A stretch of DNA of 64,000 nt from Synechococcus sp. HK05. GTDB lineage: Bacteria; Cyanobacteriota; Cyanobacteriia; PCC-6307; Cyanobiaceae. How positions within the stretch are numbered: position 1 is the first letter of the stretch; each line of letters opens with the position of its first letter. The position numbers and the translations under genes are program-made. Location: positions 372,001 through 436,000 of the forward strand of contig NZ_JAHRXJ010000011.1 in NCBI RefSeq assembly GCF_019104765.1, read 5' to 3'. This document shows, piece by piece, positions 1-64,000 of this stretch. Under the pieces are notes generated by a model. That model made no database searches. It was given only the letters and a program-made list of their open reading frames with translations, and had not been told where the DNA came from.

Positions 1-598
1 GGCTGTCCCGTTGGTGGCTGGCCCTGGCCGTTGGCTGTGGCTGCTGCCGCTGCTCCTGCTGGCGCTCTTGCCCGTGGCCCTGGCCAGCCTGCCGGGGGTG
101 CCTGGGGTGCTGCAGGATCCTGCCCGCGCGCTGGTGCCCCAGTCGGTGTGGGGGCGCCTCAACGATCTCAACCACCACAGCCAGCGCAAGCTGGCATCCC
201 TGCGCATCACCCAGTGGAGCGTGGCGGCGGGGTTGATTGCCGAGCGCCCCTGGCTGGGCTGGGGTTCTGCTGCATTCAGCGTGATCTATCCCCTGCGCAC
301 CGGCCGCTGGCATGGCCACCCCCACAACATCGCCTTCGATCTGGCGGTGAGCTTTGGCTTACCCGTGGCGCTCCTGGTGGTGGGGCTTGTGCTGTGGCTG
401 CTGATTCGCGCACTGCGCCTGGGGATGGCCACCGGGCCTGTGTTCGAACGGGCCTGGTGGGCCTCAGCTCTGGTGGTGGCGGTGCTGCACGCCAGTGATA
501 TCCCGATGTACGACAGCCGCCTCAACATCGCCGGCTGGATCCTGCTGGCGGGGCTGCGCTGCTGGGCCTTCAGGCCAGTGCTTCCTGCTGGTGCTTGA
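1..598 (+). CDS. O-antigen ligase-like membrane protein, C-terminal part
   Basis: The reading frame is open from the window edge, so the N-terminus is missing and only about 198 codons are visible. The visible part has several hydrophobic segments and, between two of them, a loop with HPHNIAFD followed by SFGLP. This resembles the His-Asn loop of the Wzy_C/WaaL O-antigen ligase family, which polymerises or ligates polysaccharide at the periplasmic face of the inner membrane. The last 29 bases overlap the tail of the convergent radical SAM gene. Substrate cannot be told. Another polytopic polysaccharide enzyme is possible. Confidence 0.7.
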   Translation, partial: AVPLVAGPGRWLWLLPLLLLALLPVALASLPGVPGVLQDPARALVPQSVWGRLNDLNHHSQRKLASLRITQWSVAAGLIAERPWLGWGSAAFSVIYPLRTGRWHGHPHNIAFDLAVSFGLPVALLVVGLVLWLLIRALRLGMATGPVFERAWWASALVVAVLHASDIPMYDSRLNIAGWILLAGLRCWAFRPVLPAGA

Positions 599-2123
599 GC
601 AGGGTGGCCTTCGGCAGAGGACCCTCCAGGTGCTCCCAGGGCAACACCCGATCAGCGCTCCAGCTGGCCTGGATCACCTCCTCCCAGGGCGGTGGCAGGG
701 GATTGCCTTCGAAGACCGCATCGCCCTCGCGCACGGCGCGGTAAGCCTGTTTCCAGCCCCCCAGGCTTTCGTGGCGACCGCGTGCCGCGGCGATCACCGG
801 AGCCAGGCGCCGGTCGCTGCGTGAGAGCAGCGCCTGGATCACGCTCCAGCCATAGCTCTCCGGCCGCAGTTCGATTCCCTTGGGCTTGAGGCGTTTGGCC
901 AGCAGCTTCAGCCGTTTTTCTGCCTCCGGCCGCACGCCCTGCCACTGGAAGGGCGTGTGGGCCTTGGGCACGAAGGTGCTCACCCCCAGGCTGAGCCGCA
1001 ACCCGGGTGTGGCTTTCTTCAGGGCCAGCAGCAGTTCGGCGGTGGCTTCCACATCGGTGTCGTCTTCCGTGGGGAGGCCCACCATCCCGTAGAGCTTCAG
1101 GCCCGTGAGTCCGCCTTCTTTGGCGTAGCGAGCCGCGGCGTGGATCTCCTCGGTGGCGAGCTTTTTGTTCACCACCTGGCGCATCCGTTCACTGCCGCTT
1201 TCGATGGCGATGGTGAGGGATTTGCTGCCGCGCTTGGCCAGGATCCGGCCCAGCTCCGGAGTCACCGTGGCGGCCCGAACCGAGCTCACACTCACCCGGG
1301 TGCCCTCGAAGCGATCGCCATCGAGCCACGTGAGCAGGTCGCCGAACTGGGGGTGTTGGGTCACGGAGGCGCCCAGCAGCCCCAGGCGCTGGGTGGCGGT
1401 GAGGCCTTTCTCCACAGCGGGGATCAAACCGTCGTCGAGGCTGGGCGTGCGGAAGGGCAGGGTGAGATAGCTCGCCAGGCAGAAGCGGCAGAGCTCCGGG
1501 CAGCTGCGCACCACCTCCACCATGTGGATGGAGGGCCAGGCTGCCTCCGGCGTGATCACCGTGGAGTGGCTGAGGGTGTTGCCGCGCCAGGTTTGTTTGG
1601 CCACGGTGGCGGGAATGCCCGGCTCGATGGGCTCCACGGCCAGCAGCGCCCCGTCTGGGCCGTAGCGCGGCGCGTAGAGCGCAGGCACATACACACCCGG
1701 CACCTGGGCCAGCTGCCGCAACCGCTCGGGCCGCGGCGCGCTGCGGCAGGCCTGCAGGGCGTCAATGAAGGCGGGCAAGAGCTGTTCGCCGTCGCCCAGA
1801 AGCACCACATCAAAGAAGGGGGCAAGAGGCTCGGGGTTGGCGGTGAGCACCGGCCCGCCCCCGAACACGATTGGATCGTTGTCGCTCCGTTCAGCGGCCC
1901 AGAGGGGGATGCGCTGCTGCTCGAGCAGATCCAGCAGCACGGGGCCATCCAGCTCCCAGCTCAGCGAGAGGCCGAACAGGTCGCAGTGGCGGTGCGGTGC
2001 ATCCCCCTGATCGGTGAACAGCCGGCGCACATCCACGTCGCTGCGTTGGGCCAACGTGGCCCACACCACCTGATATCCAAGGCTGGTGATCCCTACCGTG
2101 TAGGTGCTTGGGAAGGCCAACAC
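570..2123 (-). CDS. B12-binding-type radical SAM protein
   Basis: A 517-residue protein. Residues 1-200 resemble the N-terminal Rossmann/B12-binding-like part of the large bacterial radical SAM family (FPSTYTVGITSLGYQ, FGGGPVLT). The radical SAM cluster motif CPELCRFC lies at about residues 208-215, and its three cysteines would bind a 4Fe-4S cluster. SAM-domain features such as IAIESGSERMR follow. Its substrate is unknown. The start is uncertain. GTG at 2123 is the first usual start codon, but the frame stays open upstream and encodes a family-like stretch (ETLLFEP...GALRAV) before any ATG, GTG or TTG can be found; an in-frame stop lies just beyond it. The gene is convergent with the upstream ligase gene. 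Confidence 0.85.
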   Translation of the reverse strand: MLAFPSTYTVGITSLGYQVVWATLAQRSDVDVRRLFTDQGDAPHRHCDLFGLSLSWELDGPVLLDLLEQQRIPLWAAERSDNDPIVFGGGPVLTANPEPLAPFFDVVLLGDGEQLLPAFIDALQACRSAPRPERLRQLAQVPGVYVPALYAPRYGPDGALLAVEPIEPGIPATVAKQTWRGNTLSHSTVITPEAAWPSIHMVEVVRSCPELCRFCLASYLTLPFRTPSLDDGLIPAVEKGLTATQRLGLLGASVTQHPQFGDLLTWLDGDRFEGTRVSVSSVRAATVTPELGRILAKRGSKSLTIAIESGSERMRQVVNKKLATEEIHAAARYAKEGGLTGLKLYGMVGLPTEDDTDVEATAELLLALKKATPGLRLSLGVSTFVPKAHTPFQWQGVRPEAEKRLKLLAKRLKPKGIELRPESYGWSVIQALLSRSDRRLAPVIAAARGRHESLGGWKQAYRAVREGDAVFEGNPLPPPWEEVIQASWSADRVLPWEHLEGPLPKATLLKHQQEALA

Positions 2124-2232
2124 CGCCCGCAGCGCTCCGGCGGCTGGGGCGGCGGGTTCAAACAGCAGGGTTTCCTGGTTCAGGCGAGATGGAGGCGCAG
2201 AGCATCATTCTGCGGTCCCACTGCTGCTGGCC

Positions 2233-4161
2233 TCAGCCGTAGAGCCCTTGGCCGTTGCCTTGGCCTCGATTGCGGGCGGCGTTGGTTTGCTGGGCTGTGC
2301 TGATGGCAAAGCCGTACTCCTGATTGGTGTTGGCGCGATTGCCGATCAGGGTGTTGTTGATGCCACCATTAAAAACAACACCACTTCCGGTGTTGTTTCT
2401 GAGACGGTTGTTAAACAGCTTGGCGTTGACAGGATTGCTCAGGCTGATGCCACTGCCGTTGTTGCCGCTGATCCGGTTGCCGTTCGTTTTGTTCTCGGCC
2501 TGGCCGATGCTGATCTTGCGGGTGCCGGGACCAACGTTGATGCCACCTTGCTTGTTGCCGAATTCCCTGATGCCCACGCTCGCGAGACCGACATAGGTCT
2601 CGTCGATGGTGATGTTGCGGGCCCTGCCGTCGAGGGCAATGCCGTAGCCGTCGTTATTGGAGATTGTGTTTTGAGGAATGACGGAGCGTCGGTTGCCGGC
2701 GATCAGGATGTTGCTGGCGTTGCCATCCACGCGGATGCCGTCTTGGTTGTTGCCCCAGGAGATGGTTTGGTCGCCTTCGCTGTAGATGGCTTCGGTGCCA
2801 TAGGTGTTGAGACCGATGATGTTGGGGTCCACCCAGATGTCGCGAGCATTGCCCGTGATGTGCAGGCCGTGGCGCGCGTTGCTCGCCATCACATTTGTGC
2901 GAACTTGGTTTTTGCCGCCATCGCTGCTGATGCGGATGCCACTTTGTTGATTCGGTGCAATGCCTCCGAAGGCGGTCAGGCCCGCAAAGGTGTTGAAGGT
3001 GATGAAGTTGCGCACGTGGTCGGTCACGTTGATGCCGTTGCCCTCGTTGCCGGCGTTCACGTTGCCCAGAGGAATCACGCCGCCATATTGAATGTTTCTT
3101 GAGGTGCCCTCAATCAGAGCGCCGTCGCCTCGGTTGGCAACGATCGTGGCGTTGTCGGCACCCAGGCCGAAGAAGTTGGCGTGGATGGTGATGGCATGGC
3201 TGTTGCGTACGCGGAGGCCGTTGCCGCTGTTGCCGCTGACAACGTTGTAGTAGATGAATGGGCTCTGGTTGCGAGTCGTGCCGATCAGGCCGTTGTGGTT
3301 CGCCTTGATGATGGCGACACCATCACCGCCATTGCCCAAGGCGCTGGTCCCTTCGGCGTTGGTGCCGATGAAGTTGCCCAGCAGGCGATTGTTGCGAGAG
3401 CCATCGCTGATCAGTACGCCGTTCAGCGTGTTGCCCGAGATCAGGTTGCCTTGGCCCGGCCGCTGAAACTCCCCCTGGGTGGGATCGTTGCCGTCATGGG
3501 CGGCGCCCCCAATGCGGTTGTGATCGGCTCGGTTCCAAAGCCTGATCCCATGGCCACCATTGCCCAAGTCCGCGCTGCCATCGGCTGAGGTGCCGATGCG
3601 GTTATTGGCAATGCGGTTGCGATCACCTCCCTCAATGTTGATGCCGCTGCCGCCATTGGCGCTGATCACATTCGAACGTTGCTGATCCAGTGGAACGCCC
3701 GTTAAGGGGTCCAGGGTGCCGATCAGGTTGTTGCTGGAGCGGCTGGTGATCGTGATCCCGTGGCCTTGGTTGCTCTGTGCTGTTGTGCCATCCAGGGCCA
3801 CTCCGATCAGATTGTTCTGGATCCTGATGTTTGAAGCATCGAGCACGATCCCATCGCCGCTGGCGTTGCCCAATGCAAACCCGTTCAGGCTGGAACCCGC
3901 TGCCGTCTTGCCCTTGAAGATCAGGCCCTGGTGTCCGTTGCAGTCGAGCGCGATTGCGGCGAGTCCCGATTCCGACAGCAGGCCGTTGATGGCCACAGCA
4001 TCGCGGATGATCTCCAGGTCGCTGCTGAGGCTGATCGTGCCTCCGCTGAGGCTGCTGTCGACCAAAATCTGGTCGAACCCGGATCGTTGATTGGCCTCGC
4101 CAATGGCCCAGCGCAAGCTGCCGGCGCCGGAGTCATTGAGGTTGCTGACCGTGAAATCCAT
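2233..4161 (-). CDS. Right-handed parallel beta-helix repeat protein
   Basis: A 642-residue protein. The N-terminus (VSNLNDSGAGSLRWAI) matches the segment that commonly opens bacterial beta-helix surface proteins. The rest is about 20 degenerate coils with recurring phrases such as NLIGVALDG, NRIGTSADG, NFIGTNAEG, GNGGHGI and SGNNGSGI, typical of right-handed parallel beta-helix (NosD/pectate-lyase-like) folds. There is no N-terminal signal peptide, no RTX calcium repeat and no visible catalytic motif, so export route and activity are unknown. ATG at 4161 is preferred to TTG at 4170. It could be a surface or adhesin-like protein, or a remnant of a longer one. Confidence 0.75.
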   Translation of the reverse strand: MDFTVSNLNDSGAGSLRWAIGEANQRSGFDQILVDSSLSGGTISLSSDLEIIRDAVAINGLLSESGLAAIALDCNGHQGLIFKGKTAAGSSLNGFALGNASGDGIVLDASNIRIQNNLIGVALDGTTAQSNQGHGITITSRSSNNLIGTLDPLTGVPLDQQRSNVISANGGSGINIEGGDRNRIANNRIGTSADGSADLGNGGHGIRLWNRADHNRIGGAAHDGNDPTQGEFQRPGQGNLISGNTLNGVLISDGSRNNRLLGNFIGTNAEGTSALGNGGDGVAIIKANHNGLIGTTRNQSPFIYYNVVSGNSGNGLRVRNSHAITIHANFFGLGADNATIVANRGDGALIEGTSRNIQYGGVIPLGNVNAGNEGNGINVTDHVRNFITFNTFAGLTAFGGIAPNQQSGIRISSDGGKNQVRTNVMASNARHGLHITGNARDIWVDPNIIGLNTYGTEAIYSEGDQTISWGNNQDGIRVDGNASNILIAGNRRSVIPQNTISNNDGYGIALDGRARNITIDETYVGLASVGIREFGNKQGGINVGPGTRKISIGQAENKTNGNRISGNNGSGISLSNPVNAKLFNNRLRNNTGSGVVFNGGINNTLIGNRANTNQEYGFAISTAQQTNAARNRGQGNGQGLYG

Positions 4162-4232
4162 GCCAAGCAAACGGGCTCACCCCGGCATCATGCTCAGGAC
4201 AGCTTGGGTTTAGGCAGAAGGCGTTGCATCGT

Positions 4233-5633
4233 TCATCGAAGGCTGTTCATCAGCTTCAGCTGGCGTTTGTAGATCGATTGCTCGTGCAAGATGCTGGCCA
4301 TCACGGTGCTGGCCACCGCGCACACCAGCAGCGGCTTGAGGATCAAGAGGTTTTTGGTGAGGGCGAACACCAGGAACACCGCTGTGATCGGTGAGCGGGC
4401 GCAGGCGGCGATGAAGGCCGCCATGCCGGCGAACACGAAGGTGCTCGGTGCGTGACCGGTGGTCACTTCCGCCCAGCCGGCGGCTACCAGGCCAATGGAG
4501 CCCCCCAGGGTGAGCATCGGTGCGAACAGTCCCCCCGGAGCCCCTGTGGCGGCCGCCAGGCCAGTGCCAAAGAACAGGAGCAAAAAGATGCCGATCGCTC
4601 GATCCACTTCCACGTGGCCATCGGCAATCACGTGTTGCAGCGCTGCGGTGTTGCGGAATTCGGCCGGTAAGGCGGCGTACACAAGGCCGATCACCAGGCC
4701 GCCAACCATCATCCGCAGTACCAATCGATCCGGGAGCCAGCGCACCCCCAGGCGCTGCATCCCCACCACGTAACGGCTGTAGAGCTCAGCCAGCAGCGCC
4801 ACGGCGGCTCCCAGCACCACCAGATACACCAGATCACGGGGCATAAAGCTGAGGTGGGGGCTGTATTCGCTCACCAGCTGAAAGCCGCCGTTGCCGATGC
4901 CCGCTGCTTTGCTACCCATGCCCGCCAGGCCCATCAGATCAGCCCAGAAGCTCCCCAGGAACGCGGTGCTGAACACCAACAGCAGGAGCACCGGGCCCGC
5001 TTGGCGCAGCAGTTCTTCGATCGCGTAGAAGAAGCCGCCCAAGGGCGCGTTGAACACCGCCGCGATGCCGGCACCGCCGCCGGCCGCCACGATCACGCGC
5101 ATCAGCGATGGCGGGGCCTTGAACCAGCGCGCCATCTGCCAGCCCACCGAACTGCCCATCTGCACCGAAGGGCCCTCTGGCCCGAGCGGGAAGCCGCTGC
5201 CGATGGCCACGATGCCGGCCACCAGTTTCACCACGGCCACCCGCAGCTGCATCGGCACCCGCTGACGCGCCAGGAAGCGCATCACGTGAGGGATGCCGGA
5301 GCCGGCGGCAGCCGGTGCCAACTGTTGCACCATCAACCCGGACAGGGCGCCGCCTGTGGCCCCGAGCAGGGGCAGCACCAGCCAGGGGCTCGCCAACTCC
5401 AGCAGGCGTAGTCGCCAGCTGCCGAGCCAGCCCACCCCGGTTTTGAACAGCAAACCGGTGACGGCTGCCCCGAGCGAGGTGACCAGCAAGGTGATCACCA
5501 CCGCTGGCCAGCGCTGCTCAATCAGCCGCTCCAGATTTCGGCTCGCTCTCCAGCTTTGAGGATGCAGCGAGACCCGTTCACCAATCAACGCAGGCTCACA
5601 CTTCTGCCAACACTTTGGCTTCTTGCTCGGCAC
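4233..5633 (-). CDS. ClC-family chloride/proton antiporter or channel
   Basis: A 466-residue membrane protein with the three ClC selectivity sequences: GSGIP (about 111-115), GPEGP (about 151-155, with the gating glutamate) and GGLFAPM near residue 370. The second glutamate pair in AIEELL (about 205-207) matches the internal proton-path glutamate of ClC exchangers, and a tyrosine near the C-terminus (SIYKRQL) could be the anion-coordinating residue. This favours H+/Cl- exchange over a pure channel. The ORF start overlaps the acnB stop region by 38 bases. A TTG at about 5588 would remove the overlap and may be the true start, since the first 16 residues look non-conserved. It probably follows acnB in one transcript. 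Confidence 0.9.
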
Positions 5634-8211
5634 TCACGACGCGGCCGCTGTCTTCGAAGCCCTCGATCTGATCGAAGTTGAGGTAGCGGTAGAGCTCGGC
5701 CCCACGGGGATCGATTTTGGCGGCGGCGATCGCCAGATATTGATCCTTGGTGGGGATCCGGCCCAGCTGGGCGCACACCGCCGCCAGTTCGGCACTGCCC
5801 AGATACACCTGCGCGCCGTTGCCGAGGCGGTTGTTGAAGTTGCGGGTGCTGGTGGAGAACACGGTGGTGTTGTCCTCAACACGGGCCTGGTTGCCCATGC
5901 AGAGCGAGCAGCCCGGCATCTCCATGCGCGAGCCGGCCTTCTCGAAGATGGCGTAGTAACCCTCCTGCTTGAGCATCTCTTCATCCATGCGGGTTGGGGG
6001 GCACACCCAGAGGCGGGCGGTGTTTTCGCCCTGCCCTTCCAGCACCGTGGCGGCGGCGCGGTAGTGGCCGATGTTGGTCATGCAGGAGCCGATGAACACC
6101 TCATCGATCTGGTCGCCCGCTACCTCCGAGAGCGTTTTCACGTTGTCGGGGTCGTTGGGGCAGGCCAGGATCGGTTCGCTGATCTCATCGAGGTTGATCT
6201 CGATCACGGCGGCGTAGTCGGCATCGGCATCGGCCTCCATCAACACCGGGTTGGCGAGCCATTCCTCCATTGCCTTGATGCGGCGGGCCAGGGTGCGCTC
6301 ATCGCTGTAGCCGCGGGCAATCATGTTCTTAAGCAGCGCCACATTGCTGCGCAGGTATTCGCTCACGGTTTCCACCGAGAGCTTGATGGTGCTGCCGGCG
6401 CAGGAGCGCTCGGCGGTGGCATCGGTGAGCTCGAAGGCTTGCTCCAGCTTCAGATCGGGAAGGCCTTCGATCTCCATGATCCGGCCGCTGAAGATGTTTT
6501 TCTTGCCGGCCTTCTCCACGGTGAGCAGCCCCTGTTGGATCGCCACATAGGGGATGGCGTTCACCACATCGCGCAGGGTCACGCCCGGCTGCAGCGAGCC
6601 GGAGAACTTCACCAGCACCGATTCGGGCATATCCAGCGGCATGGCGCCGATGGCGGCGGCGAAGGCCACCAGGCCCGAGCCGGCCGGGAAGGAAATGCCG
6701 AGGGGGAAGCGGGTGTGGCTATCGCCGCCGGTGCCCACGGTGTCGGGCAGGAGCATGCGGTTGAGCCAGCTGTGGATGATGCCGTCGCCGGGGCGCAGGG
6801 CCACACCACCGCGGGAGCTGATGAAGTCGGGCAGCTCCGCGTGGGTTTTGAGGTCCACCGGCTTGGGATAGGCGGCGGTGTGGCAGAAGCTCTGCATCAC
6901 CAGATCGGCGCTAAAGCCCAGGCAGGCCAGCTCCTTCATCTCATCGCGGGTCATCGGCCCGGTGGTGTCTTGAGAGCCCACGGTGGTCATCAGCGGCTCG
7001 CAGCTGGTGCCTGGGCGCACGCCCGGCAGGCCGCAGGCCTTACCCACCATCTTTTGGGCGAGGGTGAAGCCCTTGCCGCTGTCGGCCGGAGCGGCCGGAC
7101 GGATGAACAGATCGCTGGCGGCCAGACCCAGCTGGGCGCGCACCTTGTCGGTGAGGGCGCGGCCGATCATCAGGGGGATGCGGCCACCGGCGCGCACCTC
7201 ATCGGTGATCGTGCTGGGCTTGAGCTCGAAGCGGGCCACGATCTCCCCGGCGTTCGGCTCGCCGGCGGCGCGCTCGATCGTGCCGGCGTAGGGGCGGATT
7301 GTGATCACGTCGCCCGAGTTGAGGGCGGTCACATCGCATTCGATCGGCAGGGCGCCGGAGTCTTCCGCGGTGTTGAAGAAGATCGGGGCGATCTTGCCGC
7401 CGAGCACCACGCCGCCGCTGCGCTTGTTGGGCACGTGGGGAATGTCGGTGCCGGTGTGCCAGAGCACCGAGTTGATCGCGGATTTGCGGGAGCTGCCGGT
7501 GCCCACCACATCACCCACATAGGCCACGGGGTGGCCCTTCTGCTTGAGCTGGCTGATCAGCTCGAGGCCGCCGGGCATGCGGGTTTCCAGCATCGCCGTG
7601 GCGTGCAGGGGAATATCCGGGCGGGTGGTGGCGTGGGTGGCCGGCGACAGATCGTCGGTGTTGGTCTCCCCTTCCACCTTGAACACCGTCACGGTGATCT
7701 CCGCCGGCAGTTCGGGTTTGGCGGTGAACCACTCGGCGGCGGCCCAGCTGTCGATCACGCGCTTGGCGTAGGGGTTGCTCGCCGCCAGCTCGAGCACATC
7801 GTTGTAGGCGTCGTAAACGAGCAGGGTGCGGCTCAGGCCGGTGGCGGCCGCTTCAGCGATGGCGGCATCGGCGCTGGAGAGCAGCTCGATCAGCGCGCCC
7901 ACGTTGTAGCCGCCGATCATCGTGGCCAGCAGGTTCACGGCTTCCACCGGGCTCAGCAGCGGGCTGCTGGCCTTGCCTTGGGCCACGGCGCTCAGCCAGC
8001 CGGCCTTCACATAGGCGGCCTCATCCACGCCGGGGGGGATGCGTTCGGAGAGCAGGTGCAGCAGGAAGGCTTCTTCGCCGGCGGGCGGGGCCTGCAGCAG
8101 CTCGGTGAGGTCTTGCGCCTGGGCGGCCGTGAGCGGCAGGGCCGGGATCCCCAGAGCTTCACGTTCCGCAGCGGCGGCGCGGTAGTCGGACAGGAAGCTG
8201 CTGGCAACCAT
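5596..8211 (-). CDS. acnB: Aconitate hydratase B (2-methylisocitrate dehydratase)
   Basis: An 871-residue enzyme closely matching the AcnB layout: an N-terminal HEAT-like domain ([26 protein letters not shown]), the swivel domain ([30 protein letters not shown]), then the cluster-binding domains. The 4Fe-4S ligands are in [12 protein letters not shown] and [11 protein letters not shown]. It interconverts citrate and isocitrate in the cytosol, supplying 2-oxoglutarate, the carbon skeleton for ammonium assimilation. ATG at 8211 ([11 protein letters not shown]) aligns with the known AcnB start. A longer in-frame ORF to 8256 adds only low-complexity residues. The ClC gene follows with overlap. 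Confidence 0.97.
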
Positions 8212-8351
8212 CGGCGTAAGGGGCCCCTGCGGACCTGACGAACTGTGACGTGACACCCATTGTTCTTTGCCGCCCTGCCCGCATCTGGTGGCAACGGCTG
8301 CAATCGGGCTTTTAGGCTTCCCTATCCCCCTGCCCCTGCGCGGCTGCCGGC

Positions 8352-9425
8352 ATGATCTCCACCTCTGATCTCCACGTGGTGGAAACCAGGCCCCTGGTGG
8401 CGCCGGCGCTGCTGCACCGTGAGCTGCCCCTGGGTGATGGGGCGGCCGCCACGGTGCGCGAGGCGCGCGAGCGGATCAAGGCGATCCTGCGGGGCGATGA
8501 CCAGCGCCTGCTGGTGATCGTGGGCCCCTGCTCCGTGCACGACGTGGGCGCCGCCAAGGACTACGCGGCCGCGATCGCCGAGGAGCACAAGCGGCACCGT
8601 GATCAGCTCGAGGTGGTGATGCGGGTGTATTTCGAGAAGCCCCGCACCACTGTGGGCTGGAAGGGCCTGATCAACGACCCCCACCTCGACGGCAGCTACG
8701 ACATCAACACCGGCCTCAAGCTGGCTCGCGGCCTGCTGCTGCACCTGGCGGAGATGGGGCTCCCGGCGGCCACCGAGCTGCTGGATCCGGTGGTGCCTCA
8801 ATACATCGCCGATCTGATCAGCTGGACCGCCATCGGCGCGCGCACCACCGAAAGCCAGACCCACCGCGAAATGGCTTCAGGCCTCTCGATGCCGATCGGC
8901 TTCAAGAACGGCACCGATGGCAGCGCCAGCACCGCCATCAATGCGATGGAGGCGGCTGCACGGCCCCACCATTTCCTGGGCATCAATCAAGACGGCAGCG
9001 CCGCGATCGTGACCACCACCGGTAACCCTGATGGTCACCTCGTGCTGCGGGGCGGCAAGCAGGGCACCAACTTCCACGCCGAGGCGATCGAAGCGGCGGC
9101 GGCCGCTCTGGAGAAGGACGGTCTGCCGGCGCGGGTGATGGTGGATTGCAGCCACGGCAACTCCAACAAGGACTACCGCCGTCAGGGCGAGGTGGCCGCG
9201 GCGGTGGCGGATCAGCTGCGCCAGGGATCGCGCCACGTGATGGGCGTGATGATCGAAAGCCATCTGGTGGCTGGCAATCAGAAGATCCCAGCGGATCTCT
9301 CGCAGCTCACCTACGGCCAGAGCATCACCGATGCCTGCATTGATCTCGACTCCACCCGCGAGGTGTTAGCGGAGTTGGCCGGGGCGGTGGCCCATGCTCA
9401 AGGCAAGGCTGTGGCTGCGGTTTGA
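8352..9425 (+). CDS. 3-deoxy-7-phosphoheptulonate (DAHP) synthase, class I
   Basis: A 357-residue protein of the AroF/G/H family. It has GPCSVHD (about residue 57), [35 protein letters not shown] and [11 protein letters not shown], which form the phosphoenolpyruvate and metal sites. It condenses PEP with erythrose 4-phosphate, the first step of the shikimate pathway to aromatic amino acids, folate and quinones. ATG at 8352 lies just before recognisable N-terminal residues. The gene is divergent from acnB. Immediately after its stop is the perfect CIRCE inverted repeat at 9435-9477, which could also end its transcript. Which feedback class (Phe, Tyr, Trp) applies cannot be read from the sequence. 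Confidence 0.95.
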
Positions 9426-9434
9426 GTGGGTGAA

Positions 9435-9477
9435 GCAGTGAATTAGCACTCACGTCTTACGAGTGCTAATTCACTGC
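9435..9477. promoter_or_regulatory. CIRCE operator (HrcA site) in a perfect 17-bp inverted repeat
   Basis: TTAGCACTC (9443-9451), a 9-base spacer, then GAGTGCTAA (9461-9469) matches the canonical CIRCE consensus at 18 of 18 positions. The arms extend outward perfectly for 8 more pairs (9435-9442 and 9470-9477), making a 17-bp stem with a 9-nt loop. CIRCE is the operator of the heat-shock repressor HrcA and normally precedes groESL or dnaK. Here it lies 10 bases after the DAHP synthase stop and 82 bases before the ATG of an unrecognised small gene. No long T run follows, so it is a poor rho-independent terminator. Confidence 0.9.
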
Positions 9478-9559
9478 GAGGTTGCAAACTGTTTGGCCTG
9501 AACAGCGCTCTGGTTGGTGCTGCGTAGTGTTTGGGGAGACGCAATCAGGAGGTCTGCCG

Positions 9560-9892
9560 ATGACCTATCTCCTGCAGTTTTGTGGTGTGTCTGATCCCTT
9601 GCAGCTCTTTTATCTCGAGCAGAGCAGTGTGAGCCAGGGGCCGGCCTTTGCTGGCTTTCGGCCGTTCCAGTTGGATGCGCTGCTCGATTGGGCGCTCGAC
9701 ACGGCCCAGGGGCGCGGCTGGGAGCGGGATCGCATCCACAGCACCGTGGTGGATGTGTGGTTGGAGCGCGCTGAAGCGATCCGCCAGTGGCAGCTGCGCT
9801 TGGTGGCGGAGCCGGATGATCGGCGCCTGGTGGCTGGTCTGGGCACCCAGCACGACTGGGAGCGGCGTTGCGAGGCGATGCTGTTGGCCTGA
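9560..9892 (+). CDS. Hypothetical protein, putative HrcA/CIRCE-controlled gene
   Basis: A 110-residue soluble protein, not recognised. The start is well supported: a strong Shine-Dalgarno AGGAGGT at 9547-9553 sits 6 bases before ATG 9560. The longer frame to 9482 has no ribosome site. The sequence is rich in Trp, Leu and Arg, with a likely helical centre (LDALLDWALDTAQ, WLERAEAIRQWQLRL), and no signal peptide or membrane segment. It is the only gene directly downstream of the CIRCE element at 9435-9477, so HrcA repression and heat induction are inferred. It ends 4 bases before the convergent phytol kinase stop. Confidence 0.75.
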   Translation: MTYLLQFCGVSDPLQLFYLEQSSVSQGPAFAGFRPFQLDALLDWALDTAQGRGWERDRIHSTVVDVWLERAEAIRQWQLRLVAEPDDRRLVAGLGTQHDWERRCEAMLLA

Positions 9893-9896
9893 AGGC

Positions 9897-10574
9897 TTAG
9901 TGGGCCCAGTGCTGCCAGAGCAGGCCAGCGCTGAGGGGAACGCTGAGGTTGTCGACGCCAAAGCCGCTGAGCTGTTCCAGGGCTGTGGCCACCAGGGCCA
10001 CCCAGATCAGGTTGGGCAGGGCCGGGGCGGCCAGCCCCTGGCCGTGGGCCATCGCCTTCAACAGCACCAGCACCACGAGGGCGCCGCTGGCCATCGCCAC
10101 GGTGCCTGCCAGGGATTTCCCCTGGCCGAGCACGCGCCAGCGGGGTGAGCGCAGCTGCGGCCCGATCAGGCCCGCCAGGCCATCACCGATTGCCATCACC
10201 AGAACCCCTGCCGCCACCGCCAATGGTTGAGCCGGCCAGAAGAGCGCTAGCAGGATCGCGATCGAAGCGCCGTAGGCGATCGTGCCGTAGCTGTGGCGCC
10301 CCACATCTTCCACAGCGGGCAACAGCCTGAAGCGATGGTTGAGCGCTGTGGCCAGGGTGACGGCGATGGCGGCAGGCAGGGCCACCCCGCGGGCAATGCC
10401 GAGGGCCCACGCCAGCAAGACCACCGGCCCCGTGCCGATGTGCACCACTTTCCGGCTCCATTCCCGTTGCTCGGGGAAGCGTTGGCGAATGGCGAGAGCG
10501 ATGCCCACCACAACGGCGAGCCAAAGAAGCACAACGGCGATGCCGGTGAGCTGTTGAAGGAGAACCGGGGTCAA
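9897..10574 (-). CDS. Phytol kinase / CTP-dependent dolichol-kinase family
   Basis: A 225-residue polytopic membrane protein with about six hydrophobic segments and the family residues EWSRKVVHIGTGP (about 37-49), AIGDGLAGLIG and GQGKSLAGT, which fit the phytol kinase (VTE5) and dolichol kinase superfamily. In cyanobacteria the enzyme phosphorylates phytol released from chlorophyll, feeding tocopherol and phylloquinone synthesis. The only usable start is TTG at 10574, 10 bases after the sigma factor stop, so the two genes are probably co-transcribed. Substrate choice (phytol or another prenol) is by family only. Confidence 0.8.
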   Translation of the reverse strand: MTPVLLQQLTGIAVVLLWLAVVVGIALAIRQRFPEQREWSRKVVHIGTGPVVLLAWALGIARGVALPAAIAVTLATALNHRFRLLPAVEDVGRHSYGTIAYGASIAILLALFWPAQPLAVAAGVLVMAIGDGLAGLIGPQLRSPRWRVLGQGKSLAGTVAMASGALVVLVLLKAMAHGQGLAAPALPNLIWVALVATALEQLSGFGVDNLSVPLSAGLLWQHWAH

Positions 10575-10584
10575 CGGTGCGGGC

Positions 10585-11550
10585 TTAAGCAGCCTGCTGA
10601 TAATTGGTCATCATGCGCAGCTTGAGGATGGCCTTGGCCTCCAGCTGGCGTACCCGCTCGCGTGACACGTTGATTTGACGGCCGATCTCGGCCAGTGTGA
10701 GCGGCTCATTGCCCTCGAGGCCGAAGCGCAGTTCGATGATCTTGCGCTCCCGCTCGTTGAGCTGGGAGAGCCAGGTGCCGAGGTGCTCTTTCTGAAGGTT
10801 GCGGTCCATGGAATCCATGGACTCATTGCTGTTGGGATCGGCGATCAGTTCGCCGAGGGTGCTGCGGTCGTCATCGCCGCGGGCATGGGCATCGAGGGAG
10901 GCGCAGGGGGCGCTCTGGGAGATCAGATCCTCCAGTTCTTCAGGCTGCATGCCCATGGCGTGGGCCAGCTCGAGCCGATTCGGTTGCCGGCCGAAGCGGT
11001 GGGAAAGCTCCCGGGTGATCCGGCGCATTTTCGAGAGCTTTTCGCTCACGTGGATCGGCAGGCGGATGGTGCGGGCGCTGTTGTCGATGGCCCGCGTCAT
11101 GCCCTGACGGATCCACCAATAGGCATAGGTGGAGAACTTGTAGCCCATGGCGGGATCAAATTTGTCGACCGCCCGCTCCAGGCCGATGGCGCCTTCTTGC
11201 ACCAGATCCAGCAGTTCGAGGCCCTGGTTTTGATATTTCTTCGCCACGCTCACCACCAGGCGCAGGTTGGCCGCCATCATTCGATCGCGGGCCCGGCAGC
11301 CCATGCGGATCTGGTGCTTCTGCCGGGCCGTGAGTTGATCGCTGGGCAGCTCCTGGAGCTGCTTCATCAGTTGCACGTGATGCGCCAGTTCGATCTCTTC
11401 AGCGGCGGTGAGCAGCGGCACGCGGCCGATGTTGCTCAGGTACCAGCCGATCGAATCAGCACTGAGGCGACCCCCCTGGCGTGATGCGCCATTTCGACTC
11501 GCCGTTCTGTTGTTCGACGGCCCGGAAGCAGTGCTGTTGGTGGCATCCAT
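10585..11550 (-). CDS. RNA polymerase sigma-70 factor, group 2 type
   Basis: A 321-residue sigma factor with region 1.2 (IGWYLSNIGRVPLLTAAEE, about 34-52), region 2 (RDRMMAANLRLVV, QEGAIGLERAVDKFDP, YWWIRQGMTRAI) and the region 4.2 helix-turn-helix (NVSRERVRQLEAKAI) near the C-terminus. It lacks the large acidic region 1.1 of the primary sigma, so a group 2 alternative factor is inferred; these adjust stress and nutrient responses in cyanobacteria. The first 30 residues are polar and low complexity. The upstream 175-bp region (11551-11725) turns AT-rich near 11640-11715 and is shared with the end of ppk. The phytol kinase gene follows. Confidence 0.95.
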   Translation of the reverse strand: MDATNSTASGPSNNRTASRNGASRQGGRLSADSIGWYLSNIGRVPLLTAAEEIELAHHVQLMKQLQELPSDQLTARQKHQIRMGCRARDRMMAANLRLVVSVAKKYQNQGLELLDLVQEGAIGLERAVDKFDPAMGYKFSTYAYWWIRQGMTRAIDNSARTIRLPIHVSEKLSKMRRITRELSHRFGRQPNRLELAHAMGMQPEELEDLISQSAPCASLDAHARGDDDRSTLGELIADPNSNESMDSMDRNLQKEHLGTWLSQLNERERKIIELRFGLEGNEPLTLAEIGRQINVSRERVRQLEAKAILKLRMMTNYQQAA

Positions 11551-11725
11551 GGCATTGAGTCGGCGTGGAAACGGCCTTTGGAGCGGAGAGACAAGCCCGA
11601 AGCCCCGGCCTCACATTGATTTGGCCGGAATGTAGCACTTTTACTAACTCGAGACTGCAGCGAATCGGAAGACTTACCGCAGCATTTTCATTGGATTTTC
11701 TTCTTGTTCGTATCGGTGATCACAG

Positions 11726-13864
11726 CTAGCCGTCGCTGCTGCACAAGTTGCGGTGCCAGCCCTCAATCAAATCGGCTTGAACCGCCACGTTCTCCTCGTC
11801 GGGGATGCGTCGCACGAAGCTGCCATCCGCCTGCATGTCCCAGGCGGTGCAGTTGTCGGCGAGATAGGCATCGATCAGGCGCAGCAGCTTCTGGTTGAGG
11901 TCGGGATCTTCGATCGGCACCACCGCTTCCACGCGGCGATCCAGGTTGCGGCCCATCCAGTCGGCACTGCCGATGAACATCTCCTGGTCGCCGCCATTGG
12001 CGAACCAGAAGAGACGTGAGTGCTCCAGAAAGCGACCGATCACGCTCGACACACGGATGTTGTCGCTCACCCCCTCCACGCCTGGGCGCAGGCTGCACAT
12101 GCCCCGCACCACCAGATCGATTTGCACGCCCGCTTGGGCTGCTGCGTACAACCTGGCGATGATCGCAGGATCCACTAGGGCATTCATCTTGGCCTTGATG
12201 GCGGCGGGCCTGCCGGCGCGGGCATGCTCCGTTTCTCGCTCGATCAGCTCCTGCATGCGTCGCCGCAGCGTGACTGGTGCCACCAGCAGGCGGCGGAATT
12301 CCTGCTGTTTGGAGAAGCCGGTGAGGTAGTTGAACAGTTCTGCCAGGTCTTGCCCCAGCTCCGGCCGCGCCGAGAGCAGCCCGAGATCGGTGTAGAGGGT
12401 GGAGGTGCGGGAGTTGTAGTTGCCGGTAGCGATGTGGCAGTAGCTGCGCAGCTTCTCCTTTTCCTTGCGCACCACCAGGGTGATCTTGGTGTGGGTTTTG
12501 AGGCCGATCACCCCGTACACCACGTGCACACCAGAGCGCTCCAGCTGCCGGGCCCACTGGATGTTGTTGTCTTCGTCGAAGCGGGCCTTGAGTTCCACCA
12601 GGGCCATCACCTGTTTGCCGTTTTCGGCGGCGCGGATCAGGGCCGCGATGATCGGGGAGTCTTTCGACACCCGGTAGAGCGTCATCTTGATGGCCAGCAC
12701 CGAGGGATCGTCGGCGGCCTGGTTGATGAACTCCTCCACGGAGGTGGAGAAGAGATCAAAGGGGTGATGCAGCAGCACGTCACCGCGGCGCAGCACGGAG
12801 AAGATGCTCTCGAATTCTTCGGCCTTGATCGAGCCGTCTTCCAACAGGCTCTTCTGGGCGCGGGCCAGCACCGCGGGGGTGCGGCCGCGGTGGGGCTTGT
12901 CTTTGAGCTTGGGCAGCGGCACCGCCATCAGGCTCATCAGGTCGTCGAGACCCAGCGGTCCATTGATCCGGTAGAGGTCCGCCGGTTCCACGCCGGTGCC
13001 TTCCAGCAGCAGATCCACCACGTCTTGGGGCATTTCGTCGGCCACCTCCAGGCGCACCACTTCCCCGCCCATGCGCCGCTTGCGCAGACCCTGCTGCAGG
13101 GCCTCCATCAGATCGTCGGCTTCGAGATCACGCAGTTCCAGGTCGGCGTCGCGGGTGACGCGGAAGAAGTAGTGGCCTTCCACGGTCATCCCCGGGAAGA
13201 GCAGCTGCAGGTTGAAGGCCACGACCTGCTCCAGCGGAACCGCCGTGTAGATCGGTGTGGGTTCGTGGCTGCTCAGCTCCACCGGCAATTGCACGAAGCG
13301 CGGCAGGTTTTTCTGCGGCACCTTCACCCGGGCGAACTGTTGCTGGCCCGATTCGGGATCACGAATCAGGGCCGCAATGTTGAGGCTCAGGTTGCTGATG
13401 AACGGGAAGGGATGGGCTGGGTCCACCGCCAGGGGGGTGAGCACCGGGAAGATGGCGTTCTGGAAGTAGGTGTTGATCCACTCCTGTTGCTTCTTGTTGA
13501 GCTTGGCGTAGTCGATCAGGTGCACGCCGGCTTCGGCCAGCTGGTGCTTGAGGTAGTGGCGGTAATGGGCCTGCTGCTGGCTGAGCAGCGGTGCCAGGGC
13601 TTCGCGCACCTTCACCAGCTGCTGGCTGGGGGTGAGGCCGTCATCGCTGAGGGTTTGAACGCCGGCTTCGATCTGTGACTTCAATGAAGCCACTCGCACC
13701 ATGAAAAATTCGTCGAGGTTGTTGCTGAAAATGGCGCTGAATTTCGCCTGCTCCAGCAGTGGTGTGTGTTCGCTCAGTGCCTGCGACAACACCCGCTGGT
13801 TGAAGGCCACCCAGCTGAGCTCCCGGTTGATGTAAAGCTCCGGGGCCACGACGGGTTCAGCCAT
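11726..13864 (-). CDS. ppk1: Polyphosphate kinase 1
   Basis: A 712-residue protein of normal PPK1 length. N-terminal ELYINRELSWVAFNQRVL is the family opening. The catalytic region has GLKTHTK with the family's first active-site histidine, then YCHIATGNYN with the second, and the C-terminus has GSADWMGRNLDRRVE. It reversibly polymerises ATP gamma-phosphate into polyphosphate, the cell's phosphate and energy store. The gene stands alone on the minus strand with ATG at 13864, 35 bases after the preceding MFS gene. No Pho-box was recognised upstream. Confidence 0.97.
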   Translation of the reverse strand: MAEPVVAPELYINRELSWVAFNQRVLSQALSEHTPLLEQAKFSAIFSNNLDEFFMVRVASLKSQIEAGVQTLSDDGLTPSQQLVKVREALAPLLSQQQAHYRHYLKHQLAEAGVHLIDYAKLNKKQQEWINTYFQNAIFPVLTPLAVDPAHPFPFISNLSLNIAALIRDPESGQQQFARVKVPQKNLPRFVQLPVELSSHEPTPIYTAVPLEQVVAFNLQLLFPGMTVEGHYFFRVTRDADLELRDLEADDLMEALQQGLRKRRMGGEVVRLEVADEMPQDVVDLLLEGTGVEPADLYRINGPLGLDDLMSLMAVPLPKLKDKPHRGRTPAVLARAQKSLLEDGSIKAEEFESIFSVLRRGDVLLHHPFDLFSTSVEEFINQAADDPSVLAIKMTLYRVSKDSPIIAALIRAAENGKQVMALVELKARFDEDNNIQWARQLERSGVHVVYGVIGLKTHTKITLVVRKEKEKLRSYCHIATGNYNSRTSTLYTDLGLLSARPELGQDLAELFNYLTGFSKQQEFRRLLVAPVTLRRRMQELIERETEHARAGRPAAIKAKMNALVDPAIIARLYAAAQAGVQIDLVVRGMCSLRPGVEGVSDNIRVSSVIGRFLEHSRLFWFANGGDQEMFIGSADWMGRNLDRRVEAVVPIEDPDLNQKLLRLIDAYLADNCTAWDMQADGSFVRRIPDEENVAVQADLIEGWHRNLCSSDG

Positions 13865-13899
13865 TCAGCACCGATCAACCTGAAAAAGCAAATTAGCAA

Positions 13900-15156
13900 T
13901 CAGATCGGGCTGTTTTGCGTGCGCTCCCCGCTTGACGGCAGGCCCCCCGCCACCAGCGACGCCACACCCACCAGCACGGCGATCCCCAGCCAGAACGGGC
14001 TGCGCTGGCCCAGGAGGTCGTAGCTGAGACCCGCCAGGGGCGGGCCGATGAAGCTGCCCAGGCTCTGCAGGCCCTGGAGGCTGCCCAGGGCTGCGCCCTG
14101 ACCGCTATCACCCAACCGGCGCGACACCAGCGCCCGCAAACTCGGGGTGACCAGACCGGTGCCCAGGGCGAGAATCGCCACGGCGCTGAACACCACAGCA
14201 GCAGCGTTGCTCGCCTGGGCCAGGGGAATCAACAGGCAGCCCACGATCACAAAGCCCAGGCCCGCCAGGGTGAGCCGGTATTCACCGAAGCGGTTCACCA
14301 GCGGGCCGATCAGGCCGCCCTGCACCACCGTGGCCACCACGCCCACCACCAGGAAGGCCGTGGTGGCCAGGCCAGGGCCCCAGTTGAACACCTGCTTGAA
14401 ATAGAGCACCAACACGGCGGTGAAGCCGTTGAACGCCAGAAAGAAGAGGAAAAAGGCCGCGCACAGGCGGCGCACCTGCGGATTGGTGAACACCCGTTTG
14501 AGGGCCACCAAGGGGTTGAGATCCCGTTTGCGTGGCATCGCCTGGCGCGCTTCCGGCGGATGGGTTTCCGGCAGCACGGTGAGCACCAGCAGCAGGTTCA
14601 TCACGGCAAAGCCCGTGGCCACCCACACCGGCAGGGTGACGCTGAAGCCCGCCAACACGCCTCCGAAGGCGGGGCCCAGGATGAAGCCCAGCCCGAAGGC
14701 CACGCCGATCAAGCCGAAGGCCTTGGCGCGGTTTTCAGGGGTGGAGATATCGGCCAGCACGGCGCCGGCGGTGGCGGCGGTGCCGCCACTGACCCCATCG
14801 ATCAGCCGGCCTCCGAAGAGCAGGGCCAGGGGGATCAGGCTTCCGGCAGCCCAGGGAATCGCCTGCCAGTTGATGCTGAGGGTGATGGCAAACAGCCCGA
14901 GCCCGAGCACCGAGCCCGCCACGCACACAGCGATCACCGGTTTGCGGCCATAACGGTCGCTCAGGGCACCGATCAGCGGCGTGAAGGCGAATTGCGCCAG
15001 GGCATAGCTACCGGCCAGCAGGCCGAGGGTGCGGCCGTTGCTGGTGAAGCTCGCCAGCAGAAACGGCAGCAGGGGGAACACGATGCTCTCCCCCAGCCGG
15101 TCGTTGAGCAGGGTGACGAACGCGCAGAGGCTGGTGGAGGGGCGGCTCCAGCGCAT
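13900..15156 (-). CDS. MFS transporter, TetA-like drug efflux type
   Basis: A 418-residue protein with about 12 hydrophobic segments. The motif A loop after TM2 reads GALSDRYGRKPV, and GGRLIDGVSGGTAAT occurs near TM4, as in the TetA(class A-C)/Bcr type drug:H+ antiporters. A substrate cannot be inferred. ATG at 15156 gives a short N-terminus before TM1. It lies upstream of ppk1 on the same strand with a 35-base gap and may be co-transcribed, although no functional link is obvious. Confidence 0.85.
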   Translation of the reverse strand: MRWSRPSTSLCAFVTLLNDRLGESIVFPLLPFLLASFTSNGRTLGLLAGSYALAQFAFTPLIGALSDRYGRKPVIAVCVAGSVLGLGLFAITLSINWQAIPWAAGSLIPLALLFGGRLIDGVSGGTAATAGAVLADISTPENRAKAFGLIGVAFGLGFILGPAFGGVLAGFSVTLPVWVATGFAVMNLLLVLTVLPETHPPEARQAMPRKRDLNPLVALKRVFTNPQVRRLCAAFFLFFLAFNGFTAVLVLYFKQVFNWGPGLATTAFLVVGVVATVVQGGLIGPLVNRFGEYRLTLAGLGFVIVGCLLIPLAQASNAAAVVFSAVAILALGTGLVTPSLRALVSRRLGDSGQGAALGSLQGLQSLGSFIGPPLAGLSYDLLGQRSPFWLGIAVLVGVASLVAGGLPSSGERTQNSPI

Positions 15157-15495
15157 GGGGATGGGCCTGGGTATGGGCTCACCATCCCACGCGGATGTGG
15201 CCCATGGGGAATGCGGCCCTCAGCGCAGGCGCTTCAGCAGTTGGTTCCACAGCAGGGCGAAGCCGTTGCTGGTGGCAGGGCGCTGGCTGTGGTGGCTCGG
15301 AGCGCTCATCACCAAGCCGCCCACCATCGAAAACGACCCGTTCCCACTTCTGACAAGCATGTGTCGACCCCAACGTGATCGAAAACGTAAAGCTGTTGGC
15401 AGGCCGGTTCCACCCTGTGCGGAAAGATTTTGGTTTTGATCGGCCCCGTTGGTGATGCCGATCAGGATGGTGGTGTCTTCAGGGCTGTTTTCGTG
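15157..15495. other. Intergenic region between MFS gene and moaC
   Basis: A 339-base gap with divergent flanking genes, so it must hold at least the moaC promoter and the MFS promoter. No convincing consensus operator or terminator was recognised. A 46-codon ORF on the minus strand (15220-15360) is the only candidate gene. Confidence 0.5.
15220..15360 (-). CDS. Possible small protein (46 aa)
   Basis: ATG at 15360 to TGA at 15220-15222 encodes 46 residues with a basic C-terminus ending LLWNQLLKRLR. No Shine-Dalgarno is evident and no family was recognised, so this may be chance. It would be transcribed in the same direction as the MFS gene, 63 bases ahead of it. Confidence 0.25.
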   Translation of the reverse strand: MLVRSGNGSFSMVGGLVMSAPSHHSQRPATSNGFALLWNQLLKRLR

Positions 15496-15993
15496 ATGTC
15501 GTCGGAGCTGCCGCCGCCCTCGCTCACCCACCTCAACGCCAGCGGCGAGGTGCACATGGTGGAGGTGGGTGATCGGCCCAGCACCCGCCGCGAGGCCCGG
15601 GCCGAGGGATGCATTCGGATGCAGCCTGAGGTGTTGGCATTGGTGCTGGAGGGCCGCGCCCCCAAGGGCGACGTGTTGGCGGTGGCGCGGGTGGCGGCGA
15701 TTCAGGCGGCCAAGCGCACATGGGAGTTGATCCCGCTCTGCCATCCGATCGCCCTCAGCGGCGTGGAGGTGGTGATTGAGGCCTGCAGCGATGGCTCTGG
15801 GCTGCGCCTCGAGGCCAGCGCCCGCACCACCGGCAGCACCGGGGTGGAGATGGAGGCGCTCACGGCCGTGCAGGTGGGCTTGCTCACCCTGTACGACATG
15901 CTCAAATCCGCCGATCCAGCGATGACCATCACCGGCGTGCGCTTGCTGAGCAAGAGCGGCGGCCGCCATGGCGCGTGGCAGCGCGATGACTGA
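15496..15993 (+). CDS. moaC: Cyclic pyranopterin monophosphate synthase
   Basis: A 165-residue protein with the MoaC features [43 protein letters not shown] and [21 protein letters not shown], ending with SGGR as the family does. It forms cyclic pyranopterin monophosphate from the MoaA product, the first committed step to molybdenum cofactor. ATG at 15496 is chosen because residues upstream in the longer frame are not family-like. Its end overlaps the start of moeA, so the two are translationally coupled. Confidence 0.96.
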
Positions 15994-17221
15994 GCCCTAC
16001 GGCCGCGAAGGCCTGCCGCTGGAGCAGGCCCGCGCTCAGATTCTGGAGGTGCTGCAGCCGCTGGGGCTCGAAGAAACCCTGCCGCTCACCGAAGCCCTCG
16101 GCCGCACCACCGCAGCTTCAGTGCTGGCTGACGCCGCGGTGCCCGGTTTTCGGGCTTCGATCATGGATGGCTACGCCATTGCCGGCGCAGCCCAGCCCGA
16201 GCCTGGCCAGCAGTGGCGGTTGGTGGGTGCTTCAGCCGCCGGCGCGCCCTATGGCAGCGCGCTGGTTGCCGGTGAAGCGGTGCGCATCCTCACCGGCGCG
16301 GTAGTGCCGGAGGGTAGTGAGCGGGTGCTGCCTCAGGAGTTGGTGGCGCGCGAGGGCGAGCAGCTCGCGCTGGTGAAACCCTGCGGGCCCAATCCCTGGA
16401 TTCGCCAACCCACAGAGGAAGCAGCCCCGGGCCAGGAGCTGGTGCCGGCGGGTCAGCGGCTGGGGGTGGCGGATCTGGGGCGCCTCGCCAGTTGCGGCGT
16501 GCAGCAGCTGCGGGTGACGCGCCGGCCGCGCCTGGGGTTGTTGATCAGCGGCGATGAATTGCGGCCGCCCGGGCTGGAGCGGGGCCCGGGCCAGATCTGG
16601 GAGAGCAATTCGGCGTTGCTCACGGCGTTGCTGCAGCGCTTGGGGTTTGCCGTTGCCGATCAGCGGGTGGTTGTTGATCAACCGGAACCCTTGCGCGCCG
16701 CTCTGCAGGAGTTGGCCCAGGGTTGTGATGTGGTGGTGAGCACCGGCGGTGTGTCGGCCGGCGACAGCGATTGGATCCGCCCGCTGGTGGAGGAGTTGGG
16801 GGCGGTGCGCTTCTGGAAGCTGTTCCTCAAGCCCGGTCGCCCCTTTGCCTGGGGCCAGGTGGCGGGGGTGCCGTTTTTCGGGTTGCCGGGCAATCCAGTG
16901 GCAGCGGCGATCACGGCGCTGCAACTGCTCTGGCCGGCGCTGCAACGGCTTGAGGGGGCTGAGCTGCAGCTGTTGCCGCGGTTGAAGGTGCGGCTCGAGG
17001 CGCCGCTGCGCCGGGGTTCCGGCCGGCCTGAGCTAGCTCGGGCCCAGTTGGCGGTGGCGGCCGATGGCGGCCTCTGGGCGCGGATCGAAGGCTCGCAGGC
17101 CTCCTCGCGCATCGGTTCACTGCAGGGGGCTGATCTGCTGCTGGAGATTCCGGCGGAGCTTGGGGGCCTGGAGGCGGGCGCGGAGCTGTGGGCGCAGCTG
17201 TTGCGGTTGCCGGTGTTTTGA
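15986..17221 (+). CDS. moeA: Molybdopterin molybdenumtransferase
   Basis: A 411-residue MoeA-like protein. Domain I opens with [15 protein letters not shown] and has [12 protein letters not shown]. The central MoCF-binding domain has GLLISGDEL and the [11 protein letters not shown] motif, followed by KPGRPFAWG and [10 protein letters not shown], and a C-terminal beta domain closes the protein. It inserts molybdate into adenylylated molybdopterin. Start ATG 15986 overlaps the end of moaC by 8 bases; an in-frame ATG at 15968 is the alternative. The product cofactor is needed by NarB in this same window. Confidence 0.95.
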
Positions 17222-17271
17222 GCGTGCTGGTCTGAGTAGCGTTCCAACGAACAGCAGCTCGAAGTCGTCCC

Positions 17272-17616
17272 GTGGGCGCGAGATCTCAAACCGACCTGGA
17301 TCTGGCGCCGCTGCAGCACATGGCCGCTGCGATTCGTCAGGAGATCCCGGGCGCTGAGGTGCGGCTCTTTGGATCCAGAGCCCGTGGTGAGGCTCGTACA
17401 GACTCCGATGTGGATGTGTTGATCACGGTGAGTGATCAGTGGTTAGCCACGCACGATCGATGGTCTGTGCTGGATCGCCTTCGCTGGACCATCAGTGAAC
17501 CCAGCCGCCCAGTTGACCTCTTGCTCTTTTCTCAGTCCCAAGTTGAGCAGCGCCGCAAGCTTCGCAGCAACGTGGTGTATCAGGCCTACCAGGAGGGGCT
17601 GAGGTTGGATGGCTGA
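17272..17616 (+). CDS. MNT-type nucleotidyltransferase (HEPN partner)
   Basis: A 114-residue protein of the minimal nucleotidyltransferase (Pol beta-like) family. The active-site motif GSRARGEARTDSDVD (about residues 39-53) fits GS-X10-D-X-D, and a third acidic position is in RPVDLLLF. MNT proteins usually pair with a HEPN protein; in studied pairs the MNT inactivates the HEPN toxin by adding AMP. Start is GTG 17272. The last 8 bases overlap the next gene, so they are co-translated. It sits inside the molybdenum cofactor gene group, unrelated to it by function. Confidence 0.85.
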   Translation: MGARSQTDLDLAPLQHMAAAIRQEIPGAEVRLFGSRARGEARTDSDVDVLITVSDQWLATHDRWSVLDRLRWTISEPSRPVDLLLFSQSQVEQRRKLRSNVVYQAYQEGLRLDG

Positions 17617-18007
17617 GGCCGATGCCCTGGCCATGTTGAAGATCGCCAGACGCGATCTTCAGGCGGCTCAGGCGATGCTCGACAGCGCTGCCTTTCATGA
17701 GGCGGTGTTGGGCTTTCAGCTGCAGCAGACGCTGGAGAAGGCTCTTAAGGCAAGTCTCTACTTCCTGGATGAATGTCCACCATTCCCTCACGATCTGGTG
17801 GCGTTGTTGAAGTTGCTGGAACGGGCTGGTGTTGATATCTCGGGCTGCCGAGAGCTCGCACGATTCACCGATTTTGCGGTGCAGATCCGCTACGACGAAC
17901 AACCTGACCTGCAGGGCCTCGACCGTTCCGTCTGGAACGTGAAAGCCGAAGCCTTGGTCCTTGCCGTTGAAGCTTTGCTGCCGCCCACCTGTGCTGGGGA
18001 TCACTGA
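17609..18007 (+). CDS. HEPN domain protein
   Basis: A 132-residue all-helical protein with the HEPN signature ARRDLQAAQAMLDS at the N-terminus, QLQQTLEKALKASLYFLDECPPFPHDL in the middle (start about residue 36) and RYDEQPDL near residue 94. The R-X4-6-H RNase motif of HepT-type toxins is not visible, since no histidine follows the conserved arginine at the needed distance. It may therefore be a non-toxic HEPN protein. It overlaps the MNT gene by 8 bases and ends 9 bases before the convergent moaE stop. Confidence 0.85.
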   Translation: MAEADALAMLKIARRDLQAAQAMLDSAAFHEAVLGFQLQQTLEKALKASLYFLDECPPFPHDLVALLKLLERAGVDISGCRELARFTDFAVQIRYDEQPDLQGLDRSVWNVKAEALVLAVEALLPPTCAGDH

Positions 18008-18016
18008 ACGGGCCGC

Positions 18017-18469
18017 TCAGAGCGGTGTGTTGCCGCTGAGCCATTCGCTGCTGCCGTCGCTGCGCCATTCGCGCTTCCAAAAGGGGGCGTTGTGTTTGAG
18101 GGCCTCCAGCAGCTCCTGGCAGCAGCGCTGGGCCGGGCCGCGGCGGTCGGCGCCGATGGCCACCAGCACGATCGCCTCACCGGGGTGCACTAGGCCGATG
18201 CGGTGCTGCACCAGACAGCTGAGCACCCCGTGGCGATTGCAGCATTCCCGGGCGAGGTGCTCCAGCTGTTGCTCGGTCATGCCGGGGTAGTGCTCGAGCT
18301 CCAGGGCCTGCAGGGGCATGCCATCGCTGGCCGTGCCGCGCACCCGACCGATGAACAGACTTTCGGCCGCACTGGCGGGATGGCCCTGGCTCTGCAGGCT
18401 GAGGTGCCATTGCTCCAGGCAGGCCACGGGCTGCAGGGCATGGCAGAGAAGGTCGATCTTCAACGGCAT
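18017..18469 (-). CDS. moaE: Molybdopterin synthase catalytic (large) subunit
   Basis: A 150-residue MoaE protein with GRVRGTASDGMPLQALELEHYPGM, RIGLVHPGEAIVLVAIGADRRG and the catalytic lysine region ALKHNAPFWKRE. Together with MoaD it adds two sulfurs to cyclic pyranopterin monophosphate to form molybdopterin. ATG at 18469 (MPLKIDLL) is the family-like start and lies 10 bases after the moaD stop, giving a moaD-moaE operon. Confidence 0.95.
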   Translation of the reverse strand: MPLKIDLLCHALQPVACLEQWHLSLQSQGHPASAAESLFIGRVRGTASDGMPLQALELEHYPGMTEQQLEHLARECCNRHGVLSCLVQHRIGLVHPGEAIVLVAIGADRRGPAQRCCQELLEALKHNAPFWKREWRSDGSSEWLSGNTPL

Positions 18470-18479
18470 GGCTTCAGGC

Positions 18480-18740
18480 CTACCCCCCGCTGATCGGTGG
18501 CAGGAAGGCGAGCTCATCGCCTGGCTTCAGGGGTGTGTTGGGTTCGGCGAACTGTTGATTGATGGCGATGCGCACGCTGCCCAATGGGCCTGGCAGTTGC
18601 AGGATGTCCCAGAGTTCCTCTGGGGTGAGGGGTCCCTTCGGGGTTGTCGCGACCGACCAGTACTGCTCCGCCCAGCCCGCCTGCTCCCTGAGTCCAGCGA
18701 ACAAGCGAATCCGGATCTCGTTCGTTGGCGTATGACCCAT
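18480..18740 (-). CDS. moaD: Molybdopterin synthase sulfur carrier subunit
   Basis: An 86-residue ubiquitin-fold protein ending PPISGG. The C-terminal Gly-Gly is the residue thiocarboxylated for sulfur transfer to the precursor in the MoaE active site. Start ATG 18740 (MGHTPTNEIRIRLFAGLREQAG) gives the normal MoaD length; the longer frame to 18929 overlaps moaB and is not family-like. It forms an operon with moaE and is divergent from moaB. The MoeB-type activating enzyme is not in this window. Confidence 0.93.
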   Translation of the reverse strand: MGHTPTNEIRIRLFAGLREQAGWAEQYWSVATTPKGPLTPEELWDILQLPGPLGSVRIAINQQFAEPNTPLKPGDELAFLPPISGG

Positions 18741-18807
18741 GGCTGCAACGGTAATCAGCCACCTGGCAACTCTCTTGCCAGCATGGCCATCTTCTTGATG
18801 CCTGGTT

Positions 18808-19314
18808 TTGAGCCTCGCCATCGCCCTGCTCACGGTGTCCGACACGCGCACTCGGGCCGACGACCGCTCGGGTGACGCCCTGCAGCAGCGCTTGGAGGAC
18901 GCCGGCCATCGTTTGGTGGAGCGCCACATCGTGCCTGATAACCGTTATCAGATTCGCGCTGAGTTGAGCCGTTGGATCGCTGATCCGGCCGTGCAGGTGG
19001 TGATCAGCAGCGGCGGCACGGGGCTCACCGGCCGGGATGGCACGCCAGAAGCGGTGGCACCCCTGCTGGATAAAACGATCGAGGGTTTCGGGGAGCTGTT
19101 TCGGGTGCTCTCCTTCGAAACGATTGGCACCAGTACCCTCCAGAGCCGCTGCCTTGCCGGGGTGGCCAATGGCACGGTGATTTTCGTGCTGCCGGGTTCG
19201 TTGGATGCGGTGGAAACCGCCTGGGATCGCTTGATCTCAGCTCAGCTCAATGAAGCCACACGCCCCTGCAATTTGGTGCAGTTGCTGTCGCGTTTGACAG
19301 AGCCGGCGGGCTGA
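18808..19314 (+). CDS. moaB: Molybdopterin adenylyltransferase-type MoaB/Mog protein
   Basis: A 168-residue single-domain MoCF-binding protein. Visible motifs are LLTVSDTRTRADDRSGD, ISSGGTGLTGRDGTPEA and VLPGSLDAVETAWD. The family binds molybdopterin and adenylates it before MoeA inserts molybdenum, although MoaB of some species is inactive. The first usable start is TTG 18808, since residues SLAIALLTVSD immediately match the family. The 67-base gap to moaD should hold divergent promoters. Confidence 0.93.
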   Translation: MSLAIALLTVSDTRTRADDRSGDALQQRLEDAGHRLVERHIVPDNRYQIRAELSRWIADPAVQVVISSGGTGLTGRDGTPEAVAPLLDKTIEGFGELFRVLSFETIGTSTLQSRCLAGVANGTVIFVLPGSLDAVETAWDRLISAQLNEATRPCNLVQLLSRLTEPAG

Positions 19315-19396
19315 GCTCCGGTGATGCCCCCTGTTGGCCTTTCTCTACGCCTCAGTGGAATGGGCCGGTGTCTCGGGCTACTTCGCTGGAGCAGCG

Positions 19397-20425
19397 TCAG
19401 CCGCCGAGATAGGCCATCTCTGCGTGGGGCTGCTTGGTGGCGCCGGTGCGCTCGCGGGTTTCGCTGTAACGATCGGTGCGTGCGATCCAGAGGTCTGCCA
19501 TCGCTTGGTGCAGTTGAGCGGGCGTGATCCCCGGTTGCAGCCAGGGCCGTAGATCCACACCGCTGCCGGGGGCTGCAAACAGGCAGGTGTAAGCGATGCC
19601 ATCGGCCGTGATGCGCAGCCGGTTGCAATCGCCGCAGAAGGGTTCACTCACCGATGCCACCACGGCCACGGCGCCATGCCCATCGCTGTAACGCCATCGG
19701 TTGGCAGTGCCGTGCTGGGCTCGGCCCATGGCCTCCAGCGGCCAGCGCTCATGAATCGTTTGCACCATCGCGGCGGCGGGCACAACATCGGCCCCACTCC
19801 AGCCGTTGCGGTTGCCCACATCCATGTATTCGATCAGGCGAAGTTCTAGGCCGCGCTGGCGGCCCAAGGCCGCCAGGGGCAGCAGTTGATCCTCGTTGCG
19901 GCCTCGCTGGATCACCGCGTTGAGCTTCAGAGCGCCAGTGGCTGGATCAAAGCCGGCGCAGCGTGCATGCTCGATCGCCTCCAACACCTGCTGGAGGGCT
20001 CGCGCGCCAGCTGCCTCATCCGCCAGGCCCGCCATGGTTGCCACGCTGGCGGGGTTGCTGCCATCCAGGCTCAGGGTGAGGCGATCCAGGCCAGCGCTGC
20101 GCAGGCGCTGGGCGCGTTCGGCGCTCAGCAGCAGGCCATTGCTCGTGAGGGCGATCTCGTGTAAGCCCTGCTCGCGTAGGGCTTGGCAGGCGCGGATTAG
20201 GGCCTCGAGCTGTGGATACAGCAGCGGTTCGCCGCCCGTTAGGCGCAGGCTGCGCGCCCCCAGGGCGACCGCCGCTGTAATCAGCTGCAGCCGCTGCTCC
20301 AGGCTCAGCAGCCCCGGGGGCTCCTGCCCATCCGGTAGGCAATAGGGGCAGGCCAGGTTGCAGCGGGCTGTGAGCGAGAGCCGCAGCACGCCCAAGGGCC
20401 TGCCCAGGGCATCAACGGCTGGCAT
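19397..20425 (-). CDS. moaA: GTP 3',8-cyclase
   Basis: A 342-residue radical SAM enzyme with the N-terminal cluster motif CNLACPYC (about residues 22-29), the SAM-binding LTGGEPLLYP and a C-terminal second cluster region (CGDCNRLR, then a further Cys about 14 residues on). It ends in the conserved Gly-Gly (AYLGG). It converts GTP to the precursor used by MoaC. ATG 20425 shares bases with the mobA stop (TGATG), so mobA and moaA are co-translated; a GTG at 20428 is an alternative start. Confidence 0.96.
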   Translation of the reverse strand: MPAVDALGRPLGVLRLSLTARCNLACPYCLPDGQEPPGLLSLEQRLQLITAAVALGARSLRLTGGEPLLYPQLEALIRACQALREQGLHEIALTSNGLLLSAERAQRLRSAGLDRLTLSLDGSNPASVATMAGLADEAAGARALQQVLEAIEHARCAGFDPATGALKLNAVIQRGRNEDQLLPLAALGRQRGLELRLIEYMDVGNRNGWSGADVVPAAAMVQTIHERWPLEAMGRAQHGTANRWRYSDGHGAVAVVASVSEPFCGDCNRLRITADGIAYTCLFAAPGSGVDLRPWLQPGITPAQLHQAMADLWIARTDRYSETRERTGATKQPHAEMAYLGG

Positions 20426-21009
20426 CACAGAGGGCTGAGCGGCTCCAGCTCATCAAAACGGTTCACGTTCTGTATCGACTCTGCCTTCAGCTGCACGCTG
20501 CAGCACCGTTCATCGGCCAACCACCGTTGCAGCCTGCGCTCCCCCGTGGCAATGGTGCGCTCGAGGCGATCGCGCCTTGGTTTCGTGGCGGGGTAGATCC
20601 CCAGGAGGGGTTGGCTGCGGTGGCCGTCGTGGGCCAGATGGATTGCGGTTGCATCACTGCCCGCTGCCTGCAGCAGCTGGTGCAGCACAGCGCTGTCCAG
20701 CCCGGGCATATCCACTGGGCACAGCAGGAGCTGTTGATCGGGATGGAGCTCCATCAGGCGATGCAGTGCCAGCAAGGGGCCTTGCCAGGGAGGCGGCTCG
20801 GCAATCGCCTCGAGCTGCGGTAGCTCGAGGTCGCGGGCCAGCTGGAGATGTTCCGGCCAGCGCGTGAGCAATGTGATCGGGGCTCCGAGCTCAGCTAGCT
20901 GCTGCAGGGTGTGCTCCAGCCAGCTGCCTCCAGCTTGGTGGGGCAGGAGCGCCTTGTCGCGACCCATGCGCTGGCTGGCGCCACCACTCAGTAGGCAAGA
21001 GCGCACCAT
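20425..21009 (-). CDS. mobA: Molybdenum cofactor guanylyltransferase
   Basis: A 194-residue nucleotidyltransferase with the MobA N-terminal signature LLSGGASQRMGRDKALLP (about 6-23) and PVDMPGLDS. It couples GMP to Mo-molybdopterin to give the guanine dinucleotide form (bis-MGD) carried by NarB-type nitrate reductases. Start ATG 21009 (MVRSCLLSGG) is family-like. It leads a mobA-moaA operon divergent from nrtP. The shared upstream region carries the NtcA-type box at 21096. Confidence 0.93.
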   Translation of the reverse strand: MVRSCLLSGGASQRMGRDKALLPHQAGGSWLEHTLQQLAELGAPITLLTRWPEHLQLARDLELPQLEAIAEPPPWQGPLLALHRLMELHPDQQLLLCPVDMPGLDSAVLHQLLQAAGSDATAIHLAHDGHRSQPLLGIYPATKPRRDRLERTIATGERRLQRWLADERCCSVQLKAESIQNVNRFDELEPLSPL

Positions 21010-21095
21010 CACAACCGCTGGTTGTCTCTCAAGCCGAGTTGAAGGGTAGAGCTGGGGCAAGTTGCGAGCCTTTCGCGCATGTTGAGCCTCGAGAT

Positions 21096-21109
21096 GTAGC
21101 CGTTGCTAC
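21096..21109. promoter_or_regulatory. NtcA-type box (GTA-N8-TAC) between mobA and nrtP
   Basis: GTA (21096-21098), 8 bases, TAC (21107-21109) matches the NtcA consensus exactly and is palindromic, so it could serve nrtP, mobA or both. No TAN3T-like -10 was found 22-23 bases away on either side, which weakens the call. A second, imperfect box (GTA-N8-CAC, 21169-21182) has a TGCAAT hexamer 23 bases downstream at 21206 and is an alternative nrtP promoter. Confidence 0.55.
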
Positions 21110-21306
21110 GGATGCTTCCGGCTTTGAGGGCCGCGTTGGTTGTTGGTCTCGCGATGCTCGCTTGTTTTGTAGCAGCCGCCACATCTCGAGGCCTCTGCTG
21201 GGTGGTGCAATCCCTGCAACGGTTTGCATTGGCGCCGTTGCATTGCCTATCCCGGTCGCTGCTGTTCTGAGGGCCAGGGTTCGTCTCGTTCCATCGAAGC
21301 TCGTTC

Positions 21307-22863
21307 ATGCTTGGCGACCTCTGGTCGTTCCAGGGGAGATATCGAACGCTCCATCTCACCTGGTTCGCCTTTTTCCTCACCTTTGTTGTTTGGTTCAACC
21401 TGGCACCTCTGGCCACCACGGTGAAGGCTGATTTCGGCCTCACCGTGCCCCAGATCCGCACCCTGGCCATCTGCAATGTGGCCCTCACCGTGCCGGCTCG
21501 CATCCTGATCGGGATGCTGCTGGATAAGTTCGGCCCGCGCATCACCTACTCCACGTTGTTGGTGTTTGCGGCCATTCCCTGCTTGATGTTTGCTGCAGCC
21601 CAGGATTTCAGCCAGTTGGTGGTGGCTCGTCTGCTGCTCTCGATCGTGGGTGCTGGCTTTGTGATCGGCATCCGCATGGTGGCCGAGTGGTTCCCGCCGA
21701 AGGAAATCGGTTTGGCTGAGGGTGTTTACGGCGGCTGGGGCAACTTCGGTTCAGCCTTCTCCGCCCTCACCCTCGTGATCGTGGCCGGTTGGCTCTCCTT
21801 CTCCGGTGGCTTTGAGCTGCCCACCGGTGAAATCCTCAATTGGCGCGGTGCCATCGCCCTCACCGGCATCATCTCGGCGGTGTATGGTTTCATCTATTAC
21901 GCCAACGTTTCCGATACTCCCCCGGGCAAGACCTACCAGAAGCCTGCCAAATCAGCTGGCCTGGAAGTGACCTCCATGAAGGACTTCTGGGGTCTGCTGG
22001 GTATGAATGTGCCCTTCGCTGCCATCCTGGCTGTGCTGGTGTGGCGCCTGCAGAAGGTCAAGTTCCTCGATGCCACCGGCTACACCATCGGTATGGCGTT
22101 GGTGCTGATCTGGTTTGCCTTCCAAACCTGGGGCATCATCCGCACCAACCGTGATCTGATCCTTGGCAACAAGACCTACCCCAAGGAGGATCGCTATGAG
22201 TTCAAACAGGTGGCCATTCTTGAGCTCACCTACATCGTGAACTTTGGCTCTGAGCTGGCCGTGGTGTCGATGCTGCCGGCCTTCTTCGAGAGCACCTTTG
22301 ATCTGCCCAAGGCCACAGCCGGCATCCTGGCTTCCTGCTACGCCTTCGTGAACCTGGTGGCACGCCCCGGCGGTGGACTCATCTCTGATCGCATGGGCAG
22401 CCGCAAGGGCACGATGGGCTTCCTGACCATTGGTCTGGGCATCGGCTATCTGGTGATGAGCCTGATCAAGCCTGGAACCTTTACCGGTACGGCGGGGATT
22501 GCGATCGCTGTGCTGCTCACCATGGCCTGCTCCTTCTTTGTGCAGGCGGGTGAAGGCGCCACCTTCGCCATGGTGCCCCTGGTGAAGAAGCGGGTCACCG
22601 GCCAGATCGCCGGCATGGTGGGTGCCTACGGCAACGTGGGCGCCGTGGCTTACCTCACCATCTTCAGCCTGCTTCCCATTTGGATGGGCGGTGATGCGGC
22701 TGAACCCAGTGCTGAGATTGTGGCGGCATCGAATAGTGCCTTCTTCCAGATCCTGGGGATTGCCGGCCTGATTGTGGGCTTCCTTTGCTACTTCTTCCTC
22801 AAGGAGCCCAAGGGTTCCTTCGCCGAAGAACACGCCGACGAAACGGCTCTGGCGCAGGTCTGA
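21307..22863 (+). CDS. nrtP: MFS nitrate/nitrite permease
   Basis: A 518-residue NarK/NrtP family transporter with about 12 membrane segments. The two family signatures are GGWGNFGSAFSALT after about residue 138 and GAYGNVGAVAYLTIF near residue 438. Arg in GIRMVAEWFPPKE is the expected anion-binding residue. It imports nitrate (and nitrite) across the plasma membrane. This single-protein route replaces the NrtABCD ABC system in many marine cyanobacteria. ATG 21307 places a short cytosolic tail before TM1. It is followed by narB after 89 bases, with a hairpin between them. Confidence 0.95.
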   Translation: MLGDLWSFQGRYRTLHLTWFAFFLTFVVWFNLAPLATTVKADFGLTVPQIRTLAICNVALTVPARILIGMLLDKFGPRITYSTLLVFAAIPCLMFAAAQDFSQLVVARLLLSIVGAGFVIGIRMVAEWFPPKEIGLAEGVYGGWGNFGSAFSALTLVIVAGWLSFSGGFELPTGEILNWRGAIALTGIISAVYGFIYYANVSDTPPGKTYQKPAKSAGLEVTSMKDFWGLLGMNVPFAAILAVLVWRLQKVKFLDATGYTIGMALVLIWFAFQTWGIIRTNRDLILGNKTYPKEDRYEFKQVAILELTYIVNFGSELAVVSMLPAFFESTFDLPKATAGILASCYAFVNLVARPGGGLISDRMGSRKGTMGFLTIGLGIGYLVMSLIKPGTFTGTAGIAIAVLLTMACSFFVQAGEGATFAMVPLVKKRVTGQIAGMVGAYGNVGAVAYLTIFSLLPIWMGGDAAEPSAEIVAASNSAFFQILGIAGLIVGFLCYFFLKEPKGSFAEEHADETALAQV

Positions 22864-22907
22864 GTTTTCGCCAACCATCACCACCCAGCGAGGCATGGGT
22901 GGCAGCA

Positions 22908-22932
22908 GGGGAGCCCTCCGGGGTTCCCCTTT
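22908..22932 (+). terminator. Hairpin between nrtP and narB, possible attenuator
   Basis: GGGGAGCCC (22908-22916), a TCCG loop, then GGGTTCCCC (22921-22929) form a 9-bp stem with one G-T pair, followed only by TTTCTCC. The short T run makes it a weak terminator; partial termination or RNA stabilisation after nrtP is as likely. Confidence 0.4.
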
Positions 22933-22952
22933 CTCCGTCTTTTGCTCGCTCC

Positions 22953-25208
22953 ATGGCCCATTCCTCAACCGGCAGTGTGCGCAGTCAGTGCCCCTACTGC
23001 GGTGTGGGTTGCGGGCTCGAGCTGATGCCGCCCGCCCAGCCGGGTCAGGCGGTGAAGCGTGATGCCGAAGGCAACCCGGTGTGGACGGCCCGCGGTGATC
23101 GCCAGCACCCCTCCAGTCAGGGGCAGGTGTGCATCAAGGGGGCCACGGTGGGTGACACCCTGGCCCGCGGCCGCTTGAGCGAGCCGTTGTTTCGCTCCAG
23201 CCTGGATCAAGACTTCAAGCCGATCAGCTGGGATCAGGCCTTTGATCTGCTCGAGGGGCGCATCCGCAGCACCCTCGCCGCCAAAGGTCCGCAGGCGATC
23301 GCGATGTATGGCTCCGGCCAGTTCCACACGGAGGACTACTACCTCGCCCAGAAGCTGCTCAAGGGAGCCCTGGGCACAAACAATTTCGACGCCAATTCCA
23401 GGCTGTGCATGAGCTCAGCCGTGGCTGGCTACACGCGCAGCCTCGGCTCCGATGGCCCGCCCTGTTGCTACGAGGACCTCGACCACTGCAGTGTGGCCTT
23501 TCTGATCGGCACCAACACGGCGGAGTGTCATCCCGTGCTGTTTCAGCGGTTGCTCAAGCGCAAGAAGCGCAGCCCGAAAGAGCTGACCGTGGTGGTGGTG
23601 GATCCCCGCGCCACCGATACCACCAAGGCTGCAGACCTGCACCTCGCGATCAAGCCCGGTAGCGATTTAGCGCTGCTTCACGGCATCGCCCATCTGGTGA
23701 TCGCTGCCGGTGGTCTGGATGCTGATTTCATCGAAGAAGCCACCGAAGGCCTCGCCGACTTCGCCCAGCTGGTGGCCTCGGCCACACCCGAACGAACGGC
23801 CGAGCTCTGCGGGATCAGTGAGCAGCAGCTGCGCGAGGTGGCGGCGCTGTGGGCCCGGAACGACCGCATCCTCAGCCTGTGGTCGATGGGGGTGAACCAG
23901 CGGCGCGAGGGCACGGCCGTGGTGTGCGGCTTGATCAATCTGCATCTGCTCACCGGTCAGATCGGCAAAGCTGGCGCCGGCCCCTTTTCGCTCACGGGTC
24001 AGCCCAATGCCATGGGGGGACGCGAAGCCGGCGGGCTGGCCCATCTGCTGCCGGGCTACCGGCTGGTGGCCAACGCCGAGCACCGCGCCGAGCTGGAGGC
24101 GGCCTGGCGGTTTGAGCCGGGATCGATCGCGGCATCGCCGGGGCTGGCTGCCTGGCAGCAGGTGGAGGCGATGGAGCGCGGCGAGCTGGATCTCTGGTGG
24201 GTGGTGGCCACCAACCCCCTGGTGAGCATGCCCAACCTCGAGCGGGTGAAGGCGGCCATGGCCCGCTGCCCGCTGGTGGTGGTGAGCGATGCCTACGCCG
24301 ACACCGAAACGGCCCATTACGCCCACCTGCTGCTGCCCGCCAGCCAATGGAGTGAGAAAGCCGGAGCGATGACCAATTCCGAGCGGCGCGTGACCTATTG
24401 CCCCGCCTATCGCCCGCGCCACGGCCAAAGCCGCCCGGATTGGGAGGTGTTTGCGGAGCTCGGTCGGCGCCTCGGCTACGCGCAGCAGTTCACCTACAGC
24501 TCCTCGGCGGAGGTGTATGCCGAGTTTGCGGCGCTCACGGCAGGGCGTGTGTGTGATGTGTCGGGTTTGAGCCATGCGCTGCTGGAGCAGGAGGGCCCGC
24601 AGCAGTGGCCGTTCCCCCAAGGCTCAGAGGCCAGCAGCGGCTCCAAACGCCTCTATGCCAACGGCTGCTTCCCCACACCGTCGGGCCGGGCCCGGTTCGT
24701 GGTGGATCCGGTGCTTGGCCTGGCGGAGCCTCCCTGTGCGGTGTATCCCCTGGTGCTCACGGTGGGCCGCTATTTGGGGCAGTGGCACACGATGACGCGC
24801 ACGGCCAAGGTGGATCGCTTGCAGACCATGCATCCCGAGCCACTCCTCGAGATCCATCCCAACGACGCCAAGCGCTTCGGCGTGGTGCATGGCGAGCTGG
24901 CGGCCGTGAGCTCAAGGCGTGGCAGCGTCACCGCCAAGGTGCTGGTGAGTGATCGCATTCGCCCGGGTTCGGTGTTTCTGCCGATGCACTGGGGCTTCAG
25001 CCAGGACCAGGCCTGTGAAGCCAATGTGTTGATGCACGATCAGGCGTGCCCGATCTCCAAGCAGCCTGAACTGAAGGCCACGGCGGTGGTGGTGGCGCCT
25101 GCCGTGTCGGTGGTGAAGCCGGTGGAGCAGAGCGAGGGCCGTTTGCAGCGGCTGCGGCGCCTGTTTCTTCAGCCCAGCACTTCTGAGAACGCGGCCTCCA
25201 GGTTGTGA
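22953..25208 (+). CDS. narB: Ferredoxin-nitrate reductase
   Basis: A 751-residue molybdopterin oxidoreductase. The N-terminal 4Fe-4S motif is CPYCGVGCG, with the fourth Cys in GQVCIKGAT. Further family features are MYGSGQFHTEDYYLAQK, NSRLCMSSAVAGY with the likely Mo-ligand cysteine, GTNTAECHPV, and a C-terminal bis-MGD-binding domain (VGRYLGQWHTMTRT). No FAD or NADH domain is present, matching the ferredoxin-dependent cyanobacterial type that reduces nitrate to nitrite in the cytosol. ATG 22953 is used because the longer frame to 22785 runs into nrtP. Its last 40 bases overlap the convergent narM-like gene. Confidence 0.96.
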   Translation: MAHSSTGSVRSQCPYCGVGCGLELMPPAQPGQAVKRDAEGNPVWTARGDRQHPSSQGQVCIKGATVGDTLARGRLSEPLFRSSLDQDFKPISWDQAFDLLEGRIRSTLAAKGPQAIAMYGSGQFHTEDYYLAQKLLKGALGTNNFDANSRLCMSSAVAGYTRSLGSDGPPCCYEDLDHCSVAFLIGTNTAECHPVLFQRLLKRKKRSPKELTVVVVDPRATDTTKAADLHLAIKPGSDLALLHGIAHLVIAAGGLDADFIEEATEGLADFAQLVASATPERTAELCGISEQQLREVAALWARNDRILSLWSMGVNQRREGTAVVCGLINLHLLTGQIGKAGAGPFSLTGQPNAMGGREAGGLAHLLPGYRLVANAEHRAELEAAWRFEPGSIAASPGLAAWQQVEAMERGELDLWWVVATNPLVSMPNLERVKAAMARCPLVVVSDAYADTETAHYAHLLLPASQWSEKAGAMTNSERRVTYCPAYRPRHGQSRPDWEVFAELGRRLGYAQQFTYSSSAEVYAEFAALTAGRVCDVSGLSHALLEQEGPQQWPFPQGSEASSGSKRLYANGCFPTPSGRARFVVDPVLGLAEPPCAVYPLVLTVGRYLGQWHTMTRTAKVDRLQTMHPEPLLEIHPNDAKRFGVVHGELAAVSSRRGSVTAKVLVSDRIRPGSVFLPMHWGFSQDQACEANVLMHDQACPISKQPELKATAVVVAPAVSVVKPVEQSEGRLQRLRRLFLQPSTSENAASRL

Positions 25209-25633
25209 TGGTCGTGGCCGGGGCGGGCCAGTTTGCAGAGGGCGAAGCGCTCAAGTTCGTTGAGTTGTTGCCACTGTTCAACGCCCAGGGCGATGCCGCG
25301 TTCGCTGGCGGCGGCCGCCACATGGGCTGCCACCAAGGTGCTCAGCTGCCAGGGCTCTTCCCGTGCCGGTGGTAGCGGTTTCGCTTCCCCGTCGGCCATC
25401 GAGCGGGTGAGGGTGCGGCAGTGCTCCGCCATGGCCGCGAGGGCTGCTGGTTGATCATCCCAATCCACCAAGTCTTGCCGCTGCGCCTGGCTCATCGCCA
25501 GCCAGTGGTTCAGCTTCAGCTTGAGCCCGATGAGATCCAACTTCCGGCGCACGCAGAGCGGAATGCAGCGCCATTGGCCCACAAAGTCTTGTTCGAAGCC
25601 GAAGCAGTGGTTGGCTGTTGGATTTGGTGTCAT
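25169..25633 (-). CDS. narM: Nitrate reductase associated protein (NarM-like)
   Basis: A 154-residue protein with the family opening FGFEQDFVGQWRCIPLCVRRKLD and KLKLNHWLAMS. These match the cyanobacterial nitrate reductase associated family, known near narB and molybdenum cofactor genes. A NarM protein is required for nitrate reductase activity in Synechococcus elongatus; that this family and NarM are the same is from memory. ATG 25633. It runs toward narB and the two tails overlap by 40 bases, so the transcripts could form antisense pairs at their ends. Confidence 0.8.
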   Translation of the reverse strand: MTPNPTANHCFGFEQDFVGQWRCIPLCVRRKLDLIGLKLKLNHWLAMSQAQRQDLVDWDDQPAALAAMAEHCRTLTRSMADGEAKPLPPAREEPWQLSTLVAAHVAAAASERGIALGVEQWQQLNELERFALCKLARPGHDHHNLEAAFSEVLG

Positions 25634-25691
25634 CGGTTGCCGCGCGGGTAGCGCACTGCCACGACCATGCCTTCATTCAAGTGGTTGAGCG

Positions 25692-25850
25692 ATGCGCTTT
25701 GCGATTGCCCTGGGAATGAGTCTTGGGGTGTGCCATGGCTGGATCACAGCAGATCAGCGTCAGCTGGCTCTCTCCAGCTGGGGTTTGGGTGCTGCCTCTG
25801 CAACGTTTCTCGCGCCTGCCGCTGGCATGGGTTGGGCGGAGTCTCCATAG
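25692..25850 (+). CDS. Possible small protein with hydrophobic N-terminus (52 aa)
   Basis: ATG 25692 to TAG 25850 encodes 52 residues starting MRFAIALGMSLGVCHGW, a short hydrophobic stretch like a membrane anchor or signal, followed by an Ala/Gly-rich tail (GAASATFLAPAAGMGW). No family is recognised and no clear ribosome site is present. It lies 24 bases before the next small ORF on the same strand, so the two could be one transcript. Confidence 0.3.
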   Translation: MRFAIALGMSLGVCHGWITADQRQLALSSWGLGAASATFLAPAAGMGWAESP

Positions 25851-25874
25851 TGATCGAAGTGATGCTTCGGTTTG

Positions 25875-26084
25875 ATGGCTCTTCGTTCCTCGGCAGTTCG
25901 CACTGAGCGCAGCCCCATCACCGTGGCTGCCGGATTCATCGGGGCCTTTGTGGTGGCCTCCCTTGCGGTTCAGCTGGTTCGCAGCATGCAAACCGCCCAG
26001 GCTGTGGCACCGGCTCAGCCCAGCGCTGTGCAACCCGTGGTGGCCCATCAAGCCACCCTCTGGCAAGACCTCGGCAGCCGCTGA
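25875..26084 (+). CDS. Small single-pass membrane protein, hypothetical
   Basis: A 69-residue protein: a basic N-terminus (ALRSSAVRTERS), one hydrophobic helix (about 15-34, ITVAAGFIGAFVVASLAVQL), then an Ala/Gln/Pro-rich tail. The profile suggests a membrane-anchored small protein of unknown role. ATG 25875 is preferred to the adjacent TTG. It ends 2 bases before the convergent TrpD2-like gene stop. No family recognised. Confidence 0.55.
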   Translation: MALRSSAVRTERSPITVAAGFIGAFVVASLAVQLVRSMQTAQAVAPAQPSAVQPVVAHQATLWQDLGSR

Positions 26085-26086
26085 GC

Positions 26087-27172
26087 TCAGGCCTGAGGGC
26101 CTGCGTGATCTCGAAGCTGCTGCAGGCGTTGCAACACGGCACCGCTCTGCAGCAGCTCCCGCGCATGATCCAGGCCGCTGGCCTGATCAGGGTCGAGGCC
26201 GGCTTGCCAGAGATAGGTGCCGGCATTCCAGATCAGGGGGTTGGCCAGCTCTCCTTGGCCGCCGAGGGCCGCCATGGCCTGGGCCCCCCAGGTTTCGATG
26301 CCTTCCCAGAGGGGATCGTGGCCAAAGCAGCCATGGTCGCGGGGGTGCAGGATTTGGCGCCCTTCACCGCCGTTGCTGGGCCGCCCGGTGACGCAAGCGC
26401 GGCTGATGGGTAGATCGGTGCTGCCTTCCAGGCCCTTCACCGTGAGCACGTTGGTTTCACCCGCCAGCTCCAGGGCTTGCCATGCTCTTGCTTCGGTGGG
26501 TGGATGCACGAACCCGCTCACCAGCAGATGCTCACCCTGGTGGGCTGTCCACAACAGTTCCAGGCTGGCCACCGGGGGGCGCTTGCCCAGATCTTCCCGG
26601 TAGCTGATCAGGCTTTCGGCGGCAGGGAAATGGTCGGGCTGATGCACCAGAGCCAGTTGCAACTGATCCAGTTGCTGTTGCACCCAGCTGAGGCTGCGGC
26701 CTCCGAGGCCTACGCCCAGGGCCTCAAACAGTTCCACGGCGGTGATGCCGTATTTCACCGGCATGCGCCCCGCACCCTGCAGCACCACCGGTAGCCCGGC
26801 CGAGGCGAGCACCAGGGCTGTGAGGGGATAGATCGGTGCGGTGCGCGTGCGCCCATCGAAGGGCATCCCAAAACTGATCGCTGGGCTGCTGGTGTGCAGC
26901 TGAGGCCCGCGGCGCCTGTACACATCCAGCATCCCGGTGAGCTCCTGGGGCTCCGGCCGGCGGATGCGGTGGGCAATCAGGAACGCGCCGATCTGAGCTG
27001 GGCTGGCGCCTCCATCGAGGATCAGCTCCATGGCATCGGCGGCCTCGGCGCGGCTCAGGCCACTGCTGGTGTGTTCGCCGCTGCCGATTTTGCGCAGATA
27101 GGTTTTGAAGCGCTCCCGGCTCGCAGCGCTGCACAGTTGATCTGGGGTGGCGGCGGGGGCAGCGAGCGTCAA
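26087..27172 (-). CDS. Anthranilate phosphoribosyltransferase-like (TrpD2/YbiB-type) protein
   Basis: A 361-residue protein with the NP-II phosphoribosyltransferase layout: an N-terminal helical bundle (ELILDGGASPAQIGAFLIAHRIR), then FDGRTRTAPIYPLTALVLA and LQGAGRMPVKYG. The last replaces the glycine-rich catalytic loop of true TrpD, and the sequence is closer to the TrpD2 paralogues, for which DNA binding rather than tryptophan synthesis has been described. ATG 27172. It is divergent from cynS across a 203-base region with a perfect NtcA-type palindrome. A CAGAAT hexamer lies 22 bases from that box on this strand, so nitrogen control is plausible. Confidence 0.8.
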   Translation of the reverse strand: MTLAAPAATPDQLCSAASRERFKTYLRKIGSGEHTSSGLSRAEAADAMELILDGGASPAQIGAFLIAHRIRRPEPQELTGMLDVYRRRGPQLHTSSPAISFGMPFDGRTRTAPIYPLTALVLASAGLPVVLQGAGRMPVKYGITAVELFEALGVGLGGRSLSWVQQQLDQLQLALVHQPDHFPAAESLISYREDLGKRPPVASLELLWTAHQGEHLLVSGFVHPPTEARAWQALELAGETNVLTVKGLEGSTDLPISRACVTGRPSNGGEGRQILHPRDHGCFGHDPLWEGIETWGAQAMAALGGQGELANPLIWNAGTYLWQAGLDPDQASGLDHARELLQSGAVLQRLQQLRDHAGPQA

Positions 27173-27233
27173 GCCGGTTATCGCTAAAGCTGGGTCTCAA
27201 CTGCGATTCTGCGCGCCGATGGGGCGGCTTCTG

Positions 27234-27247
27234 GTAGCGATCGCTAC
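27234..27247. promoter_or_regulatory. Perfect NtcA-type palindrome between TrpD2-like gene and cynS
   Basis: GTA (27234-27236), GCGATCGC, TAC (27245-27247) fits the NtcA consensus exactly and lies in a 20-base perfect palindrome (27231-27250). The spacer is also the HIP1 octamer. On the minus strand a CAGAAT hexamer (27206-27211) follows at 22 bases, the spacing of NtcA-activated promoters. On the plus strand no good -10 was seen at that distance. Confidence 0.7.
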
Positions 27248-27375
27248 CAGAATGATGCGGCCTTCGGTTGCAACGGCTGCATTGTTGAGGCCTTGGGTCG
27301 GGCGATTCTTGAAACCGGAACGGCGCTTTTTTCTGAGCGTTCCGTTGCTGTTTTGCCGCAACTGCGGCTTTTGGT

Positions 27376-27858
27376 ATGACTGTTACCCCCGCTGCAATGC
27401 CCTCCCTTGCGGCTCCCTCCCAGGCCACGATCACAGCCACACTCATGGCGGCCAAGAAGGCCAAAGGTTTGAGCTTTGCGGATCTCGAGGCGGCGTTGGG
27501 TCGCGATGAAGTGTGGATCGCTTCTCTCTTCTATGGCCAGTCCACGGCATCCGTTGAAGAGGCCGCCAAGTTGGCTGAACTCCTCAGCCTGGATCCTGCG
27601 ATCACCGAAGCCCTGCAGGCCTATCCCACCAAGGGTGGCCTGGATCCTGTGATCCCCACAGATCCCCTGATCTACCGCTTCTACGAGATCATGCAGGTGT
27701 ATGGCATGCCGCTCAAGGATGTGATTCAGGAGAAGTTCGGCGATGGCATTATGAGTGCGATCGATTTCACTCTTGATGTCGACAAGGTTGCTGATCCTGC
27801 TGGCGACCGTGTCAAGGTCACGATGTGCGGTAAGTTCCTGCCCTACAAAAAATGGTGA
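27376..27858 (+). CDS. cynS: Cyanate hydratase (cyanase)
   Basis: A 160-residue protein. It has an N-terminal helical DNA-binding-like domain ([20 protein letters not shown]) and the C-terminal catalytic part with the conserved [15 protein letters not shown] and [16 protein letters not shown], which includes the active-site Arg, Glu and Ser positions. It converts cyanate and bicarbonate to ammonium and CO2 as a decamer, giving nitrogen and detoxifying cyanate from urea breakdown. ATG 27376 is used; ATG 27397 is possible. A strong terminator follows at 27879-27900. The upstream palindrome at 27234 suggests NtcA control. Confidence 0.97.
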
Positions 27859-27878
27859 TCTGAGCGTTCACCCGGCGA

Positions 27879-27900
27879 GCCCGCTTCGGCGGGCTTTTTT
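27879..27900 (+). terminator. Rho-independent terminator of cynS
   Basis: GCCCGC (27879-27884), TTCG tetraloop, GCGGGC (27889-27894), then six T (27895-27900), 21 bases after the cynS stop. It acts only in the plus direction, because no T run follows on the other strand. Confidence 0.92.
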
Positions 27901-27914
27901 GATGGCTTGCTCTA

Positions 27915-28712
27915 TCAGAGCGTGAGATTTTGCGCGCGCAGCTGTTGCTCCAGCCAGGCGCGATGACGCACCTGCGCCTGGAGTTGCCGGCGGATGCAGG
28001 TGTCCAGCCGTGAAGGCTGCTGCTGTCTCATGCGGGCGAGCAGCAGCCGGCAGCTGTCTTGGCTGCCAATGCAGCCCAGGGCCTGGATGGCGGTTTCCGC
28101 CACGCCAGGCAGCTGATCGGCATCGATGCAGGAATCCAGCACGGCCAGAATTTCAGGCTCCTGGCGGCGTTGCAGCAGTCGCAAGGTGGCGATCACCACC
28201 TCGGCGCGCAGGTCGTTCAGGAGGGGTTGGGTGAGTGTGAGCAACGCTTCAGTGCTCAGGCTGCGGCTGCGGAAGGTGAGCAGTGCCAAGCCAGCCAATC
28301 GCTCCGCTTGGGCCGGCGCGGCCAGGGCCGATTCAATGATGGAGAGGTCAATCTCCTGGCCCCAGCAGGCCAGCGCTTCGAGCACGGCAGGGCGTAGCTC
28401 TCCGGCTTGGTGCAGCCACTGCAGCAGTTGATCCCTTGCCTGTGGGTGATGGCAGATGCCCAGGGCGCGGATCAATGGAAGGCTGCAGCCTCCATCGCTG
28501 CAGAGCTCCAGGATCAAAGCGATGGCCCCGGGGCCGGCCATGCCCAGCCGCTCGCCGACGGCGAGGGCCAGATCAGGGTCGGCGATCCGGGGCAGGAGTT
28601 CAGCCAGTTCTTCGGGGCTGAGGGGTTGCCGCCGCCAGCGACCCAGCCGGGTGGCGAGCTCGGTGTGCTGCTCAGCCGAGAGCACACCTTGGGCAGCGGC
28701 AGTGGAGGGCAT
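27915..28712 (-). CDS. HEAT-repeat-like protein in the nitrite gene cluster
   Basis: A 265-residue all-helical protein with repeating 30-residue helical pairs rich in Leu and Ala (PLIRALGICHHPQARDQLL, PAVLEALACWGQEIDL, AEVVIATLRLLQRRQEPEI, AETAIQALGCIGSQDSC), typical of HEAT/PBS-lyase-type repeats used for protein binding. No catalytic motif is seen. It starts 2 bases after the stop of the FocA/NirC gene and so shares its transcript downstream of nirA. A scaffold or regulatory role in nitrite assimilation is suggested by context only. Confidence 0.75.
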   Translation of the reverse strand: MPSTAAAQGVLSAEQHTELATRLGRWRRQPLSPEELAELLPRIADPDLALAVGERLGMAGPGAIALILELCSDGGCSLPLIRALGICHHPQARDQLLQWLHQAGELRPAVLEALACWGQEIDLSIIESALAAPAQAERLAGLALLTFRSRSLSTEALLTLTQPLLNDLRAEVVIATLRLLQRRQEPEILAVLDSCIDADQLPGVAETAIQALGCIGSQDSCRLLLARMRQQQPSRLDTCIRRQLQAQVRHRAWLEQQLRAQNLTL

Positions 28713-28714
28713 GA

Positions 28715-29620
28715 TCAGCGGGCGCCCAGTTCGGCGGCGAGCTCGCGTTCGAGCTTCTCATCGTGCTCCTTGGGCAGCACGTTGCTGATCTTGGTGCGGT
28801 GGGTGCTGTAGAAGAGCATGCCGATGAACACCATCCCGCCCACGATGTTGCCGGCGGTGACGGGGATGAAGTTCCACACGATCACCTTGCTGAAGGGAAC
28901 GCCCGAGCCCAGCAGGGGACCAGCGGTGTGCAGGAATTGATTCACCACGATGTGCTCCATTCCCAGGGTTTGGAATGCGGTGATCGGCAGCCAGCAAGCA
29001 AGAATCTTGCCGGGCACGCTTTTGCTCACCAGGGCCATGGTCACGCCCAGGCACACCAGCCAGTTGGCCACCACGCCCCGCAGGAAGGCCAGGAAAAAGC
29101 CTGTGCTGCCCAGTGCCTCATATTTGCCGATCACATTTGCTTTGTTCAGCTTGATGATCGTGGCGGCGACGGCATTCCAGTCGCCTGCCCAGGCTGCATC
29201 CGCAGGGGCTGCGCCACCGCTTTTCAGGCTCAGCATCATGATCACGGCCACCGCCAGGGTGCCGAGGAAATTGCCGATCCACACCCAGATCCAGTTCCGG
29301 AAGGTGGCACTCCACGTGCTCTTGCCTGCCCAGACCGCCATCGGCAACAGGGCGAAGTTTCCGGTGACCAGCTCCATGCCGAACAGCACGATGCTGGCGA
29401 AACCGAAGGGGAACAGCACCGATCCGAGGAAGGGCAGCTTGGTCTGAGCGGCCACGGTGAGCGCCAGCACCACAGCCAGGCCCAGGATGGAGCCGGAATA
29501 AAAACCGCGCAGCAAGAGGTTCTTGATGCTCACGGTTGATTTCTTGCCCCCGGCAACAATCATGCCGTCGACAAGTTCATTGGGTAGGACGTAGTCCATC
29601 TGTGAGGCGGTTGCACTCAT
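28715..29620 (-). CDS. Formate/nitrite transporter family (FocA/NirC) protein
   Basis: A 301-residue membrane protein with about six membrane segments and the FNT features LFGMELVTGNFALLPM (about residues 79-94) and CLGVTMALVSKSVPGKI, plus VGGMVFIGMLFY at the last helix. The family forms pentameric channels for nitrite or formate. Placement between nirA and the HEAT gene on one strand points to nitrite uptake or efflux. ATG 29620. It follows nirA by 267 bases, a gap that holds a 44-codon ORF. Confidence 0.92.
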   Translation of the reverse strand: MSATASQMDYVLPNELVDGMIVAGGKKSTVSIKNLLLRGFYSGSILGLAVVLALTVAAQTKLPFLGSVLFPFGFASIVLFGMELVTGNFALLPMAVWAGKSTWSATFRNWIWVWIGNFLGTLAVAVIMMLSLKSGGAAPADAAWAGDWNAVAATIIKLNKANVIGKYEALGSTGFFLAFLRGVVANWLVCLGVTMALVSKSVPGKILACWLPITAFQTLGMEHIVVNQFLHTAGPLLGSGVPFSKVIVWNFIPVTAGNIVGGMVFIGMLFYSTHRTKISNVLPKEHDEKLERELAAELGAR

Positions 29621-29666
29621 GGGATGCGTTGCGGTGGTTTGGGTTGGATGGCGCGAACGACTGAAC

Positions 29667-29801
29667 TCAGCCGCTGATGCGGTTCATCAGGCGTGAGAGG
29701 AAATCCCGGCTGTTGCGGCTGATCGGGGGGGTGTCCTGGCCGCTGCTGCTGAGCCAGTTCACAAAGCGAGAGAAGAGATCGCGTTGGGTGGTGGAGGGCA
29801 T
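29667..29801 (-). CDS. Candidate small protein (44 aa) between nirA and the FNT gene
   Basis: ATG 29801 to TGA 29667-29669 encodes 44 residues: MPSTTQRDLFSRFVNWLSSS, a Ser/Pro-rich linker, and RDFLSRLMNRISG. The two ends are similar amphipathic helices (DLFSRFVNWL and DFLSRLMNRI). It lies after the nirA stop and before the FNT gene, on the same strand, so it would be on the nitrite transcript. No strong Shine-Dalgarno is visible. Small proteins that bind and regulate nitrite reductase are known in cyanobacteria, but identity with one of those is not claimed. Confidence 0.45.
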   Translation of the reverse strand: MPSTTQRDLFSRFVNWLSSSGQDTPPISRNSRDFLSRLMNRISG

Positions 29802-29887
29802 GGCGTGTGGAGGATGGTGGTGCGACAGGCAGGGAGCCGGGCTTCAAAAGAACAGCGCCGCGGCAACGATCTGCTCGCCAGAAGCAA

Positions 29888-31462
29888 TCAGTGCTGGCGT
29901 GGTTTGGCGCCGAACTGCTCGATCAGCAGTTCTTTGAGCACCTGTTTCACGTCGCTGGCGGGCACGGCCTTGCGGTGCAGGGCGCCGATCTGGGGGTTGG
30001 CCCCCTGGGAGCCGCCGATGGTGATGTCGTAGCCCTCGCCCATGCCGCCCTCAGGGTTCCGGGCTTTGGTGCCCGTGAGGCCAATGGCGCCCATGTAGGC
30101 CTGGCCGCAGGTGTTGGGGCAGCCGGTCCAATGGATCTTTAGCTCCTCGGGCAGCTCCAGCTCGCGGTCGAGTTCTTCGGCGGCGGCGAGGGCCTGGTCC
30201 TTGGTGTTGGTGAGGGCGAAGCTGCAGTAGGTGTTGCCCGTGCAGCTCACGGTGCCGGCGGCCAGATGGCTGGGGGCCAGGCTGAAGCGCTGCAGCAGCG
30301 GCTCTGCCTGGAAGGCAGGGATCTGCTCGGAGGCGATCCCGCTGAGGATCACGTTCTGATCTTCGGTGAGGCGAATGTCGCCGTCGCCATAGCGCTCAGC
30401 CAGCCCAGCCAGATCCTGGAAGTCGTCGGCTTTGAGGCGACCCACCGGCACGTGCAGGCCTGCGTAGTTCAGTCCGTCCTGCTTCTGAGGATGGAGGCCG
30501 TAGTGGCTGCGGGGCTCGTGATCAAACACCGAGCCCGGGTCGGGGGTGAGCGGGCCGAAGCGCTCTTCCACCATCGCGCGGAAGGCATCGAGCCCAACCT
30601 GGTCGAGATAGAGGCGGAAGCGGCCTTTGGGGCGCTTGTCGCGCTCGCCGTTGTCGCGCCAGATCTTGATCACCGCTCCTGTGATGGCGCAGATCTGATC
30701 GGGTCGCACCCAGGCGTTGAGAGGAATGGCGTAGGCATTCATCTGCGAGGAGAGAATGCCGCCGATCCACACCCCGAAGCCCAGTTCACCGTTGCGCTCC
30801 ACGGGGTGGAACACGATGTCGTTGTGGAGTAGGAAGTTGTCGCGCGCACCGGCAACAGCGGTGTTCCACTTGCGCGGCAGGTTGGAAAACTCGGGATTCC
30901 CGGCGCGGTTGTTGGTGAGGTAGTTCTCCAGTTCAACCGTGTAGGGCCGGGTGTCCACGATTTCGTGGGGGTCGATGCCGGCAATCGGATTGCCGGTCAC
31001 ATTGCGGGGGTTGTCGAAGGCGGATTGGATCGTGGTGAGCCCCACCTCCTGCAGGCGGCTCAGGATCTCCGGCAGGTCTTCCAGCAGTACACCGCGCAGC
31101 TGGATGTTCTGGCGGGTGGTGATGTCGGCACTGCCGTTGGTGCCATAGCGGGCCACGATGCTGCCCACCACGCGCAGTTGCTCAGCGCTGATCACCCCGT
31201 TGGGCACGCGTAGCCGCAGCATGAACAGCCCTGGCGTTTTCGGCCGCCAGAACATCCCGTACCACTTGAGGCGAAGCTGCAGGTCGGTTTCATCAACGTT
31301 TTCCCAGCCCAGCTGCGCAAACCGCTCGATTTCACTCCCTACAAGGAGACCGTCTTTGGCGGCTTTGTTCTGCTCGATCTTGTTGAGCTTTTTCCCTTCG
31401 AGCCATGGCGCTAAAGCGCTGGGCTGCGGGGAATCGTTGCTGATGGATGGGGTAACCACCAT
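29888..31462 (-). CDS. nirA: Ferredoxin-nitrite reductase
   Basis: A 524-residue enzyme with the sulfite/nitrite reductase half-domain repeats. The siroheme and 4Fe-4S ligands are in SCTGNTYCSFALTNTK and TGCPNTCGQAYMG near the C-terminus. FWRPKTPGLFMLRLRVPNG and ADITTRQNIQLRG are the ferredoxin-dependent family's first half-repeat. It reduces nitrite to ammonium with six electrons from ferredoxin. ATG 31462. NtcA-like boxes lie 167-218 bases upstream on the same strand. The siroheme genes are immediately beyond, divergently oriented. Confidence 0.97.
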   Translation of the reverse strand: MVVTPSISNDSPQPSALAPWLEGKKLNKIEQNKAAKDGLLVGSEIERFAQLGWENVDETDLQLRLKWYGMFWRPKTPGLFMLRLRVPNGVISAEQLRVVGSIVARYGTNGSADITTRQNIQLRGVLLEDLPEILSRLQEVGLTTIQSAFDNPRNVTGNPIAGIDPHEIVDTRPYTVELENYLTNNRAGNPEFSNLPRKWNTAVAGARDNFLLHNDIVFHPVERNGELGFGVWIGGILSSQMNAYAIPLNAWVRPDQICAITGAVIKIWRDNGERDKRPKGRFRLYLDQVGLDAFRAMVEERFGPLTPDPGSVFDHEPRSHYGLHPQKQDGLNYAGLHVPVGRLKADDFQDLAGLAERYGDGDIRLTEDQNVILSGIASEQIPAFQAEPLLQRFSLAPSHLAAGTVSCTGNTYCSFALTNTKDQALAAAEELDRELELPEELKIHWTGCPNTCGQAYMGAIGLTGTKARNPEGGMGEGYDITIGGSQGANPQIGALHRKAVPASDVKQVLKELLIEQFGAKPRQH

Positions 31463-31628
31463 GGGTGCTGAAAGTGATGTTCTGGGTGGAACTGGAGTCA
31501 GCGCTGGACAGCTCGAACCGAGGCACAGTTCGGCGCGCTGCAGGACAATGCACTGTCTCCAGGCCGCTTCAAAACGAACAGCACGGCTTGGTTGGAGTGA
31601 TTAAGCCATTCCTGGCGGCAGGGCGTTT

Positions 31629-31642
31629 GTTGCTGTTGCTAC
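31629..31642 (-). promoter_or_regulatory. NtcA-like box upstream of nirA
   Basis: On the minus strand this reads GTA-GCAACAGC-AAC, one base off the GTA-N8-TAC consensus. A TTAATC hexamer (31599-31604) lies 24 bases downstream, close to the usual 22-23. A second variant, GTA-N8-CAC, is at 31667-31680. nirA is NtcA-activated in other cyanobacteria, which supports the call. Confidence 0.5.
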
Positions 31643-31743
31643 GAATGCCCCTGGCCTTGGGCAATGGTGTCAACCGCTACTTGAGAAGGGCGCGTCATCC
31701 GAGTTGATGATGCGGTTCTCAGGTGCTCGTTGTGAGCCGATCT

Positions 31744-31962
31744 TCAGTATTGACGGCCGATTTCGCCGAGCATGCGCACGGCGCCGTAGCGCAGCATCTG
31801 CCAAACCCGGCCCATGGCCATCAGATCGGCATCCAGCTCGCGGCGCCAGCGGGTGTCGGCGGTGTCTGCGCTGAACCGCTCGGGGGAGCGGCGTGCCCCC
31901 CGGCTTTCCGGCCGAGCGGTGCGGGTGCGTCTCGAGCTGGGGATGGGGCGCTGCGATGGCAT
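31744..31962 (-). CDS. Possible hypothetical protein (72 aa)
   Basis: ATG 31962 encodes 72 residues: an Arg/Ser-rich N-terminus that looks disordered, then a helix-prone C-terminal half (WRRELDADLMAMGRVWQML, RMLGEIGRQY). The C-terminal half looks protein-like, but the start lies only 9 bases from the divergent chelatase start and has no ribosome site, so a later start or a false ORF is possible. No family recognised. Confidence 0.4.
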   Translation of the reverse strand: MPSQRPIPSSRRTRTARPESRGARRSPERFSADTADTRWRRELDADLMAMGRVWQMLRYGAVRMLGEIGRQY

Positions 31963-31971
31963 GGTGAAGGC

Positions 31972-32631
31972 ATGAGAGGCGATTGGGCGACTTCACCAGT
32001 CCAGGGCTCCAGCCAGTGGTGGCCGTTGCTACGGAACCTGCGTCGCCGTGGCCCCTGGTCGTTGTTGGTGGTGGTGCACGGCCACAGTGGTGGTGTGATT
32101 CCTGCCGTGCTGGTGCAGGCGCTGGATGCTTTGGCCAAGCAGCGGCCGGCGCCGGTGTGGGTGCAGGCGCTCACCGCTGAACCTGTCGACTTGCCGCCGG
32201 GCGAGCGGTTGTTGGTGGTGCCATTGCTGCTCACACCCGGCAGTCATGCCCGCTTTGATCTGCCGGCCCTGCGGAATCGGCTGCGCGCGGCGGGACATGA
32301 GGTGGTGCTGTTGCCCTTCCTGGGGGCCTGGCCTGTATGGCTGGAGCATCTCCGCACGCTCGTGGCCGCCGTGGGCTGCGGTTCGGTGCTCCACCACCCC
32401 TTGCGCTCAGGTGTGGCCGATCGCTACCTGCAGGCTGTGGCGCAGCGCCTGGAGCGCCCGTTGATCAGTGATTGGCCGGTGGACGGAGCGCCTGGCGGCC
32501 CGTTGCCCCTGGCATTGGCCCCCAACCGGATCACCGCTCAGCTAGAGGATGCAGGCTTCGACGCCCCGGCCTTGTTAGAGCGTCCCGCCACCCGCGATCT
32601 GGTGTTCACCTTGCTGCGCAACCTGCCATGA
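31972..32631 (+). CDS. CbiX/SirB-type sirohydrochlorin chelatase-like protein
   Basis: A 219-residue protein with the CbiX fold signature LLVVVHGHSGG (about 33-43), RLLVVPLLLTPGSHARFDLPAL (start about 82) and LVAAVGCG. The histidines in HGH and GSHAR are the expected metal ligands. Such enzymes insert ferrous iron into sirohydrochlorin to make siroheme. ATG 31972 is used. Its stop overlaps the cobA start (ATGA at 32628-32631), so the two are co-translated. The pairing with cobA beside nirA strongly suggests siroheme supply to NirA. The precorrin-2 dehydrogenase step is not in the window. Confidence 0.8.
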   Translation: MRGDWATSPVQGSSQWWPLLRNLRRRGPWSLLVVVHGHSGGVIPAVLVQALDALAKQRPAPVWVQALTAEPVDLPPGERLLVVPLLLTPGSHARFDLPALRNRLRAAGHEVVLLPFLGAWPVWLEHLRTLVAAVGCGSVLHHPLRSGVADRYLQAVAQRLERPLISDWPVDGAPGGPLPLALAPNRITAQLEDAGFDAPALLERPATRDLVFTLLRNLP

Positions 32632-33422
32632 CCGAGTTCAGCAACGGCAAGGTGTACCTGGTGGGTGCGGGGCCGGGCGATCCCGACCTGCTCACGATCA
32701 AGGCCCATCGGCTGCTCAGCAGCTGTGATGCGTTGGTGTACGACTCGCTCGTGCCGCGGGAGGTGTTGGCGTTGGTGCCCGACACGGCTGAGCAGCACTT
32801 TGTGGGCAAGCGGCGCGGCCACCATTCCGTGCCGCAGCCCAGCACCAACGCGGTGTTGGTGGAGCTGGCGGGCCGGCATCGCTGTGTGGTGCGGCTCAAG
32901 GGCGGCGATCCCTTCCTGTTTGGTCGGGGTGGAGAAGAAGCCGCCCACCTCGAGCGCCATGGCGTGGCGGTTGAGGTGGTGCCCGGGGTGACCGCCGGTA
33001 TCGCCGCCCCCGCCTATGTGGGCATTCCCGTGACCCACCGCCGCGCTGGCAGTTCCGTCACCTTTGTGACCGGCCACGAGGAAATCGATAAAGCGCGTCC
33101 GAGCGTGGATTGGCGTGCGTTAGCCCGCAGCAGCGATGGCCTGGTGATCTACATGGGGCTGCACAACCTGCCCCACATCTGTGAGGAGTTGATTGCGGGA
33201 GGCCTTTCCCCCACCACCCCGGCGGCGGCGGTGCAGCAGGGCACGGTGCGCGGCCAGCGTTCGGTGATTGCCGATCTGGCCGGGTTGGCGGCTGCTGTGT
33301 CTGAGGCCGAGCTGGCTTCCCCTTCGATCGTGGTGATCGGCGAGGTGGTGAATCAGCGGGTGGAGAGTTGTGCTCCTGAGCCCGCTGCCGTGGAGATGCC
33401 GATCCCGCTCAAACAGGGTTGA
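32628..33422 (+). CDS. cobA: Uroporphyrinogen-III C-methyltransferase
   Basis: A 264-residue SUMT with VYLVGAGPGDPDLLTIKA at the N-terminus, VRLKGGDPFLFGRGGEEA, VPGVTAGIAAPAYVGIPVTHR and VIYMGLHNL, the SAM and substrate binding motifs. It methylates uroporphyrinogen III at C2 and C7 to precorrin-2, the branch point for siroheme and B12. No CysG-type dehydrogenase/chelatase domain is fused. ATG 32628 overlaps the chelatase stop. Its last 14 bases overlap the convergent hypothetical gene. Confidence 0.96.
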   Translation: MTEFSNGKVYLVGAGPGDPDLLTIKAHRLLSSCDALVYDSLVPREVLALVPDTAEQHFVGKRRGHHSVPQPSTNAVLVELAGRHRCVVRLKGGDPFLFGRGGEEAAHLERHGVAVEVVPGVTAGIAAPAYVGIPVTHRRAGSSVTFVTGHEEIDKARPSVDWRALARSSDGLVIYMGLHNLPHICEELIAGGLSPTTPAAAVQQGTVRGQRSVIADLAGLAAAVSEAELASPSIVVIGEVVNQRVESCAPEPAAVEMPIPLKQG

Positions 33423-33786
33423 GGGAAGCCTGGGGCCGCCGCAGGTTGCGCCCGAGGTGGAGATGGCGCAAGCTCCAGCCCCGCGCCGGCTCGGGCGCAG
33501 GCTGCGCCTGGATCCAGGCGTCGTCCTCCTCGGCCATGGCTTGGCGGTCGCTGCCGTCGAGTCCGCAGTAGAGCAGGTGCAGGATGCGATCGGCATCGAT
33601 CTCAAGATCAGCCACCTCCTGCCAGAGGCGGTCGCTGCCGGCCGCGTCGGCGCGCACAAACTGCGCATCCATCAACTGACGCGTGAGCAGGAGGGCGAGG
33701 GCCTGTTGCTTGCGGGCCGTGAAGGCTGCGCTGGTCACGCCGGATCGCCAGCCTTGATGGGTGCAGCTGCTGGGGGGTGCCGTCAT
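33409..33786 (-). CDS. Hypothetical protein (125 aa)
   Basis: A 125-residue predicted soluble protein, not recognised. The middle is helical and acidic (QQALALLLTRQLMDAQFV, LWQEVADLEIDADRILHLLY) and the C-terminus is basic. ATG 33786. Its tail overlaps the end of cobA by 14 bases. A consensus NtcA-type box sits 19 bases upstream at 33805, too close to act as an activator site with normal geometry; it might instead serve as a repressor site or serve the divergent cupin-like gene. Confidence 0.6.
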   Translation of the reverse strand: MTAPPSSCTHQGWRSGVTSAAFTARKQQALALLLTRQLMDAQFVRADAAGSDRLWQEVADLEIDADRILHLLYCGLDGSDRQAMAEEDDAWIQAQPAPEPARGWSLRHLHLGRNLRRPQASLNPV

Positions 33787-33804
33787 CAGGTTGTGGCGCT
33801 GGGT

Positions 33805-33818
33805 GTAACCAACGCTAC
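33805..33818. promoter_or_regulatory. NtcA-type box (GTA-N8-TAC)
   Basis: GTA (33805-33807), ACCAACGC, TAC (33816-33818) matches the consensus exactly, in the divergent region between the 125-aa hypothetical gene and the cupin-like gene. No good -10 was seen at 22-23 bases on either strand, so chance is possible. Confidence 0.35.
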
Positions 33819-34022
33819 TGATTGCAAAACCACCTGAATCACTGGTCTGTGGAAAGGTTGATTAAGTAGTGCTGCGAACCATGACGTGCCGGTGATTGCG
33901 GTTCATTGGCCAATCCCCAGGCCGCCGCCCTTCCCTTCGCCATGGTTTCGTTCCCCCTCCAACAAGACTCACTCGAGCGCGAAAGCCGATGTCATGGGCC
34001 GATTGCATCGGAGCGGGCGCCG

Positions 34023-34499
34023 ATGTTTGAGCTCATTCCCTATGAGAAGTTCCGCGACACTCCCGCGGTGCGGTTCTTTGACATCACCGTTGCCGAATCC
34101 AACGCCCGCGACCTGGTGATCCATTCCGGGCCCGCCGTGAGCCCCCCCGATGAGGAGAAAACCGGAGCCTGGCAGTTTTATCTGCACCCCCACCAGGAAG
34201 ACAACCTCCTCGCTCTGCATGGAGGCCGCACCTTCTATCTGGTGAACTTCGGCTGGAACTACCCGTATCACATTGTTCGCCTGGACACCGGCGGCGACAT
34301 CCTCCGGATCCCGCCCGGCACCTTCCACCGTTCGGTGTCGGACCCCGATGGATCGGTGGTGCTCAACCAGGCCGTGCGCGAGGCGGGCGCCAGTGTGGTG
34401 CGCGAGTTTCGCGTGTACAACAGCCGCTTGATTCCGCGGCTGTTTGCCACCACCTTCAAGACGGCGCCCCTGCCCAAGCTGCACGGTGTGAGCTGGTAA
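34023..34499 (+). CDS. Cupin-like protein, hypothetical
   Basis: A 158-residue protein with a cupin-type beta-barrel pattern: WQFYLHPHQEDNLLALHGGRTF (HxH...E-like first motif, about residues 48-69), IVRLDTGGDILRIPPGTFHRS (second motif with P-G-x-x-H) and beta strands between. Metal binding by the histidines is likely; the reaction is unknown. ATG 34023 has a GGAG 9-12 bases upstream and begins a regular fold (MFELIPYEKF); longer in-frame starts at 33906 and 33942 lack a ribosome site. It stands alone between cobA and the small gene at 34509. Confidence 0.75.
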   Translation: MFELIPYEKFRDTPAVRFFDITVAESNARDLVIHSGPAVSPPDEEKTGAWQFYLHPHQEDNLLALHGGRTFYLVNFGWNYPYHIVRLDTGGDILRIPPGTFHRSVSDPDGSVVLNQAVREAGASVVREFRVYNSRLIPRLFATTFKTAPLPKLHGVSW

Positions 34500-34508
34500 G
34501 GCTCCGTT

Positions 34509-34712
34509 TCAGGCCTGTTCGCGGCGGCGGGGCAGGGGCACCACATCGCGCTGGTTGAAGCGCTCACACACGGCGTAGGCAGCGGGCAGGTTGGCGACCC
34601 GCTGCCAGGCGCCATCCACCTCGGCATGGTTCACCACATAGCCGCCCCCCCCATCGCGGGCAATGCGGCAGCCGTCGCCCGTGAGACCAACAAGGTGCAG
34701 TGGCCCGCCCAT
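34509..34712 (-). CDS. Small hypothetical protein (67 aa)
   Basis: A 67-residue protein, MGGPLHLVGLTGDGCRIARD at the start and a basic C-terminus (PLPRRREQA). The start is well supported: AAGGAG (minus strand, 34722-34727) is 9 bases before ATG 34712. It reads like a small beta-rich domain (GGYVVNHAEVDGAWQRV). No family recognised. It follows the amidoligase-type operon on the same strand but is separated from it by a likely terminator. Confidence 0.7.
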   Translation of the reverse strand: MGGPLHLVGLTGDGCRIARDGGGGYVVNHAEVDGAWQRVANLPAAYAVCERFNQRDVVPLPRRREQA

Positions 34713-34813
34713 GGATCTGCGCTCCTTACGGATCGGTACTGATCTGTTTCTACGTCTGCAGCAGGGGAGCTGGCATGTGTGTTTTTGCCCACGCAATCAA
34801 TCTTGAGGCTTGG

Positions 34814-34857
34814 AAAAAAAAGCTGAAAACAGCACCGGATTCCCTTTCGATTTCAGC
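34814..34857 (-). terminator. Probable terminator of the ATP-grasp/DUF2126 operon
   Basis: On the minus strand GCTGAAA (34857-34851) can pair with TTTCAGC (34828-34822), a 7-bp stem with a 22-nt loop, followed by eight T (34821-34814). It starts 5 bases after the DUF2126 stop. A shorter alternative GCTG-TTTT-CAGC stem also exists. Confidence 0.5.
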
Positions 34858-34861
34858 CGCT

Positions 34862-36907
34862 TCAGAGGCGTAGATCCACTGTGCTGCAGTGCTCCCCAGC
34901 GCCGCGTAGCGGTGTTGGGCGCCCCTGCGCTTGTGGCGCCGGTGTTGATGCCGGATCGCTGCCTTCGGTGAGGAGCTCAAAACCGCCGGACTCATCCCGT
35001 AATTCCCAACGCGCCACCGGTTTGCCGCTGTCAGCGGCGCGCGCCTCGAGCTGCAGGGGCACATCCACCGGCAGGCACGGGTGCAGGCAGGGGAACAGGG
35101 CTTCCTGGCGGAAGCGCACCGCCAGGGGGTGGTCAGGATCCTGGGGCCAGGCCAAGGGGCGGCCCTGGAGCTGCAGCGTGTAGCGGCGGCGGAACGCTGG
35201 GTTGGCGATCAGCTCAAAGCGCCGCAACGAGCTGTCCACAAAGCGGCTGGTGCTGCCGCCTTCCACGGGCGTGTCGCACAGCAGCGGCCAGGGTTCGAGG
35301 GCCTGGCGGAGGCAGAGCTCTGCGTCCCCCGCTTGCCACTGCAGCAGCGGCGGAAAGCGCCACTCCCAGATGGCCCGCAGTGGTTCGGGATCCAGCGGCA
35401 GCCCATCGGCGGCCAGATCCGCCAGCACCCGCTCCAGATCTGCCCATAGGGCGCTGGGCAGCATCGCCCTGTCGTGCAGGTCAGCGCCCCAGAGCCGCAG
35501 CCCCTCGGGACGGTGCTTTGGGTTGAGCTGCCGCACCGCCAGCGCCCGAAACAACAGAGCGACGGCGCTGGTCCAGCGGTGATCCGGCAGGGATTCCAGG
35601 GCGCGGAATTCCAGCAGCCCCTGGCAGCCGGCGGTCCAGGCGGGGTTCCAGAACTTGTCGAGGCTGATCTCGCTGCGGTGGGTGTTGCCGCTGCGGTCGG
35701 CATGCAGATGGCGCAGGGTTTCGCCGATGGCCACGCGCTGGTCGCCGGGCGGCAGCTGCTCGAGGGCGCGGTGGGCCAGCTCCAGATCCAGCTGGCTGGC
35801 GCTGCCTTCATCGGGCCGCGGTGCTTGGGAGGCGGGCCCCACGCTGCGGCCGCTGAACAGGTAGGCCAGGCAGGGGTGGTGCTGCCAGTAGCGCAGCAAG
35901 CCCACCAGCCAGGCCGGGCGCTGGAAGAAGGGATGCTCCTCCAGGCTGGGGCCGCCCAGCAGCAGGTGATTGCCACCGCCGGTGCCTTCGCTGCGGTGGC
36001 CCGCTTGCTTCCAGCTGCGCAGTCCCACCGCGGCGCCGGCCTCCTCCAGCAGCTGGATCCAGCCGGCGTAGTCGTGCCAGCTGTGGCACACCGGCAGGTT
36101 CACCTCGAGCACGCCGGGATCGGCGGTGAGGCCAAGCACCTGCCAGTGGGCGTAGGCATCCCAGGGCAGCACCCCGCTCAGCTCCGGCTCTTGCCACCCC
36201 TGGTGATGGGCCGCTAACCGTTGCAGCAGCAGCTCCAACGGTTCCCGCTCCAGCGGTGGCAGAAACAGGGCCCAGCCGCTGGGATCGCGCTCGAGGGTGA
36301 GCACCTGCCGCAGTTCATCGGCGGGGAAGTGCTGCAGCGGCAGCCGCAGGCCCGCCGGACCCGGTGCGCCGCTCAGCTCCCTGAGCTCCTCCTGCAGCGG
36401 CCAGTCCAGCGAACGCCACTGCCCGTCTTGGCAGCTGAGGGGGATGGCCCACACCTGGCGGTCGCGTTGGAGCGGATCCCGCAGGGGCAGGGCCTGCAGG
36501 CGGCAGCCGAGATCGCGGCCCACGGCCTCCAGCAGCAGCAGCAGTTCGGCGGGAGTGGGGATGTGGTCGCCCGCGGGCGTGATCGGCACCAGCGGTTTGC
36601 CATCGCGGCCGGTGATCAGCCGCAGCGCCCAGCGCGGATTCACCTCGCCGTCGTACTGCTTGCCGGGGCAATAGAGCAGGGTGCTGCCGGGCCAGGCGCG
36701 GCGTTGCAGTTCGGCGGCGAGTTGGCGGGCGTAGCGGAGCTTGGTGGGCCCATCGGCGGCCACGCTCCACTCGGCCCCCTTGGGATCAATCGGCACCAGC
36801 GTGGGCTCCCCGCCCATGGTGAGCTGAATACCCGCGTGTTGCAGCCGCGTTTCAAGGGCCTGTGCGGTGGCGGCGTTCGAGTGGGGAACGGGATGAACGG
36901 TGGTCAC
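34862..36907 (-). CDS. DUF2126 protein (predicted COOH-NH2 ligase of the GCS2-like group)
   Basis: A 681-residue protein. The opening LTMGGEPTLVPIDPKGAEW (start about residue 29), YCPGKQYDGEVNPRWAL and later KFWNPAWTAGCQGLLEFRALE match DUF2126, often found fused to a transglutaminase domain in one about 1100-residue protein. Here the two parts are separate genes, the transglutaminase lying 58 bases upstream. The family was predicted to form amide bonds; no biochemical role is known to me. Start ATG 36907. Last gene of a four-gene operon. Confidence 0.8.
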   Translation of the reverse strand: MTTVHPVPHSNAATAQALETRLQHAGIQLTMGGEPTLVPIDPKGAEWSVAADGPTKLRYARQLAAELQRRAWPGSTLLYCPGKQYDGEVNPRWALRLITGRDGKPLVPITPAGDHIPTPAELLLLLEAVGRDLGCRLQALPLRDPLQRDRQVWAIPLSCQDGQWRSLDWPLQEELRELSGAPGPAGLRLPLQHFPADELRQVLTLERDPSGWALFLPPLEREPLELLLQRLAAHHQGWQEPELSGVLPWDAYAHWQVLGLTADPGVLEVNLPVCHSWHDYAGWIQLLEEAGAAVGLRSWKQAGHRSEGTGGGNHLLLGGPSLEEHPFFQRPAWLVGLLRYWQHHPCLAYLFSGRSVGPASQAPRPDEGSASQLDLELAHRALEQLPPGDQRVAIGETLRHLHADRSGNTHRSEISLDKFWNPAWTAGCQGLLEFRALESLPDHRWTSAVALLFRALAVRQLNPKHRPEGLRLWGADLHDRAMLPSALWADLERVLADLAADGLPLDPEPLRAIWEWRFPPLLQWQAGDAELCLRQALEPWPLLCDTPVEGGSTSRFVDSSLRRFELIANPAFRRRYTLQLQGRPLAWPQDPDHPLAVRFRQEALFPCLHPCLPVDVPLQLEARAADSGKPVARWELRDESGGFELLTEGSDPASTPAPQAQGRPTPLRGAGEHCSTVDLRL

Positions 36908-36965
36908 GGCCAGTGGTGGCTGGCCCTGTCATCGCGCGGCTGCCCTGATCCGGCAGCACCAACCG

Positions 36966-37835
36966 CTACCGCAGTGCGGAACTGAGGATCTCGGCGCTGA
37001 TGTCCCACTCCAGCTCGCTTTCCACCCCCGGCGGGCCGGAGAAGGTGCCGCTCACCGCGGCGGTGAGATCAGAGCGGGAGGAGGTGGCTACCGGGATGTA
37101 GCGGTCGTCGCATGCACCGTTGCCGCTGGGGTCGAAGCCGCGCCAACCGGCGCCCTGCAGATACACCTCCGCCCAGGCGTGTAGGTCGTAGCGCTCCGGC
37201 TTGGGCTCCACCAGGTGGTAGCCGCTCACGAAGCGGGCCGGCAGCCCCACGCTGCGGCAGCACTCGATCATCAGCATCGCCAGGTCGCGGCAGGACCCCA
37301 CCCGTTCCTTCAGGGTGCGGCCGGCGGGCCAGGCGGGGCCCACATGGCGCTGGGTGTATTTCACCCGGTCTTGGATCACTTCGATCAGCTGCTGCAGGAA
37401 GTTAAGGCTGCGGCCATCGCTGCCCATCAGCGCTTCCTGGGCCAGATCCACGGCGGCGCCATCGTGCTGGCCGTTGGGCAGCCAGCCCTGCAAGTTGCTG
37501 AGTAGGTCGGGATTGAGCCGGCCGATCTGCACCGGTAGCTGGGCCATCTGTTCATCCAGGCAGGCTTCCAGCAGGGGCGGGCTGAAGGTTTCCACCTCGC
37601 TGGTGGCCACCACGAGCAGTTGCTCGGTTTCACCGAGAAAGCGGGCGCGGGTGATGGTGTCGCCACCGGCGGCCATCAGCTCATAGAGCTGGCTCGGATC
37701 GGGGGAGATCTCGAGGCGGTAGTCGATCAGCCGTTGAAACCCATGGGGCCGCGGGCGCAGGCAGAAGCGATGCGGCCCTAGCAACACCGGTTTGGTGTAG
37801 CGGTAATCGAACCGGTGGATCAGGCGGGCGCGCAT
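36966..37835 (-). CDS. Transglutaminase-like protein
   Basis: A 289-residue protein with the N-terminal beta domain of the bacterial transglutaminase family (IHRFDYRYTKPV, LRPRPHGFQRL) and the catalytic papain-like core. The nucleophile is in RVGSCRDLAMLMIE (about residue 180), His in DLHAWAEVYL and Asp in GFDPSGN. It could be a peptidase or form amide links. The 5' end overlaps the alpha-E gene by 16 bases, so it is translationally coupled. Part of the four-gene operon 34862-40308. Confidence 0.9.
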   Translation of the reverse strand: MRARLIHRFDYRYTKPVLLGPHRFCLRPRPHGFQRLIDYRLEISPDPSQLYELMAAGGDTITRARFLGETEQLLVVATSEVETFSPPLLEACLDEQMAQLPVQIGRLNPDLLSNLQGWLPNGQHDGAAVDLAQEALMGSDGRSLNFLQQLIEVIQDRVKYTQRHVGPAWPAGRTLKERVGSCRDLAMLMIECCRSVGLPARFVSGYHLVEPKPERYDLHAWAEVYLQGAGWRGFDPSGNGACDDRYIPVATSSRSDLTAAVSGTFSGPPGVESELEWDISAEILSSALR

Positions 37836-38875
37836 GCCAGGTCGTGACTGGTGGCGGAGACAGAAACGGAAGCAGTGGCCGCAGCGGTGGCCTGGGCCGG
37901 TGGAATGGCGGCGGCTTCCTCGGCGGTGGCCAGGCTCGGCAACACGAAGTAGCGAGCGTGGATCAGCTCATGCAGGTTATTGAGATCCTGCTGGAGGGCG
38001 TCGATCGATTCATGCAGGCCGCCGGTCACCAGTTCATCGATGCCGGTGTAACTCCAGCGGGCGCGGGTGAGTCCGCTCAGGCACTCGAGGGGATCTGGCT
38101 TGCGCGCCGCGGTTCCGGCCGCCACCAGCTGGAGGGTTTCATCGATCCGCTCGAGGCAGTAGCGCACGGAGCGCGGGAAGTTGCGGTCGAGCAGCAGGAA
38201 GGCAGCCACAGCCCTCGGCGTGATCACTCCTTGTTGCGACTGGCGGAACATTTGATAGGCACCAGCTGAGCGCAACAGCGAAATCCACTGCAGTTCATCC
38301 AGCACGCCGCCCACCTCCTCCGGGCTGGGTAGCAGCAGGAAGTACTTCACATCGAGGATGCGCGTGGTTTTGTCGGCGCGCTCGATCAGCCGGCCCAGGC
38401 GGCTGAATTGCCACGAGAGATCCCGGCTCAAGGTGGCGTCGGTGATGCCATAGAAGAGCTGACAGCCGCGGCGGATTTCGCGCAGCTGCTCCTGGGGTGG
38501 CTGGTGCCAGAAGCTGTCGCTCTCCAGCAGGGTCCAATACAGATCGTTGATCTGCTCCCACATCTCGGTGGTGATCACATCGCGGATCTGGCGGGCGTTC
38601 TCCCGGGCCAGGGCGATGCAGTTCACGATGCAGCTGGGGTTGTCCTCAGCCTTCACCAGAAACTCCACCACCTGCTCAGGGCCCCCGCTGGGATAGAGCT
38701 GATCGAACAGTTCGCGATCACCGCTGGCATCGATCAGCGGCTGCCAGGGCTCGGCGCTGCCCGGGGGGCAGTCGAGCGCCATGGCCTCGCTCACCTCTAC
38801 GAAGCGCGAGAGGTTCTCGGCGCGCTCCACGTAGCGATTGATCCAGTAGAGCGAATCCGCAACGCGGCTCAGCAT
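37820..38875 (-). CDS. Alpha-E domain protein (DUF403)
   Basis: A 351-residue all-helical protein starting MLSRVADSLYWINRYVERAE, the diagnostic opening of the alpha-E family, with YGITDATLSRDLSWQFSRLGR and FLLLDRNFPRSVRYCLE further on. Its biochemical role is unknown; it always travels with circularly permuted ATP-grasp and transglutaminase genes and is taken as their partner. ATG 38875 overlaps the end of the ATP-grasp gene by 7 bases. The C-terminus is Ala/Thr-rich and probably disordered. Confidence 0.93.
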   Translation of the reverse strand: MLSRVADSLYWINRYVERAENLSRFVEVSEAMALDCPPGSAEPWQPLIDASGDRELFDQLYPSGGPEQVVEFLVKAEDNPSCIVNCIALARENARQIRDVITTEMWEQINDLYWTLLESDSFWHQPPQEQLREIRRGCQLFYGITDATLSRDLSWQFSRLGRLIERADKTTRILDVKYFLLLPSPEEVGGVLDELQWISLLRSAGAYQMFRQSQQGVITPRAVAAFLLLDRNFPRSVRYCLERIDETLQLVAAGTAARKPDPLECLSGLTRARWSYTGIDELVTGGLHESIDALQQDLNNLHELIHARYFVLPSLATAEEAAAIPPAQATAAATASVSVSATSHDLACAPA

Positions 38876-40308
38876 GCGCTTTCCTCCACGATCCAGGTGT
38901 CTTTGCAGCCGCCGCCCTGCGACGAATTCACCACCAGCGATCCTCGCTTGAGGGCGACCCTGGTGAGGCCGCCAGGTGTGACCCAGGCTTCCTTGCCCCG
39001 CAGCACATAGGGCCGCAGGTCCACGTGGCAGGGATAGAGCTCCCCTTCACTCAGGGAGGGCACCGTGGAGAGCTCGAGGGTGGGCTGGGCGATGAAGTTG
39101 CGCGGATTGGCCTTGATCTTCTCGGCGAACTCGAGGATCTCCGCCTGGCTGGCGTGGGGGCCGATCAGCATCCCGTAGCCACCCGCTTCCGACACCGCCT
39201 TCACCACCAGCTCGTTCAGGTGCGCCAGCACGTAGGCCTGGTCATCGGGCCGTGAACACAGATAAGTGGGCACGTTCTCGATGATCGGTTCCTCGCCCAG
39301 GTAGTACCGCACCATCTCCGGCACGTAGGCGTAGATCAGCTTGTCGTCGGCCACGCCGGTGCCTGGTGCGTTGGCAATGGCCACGCGACCCTGGGCATAC
39401 ACCTCCATCAACCCGCGAACGCCCAGCATCGAATCGCTGCGGAACACATCCGGATCGAGGAAGTCGTCGTCGATGCGGCGGTAGATCACGTCCACCGGCT
39501 CGAGCCCCTGGGTGGTGCGCATCCACACCCGCCCGTCCTGGCAGGCGAGGTCACGCCCCTCCACCAGGGAGATGCCCATCTGCTGGGCTAGGTAGCTGTG
39601 CTCGAAATAGGCGCTGTTGAACACCCCCGGTGTGAGCAGCACCACCCGCGGGGTTTCCGTCCAGGGCGCCAGATCCCGCAGGGTCTGCAGCAGCTGTGAG
39701 GGATAGCTGTCGATCGGCTGCACGGTGCGGCCGCTGAACAGACTCGGGAACATGCGCTTCATCACGCGCCGGTTCTCGAGGAAGTAGGCCACCCCCGAGG
39801 GGCAGCGCAGGTTGTCTTCCAACACGCGCCAGGTGCCGGCGCCATCGCGCACCAGATCAAGCCCGGAGATCTGGCACCACTTGCCCAGGGGCGGGCGGAA
39901 GCCGCGCAGCTGCGGCCGCCAGCCCTGGGAGCTCTCCACGTCTTCCCGGGGGATCACGCCATCGCGAAGGATGGCCTGATCGCCATACACGTCTGCCAGA
40001 AACAGATCGATCGCCTCGAGGCGCTGGATCAGGCCGCGCTGCAGCAGGTCCCAGTCGCTGGAGCCGATCAGGCGGGGCAGGGGATCAAAGGGAAGGATGC
40101 GCTCACCGCCGCGGGTGCCGGAATCGTTGAGGCGGAAGGTGGCCCCCAGCCGCTTGAGCAGCATGCCGGCCGCGGCGTGGTTGCGGTTGAGTTGTTCCAA
40201 CCCCAGGGCTCCCAGGGAGGAGAGCAGCGGTTGCAGCGCGCTGCGGGGTTCTTCGCTGGCGCTGAAATATTCGTCGTAGCCCTTGCTGGGCCGGTAGTCG
40301 GTGAACAT
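38869..40308 (-). CDS. Circularly permuted ATP-grasp type 2 protein (DUF404/DUF407)
   Basis: A 479-residue protein with PFDPLPRLIGSSDWDLLQRGLIQRLEA region features (in two parts near residue 75), VLEDNLRCPSGVAYFLENR and KAVSEAGGYGMLIGPHAS, typical of the circularly permuted ATP-grasp family. It is predicted to activate a carboxylate with ATP and join it to an amine. First gene of the operon: alpha-E, transglutaminase and DUF2126 follow with overlaps or a short gap. ATG 40308. A near-consensus NtcA box lies upstream at 40358-40371, with a -10-like CATGAT 22 bases from it. Confidence 0.92.
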   Translation of the reverse strand: MFTDYRPSKGYDEYFSASEEPRSALQPLLSSLGALGLEQLNRNHAAAGMLLKRLGATFRLNDSGTRGGERILPFDPLPRLIGSSDWDLLQRGLIQRLEAIDLFLADVYGDQAILRDGVIPREDVESSQGWRPQLRGFRPPLGKWCQISGLDLVRDGAGTWRVLEDNLRCPSGVAYFLENRRVMKRMFPSLFSGRTVQPIDSYPSQLLQTLRDLAPWTETPRVVLLTPGVFNSAYFEHSYLAQQMGISLVEGRDLACQDGRVWMRTTQGLEPVDVIYRRIDDDFLDPDVFRSDSMLGVRGLMEVYAQGRVAIANAPGTGVADDKLIYAYVPEMVRYYLGEEPIIENVPTYLCSRPDDQAYVLAHLNELVVKAVSEAGGYGMLIGPHASQAEILEFAEKIKANPRNFIAQPTLELSTVPSLSEGELYPCHVDLRPYVLRGKEAWVTPGGLTRVALKRGSLVVNSSQGGGCKDTWIVEESAC

Positions 40309-40357
40309 CGCCGAGCCTGCGGTGGCGTGATCATGCAGAGCTTCCCGGCCCCCTCAG

Positions 40358-40371
40358 GTGGCTGTTGCTAC
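40358..40371 (-). promoter_or_regulatory. NtcA-like box upstream of the ATP-grasp operon
   Basis: On the minus strand it reads GTA-GCAACAGC-CAC, one base off GTA-N8-TAC, and its first 11 bases are identical to the nirA box at 31629. CATGAT (40335-40330), four of six matches to TATAAT, follows after exactly 22 bases, the geometry of NtcA-activated promoters. Transcription would begin about 15 bases before the ATG. Confidence 0.4.
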
Positions 40372-40420
40372 GGAAGCGTTGGGTTGGCGCCGACCCGTGT
40401 GCCTGCCTAGCGTTTGGCTC

Positions 40421-40819
40421 ATGGCGCACCCTGAGCAGCCCCTCGATGAATCCCTCTGGGATCAGGCGGGCCAGCCCTTCAATCGCCGCCATGAACCCCG
40501 CCTGGCGGTGGGCAGCGTGTTGCCGGTGCAGCTGCGCTTCCTGCCCGCCGGGCAGCCCCCACAGCCCTGGATCACCGCCGACATCCTCGACATCAGCCAT
40601 GGCGGCATGGCGCTGCTGGTGCCCTGCTTGGCGGAGCCCCTGGTTGGTGAACCGCTATTGCTGGATGTGAGCCAGCATCCGGGGTTTGGGGCGGTGCGGC
40701 TCCCGGCGGTGCTGCGGTGGAGCCGCCCTGCCGGTGAGCTTGGGCTGGTGCAGCTGATCGGCGTGCAGCTGGACCAGCCGCTGCCCCGGGTGCCACCCCT
40801 GGTTCAGAGCAGGAAGTAG
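40421..40819 (+). CDS. PilZ domain protein
   Basis: A 132-residue protein. The c-di-GMP-binding elements of PilZ are seen as [10 protein letters not shown] (R-x3-R box, about residues 23-32) and [11 protein letters not shown] (the D/N-x-S-x-x-G box, about 59-69), so binding competence is plausible. ATG 40421 is chosen over an upstream frame start that has no family features. It is divergent from the ATP-grasp operon, and its end overlaps the convergent ureC stop by 16 bases. Target process unknown. Confidence 0.75.
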
Positions 40820-42516
40820 CGCTGCGCCATCGGCAGCACCTCGGCGGGCTCGCAGCTGAGCAGCTCGCCGTTGGCGAACACCTCGTAGGTCTGCGGGTCC
40901 ACCTCCACCTTGGGCAGGGCGGTGTTGTTTTTCATCGCCGCCTTGTTGATGCCGCCGCGGGTGTTCTGCACCGGGACGCAGCGCCGCTCCAGCCCCAGCA
41001 GCCGCTGCACATCGGCGTCGAGGGCGGCCTGGCTCACGAAGGTGAGGCAGCTGGGGGCCAGCGCCTTGCCGTAGCTGGCAAACATCGGGCGGCCGTGCAC
41101 CGGGCCGGGGGTGGGAATCGAGGCGTTGGCATCGCCCATCTGCGCCCACACGATCGAACCGCCCTTGAGCACCAGCTCCGGCTTCACGCCGAAGAAGCCC
41201 GGCTTCCACAGCACCAGATCCGCCAGTTTGCCCACCTCCACCGAGCCCACCTGGTGATCGATCCCATGGGCGATGGCTGGGTTGATCGTGGTCTTGGCGA
41301 TGTAGCGCTTCAGGCGGGTGTTGTCGTTGCGGGCGCTGTCTTCGGCCAGGGCACCCCGCTGCACCTTCATCTTGTGGGCCGTCTGGAAGGTGCGGGTGAT
41401 CACCTCGCCCACCCGGCCCATGGCCTGGGAATCGCTGGCGATGATTGAGAAGGCCCCGATGTCATGAAGGATGTCCTCGGCGGCGATCGTTTCGCGGCGG
41501 ATGCGCGATTCGGCAAAGGCCACGTCCTCCGGGATCTTTGGATCGAGGTGGTGGCACACCATGAGCATGTCGAGGTGTTCCTCGAGCGTGTTCACCGTGT
41601 AGGGCCGGGTGGGGTTGGTGCTGCTGGGCAGCACGTTGGCCTCACCGCAGATCTTGATGATGTCGGGGGCGTGGCCGCCGCCGGCCCCCTCGGTGTGGAA
41701 GGTGTGGATGGTGCGGCCGCCGATGGCGCGGATCGTGTCCTCCACGAAGCCCGCTTCGTTGAGCGTGTCGGAGTGGATGCACACCTGCACATCGAAGCGG
41801 TCGGCCACCGTGAGGCAGCAGTCGATCGCGGCGGGGGTGGTGCCCCAGTCTTCATGGAGCTTGAGGCCGCAGGCACCGGCGCGGATCTGCTCTTCGATCG
41901 CCTCGGGGGTGGAGGCGTTGCCCTTGCCGTAGAAGCCCAGGTTCACCGGCAGGCCCTCGGCCGCCTGGAGCATGCGGCTGATGTGGAAGGCGCCGGGGGT
42001 GCAGGTGGTGGCGTTGGTGCCGGTGGCCGGGCCGGTGCCGCCGCCCATCAGGGTGGTCACGCCGCTGGCCAGGGCCGTTTCGATCTGCTGGGGGCAGATG
42101 AAGTGCACGTGGGTGTCGATCGAGCCCGCCGTGAGGATGTGCCCCTCGCCGGCGATCGCCTCGGTGCCGGGTCCCACCACGATGTCCACACCGGCCTGGG
42201 TGTCGGGGTTGCCCGCCTTGCCGATCGCCACGATGCGGCCATCGCGCAGGCCGATGTCGGCCTTCACAATCCCCCACCAATCCAGGATCAGGGCGTTGGT
42301 GATCACCGTGTCCACGGCGCCATCGGCGCGCGTGGTCTGGGCCTGACCCATCCCGTCGCGGATCACCTTGCCGCCGCCAAACTTCACCTCATCGCCGTAA
42401 ACGGTGAAGTCGCGTTCCACCTCCAGGATCAGCTCGGTGTCGGCTAGGCGCAGACGGTCGCCGGTGGTGGGGCCGTAGGTCTCGGCGTAGGCGCGGCGGG
42501 AAATGCGATAGGGCAT
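40804..42516 (-). CDS. ureC: Urease subunit alpha
   Basis: A 570-residue protein of full UreC length. The carbamylated lysine is in GLKLHEDWG (about residue 219). Nickel and catalytic histidines are in [31 protein letters not shown] and the flap VCHHLD. It hydrolyses urea to ammonia and carbamate in the cytosol. Last gene of ureD-ureA-ureB-ureC on the minus strand, 25 bases after ureB. Its end overlaps the PilZ gene. Confidence 0.98.
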
Positions 42517-42541
42517 GGGGAGCGAGTGCGTGGGACGCGCG

Positions 42542-42859
42542 TTAATCGAGGGGGCCGTTCACCAGGCCGTTGAAGCCGAAGATGCGCCGTTCGCCGGCGA
42601 AGGGCACCAGCTGCACCGCGCGGCTGTCGCCGGGCTCGAAGCGCACCGCGGTTCCGGCGGGGATGTCGAGCCGCAGGCCGCGGGCGGCCTCACGGTCGAA
42701 CTCCAACGCTGCGTTGGCTTCAAAGAAGTGGAAGTGAGAGCCCACCTGCACCGGGCGATCACCGGTGTTGGCGACCAGCAGGGTGGTGACCGGCCGGCCG
42801 GCGTTGAGCTCCAGCTCGCCGGGTTCGGGGATCAGTTCGCCGGGAATCAGTGGGGCCAT
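42542..42859 (-). CDS. ureB: Urease subunit beta
   Basis: A 105-residue protein with the UreB features [40 protein letters not shown] and [21 protein letters not shown]. It is the small structural subunit of the urease trimer unit. ATG 42859, 6 bases after the ureA stop; ureC follows. Separate beta and gamma chains are the usual bacterial arrangement. Confidence 0.98.
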
Positions 42860-42865
42860 GGCAGC

Positions 42866-43168
42866 TCAGCGGATGGGGTCGTGCAGGGTCACGAGCTTGG
42901 TGCCATCGGGAAACACCGCCTCGATCTGCACTTCATGCACCAGTTCTGGCACTCCCTCCATCACCTGCTCGCGGCTCAGCCAGGTGCTGCCCTCCTGCAT
43001 GAGTGCTGCCACGCTCTTGCCGTCGCGGGCTCCTTCCAGCACCTGAAAGCTCAGCCAGGCCACCGCCTCTGGATGATTCAGTTTCAGGCCGCGGTTGAGG
43101 CGCCGTTCCGCCAGCAGGGCCGCGGTCACGATCAGGAGTTTGTCCTTCTCCTGAGGAGTCAGATGCAT
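42866..43168 (-). CDS. ureA: Urease subunit gamma
   Basis: A 100-residue protein with [21 protein letters not shown] and [10 protein letters not shown], ending LVTLHDPIR, as in all UreA proteins. It packs with UreB and UreC in the urease core. ATG 43168. ureD lies 71 bases upstream on the same strand, so a ureDABC transcript is likely. Confidence 0.98.
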
Positions 43169-43239
43169 GGCAGGGGGAAGCCTGAGCGTGTCACCCAGTT
43201 GTAGATCGCACTCTGTCGGTCGCTAGTGCCGCGTTGTGT

Positions 43240-44163
43240 TCAGGTTGAACAGTCGGCGCGGCAGCCGGCAAACGGATCTTCCTGAAAGGGCCACACCCGC
43301 GGCAGCTGCGGCAGCGGCAGGCCCCGCTCCTGGCGGATCAGCGCCCAGATCCGGCAGAACCAGAAGCGTGCCGCCTGGCTGGAGGGTCCGCGGTAGCGGG
43401 CCACCAGCCCCTGCTCCAGGGCGCCGCAAGCCATCGTTCCCTCCAGCCCCGTACGGGCTGCGCGCACCTGTTCCAGCAGGGGAGCGGCGTTGAGGGGGGC
43501 TGGTGCGGCCCACACCAGGGAGCCGAACACCGCTTGGCCGTCCATCCCGTGTTCCCCGTGCAGCGCGTCGCCATCAAGCTGCAACCGATCCACCAGCTCA
43601 AAGCGCTCCTCCGCGGTGGCGGTGGCTTGGCGGCGAATGCTGGCGCTGGAGCGCCAGCAGCCTTCCCCCAGCGTTTCGCCGGCGGCGGTGCGTCCGAGGC
43701 GCACCACCTCCATCGCCAGAAAGCTGGCGCCGGGAGCCAGGTCGACCTGCAGGTGCTGTTGGTAGAGGGCATCGGCATACAGCACCAGCTCCTGGGGCAG
43801 CCACTCCAGATCGCTCTTCGCCGCCTGCCGCACCGTTAGGTGTTGCTCAGCCCAGGCGCCCTGGGGGTGGAGCCGGGAGCGGCGCACGCTGCCGTACACC
43901 TTCTGGGCCGCCACGCTGGTGAGCAGTGCCCGGCTGCCCGCTTCGAGATCCAGCTGCAGCTCCAATTGATCGCCGCCCACCAGACCCCCGGCGGTGTGCA
44001 GCAGGGGTACTTCGCAGTGGCCGCTGCTCTGGGCTGTGCTGCGCATCAGCTTGAGCGGAGCGGTGGCTCCCCCCTGAAACTGGGTGCGCCCATGGCGCTG
44101 CTGGAACTGCAAGGAAGCAGTGGCCTTCCAGCCGATGGTTGGGGCGGAGAGGGTGCCGTTCAT
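43240..44163 (-). CDS. ureD: Urease accessory protein UreD
   Basis: A 307-residue protein with ATAPLKLMRS (about 33-42), LLHTAGGLVGGDQLELQL and TSVAAQKVYGS, the UreD signatures. It forms the scaffold on apo-urease to which UreF and UreG bind for nickel loading. ATG 44163. First gene of ureDABC; the divergent ureE start is 107 bases away across a shared promoter region with a GTA-N8-CAC element. Confidence 0.95.
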   Translation of the reverse strand: MNGTLSAPTIGWKATASLQFQQRHGRTQFQGGATAPLKLMRSTAQSSGHCEVPLLHTAGGLVGGDQLELQLDLEAGSRALLTSVAAQKVYGSVRRSRLHPQGAWAEQHLTVRQAAKSDLEWLPQELVLYADALYQQHLQVDLAPGASFLAMEVVRLGRTAAGETLGEGCWRSSASIRRQATATAEERFELVDRLQLDGDALHGEHGMDGQAVFGSLVWAAPAPLNAAPLLEQVRAARTGLEGTMACGALEQGLVARYRGPSSQAARFWFCRIWALIRQERGLPLPQLPRVWPFQEDPFAGCRADCST

Positions 44164-44198
44164 GGCCGCATGCTCCCGGCCGTTGCCGCGCCGCTTGG

Positions 44199-44212
44199 GT
44201 AGCGATGATCAC
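44199..44212. promoter_or_regulatory. Weak NtcA-like element between ureD and ureE
   Basis: GTA (44199-44201), 8 bases, CAC (44210-44212) is one base off the NtcA consensus, in the divergent ureD/ureE promoter region. Such variants are common by chance in 64 kb, and only a poor -10 (CAGGGT, 22 bases away on the plus strand) was seen. Confidence 0.25.
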
Positions 44213-44270
44213 AGAGTGGCACTCCGCCCACCGCCAGGGTGCTGCCCGTTCCGCGTTGTCCACGCCCGCG

Positions 44271-44759
44271 ATGCCGCACGAAGCCGCCATCCTGCTTGTG
44301 GAGCGCTTGCCGGATCAGGCGCCCTGGCCGGCTGCGGCGTCTGTGTTGCAGCTGCCTTTGGCCGCGGATGAGCGCACGAGCCTGCGGGGCCATCGCCGCT
44401 CAGCGTGTGGATCCGATTTGCTGTTGCAACTGCCTCGCGGTGCGGCCCTGCGCCCCGGCGAGCGCTTGGCCAGTGCCGATGGGCGGATTCAGGTGCAGGT
44501 GGCCGCGGCAGCGGAGCCGGTGATGCAGGTGCGCAGCACCGATCCCCTCGCCCTGCTCCAGGCGGCCTATCACCTGGGTAATCGCCACGTGGCGATGGAG
44601 CTGCATGCCGATCGCTTGGTGCTGCTGCAAGACAGCGTGTTGGCTGAGCTCTTGCGCCAGCGGGGCTTGGTGGTGGAGTTGGCCCAGTTGCCGTTTCAGC
44701 CGGAGGCCGGTGCCTATGAGGGCTTCGGCCATCACCACCACGGCCACGGGCATCCGTGA
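44271..44759 (+). CDS. ureE: Urease accessory protein UreE (nickel chaperone)
   Basis: A 162-residue protein with an N-terminal beta domain, a C-terminal ferredoxin-like domain (AAYHLGNRHVAMEL, with the conserved metal-binding His) and a His-rich end (GHHHHGHGHP). It binds Ni2+ and delivers it to UreG. ATG 44271 (MPHEAAILLVERLP) is the family-like start. The last 4 bases overlap the ureF start. Confidence 0.95.
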   Translation: MPHEAAILLVERLPDQAPWPAAASVLQLPLAADERTSLRGHRRSACGSDLLLQLPRGAALRPGERLASADGRIQVQVAAAAEPVMQVRSTDPLALLQAAYHLGNRHVAMELHADRLVLLQDSVLAELLRQRGLVVELAQLPFQPEAGAYEGFGHHHHGHGHP

Positions 44760-45436
44760 GCAGCGCTGCCGCCCGGCTGAGGTTGTTCCAGCTGGTGAGC
44801 CCGGCCCTGCCGGTGGGTGCTTTCAGTTATTCGGAGGGGTTGGAGGTGCTGGTGCAGCGGGGCCAGTTGGCTGGGGTGGAGGCGCTCGAGGCGTGGCTGC
44901 GGGCTGAGCTGCAGCGCGGGGCCGTGGCGGTGGAAGCGGCGGCCCTGGGGGAGCTGCAGGGGTTGCTGAGCACCTGGCGGCACGGTGATGGCGGTTGGTC
45001 TGAGGTGGCGGCCCTGGATGGTTGGCTGCTGGCGCAGCGCGAAGCCCCTGAGCTGCGGGCTCAGCAGCGCCAGATGGGGCAGTCGCTGCTGCAGTTGCTG
45101 GCGGATCTGGGTTGGCCGCTGCCGGCCGAAGCGGCGGCGCTGGCCTGGCCGGCGGCCTTCGCCTGGGCGGCCCTTTGCCTGGAGATTGCCTCACCTGAGT
45201 TGGAGGAGGCCTACCTCTATGGCTGGGTTGCCAATCAGATCAGCGCGGCGGTGCGCCTGGTGCCGCTCGGGCCCACCCAGGGTCAGCGCCTGCAGTTGGC
45301 CCTGGTGGGATGCATCGCCGAGCGAGCCGAGGCCTTGCGTGGCTCGGATCCGCGGCAGCTGTGGAACGGCGGCATCGGCGCTGGCCTCGCCCAGCTGCAG
45401 CACGCTGAGCTCTATTCCCGCTTGTTTCGCAGCTGA
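44756..45436 (+). CDS. ureF: Urease accessory protein UreF
   Basis: A 226-residue helical protein with LVSPALPVGAFSYSEGLE (about 12-29) and SAAVRLVPLGPTQGQ, the UreF hallmarks. It bridges UreD and UreG in urease activation. GTG 44756 overlaps the ureE stop, so it is co-translated. In most urease clusters ureG follows directly; here a 1-kb substrate-binding protein gene lies between. Confidence 0.95.
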   Translation: MSSAAARLRLFQLVSPALPVGAFSYSEGLEVLVQRGQLAGVEALEAWLRAELQRGAVAVEAAALGELQGLLSTWRHGDGGWSEVAALDGWLLAQREAPELRAQQRQMGQSLLQLLADLGWPLPAEAAALAWPAAFAWAALCLEIASPELEEAYLYGWVANQISAAVRLVPLGPTQGQRLQLALVGCIAERAEALRGSDPRQLWNGGIGAGLAQLQHAELYSRLFRS

Positions 45437-45521
45437 TCGGAGCGGCTGATCGGAATCGACCGGGCCCGGTTGCCCCTCCTCAAGGCCAGCGCCACAGTGC
45501 GGAGGGAGATGCGATTGCTGC

Positions 45522-46532
45522 ATGACGTTGCCGCGCCGCCGTGTTCTGGTTCTCGGCGGGGCGGGTCTGGCCGGATCGGTGTTGCTCAAGGCCTGTGGTT
45601 TGGCCGAGCGCAGCGCAGGCCCCAGGCCGCTGATCGGCGTGCTGCAGATGGTGGATGCCCAGCCCCCCAACCTCACCCGCCTGGGGTTTGAGCAGGCCCT
45701 GGCCGCGGCGGGATACCGCGAGGGTGAAACGATGAGCGTGGTGCGGCGCGATGCGGCGGGCCAGCCGGCCAACACCACGGTGGTGATGCAGCAGTTTCTG
45801 CACGACCGGGTGGATCTGGTGCTGGCGGTGGGCACCCCGCCGCTGCAGGCCGCGATGCAGGTGATGCCAGCTACCACGCCGGTGGTGTTCTGTTATTGCT
45901 CCAACCCCTGGGGCGCCGGTGCCGGTACGCCGCCCGGTGATGTGGGTCAGCACCGCCCCAACGTGGTGGGCACGGTGGGCACCAACCCAGTGGGCAAGGA
46001 GCTGGATCTGGCACGGGAGATCAACCCGCAGCTCAAACAGGTGGGATTGGTTTTCAATCCCGCTGAATCCAATTCCAGCTACGAAGCCAAGCTGCTGCGC
46101 CAGGAGGCGTTGCGGCGCTCGATCCGCGTGCTGGAGCAGCCGGTGGCCAGTGCGAGCCAGGTGCCGCAGGCTGCCAAGGCGCTGGTGGAGCAGCAGGTGG
46201 AGGCTTTCGTGAAGATCGGCGATTACGCCACGATTGAGGCCTTCGCGGCCATCTGCAAGGTGGGCCTGGAGCACCGCATTCCGGTGTATTCGGTGGATCC
46301 GCCTGATATTCAGTTGCCGGGCTGCCTGGCGGTGATCGGCTGGAACTACCGCGATGACGGCATGGCTGCCGGCAAGCTCGCCGTTCGGGTGCTCAACGGC
46401 GAATCGCCGGCGCAGATGGCCTTCCAACCGCTCACCAGCACGGATCTGTTGGTGAGCCTGGCCACCGCCCAGGCGATCGGTGTCACCGTGCCGGAGGATC
46501 TGCTGCAACGAGCTGATCGGGTGGTGCGCTGA
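45522..46532 (+). CDS. ABC-type substrate-binding protein (PF04392-like), orphan
   Basis: A 336-residue protein. The N-terminus [20 protein letters not shown] then LLKACG looks like an export signal, with twin arginines and a possible lipobox (LKAC, lysine being unusual). The mature part has the PF04392 type-1 periplasmic-binding layout ([67 protein letters not shown]). The family often binds amino-acid-like ligands. No matching permease or ATPase gene lies next to it. It is embedded between ureF and ureG; its TGA shares bases with the ureG ATG, so the two are translationally coupled. Confidence 0.88.
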
Positions 46533-47137
46533 TGACAGCCAGTCGTTTGCGGGTTGGGGTGGCCGGTCCGGTGGGGTCCGGTAAGACAGCTCTGGTGGAG
46601 GCGTTGTGCCGGCGGCTTCGGGATCGGCTGCAGCTGGCGGTCGTCACCAACGACATCTATACGCAGGAGGACGCTCAGTTCCTCACCCGTGCCGGTGCCC
46701 TGGAGCCCGGGAGGATTCGCGGCGTGGAAACCGGCGGCTGTCCCCATACCGCCATCCGCGAAGACTGTTCGATCAACCGTGCGGCGGTGGCCGACCTGGA
46801 GGCGGCCTATCCGGGCTTGGATCTGGTGCTGGTGGAGAGCGGTGGCGACAACCTCGCCGCCAGCTTCAGCCCGGAGCTGGTGGATCTCTGCATCTATGTG
46901 ATTGACGTGGCTGCAGGCGACAAGATCCCCCGCAAGGGAGGGCCTGGCATCACCCGCTCCGATCTGCTGGTGATCAACAAGATCGATTTGGCGCCGATGG
47001 TGGGTGCCAGCTTGGAGGTGATGGAGCGCGACACCGAACGGATGCGACCTGGGCGCCCCTGGTGTTTCACCAACCTGCATTCCGGAGAGGGGCTCGAGCA
47101 GGTGGAGGCGTTTGTGCTGCGGCAGCTGCCCAGTTGA
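46532..47137 (+). CDS. ureG: Urease accessory GTPase UreG
   Basis: A 201-residue SIMIBI GTPase with the P-loop [14 protein letters not shown] (about 11-24), [28 protein letters not shown] with the Cys-Pro-His nickel-binding motif, [15 protein letters not shown] and VINKIDLAP. It delivers nickel to urease on GTP hydrolysis. ATG 46532 overlaps the stop of the substrate-binding protein gene. Confidence 0.97.
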
Positions 47138-47147
47138 GGTCGCTTTC

Positions 47148-47161
47148 GTAGCAACCGACAC
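47148..47161 (+). promoter_or_regulatory. NtcA-like box upstream of urtA
   Basis: GTA (47148-47150), GCAACCGA, CAC (47159-47161) is one base off the consensus, 158 bases before urtA. A weak TACCCC hexamer begins 22 bases later (47183). Urea uptake genes are NtcA-regulated in related cyanobacteria, which is the main support. Confidence 0.4.
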
Positions 47162-47318
47162 AGACGCAATCTTTCCTTGATTTACCCCACAACCCTGGTG
47201 TGGCCTTGAGTCTCATGGGTTTGGCAAACCGTGCCATCGGATACCAAAGGCGAACTGCTCACGCCGATACGTTCCGACGACCGCTGACAGGCGGCAGCTC
47301 TTTTGTGACTTTCCTTAC

Positions 47319-48611
47319 ATGACCTCCCCTTCGATGCGAAAGAATTCGCTGCGTCTGCTGGGCGGTGCCACGGCTCTGGCCACCTCGCTCACCCTGGTTG
47401 CGTGTGGTGGCGGTGATCAGGCCGGTGGTGAGTTCGATGGCGAAGTGAAGGTGGGCATCCTTCACAGCCGCTCCGGCACCATGGCCATCTCCGAAAACAC
47501 GGTGGCCGAAGCCGAGCTGATGGCGATCGATGAGATCAACGCCAAAGGCGGCATCACCATTGACGGCAAGAAGCTGAAGATCGTTCCCGTTGAGGAGGAT
47601 GGTGCTTCTGATTGGCCCACCTTCGCGGAGAAGGCCACCAAGCTGATCGATCAAGACAAGGTTGCTGTCGTGTTCGGCGGTTGGACCTCCGCCAGCCGCA
47701 AGGCGATGCTACCGGTGTTCGAGGCGAAGGACCACTTCCTCTTCTACCCGATTCAGTACGAAGGTCAGGAGTGCTCCAAGAATATTTTCTATAGCGGTGC
47801 CGCTCCCAACCAACAGGCTGAGCCTGCTGTGGATTGGCTGCTGCAGAACAAGGGCAAGGAATTCTTCTTGGTTGGCTCGGATTACGTGTACCCACGTACC
47901 GCCAACACCATCATGAAGGAGCAGCTCAAGGCCAATGGTGCCAAGGTGGTAGGTGAGGACTACCTGCCCCTGGGTAACACCGAAGTGGCTCCGATCATCG
48001 CCAAGATCAAGCAGGCGATGCCCAAGGGTGGTGTGATCGTGAACACCCTCAACGGCGATAGCAACGTTGCCTTCTTCAAGCAGATGAAGGCTGCCGGCAT
48101 CACCCCGGCCAACGGCTATTCGATCATGAGCTTCTCGATCGCTGAAGAAGAGATTGCTGCGATCGGTCCTGAGTATCTCGAAGGCACCTACGCCGCTTGG
48201 AACTTCTTCCAGAGCCTCGATACCCCTGCTTCCAAGGAGTTCACCAAGAACTTCAAGGCCAAGTATGGCGACAAGCGCGTCACCAACGACCCCGCTGAAG
48301 CCGCCTACATGATGGTTTACCTGTGGGCTGCTGCGGCCGAAAAGGCCAACAGCGTTGACGACAACAAGGTGCGCGAGGCCCTGATCGGCGTGAGCTTCGA
48401 TGCTCCCGAAGGCAAGGTGACGGTGATGCCCAACCACCACGTGGAGAAGCGCGTGTTGATCGGTGAGGTGCAGAGCGATGGCATGTTCAAGATCCTTGAG
48501 GACAAGGGTTTTGTGAAGCCCGTGGCCTGGAACCAGTACGTGCCCGAAACCAAGGGCTACACCTGCGATTGGACCCAGGATCGCCCTGACGCCGGCAAGT
48601 ACAAGATGTGA
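47319..48611 (+). CDS. urtA: Urea ABC transporter substrate-binding protein
   Basis: A 430-residue periplasmic protein of the branched-chain amino acid/urea/amide group. A lipoprotein signal ends LTLVACGGG, with the lipobox LVAC near residue 29. The mature part has VGILHSRSGTMAISE, VFGGWTSASRKAMLPV and FYPIQYEGQECSKNIFY, characteristic of UrtA. It captures urea for UrtBCDE. ATG 47319 is used; ATG 47334 would also keep the signal. A strong terminator follows at 48661 before urtB, so urtA is probably made in excess over the permease. Confidence 0.97.
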   Translation: MTSPSMRKNSLRLLGGATALATSLTLVACGGGDQAGGEFDGEVKVGILHSRSGTMAISENTVAEAELMAIDEINAKGGITIDGKKLKIVPVEEDGASDWPTFAEKATKLIDQDKVAVVFGGWTSASRKAMLPVFEAKDHFLFYPIQYEGQECSKNIFYSGAAPNQQAEPAVDWLLQNKGKEFFLVGSDYVYPRTANTIMKEQLKANGAKVVGEDYLPLGNTEVAPIIAKIKQAMPKGGVIVNTLNGDSNVAFFKQMKAAGITPANGYSIMSFSIAEEEIAAIGPEYLEGTYAAWNFFQSLDTPASKEFTKNFKAKYGDKRVTNDPAEAAYMMVYLWAAAAEKANSVDDNKVREALIGVSFDAPEGKVTVMPNHHVEKRVLIGEVQSDGMFKILEDKGFVKPVAWNQYVPETKGYTCDWTQDRPDAGKYKM

Positions 48612-48660
48612 TCGATCGGCGGTGATTGCTGGCACCGCCTTCCTACATCTATGGAGAGGT

Positions 48661-48686
48661 GGGGGAGAGCAATCTCCCCCTTTTTT
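48661..48686 (+). terminator. Intercistronic terminator between urtA and urtB
   Basis: GGGGGAGA (48661-48668), GCAA loop, TCTCCCCC (48673-48680), then six T (48681-48686): a perfect 8-bp stem with a tetraloop and T run, 49 bases after the urtA stop and 48 before the urtB ATG. It should end most transcripts after urtA, with read-through into urtBCDE. Confidence 0.9.
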
Positions 48687-48734
48687 CTTCTTCCCCGTTT
48701 GCTTTCCCTTTGCCTAAGACCCCTGCTGGTCGCG

Positions 48735-49892
48735 ATGGATCTTCTCTACGACACACTCTTCAACGGCCTGGCCATCGGCTCGGTTCTGGTGCTTGCCGCA
48801 CTGGGCCTGGCCGTGGTGTTTGGCCTGATGGGCGTTATCAACATGGCCCATGGCGAGTTGATGATGCTTGGTGCCTACACCACATTCGTGGTGCAGAACA
48901 TCTTCAAGGCGGTGCTGCCCGATGCCTTGTTCCCGATTTACATCCTGGTGGCGCTGCCGCTGGCCTTTGTGGTGAGTGGCCTGGCGGGCTTGCTGCTGGA
49001 GAAAACGGTGATTCGGCGCCTGTACGGCCGCCCGTTGGAAACGCTGCTGGCCACCTGGGGTGTGAGCCTGATCCTCCAGCAGTTTGTGCGTTCAGTGTCG
49101 AGCGCCTTTGCGATCGGTCTTGTGGTGGCTGTGGTGGCTGGCCTGCTGGTGCCCCGCTTTACGCCGAAGGCCTGGTGGCAGCAACGTTGGACGCCGTTGC
49201 TGGGAACAGGCAGCTGGGTGGTGACCGCCCTCGTTGGCGTGCTGATTGCTTCGGTGCTGGGGGAGCAGCGGGTGTTCGATCAGCCCTGGTTCAGCGCCCG
49301 CAATATTGATGTCACCGCGCCGGTATGGCTGCGCGGCTCCATTGATGTGGGCGCGGTGAATATGCCGGCCGCGCGTCTGTTCATCATTGTGCTCACGGTG
49401 GTGGCGCTGGTGTTGGTGAACTGGTTCCTGCAGAAGAGCGTGTGGGGCATGCGCATCCGCGCCGTGACCCAGAACCGCACGATGAGCGATTGCCTCGGCA
49501 TTCCCACCGAAAAGGTGGATGCACTGACCTTTTTGATCGGCTCCGGCCTTGCCGGTGTGGCTGGCGTGGCCGTCACCCTGCTGGGTTCGGTGGGCCCCAA
49601 CCTCGGCGGCAACTACATCGTGGATTGCTTCATGGTGGTGGTGCTCGGCGGCGTGGGCAAGCTGGCTGGCACGGTGCTTGCCGCCTTGGGCATCGGTGTT
49701 CTCAGTTATGTGGTGGGCTCCGGTTCGCTGCTGCTGGTCTGGCCTGGCATGCCTGAGGGGCTGAATGCGGTGATCACCTTCTTCGCCACCACCTCGATGG
49801 CGAAGGTGCTGGTGTTTGCCTTGATTGTGGTGTTCCTGCAGATCAGGCCGGCGGGTCTGTTCCCGCAGAAAGGCCGCATGGTGGAGGCCTGA
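48735..49892 (+). CDS. urtB: Urea ABC transporter permease UrtB
   Basis: A 385-residue LivH-type membrane protein with about 9-10 hydrophobic segments. It has LAALGLAVVFGLMGVINMAHGE (in two halves near residues 21-42), LLATWGVSLILQQ and GGVGKLAGTVLAALGIG, the UrtB features. ATG 48735 (MDLLYDTLFNGLAIGS) is the family-like start; the longer frame runs into the terminator. urtC follows after 3 bases. Confidence 0.96.
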   Translation: MDLLYDTLFNGLAIGSVLVLAALGLAVVFGLMGVINMAHGELMMLGAYTTFVVQNIFKAVLPDALFPIYILVALPLAFVVSGLAGLLLEKTVIRRLYGRPLETLLATWGVSLILQQFVRSVSSAFAIGLVVAVVAGLLVPRFTPKAWWQQRWTPLLGTGSWVVTALVGVLIASVLGEQRVFDQPWFSARNIDVTAPVWLRGSIDVGAVNMPAARLFIIVLTVVALVLVNWFLQKSVWGMRIRAVTQNRTMSDCLGIPTEKVDALTFLIGSGLAGVAGVAVTLLGSVGPNLGGNYIVDCFMVVVLGGVGKLAGTVLAALGIGVLSYVVGSGSLLLVWPGMPEGLNAVITFFATTSMAKVLVFALIVVFLQIRPAGLFPQKGRMVEA

Positions 49893-49895
49893 GCG

Positions 49896-51050
49896 ATGGC
49901 AGATCTGCTCTCTTCGCGCCACCTGCGGCGTTGGCTCCCCTGGGTGCTGATTGTGGTGGCTGCGCTGGTATTGCCGGTGGTTTTGCCACCGTTCCGGTTG
50001 AATCTGTTAGGCCGCTTTCTGTCTCTGGGCATTGTGGCCCTGGGCGTGGATCTGATCTGGGGCTACACCGGCATGCTGAGTCTCGGCCAGGGCATCTTCT
50101 TTGCCCTGGGCGGCTATGCCTTGGCGATGTATCTGCAGCTCAATGAGCTGAAGCCTGGAGAATTACCCGAATTCTTCTCCCTGTATGGCGTGAAGAGCTT
50201 GCCGGCGTTCTGGCAGCCTTTCGGTTCGCCGCTCTTCACGTTGCTGGCGATCTGGGTGATCCCTGCGCTGGTGGCTGGGCTGCTGGGTTATCTGGTGTTT
50301 CGCAACCGGATCAAGGGGGTTTATTTCTCGATCCTCACCCAGGCTGCTTTGCTGGTGTTTTTCAACTTCTTCAACGGCCAGCAGAAGTTGATCAATGGCA
50401 CCAATGGTCTGAAAACATCGACAGCGCGTGTGTTCGGTGAGCTGATTGGTAGCGATGTGATGCAGCGCAACCTGTTCTGGCTCACGGTGGTGATCACGGT
50501 GCTGGCCTTTCTGCTGTGCCGCTGGCTCACCCACGGCCGCTTCGGCGATGCCCTGATCGCCATTCGCGACGATGAACCGCGCCTGCGTTTCACCGGCTAC
50601 AACCCCACGGCCTACAAAACAGTGGTGTTCGCCGTGGCGGGTGCGTTGGCTGGCATCAGCGGCGCGCTCTACACCGTGCAATCGGGCATTGTGTCGCCGC
50701 AGTACATGGCGGTTCCCTTCTCCATCGAGATGGTGATCTGGGTGGCGGTGGGTGGCCGCGGCACCTTGATTGGCGCTGTGCTCGGCGCTGTGCTGATCAA
50801 CTACGCCAAGAGTTTGGTGAGTGAAGCCCTGCCGGAAACCTGGCTGTTCATTCAGGGCGGTTTGTTCCTGCTGGTGGTGCTTGCCCTGCCCGATGGCTTG
50901 GTGGGTTGGTGGCGCCAGGGTGGCCCTGGTCGCCTGATCGCCATGGTGGGTTGGCCGCCGCGCACGGCCACCTACCCCGCTCTGGATCTCGATCCCCAGG
51001 TGGCGGCTGAGCAAGAACAGCTCGACGGTCGCGGTGGAGGCCAGGGTTGA
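49896..51050 (+). CDS. urtC: Urea ABC transporter permease UrtC
   Basis: A 384-residue LivM-type membrane protein with FLSLGIVALGVDLIWGYTGML (in parts near residue 44), SLGQGIFFALGGYALAMYL and AVGGRGTLIGAVLGAV. It pairs with UrtB to form the membrane channel. ATG 49896. The stop shares one base with the urtD ATG (TGATG at 51048-51052). Confidence 0.96.
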   Translation: MADLLSSRHLRRWLPWVLIVVAALVLPVVLPPFRLNLLGRFLSLGIVALGVDLIWGYTGMLSLGQGIFFALGGYALAMYLQLNELKPGELPEFFSLYGVKSLPAFWQPFGSPLFTLLAIWVIPALVAGLLGYLVFRNRIKGVYFSILTQAALLVFFNFFNGQQKLINGTNGLKTSTARVFGELIGSDVMQRNLFWLTVVITVLAFLLCRWLTHGRFGDALIAIRDDEPRLRFTGYNPTAYKTVVFAVAGALAGISGALYTVQSGIVSPQYMAVPFSIEMVIWVAVGGRGTLIGAVLGAVLINYAKSLVSEALPETWLFIQGGLFLLVVLALPDGLVGWWRQGGPGRLIAMVGWPPRTATYPALDLDPQVAAEQEQLDGRGGGQG

Positions 51051-51835
51051 TGACCAGCACGCCAACCTCCCGTCCATCGCCGATGAATCTGCTTGAACTG
51101 CAGGGCGTGACCGTCAGCTTCGACGGGTTTCTCGCGCTCAACGATCTCAAACTTCAGCTCGCACCAGGTGAGCTGCGTGCCGTGATTGGCCCCAATGGCG
51201 CTGGTAAAACCACCTTCCTCGATGTGATCACCGGCAAGGTGAAACCCACTCGCGGCGACGTGGTGTTCCGCGGTCGCTCGATCGTGGGCCGCAGCGAGCA
51301 CCACATTTCCCGTCTGGGAATTGGTCGCAAGTTCCAGACACCGCGTGTGTATCAGAACCTCAGCCCACGCCGCAATCTTGAGCTGGCCGTGCGCGGACCC
51401 CATGGTCCGGCGGCGTTGTTGTTTGGTGCGCTGAGCAGTGAACAACGCGATCGTGTGCAGCATCTGCTGTCTGTGGTGGGCCTCGAACGCCAGGCCCAGC
51501 AACCGGCTGGTGGTCTCTCCCATGGCCAGAAGCAGTGGCTGGAAATTGCGATGCTCGTGGCGCAGGATCCCGAGCTGCTGCTGGTGGATGAACCGGTGGC
51601 GGGTCTCACCGATGAGGAAACGGCCCGCACTGCGGATCTACTGAAGCAGTTGGCCGGTGACCACACCGTGCTGGTGATCGAGCATGACATGGAGTTCATC
51701 CGCGATCTGCAAGCACCGGTGACGGTGCTGCATGAGGGGCATGTGCTCTGTGAGGGATCGATGGATCAGGTCCAAAACGATCCACGGGTGATTGAGGTGT
51801 ATCTCGGTAGTGACACTCAGGAGGATGCGGCGTGA
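51050..51835 (+). CDS. urtD: Urea ABC transporter ATP-binding protein UrtD
   Basis: A 261-residue ATPase with Walker A GPNGAGKTT, signature LSHGQKQWLEIAML, Walker B LLLVDEPVAGLT and a closing IEHDMEFIRDLQ. The serine-histidine-glycine signature is usual for UrtD. ATG 51050 is chosen; MNLLELQG at 51083 is an alternative start. Its stop overlaps the urtE GTG start. Confidence 0.96.
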   Translation: MTSTPTSRPSPMNLLELQGVTVSFDGFLALNDLKLQLAPGELRAVIGPNGAGKTTFLDVITGKVKPTRGDVVFRGRSIVGRSEHHISRLGIGRKFQTPRVYQNLSPRRNLELAVRGPHGPAALLFGALSSEQRDRVQHLLSVVGLERQAQQPAGGLSHGQKQWLEIAMLVAQDPELLLVDEPVAGLTDEETARTADLLKQLAGDHTVLVIEHDMEFIRDLQAPVTVLHEGHVLCEGSMDQVQNDPRVIEVYLGSDTQEDAA

Positions 51836-52539
51836 CCCTGCTCGATATCCGCGGCCTCAACGTGTATTACGGGGAGAGCCACATTCTTCGCGACGTTGAC
51901 CTCAACGTTGCGCCTGGCGAGATGGTCTGCCTGATCGGCCGCAACGGGGTGGGCAAAACCACCCTGCTGAAAACGGTGATCGGTCTGCTGCAGCAACGCA
52001 GCGGTGCATTGCAGCTGGAGGGCCGCAGCCTGAGCGGCTTGCCCCCCCATGGCCGGGCACGGGTCGGTGTGGGCTATGTGCCCCAGGGTCGCGAGATCAT
52101 TCCCCAGCTCACGGTGCGGGAAAACTTGCTGCTTGGCCTCGAGGCCTTGCCCGGCGGTCTGGCTAAAAACCGCCACATTGATCCGCTGGTGTTTGAGCTG
52201 TTCCCGATCCTGGAGAAGTTCCTCGCCCGTCGCGGCGGTGATCTCTCCGGCGGGCAACAGCAGCAGCTGGCGATTGCGCGGGCCCTGCTCGGCAAACCCA
52301 AGCTGCTGCTTCTCGATGAACCCACTGAAGGCATTCAGCCGTCGGTGGTGCTCGATATCGAGCGGGCGGTACGCCGGATCATTGATGCCACCGGGATCAG
52401 CGTGCTGCTGGTGGAGCAGCACTTGCACTTCGTGCGCCAGGCGGATCGCTATTACGCCATGCAGCGTGGGGGCATCGTGGCCAGCGGTCCCACCAGCGAG
52501 CTCAGCAAAGACGTGGTGGATCGCTTCCTCACGGTGTGA
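51832..52539 (+). CDS. urtE: Urea ABC transporter ATP-binding protein UrtE
   Basis: A 235-residue LivF-type ATPase with Walker A GRNGVGKTT, LSGGQQQQLAIARAL and LLLLDEPTEGIQPS. Start GTG 51832 overlaps the urtD stop by 4 bases. It ends the urt operon; its last 11 bases overlap the tail of the convergent APC permease gene, and no terminator was seen there. Confidence 0.96.
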   Translation: MTLLDIRGLNVYYGESHILRDVDLNVAPGEMVCLIGRNGVGKTTLLKTVIGLLQQRSGALQLEGRSLSGLPPHGRARVGVGYVPQGREIIPQLTVRENLLLGLEALPGGLAKNRHIDPLVFELFPILEKFLARRGGDLSGGQQQQLAIARALLGKPKLLLLDEPTEGIQPSVVLDIERAVRRIIDATGISVLLVEQHLHFVRQADRYYAMQRGGIVASGPTSELSKDVVDRFLTV

Positions 52540-54124
52540 GCTCGGCGGCAACCTGGGCCTCGCTTGAGGCCCGGGGCAGCCGTGTGCCGACGGCCACGGG
52601 GAACACCACTAGAGCAAACAAGGCGGTGATCAACAGCTGACTGGCGTCGCCTCCCGGCAGGAGCCGTTGCGGGCCGCTGATCTCTGCAATCAACACCAGG
52701 CCCCCCAGATACACAAACCACCAGCTGCCGCAGCCGGCATTCAGGCTGCGGCCATGCTTGTGTTGCAGCAGGCCAAACAGCAGCGCTGGCACCACCACCA
52801 GGCCCACGGCTCCCTCCAGGGCGCTGCGGCCGCACCACAGCACCGCCCAACTGGCGGCCACAAAGGTGAGCGGACACAACAGCTTCGCCATGGGCAGGCG
52901 GAATGCGCGTGGGGCGGCGGGCAGCTGTTGGCGCAGTGCCAGCAAACTCACGGGACCCACCGCCAGGGCGATCACCAGCGTGGCCGTGAGGAAGCTCACC
53001 ACTCGCTGCCAGCTCGGACCCCCCAGCAGCATCACCACGCCGATGGCCAGGCTCCAGAACAGCGCGATCGCCGGCACCGCCTGGCGGTTGAGCCGGCCCA
53101 TGGCCTCGGGCAGCAGCCCCAAGCGCCCCATCATCCAGGCCACGCGGGCGGACACTCCCATGTAGGTCATGGCTGTGGCGCCTGGCGAGATCACGGCATC
53201 GCTCAGCAGCAGTGTTGCCACCCAACCCATGCCCAGCCCCATGGCGATGGCCACCAGCAGGCCGCCATGGTTGCTGAGCTGCAGGGAAGCCCAACCCTGG
53301 CTCAGGGCCTGAGGTGGCACCGCCACGAGAAAGCTCAGTTGCAGCAGCAGATAAATCGTCAGCGACACGCCCAGCCCCAAGGCCATGGCCAGGGGCACGT
53401 TGCGCTGGGGGTTGCGCGCTTCTCCCGCCAGATCCATGGCGGTGCGAAACCCCAGCAGGCTGAACAGGATGCCGCCGCCACCGATGGCACTCACCACTCC
53501 GGCCAGCTCGGCTCCCTGGCCTGTGTTGTGCAGCCCGAGATTGCTCCAATGCCCCGCTGTGAGCATCAGGCTCAACGACACCAGTAGCGGGACCACCAGC
53601 TTCCAACTGGTGAGCCCATCGATCCAGCGGGCCAGCCAGCTCACCCCGGCCAGGTTGATCCAGGCCATCAGCACCAGCAACACCATCGCCACTCCCAGCC
53701 CGGCGCTGCTGAGCACCTGCCCCTGGCCCCCATCGGCGGTGAGCCAGGGCAGGCTGCTGGCCAGGTATTGCACCATCGCCAGCACCTCAATCGTGGGGAG
53801 GGTGAGGTAGGCGATCCAGGCGCACCAGCCTCCAATGAAGCCTGCCCAGCGCCCATGGCTGAGCAGGGGGATCTGGGCCAAGGCCCCCGAGCTCGGCACC
53901 AGGGATCCCAGCTCGGCAAACACCAGAGCCAGGCCAAAGGCCATCACGCCTCCGGCCAGCCACGCCAGCAAGCTCGCCGGCCCGGCGAAGCGCGCCGCAT
54001 AGAGCGGAGCGAACAACCATCCGGAGCCGATGGTGCTGGTGACCACCGCCAGGGTGAGGCTGCGCAATCCGAGGCTCCGACGTAGCGCTTCAGGTTGCCG
54101 GGAATCGGACGGGGTTGATGTCAA
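52529..54124 (-). CDS. APC-superfamily amino acid permease
   Basis: A 531-residue protein with about 12-14 hydrophobic segments. N-terminal LRSLTLAVVTSTIGSGWLFAP (about 19-39) is the substrate-site helix of amino acid/polyamine/organocation permeases, followed by FAELGSLVPSSGALAQIP. Substrate unknown. ATG 54124. It lies opposite the urt operon. The 73-base gap to the divergent secreted protein gene must hold both promoters. Confidence 0.88.
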   Translation of the reverse strand: MTSTPSDSRQPEALRRSLGLRSLTLAVVTSTIGSGWLFAPLYAARFAGPASLLAWLAGGVMAFGLALVFAELGSLVPSSGALAQIPLLSHGRWAGFIGGWCAWIAYLTLPTIEVLAMVQYLASSLPWLTADGGQGQVLSSAGLGVAMVLLVLMAWINLAGVSWLARWIDGLTSWKLVVPLLVSLSLMLTAGHWSNLGLHNTGQGAELAGVVSAIGGGGILFSLLGFRTAMDLAGEARNPQRNVPLAMALGLGVSLTIYLLLQLSFLVAVPPQALSQGWASLQLSNHGGLLVAIAMGLGMGWVATLLLSDAVISPGATAMTYMGVSARVAWMMGRLGLLPEAMGRLNRQAVPAIALFWSLAIGVVMLLGGPSWQRVVSFLTATLVIALAVGPVSLLALRQQLPAAPRAFRLPMAKLLCPLTFVAASWAVLWCGRSALEGAVGLVVVPALLFGLLQHKHGRSLNAGCGSWWFVYLGGLVLIAEISGPQRLLPGGDASQLLITALFALVVFPVAVGTRLPRASSEAQVAAELTP

Positions 54125-54197
54125 TCACCGATGGGTCGCTGTACCCACTGTGTGAGATCCAGTGCACAATCGGGGTTGATGTTGATCAACTCTTCTG

Positions 54198-54680
54198 ATG
54201 CCGGTCTCCATGCGCTCCCTTGCCCGCGCTGCTGTGGTCTGCGCCAGTGGTTGCCTGCTCACGGCTGCAGCTCCCGCCTCTGCCCAGAGCTGCCAGTTCC
54301 TGGCTCCCGTGGGTGGTAACGGTGTCACCGACATTGTGACCAAGACGATTAGCCCCGGAAATCCACTGCCCTTCAGCCGCCCCAACTGGAACACCGATTT
54401 CTTCGTGACCCAGCCCTACAGCTCCTACAAGCTGTTCTTCACCGCCAATTCGTCGGTGAGCGCGACGTATCCGATCCAGGGCTACCTCAAGTTCACCGAT
54501 GGCTCGAACCTGCAGGTGGTCAATGACTCACTCACCCCTGGGGTTGGCACTGGCCGTCAGTGGGATGTGCAGGCGGTTCCCGGTAAAACCGTGAGCCAGG
54601 TGAACTTCAAGATCGGTGCCACTGCCGATCAGGCCGCCACCGGGTTTACCTACCGAATCTCTGTGCAGGGCTGCAACTGA
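54198..54680 (+). CDS. Secreted protein of unknown function
   Basis: A 160-residue protein with a clear signal peptide (MRSLARAAVVCASGCLL, then AAAPASA before QSC), so export to periplasm or outside is likely. The mature part is beta-rich and polar (FSRPNWNTDFFV, YPIQGYLKFTDGSNLQVV) with two cysteines, one near each end (QSCQF and VQGCN), that could form a disulfide. No family was recognised. ATG 54198, or ATG 54210 directly before the basic residues. Stands alone, convergent with pabC. Confidence 0.8.
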   Translation: MPVSMRSLARAAVVCASGCLLTAAAPASAQSCQFLAPVGGNGVTDIVTKTISPGNPLPFSRPNWNTDFFVTQPYSSYKLFFTANSSVSATYPIQGYLKFTDGSNLQVVNDSLTPGVGTGRQWDVQAVPGKTVSQVNFKIGATADQAATGFTYRISVQGCN

Positions 54681-54696
54681 GCCTGGCCCTCAGCCG

Positions 54697-55512
54697 CTAA
54701 AGCAAGCTCCGCCACAACGCCTCGGCGTTGGGGTGGGGCGTTAAGGGAATGCCATCCACGCTGCTCAGGGGGCGGCAGCCCAGGCTGTTGATCAGCAGCC
54801 AGCTGTCGCCGCCCTGCGGTTGGGGAGCGAGATTCGCCTCCTGGGCCAGGCCCTGCTCCAGGAGGCGAGCGCGCATCACGCCCGGCAGGCAGCCACTGCT
54901 CAGGGCTGGTGTGAGCCAACGGCCCTGGCGCTGAATCAACAGGTTGGCGGTACTGGCACAGCAGAGCTCGCCGCCGCTGGCCAAGAGCAGGGCCTCATCG
55001 GCACCAGCGCGCTGGGCTTCAAGGCGCGCCTGAACCGCTTGGCCGTAGGCGAAGGTTTTGCAACGGCTCAGCAGGCTGGCGCTGTTGCGGCGCTCTTGGC
55101 GACTCACGATCGCCGTCTGCGGGCTGAAGCTTGGCGTGTGCGGGCTGAGCTGCAGCCAGAAGCGATGTGGATGCTGGCTGTCTGGCAAGGCGATGCCGCG
55201 TCCAGCGCCGTCGCCGCGGCTCCAGTTGAGCCGGAGTGCGCCGCTGCCGTGCTCGAGCCCTGCGCGCACCACGGCTTCGTGGATCAAGGGCTCGAGGGTG
55301 CCGGCCTCCGGCGGGGGCGCCATCGCCAGCAGAGCGGCGCTCTGGTGCCAGCGCTGCAGGTGGGCCTCGAGCAAGCGCGGGCGGCCATCGAGCAGCAGCA
55401 CCGTTTCAAACAGCCCATCGGCCAGCTGCAGGCCGCGATCGCTCAGGGGGAGGCTCAGCTGCGATGGCTCGTCCCACTGCCCGTTGAACCAGGCGATGCT
55501 GCGGGGGGTCAT
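54697..55512 (-). CDS. pabC: Aminodeoxychorismate lyase (class IV aminotransferase)
   Basis: A 271-residue fold-type IV PLP protein. Catalytic lysine is in RCKTFAYGQAV, with DRGLQLADGLFETVLL near the N-terminus and ELCCASTANLLIQ after the middle. Together with the overlapping pabB gene upstream (4-base overlap, 55509-55512) it should make 4-aminobenzoate for folate. A D-amino acid or branched-chain aminotransferase role is possible by family but unlikely by context. Confidence 0.88.
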   Translation of the reverse strand: MTPRSIAWFNGQWDEPSQLSLPLSDRGLQLADGLFETVLLLDGRPRLLEAHLQRWHQSAALLAMAPPPEAGTLEPLIHEAVVRAGLEHGSGALRLNWSRGDGAGRGIALPDSQHPHRFWLQLSPHTPSFSPQTAIVSRQERRNSASLLSRCKTFAYGQAVQARLEAQRAGADEALLLASGGELCCASTANLLIQRQGRWLTPALSSGCLPGVMRARLLEQGLAQEANLAPQPQGGDSWLLINSLGCRPLSSVDGIPLTPHPNAEALWRSLL

Positions 55513-56831
55513 GCCAAAGCCTCCAGCAGGGGATTGAGCTTCCAGCCCAGCTCGCTGGCTTCGGCGCTGGGGTCGGAATCGGCCACGATGCCGCAGCCGG
55601 CGTGGCCGCGCAGATGGTTCTGCTGCAGCAACAAGGTGCGAATCAGGATGCTGCTATCGAAGCTGCCATCGAAATCGCGGCGGATCAGCGAGCCGCAGTA
55701 GGGGCCGCGGGCCACGGGTTCCAGTTCCGCCAGGCGCTGGCAGGCCCGCAGTTTCGGCGCGCCACTGATCGAGCCCCCCGGCCATCCCGCCCGCAGCAGA
55801 TCCACCCAGGTCCGATCGGGCCGCAATTGGCCGCACACCACCGAGGTGAGGTGGTGCACCTGGGCGTAGCTCTCGAGTCCCACCAATTGCGGCACATGGA
55901 TCGAGCCCGGCAGGCAGGAGCGGCCCAGATCGTTGCGCAGCAAATCCACGATCATCACGTTCTCGGCGCGGTCTTTGCCGCTGCAAACCAGCTCCGCCGC
56001 CGCATCGGCATCCCGTTGCGGATCGTTGTGTCTGGGCCGGGTGCCCTTGATCGGCCGGGTTTCCACGTGCCCTTCGGCGCTCACCTGCAGGAAGCGCTCA
56101 GGAGAGGCGGAGATCACCGCTTCTCCCGCGGCGGCGCCGGCGGCCACTACCAAGCCCGCAAAGGGGGCGGGGCAGCGCTGGCGCAGCCGCTGAAACAAGG
56201 CCAGCCCCGTGTGGGGCGCCATGGCGGGCAGGTGGGTGCTGCAGCAGGCCGTGAGGTTGGCCTGAAACAGATCACCACTGGCGATCAGCGCGCGGATCTG
56301 TTCCACGCCGCGGCTGAACGCCTGCAGATCGGTGTGCCAGTGCCAGCGCTCTGGAGCCACGGCTGGAGCTGCCAGCTCACCTGCCGTCTCATGAGCCGGG
56401 AGGCTCTCCAGCCAGTGGGCCATCGCCTGCAGCCGACTGGGATCCTGCCCCTCCAGCCAGAGCTGCTGCTCCACCAGGTCAAAGCGCAGCACGGGATCGT
56501 GGCGGGCGATCCAGAGGCTGGCCATGGAATCGGTTTTCCAGGGGTTGCCGGGTTCCACCCAGGCGGCGGCTTCGTAGCTGAGCCAGCCGCACCAATGGCC
56601 CGGGCCCAGATCCGCCAAGGCTGCAAAGGGATCGCTCGCGCCGGCATCGCCGGGCAGTCCGCGGCAGCAGCGTTGCTCCAGCGGATCAACGGCCAAGGTG
56701 GCCCAGCGCCCCAGGTCGGTGCCGTCGCCGTCGAGCCAGATCAAGCCGGCGTGGCCCCAGTGTTCGGCCAGCAAGGGCGCCAGGTTGGCCGGTGAACGCC
56801 AGGCCACCGGCACGCGCGTGCAACCCGGCAT
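55509..56831 (-). CDS. pabB: Aminodeoxychorismate synthase component I
   Basis: A 440-residue chorismate-binding enzyme. It has SGDLFQANLTAC, PIKGTRPR, MIVDLLRNDLGRSC, GGSISGAPKLRAC and GPYCGSLI, the PabB/TrpE catalytic region. PIKGTRPR with lysine (where TrpE has alanine) favours PabB. ATG 56831 overlaps the queC stop (TGATG); the longer frame to 56933 lies inside queC. The pabC gene follows with overlap. Confidence 0.92.
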   Translation of the reverse strand: MPGCTRVPVAWRSPANLAPLLAEHWGHAGLIWLDGDGTDLGRWATLAVDPLEQRCCRGLPGDAGASDPFAALADLGPGHWCGWLSYEAAAWVEPGNPWKTDSMASLWIARHDPVLRFDLVEQQLWLEGQDPSRLQAMAHWLESLPAHETAGELAAPAVAPERWHWHTDLQAFSRGVEQIRALIASGDLFQANLTACCSTHLPAMAPHTGLALFQRLRQRCPAPFAGLVVAAGAAAGEAVISASPERFLQVSAEGHVETRPIKGTRPRHNDPQRDADAAAELVCSGKDRAENVMIVDLLRNDLGRSCLPGSIHVPQLVGLESYAQVHHLTSVVCGQLRPDRTWVDLLRAGWPGGSISGAPKLRACQRLAELEPVARGPYCGSLIRRDFDGSFDSSILIRTLLLQQNHLRGHAGCGIVADSDPSAEASELGWKLNPLLEALA

Positions 56832-57496
56832 CAGCGGCTGGTCAGGTCGGGCCGGCCGGCTTCGATCAAGGCGGCATCGCGGATGCGGCAGCTGTCGCAC
56901 ACGCCGCAGGGTTGCTCGCCGCCGCTGTAGCAACTCCAGGTGTCGGCGATGGGCACCCCCAGCCGCAGGGCCTCCTGCACGATCTTCGTTTTGCTCCAGG
57001 TCACCAGCGGAGCCCAGAGGCGGCTGCCGTGCCTCTCCCGGCCAGCCTTGCTGGCGAGATCCGCCAGCCGCTGAAAGGCCTCCAGGTAATCGGGCCGGCA
57101 GTCGGGATAACCGGAGTAATCCACTGCATTCACCCCCAGCACCAGCCGCTCGGCGCCGCGCGCCTCCGCCAGGCTCAGGCCGATGGCGATGAACACCGTG
57201 TTGCGGCCTGGCACATAGGTGCTGGGGATCACATCGGTCTGCACCCCATCGCTGGGTACGGCCATGCGGCTGTCGGTGAGGGCCGAGCCGCCCCAGGCGG
57301 CCAGGTTCACGCTGATGGTGTGGTGCTCTGCTAGGCCGAGCTGCGCGGCAATGCGTGCTGCTGCTTCCAGTTCGCGCCGATGGCGCTGGCCGTAATCAAA
57401 GGAGAGGCCGATCACGCGCTGCCCGTCTTCCATGGCGAGGGCTGCGGCGGTGGCGGAATCGAGACCGCCGGAGAGCAGGGCAATGGCGGTGGACAA
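56831..57496 (-). CDS. queC: 7-cyano-7-deazaguanine synthase
   Basis: A 221-residue protein with the ATP pyrophosphatase loop [17 protein letters not shown] (about 5-21) and the four zinc-binding cysteines in [15 protein letters not shown]. It converts carboxy-deazaguanine to preQ0 for queuosine. The start is TTG 57496, the only usable codon before the loop. queE lies 47 bases upstream on the same strand. Confidence 0.96.
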
Positions 57497-57543
57497 AGCG
57501 GTGGATCAGGCGCCGAAACCATGATGCCGAGCGGCGTGCCCCC

Positions 57544-59864
<2,321 letters not shown>

Positions 59865-59900
59865 TCAATGTACCGGCCGGCTCCTGGAGCCTCCAGGTGA

Positions 59901-61073
59901 TCAGTCCCCGGGCTGGTCGCGGTCGATGCTGCGCATGTAGTCCTGCACCCGGCAGCGGCGCTGGGGCTGGCGCAGTTTGAGCAGGGCGCGGGATTCGATC
60001 TGGCGCACCCGCTCGCGGGAGAGGTGCAGGTCTTCGCCGATCTGGGAGAGGGTCTGGGGAGTGTCGTCTTCCAGGCCGTAGCGCAGCCGGATCACGGCGG
60101 CCTCCCTGCTGGTGAGCTCCTCCAGCAGCGCCTCCAGGTCATCGTGCAGGGCCTCGCGGGTGAGTTCCTGCTCTGGGGTGGCGTGGCTGTCTTCGAGCAG
60201 ATCGCCGAGTTGGGTGTCCTGCTCGCGGCCCACCCGCGTGTCGAGTGACACCGAGCGCGGCACCCGCATCAGCGTGAGCCGTACCACCTCCTCACTGAGG
60301 CCCAGCTCGCGGGCCAGGTCGCTCACGGAGGCAAGCCGTCCGTGTTCGGTGGCGATTTGGCGTTGGGCCTTTTTGATCCGGTTGAGCTTCTCGGTGACGT
60401 GCACCGGCAGCCGGATCGTGCGGCTCTGGGTGGCGATGGCGCGGGTGATGCCCTGGCGGATCCACCAGTAGGCGTAGGTGCTGAAACGGAAGCCGCGGGT
60501 GGGGTCGTATTTCTCCACGGCGCGCTCGAGCCCAAGGGTGCCTTCCTGCACCAGATCGAGCAGCTCCATGCCCCGCTGCTGATACTTCTTGGCCACGGCC
60601 ACCACCAGGCGCAGGTTGGCCTGGATCATCCGGTCGCGGGCGCGGCGACCGTGATGCAGCGCTTGCTTCAGCTCGGCCACGCTCAGACCGCTGCGCACGG
60701 CCCAGGCCTCATGGTGTTGACGCAGCCGCTCCCGCAGCTGCGGCACCGTGCAGCCCAGGTGCTCGGCCCACTGCTGCACGGCTGGCCAGTGCCCCAGTTG
60801 CGAGGCCAGCCGCTGCCGATCGTCTTCCAGGGCGATCAGATCCGCTAGCTCGCCCGCCGTGGCCGCCAGGCGCTTGCGCTCGCGCAGCAGGCGTTCCCGG
60901 CGTTGCACCTGGCGGGCCAGGGTGAGCTCCTCCTCATGGCTGAGCAGATCCACCCGACCGATGTCCTGCAGGTAGAGCCGCACCAGATCGGTGCTGCCGC
61001 GCCGGCTGCCGGATGAGGGTTTGGGGCTGGGAGGGCCCTTCGACACAGGCTTCGCCCGCAACAGCCCTCTCAC
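59901..61073 (-). CDS. RNA polymerase sigma-70 factor, group 2 type
   Basis: A 390-residue sigma factor. Region 1.2 is DLVRLYLQDIGRVDLLSHEEE (in parts, about 29-49). An insert of roughly 70 residues, rich in Arg and Leu, separates it from region 2 (RDRMIQANLRLVVAVAKKY, YWWIRQGITRAI). Region 4.2 is HLSRERVRQIESRALLKL. It is longer than the sigma at 10585 owing to this insert. An alternative (group 2) factor is inferred because region 1.1 is absent, although which one (SigB, C, D or E) cannot be settled here. ATG 61073. Confidence 0.94.
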   Translation of the reverse strand: MRGLLRAKPVSKGPPSPKPSSGSRRGSTDLVRLYLQDIGRVDLLSHEEELTLARQVQRRERLLRERKRLAATAGELADLIALEDDRQRLASQLGHWPAVQQWAEHLGCTVPQLRERLRQHHEAWAVRSGLSVAELKQALHHGRRARDRMIQANLRLVVAVAKKYQQRGMELLDLVQEGTLGLERAVEKYDPTRGFRFSTYAYWWIRQGITRAIATQSRTIRLPVHVTEKLNRIKKAQRQIATEHGRLASVSDLARELGLSEEVVRLTLMRVPRSVSLDTRVGREQDTQLGDLLEDSHATPEQELTREALHDDLEALLEELTSREAAVIRLRYGLEDDTPQTLSQIGEDLHLSRERVRQIESRALLKLRQPQRRCRVQDYMRSIDRDQPGD

Positions 61074-61145
61074 AATCGAGTCTCAATTAAGACCCGCCCT
61101 CAAATCACGCGTTTCTGTTCGGGATTGCTCGCGTGGGCGAGGCGC

Positions 61146-62975
61146 TCAGGCCTCGGTCTCCTCCTCCACCCAGGTGCTCGCCACATGCAGTTCCTCGAGT
61201 TGCTTGGTGGCCACGCCGCCGGGGGCGCCGGTCATCAGGCAGCGGGCCTGCTGGGTCTTGGGGAAGGCGATGGTGTCGCGGATTGACTCCTCACCGGCCA
61301 GCAGCATCACCATCCGGTCGATGCCGAAGGCCAGTCCGCCGTGGGGTGGCGCACCCATGTCGAGCGCTTCCATCAGGAAGCCGAACTGTTGGTTGGCTTC
61401 CTCCAGCGGCAGGCCGATGGTCTGCAGCACCTGGCGCTGCAGGGCCGAATCGTGGATGCGCAGCGAGCCGCCGCCCAGCTCGAGGCCGTTGAGCACCAGG
61501 TCGTAGGCCTGGGCGCGGGCCGTGGGCAGGGTGTTGGCCCAGGCGGCTGCGTCGCTGCCGAGGTCGCCTGTGTTGGGGGCGCAGAAGGGGTGGTGCAGCG
61601 CCTCAAGCCGGTTCTCGTCGGCGTTGAATTCGAACATCGGGAAATCCACCACCCAGAGGAAGTTCCAGCTGTCGTTTTCGCTGTCGGGCTTCACCATGCC
61701 CAGCTCGCGGGCCAGGTACTGGCGCACGCGATCCAGGGCTTTGTTCACCGTGGCGGTGTCGCCGGCGCCGAACAGGATCAAGGTGCCGGGCTCAGCGCCG
61801 GTGCGCTGGAGCAGCTCGGCCTTCTTCTCCTCCGAGAGGTTGTCTTTGATGGCGCCGATGGTGTCGATCTCGCCGCCTTCGCGCACGCGGATGAAGGCGA
61901 GGCCGCCGGCGCCGGCTTTCTGGGCCTCGCTGAACACATCACCGCCGGGCTTGATGCGCACATTGCTCACGGCGTCGTTGCCGCCGGGCACGGCGATGCA
62001 CTTCACCGAGCCGCCGGCGGCTACGGCGCCTGAAAACACCTTGAAGCCCATGTCGGCCACCAGGTCGCTCACGTTGGTGAGCTCCATGCCGTAGCGGGTG
62101 TCGGGGCGATCGGTGCCGTAGCGCTCCATGGCGTCATGCCAGGTGAGGCGCGGGAAGGGGCGAGGCAGGTCCACCCCTTTCACCGTCTTCCAGATGGAGG
62201 CGATCAGGGCTTCGTTGAGCTCCAGGATCTGCTCCTGATCCATGAAGCTCATCTCCATGTCCAGCTGGGTGAATTCCGGCTGGCGATCGGCGCGCAGGTC
62301 TTCGTCGCGGAAGCAGCGGGCCACTTGGTAGTAGCGCTCGATGCCGCCCACCATCAGCAGCTGCTTGAACAGCTGGGGCGACTGGGGCAGGGCGAACCAT
62401 TCACCGCCGCACACGCGCGACGGCACCAGGTAGTCGCGGGCGCCTTCGGGGGTGGAGCGGGTGAGCACCGGGGTTTCCACCTCGATGAAGCCCTGGTCTT
62501 CGAGGAAACGGCGAGCCGCCTGAATCGTCTGAGCCCGCAGGCGCAGATTGCTGTTCATGCGCTCGCGGCGCAGATCGAGGTAGCGATGGCGCAGCCGCAG
62601 CTCCTCGCGGGTGTTCTCCTCGTCGTGCACCGACACGGCAAAGGGCAGGTTGCCCTTCACGCTGTTGAGCACCGTGATGGCGCTGGCCAGCACTTCCACG
62701 TGGCCGGTGGCCAGCTTTTCGTTGATGGCGTCGGCCGGGCGCTCACGCACCTTGCCCTCCACCTGGATCACCGTTTCGTTGCGCAGGTGTTCCGCCACGG
62801 CGAACATCGCGGCGCCGTTGTCGGGGTCCACCGTGATCTGCACCGTGCCGCTGCGGTCGCGCAGGTCGATGAAGATCACCCCGCCGTGATCGCGGCTGCG
62901 GTCCACCCAGCCGCACAGCTGCACGGCCTGGCCGGTGGCATCGGGGCGCAGGTCGCCGCATCCGTGGCTGCGCAT
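61146..62975 (-). CDS. aspS: Aspartyl-tRNA synthetase, bacterial type
   Basis: A 609-residue class II synthetase. It has an N-terminal OB anticodon domain ([23 protein letters not shown], in parts), motif 1 ([17 protein letters not shown]), motif 2 ([19 protein letters not shown]), the GAD insertion (about residues 290-420) and motif 3 ([14 protein letters not shown]). It charges tRNA-Asp; whether it also charges tRNA-Asn cannot be read here. ATG 62975. The gcvT gene lies upstream on the same strand. Confidence 0.98.
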
Positions 62976-63036
62976 GCTGAGGAGGGAAACGCAATCGGCG
63001 ATTGTCCCATTAGGGCGGCTGGCTGAGTGGTCGTCT

Positions 63037-64000
63037 TCAGCGCCGATAGAACGGTCGCTTCACCACTAGGGCAGGCTCGGCTTTGCCGCGAATCTCCACG
63101 GTCAGCGGGTTGCCCACGCGGGCGGCAGAGGCTGGCACCAGAGCCAGGGCAATGCCCGCCTCAAGGCTGGGAGACCAGCCACCGCTGGTGATAGTGCCGA
63201 TTGGGGCGCTCCCTGCTTCTGCCCCACTCGCCAGCACCGGATAGCCGTGGCGGGGGATGGCGCGGCCCTGCAGCTGTAGCCCCACCAGGCGGCGCTGCAC
63301 CCCGTCGCGCGTCTGCTGCTCCAACACCTCACGCCCCACGAAGGGTTTGGGCATCTCCAGGTGCACCAGCCAGCCCAGGCCCGCTTCCAGGGGTGAGGTG
63401 GAGGCATCCATATCGCTGCCATAGAGATGCATGGCAGCTTCCAGGCGCAGTGTGTCGCGGGCGCCAAGGCCGCAGGGCTGAATGCCCCGCTCCAGGCAAT
63501 GGCTCCAGAAGGTCAGCCCGGGCTCGCGCTCCAGCAGCAGCTCGAAGCCGTCTTCCCCGGTGTAGCCGGTGCGGGCCACGAAGGCTTCACCGATGCCGGG
63601 GAGGGTCAGCGGGCGATGGCCGAAGCGGGGCAGGCCCGCCAGGGAGCTACCGCTCATGGCCTCCAGTTGCCTGGCGGCTTCCGGCCCCTGGAGGGCCACG
63701 AGCACCCCATCCCCCTTGTGGTCGGCCACGCGGATTCCCGCGGGCTCCAGCTGGCTGCGGATCCAGGCGGTGTCGGCCGCGGCGCAGGCCGCGTTGATCA
63801 CCAGCAACAGGTCATGGGCCTGGGCAGCCTCATCCCAGCCACGGTCGTACACGATCAGGTCGTCGCGGATGCCGCCCTGCTCGTTCAGTAGCACCGTGTA
63901 GCAGGCCTCACCAGGGCCGATGCGGAACAGATCGGTGGGCACCAGGCCTTGCAGCACGTCTTTGGCGCCGGGGCCGCTGAGGCGCAGCACCCCCATGTGG
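63037..64000 (-). CDS. gcvT: Glycine cleavage system T protein, 5' end beyond the window
   Basis: At least 321 residues are visible. The frame is open at the window edge and the missing N-terminus should hold the FAGWEMP-type opening. Visible family features are [16 protein letters not shown] (about residues 3-18 of the visible part), [47 protein letters not shown] and [19 protein letters not shown]. It transfers the methylene group of glycine to tetrahydrofolate, important in photorespiration. aspS lies 61 bases downstream on the same strand. Confidence 0.95.

Follow-up and report, generated by a model that had tools for sequence, protein, structure and literature searches.

The gap of 203 bp between two divergent genes in the genome of Synechococcus sp. 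HK05, one encoding a TrpD2-like protein and the other a cyanase, contains a long perfect palindrome with an exact match to the NtcA pattern GTAN8TAC. This raises the question of which of the two genes the palindrome serves, and whether it is an NtcA site or an expanded copy of the HIP1 repeat that lies at its centre. The surrounding 64,000 nucleotides of HK05 DNA, referred to below as the window, were analysed and compared with related genomes. The reading preferred here, with a probability of about three in four, is that the gap holds two back-to-back class II promoters which would be activated by NtcA, and that the palindrome is the strong box of the minus-strand gene, cnaT.

Genes and genomic context

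The names given to the two genes in the initial annotation, TrpD2-like on the minus strand and cynS on the plus strand, agree with their family matches (Table 1). The TTG start of cnaT aligns with ATG in two relatives (G089 and G068). Nearby genes encode an MFS transporter, a molybdopterin reductase, a formate/nitrite transporter, a NIR_SIR protein and a Nitr_red_assoc protein; the first, second and fourth of these are called nrtP-like, narB-like and nirA-like here, names taken from their families and from the layout in Synechococcus WH7803. Both cnaT and cynS are thus located in a nitrate cluster, and its layout matches that of WH7803, where the cluster also includes cynS and cnaT (PMC9430850, excerpt). 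NtcA itself is encoded in the HK05 genome (375 bits, cut-off 245).

Table 1. Coordinates of the genes and predicted elements of the cnaT-cynS region, numbered from the first base of the window
Feature	Position	Strand	Basis
cnaT (NF005635/PRK07394), 361 aa	26087-27172	-	510 bits, cut-off 287
Putative cnaT -10, CAGAAT	27206-27211	-	N22 from box 1
Perfect 24-bp palindrome, TTCTGGTAGCGATCGCTACCAGAA	27229-27252	none	sequence
Predicted NtcA box 1, GTAGCGATCGCTAC, assigned to cnaT	27234-27247	-	exact GTAN8TAC and conservation
HIP1 octamer, GCGATCGC, box 1 spacer, judged incidental	27237-27244	none	sequence
Putative NtcA box 2, GTTGCAACGGCTGC, assigned to cynS	27267-27280	+	profile score and comparison
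Putative cynS -10, GATTCT	27304-27309	+	N23 from box 2
cynS, cyanase, 160 aa	27376-27858	+	family match

In WH7803, cnaT is described as a positive regulator of the nir operon with predicted NtcA sites; for Nostoc PCC 7120 it is cited as a positive element in the expression of the nirA operon (PMC9430850, excerpt). The printed cnaT site string, GTTCAGCCAGCAAC-N22-TCTGGT, was found in two of 400 family genomes. One of these two loci, L211, contains the canonical cnaT box and the cynS site printed for WH7803 as well, and was therefore taken as WH7803. The protein that follows the printed cnaT sites in L211 is 64% identical to HK05 CnaT and is encoded divergently from cynS (81% identical). By sequence comparison, the HK05 minus-strand gene is a homologue of cnaT. 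It had been suggested that a nitrogen-controlled TrpD2 member would be new; given this identity, the same divergent layout and the NtcA sites already predicted in print (PMC9430850, excerpt), nitrogen control of the gene is not a new idea, though it is a prediction.

Other NtcA-like sites were seen in the window. Before the nrtP-like gene (21307) lie GTAGCCGTTGCTAC (21096-21109) and GTAGCAGCCGCCAC with TGCAAT 23 bases further on (21169-21211), a pair which resembles that of the WH7803 nrtP promoter (PMC9430850, excerpt). Upstream of the nirA-like gene, on the minus strand at 31629-31680, a pair of sites (GTAGCGGTTGACAC and GTAGCAACAGCAAC) is NtcA-like except that the right halves are imperfect, and a further exact GTAN8TAC, GTAACCAACGCTAC (33805-33818), precedes by 18 bases a minus-strand ORF of 125 aa (33786-33409). 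One genome of the same genus (G149, 99 percent complete) has no cynS match and a weak match to the cnaT family (E 6e-21), and has possibly lost the cnaT-cynS part of the cluster.

The palindrome and its conservation before cnaT

The 20-base palindrome of the initial annotation, CTGGTAGCGATCGCTACCAG (27231-27250), with its exact GTA-N8-TAC and HIP1 spacer, is present and forms the core of a larger palindrome of 24 bp. This is the longest in the window, where the runner-up has 16 bp; when the window was shuffled 40 times with dinucleotides preserved, the longest palindrome measured 14-20 bp, and 0.011 palindromes of at least 24 bp are expected in the window from base composition. Exact matches to GTAN8TAC occur four times in the window against an expected 0.38. 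They occur at 44 places genome-wide and the reversed-pattern control at 349, but this control is a different motif (CATN8ATG) and is little informative.

PRK07394 matches above the cut-off were obtained in 132 of 151 family genomes, and upstream DNA was used from 101 of those 132 (HK05 and 100 more). In 28 of the 101, cynS adjoins cnaT divergently, and 25 of these 28 carry a strict box within 200 bp before the cnaT family match (shuffle mean 0.24, maximum 2). The three which do not are G065, with GTAN8AAC instead, G129 and G037. A strict box also precedes cnaT in RCC307 (L002), a relative in which the layout is the same. Of the 73 genomes in which cynS is not adjacent, six have a strict box before cnaT (shuffle mean 1.05, maximum 4) and 23 have the form GT[CT]N8TAC (shuffle mean 2.6, maximum 7). 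A NAnnnT is present at N22/23 after only four of those six strict boxes and after six of the 23 others, so that the full cnaT promoter is not clearly kept in the non-adjacent set.

The minus-strand CAGAAT reported at 22 bases from the TAC is exactly there, reading from 27211 to 27206. Relatives have CAGAAT, GAGAAT, GAAAAT or AAnnnT at N22/23. Near-identical promoters were removed for the box 1 tests (25 to 13 toward cnaT, 25 to 14 toward cynS) and for the box 2 test (28 to 18). Of the 13 non-redundant promoters, 12 have NAnnnT at N22/23 toward cnaT, with at most four at non-overlapping spacings, whereas toward cynS it is present from box 1 in three of 14, with up to five at unrelated spacings. 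The form NAnnnT was settled after the promoters had been viewed and these counts are therefore not blind to the motif; the spacing of 20-24 bp was known before the test (PMC6331805, excerpt). This difference between the two directions at class II spacing indicates that the palindrome is mainly the box of cnaT. An insert lengthens the cnaT-cynS gap in some genera, and in these long-gap genomes box 1 stays beside cnaT.

In a class II NtcA promoter the -10 element lies at 20-24 bp from the box (PMC6331805, excerpt). Box 1 has the full GTAN8TAC with its candidate -10 inside this range, at N22, and the -10 sequence itself departs from TAN3T, as CAGAAT is CAN3T. Such departures were accepted for WH7803 promoters (PMC9430850, excerpt). 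With a conserved predicted box at class II spacing, the palindrome is very probably an NtcA site, as first proposed. The accompanying proposal that it points to both genes equally survives on one side: the spacing toward the TrpD2-like gene is that of a class II promoter, but there is no conserved -10 toward cynS, which seems to own a separate box. A cynS -10 taken straight from the palindrome (TTGCAA near N20) was considered and rejected, as NAnnnT has no consistent spacing there among relatives.

A second, degenerate box before cynS

A box profile was built from the cnaT boxes and two window sites, and 60 shuffles were made per genome. The best further site before cynS in HK05 is GTTGCAACGGCTGC, which scores 6.7, the shuffle 95th percentile being 4.9. 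Of the 28 genomes, 20 have a corresponding cynS box that exceeds its own shuffle 95th percentile, and in eight the box falls short; forms seen in relatives include GTAGCAACGGCTGC, GTAACAAAGGCTGC and GTAGCAAGCGTTGC. Among the automatic picks, NAnnnT is found at N22/23 in 15 of the 18 non-redundant adjacent genomes, and in up to six at unrelated spacings. Box 2 strings chosen by eye were not the top profile match in G101, G095, G053 and G024, and differ from the automatic picks in G004, G076, G095, G053 and G024; the automatic run repeats the test.

Nine of the 18 adjacent cynS promoters contain the pattern GTAN8TGC, in each case with NAnnnT at N22/23; the shuffle mean of the complete element is 0.09. 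HK05 is outside these nine, its box 2 departing from the consensus on both sides (GTT...TGC). For cynS promoters that are not adjacent to cnaT, 40 of 49 family genomes were taken, of which 33 were non-redundant. Seven of the 33 have GTAN8TGC, all seven with NAnnnT at N22/23 (shuffle mean 0.03) and five with TAN3T at N22; two of the seven (G016 and G048) belong to one genus and have an identical box. The pattern is absent from the other 26, and because it was fixed after these promoters had been viewed they form a separate set, not a blind one. Comparison patterns in the same 33 gave three cases of GTAN8TAC (one with a -10), one of GTAN8TCC (with a -10) and two of CGTN8ATG (none with a -10), and the N7 spacer, the N9 spacer and the mirror form gave none. 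Among the 18 adjacent promoters there is one GTAN7TGC, without a -10.

Outside the family, four of 40 cynS regions from other cyanobacterial families contain GTAN8TGC, and neither TAN3T at N20-24 nor NAnnnT at N22/23 accompanies any of them. GTAN8TAC was found in eight of the 40, of which G160 alone has TAN3T at N22; G198 and G236 each have a near-box with TAN3T. In other cyanobacterial families cynS is often inside an operon, and true promoters may therefore have been missed there.

When compared with class II promoters, box 2 lacks the exact GTAN8TAC, as do the relatives that often have GTAN8TGC, and its candidate -10, GATTCT, which is degenerate like that of cnaT, lies within 20-24 bp, at N23. 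Together these comparisons suggest that cynS has a putative degenerate NtcA box of its own. A literature search, which included the excerpt of PMC9430850, found no earlier mention of GTAN8TGC as a cynS box. The predicted 5' leader of cynS also contains an inverted repeat, GGAACG...CGTTCC, around a T run (27316-27350), which is kept in G044 and G104 and not in the other aligned members of the genus.

Could one site serve both genes?

The strongest competitor to two promoters is that the palindrome is a single shared site which activates both cnaT and cynS. The distance between box 1 and cynS is constant, at 142-143 bp, in eight short-gap genomes, which means that box 1 may help cynS. The starts of boxes 1 and 2 are separated by 33 bp in HK05 and by 32-33 bp in ten short-gap genomes, which belong to two genera. 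This is about three helical turns and would suit an upstream helper. However, the class II -10 toward cynS is not conserved (the three of 14 given above), and in the long-gap genomes measured the starts of box 1 and the cynS box are 234-315 bp apart; with spacings as different as these, the two boxes can work separately. Furthermore, a site like box 2 occurs without a strict box 1 in G037 and, more doubtfully, in G129, where it lies much nearer cynS than in other genomes and may be due to chance. A helper role for box 1 is possible, and a single shared site is unlikely.

HIP1 at the centre of the palindrome

It is far less probable that the palindrome is an extended HIP1 element without a regulatory role. 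HIP1 is enriched in this DNA, with ten copies in the window against 3.1 expected and 384 genome-wide against 32 for the reversed pattern, and HIP1 was non-functional upstream of the Synechocystis scp genes (PMC6331805, excerpt). Against this, the copy in box 1 is flanked by eight symmetric pairs, while the other nine copies in the window have none or one, and it is GTA and TAC which are conserved and not the HIP1 spacer, for which reason HIP1 was also rejected as a functional element of the site. The initial annotation treated the HIP1 core as a feature of the site; it is found in one of the 25 strict cnaT boxes. The boxes of G044 and G104 (GTAGCGGTCGCTAC) differ from that of HK05 by one base, and from this comparison the HIP1 core looks incidental, a coincidence of one base change.

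That GATC methylation within HIP1 tunes NtcA binding at the cnaT-cynS promoter alone can hardly be credited: GATC does lie at the exact centre of box 1 and other cyanobacteria are known to have the GATC methylase DmtA, but this core is in one of 25 strict boxes, and the HK05 genome (99.97 percent complete) has no match to PF02086, PF01555 or PF00145, so that the switch is rejected as regards these three methyltransferase families, in agreement with the exclusion of picocyanobacteria from the near-ubiquity of DmtA (PMC4390886, excerpt).

The CnaT protein

The TrpD2 relationship had been taken to raise the possibility of DNA binding, a role ascribed to YbiB (PMC10123104, excerpt). The profile scores of CnaT are 105.5 bits for PRK09071, 98.6 for YbiB and 68 for trpD, all under the cut-offs and leaning to TrpD2. 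By sequence, its matches to TrpD and YbiB chains in the PDB are about equal, the best being a TrpD. The predicted fold is TrpD-like (mean pLDDT 84.6), and with this model all of the structure matches listed (50 of 128, E up to 0.001) are anthranilate phosphoribosyltransferases. CnaT is predicted to be acidic, with a pI of 6.0 (5.9-9.3 over 27 aligned relatives, some with cut ends). Taken together, the acidic pI, the even sequence matches and the listed TrpD structures do not back the idea of DNA binding, a role which CnaT may still have.

The catalytic motifs of TrpD are named GTGGD and KHGN. CnaT has neither, with MPFDGR and QGAGRMPVKYG in their places, and MPFDGR and RMPVKYG are strongly conserved at these positions. 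According to our own count on the alignment, Arg123 of the positively charged YbiB groove corresponds to the invariant Lys140 of CnaT, and Arg92 of that groove to a variable residue flanked by basic ones.

Proposed regulation and significance

Boxes, spacing and conservation were established by sequence comparison, and from them we infer NtcA occupancy, start sites and activation. Under high 2-oxoglutarate, NtcA would bind box 1 and recruit RNA polymerase to CAGAAT, with transcription of cnaT starting near 27199, and the degenerate box 2 with GATTCT would serve cynS, with a start near 27316. Two such promoters would mean that nitrogen limitation turns on cnaT and cynS jointly, so that CnaT, as a regulator of nitrate assimilation, and cyanase would be switched on together.

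A more speculative extension, which we put forward tentatively and consider rather doubtful, is a coherent feed-forward loop. NtcA would activate cnaT, and CnaT, with its TrpD fold and conserved non-TrpD pocket, would license the nir genes; in short-gap genomes the two boxes, three helical turns apart, would bind cooperatively, coupling cnaT to cyanase with its weaker GTAN8TGC box.

The palindrome box is ordinary in kind and the gene behind it is already tied to nitrogen control. What is added is modest: a conserved cnaT -10, a two-box divergent layout and a cynS box. If correct, this places the NtcA boxes of cnaT and cynS in picocyanobacteria, and gives the canonical cnaT box a -10, which the WH7803 study did not recognise (PMC9430850, excerpt). 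It would also reveal a GTAN8TGC cynS box that is missed by searches for GTAN8TAC, and open NtcA control of cnaT, a nitrate regulator that is poorly understood, to direct testing.

Comparison with known systems

The sequence likeness to E. coli YbiB/TrpD2 is distant, with YbiB chains matched at 43-44 bits; the HK05 protein differs in being acidic, in its conserved MPFDGR and RMPVKYG and in its location in a nitrate cluster. The HK05 box resembles those of class II NtcA promoters (GTAN8TAC, 20-24 bp, TAN3T) in its exact match, its 22-bp spacing and its target in a nitrate assimilation cluster, and differs in its perfect 24-bp symmetry and degenerate -10 (CAGAAT).

A third close system is the cnaT-cynS region of WH7803, in which a homologous cnaT is also divergent from cynS and preceded by a canonical NtcA box; the gap is longer in WH7803 and the box spacer is different. 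There the canonical site lies 57 bp before the cnaT translation start, the authors recognised no -10 for it and picked a different NtcA site for cynS, and the cynS transcript was up 274-289 fold relative to ammonium (PMC9430850, excerpt). In L211, AACACT lies 22 bases beyond the canonical cnaT box and has the same form as the HK05 -10, and GTCGTCATTGATGC-N22-GAACAT precedes cynS. Comparison suggests AACACT at N22 as the cnaT -10 of WH7803, and a GTN9TGC box for its cynS.
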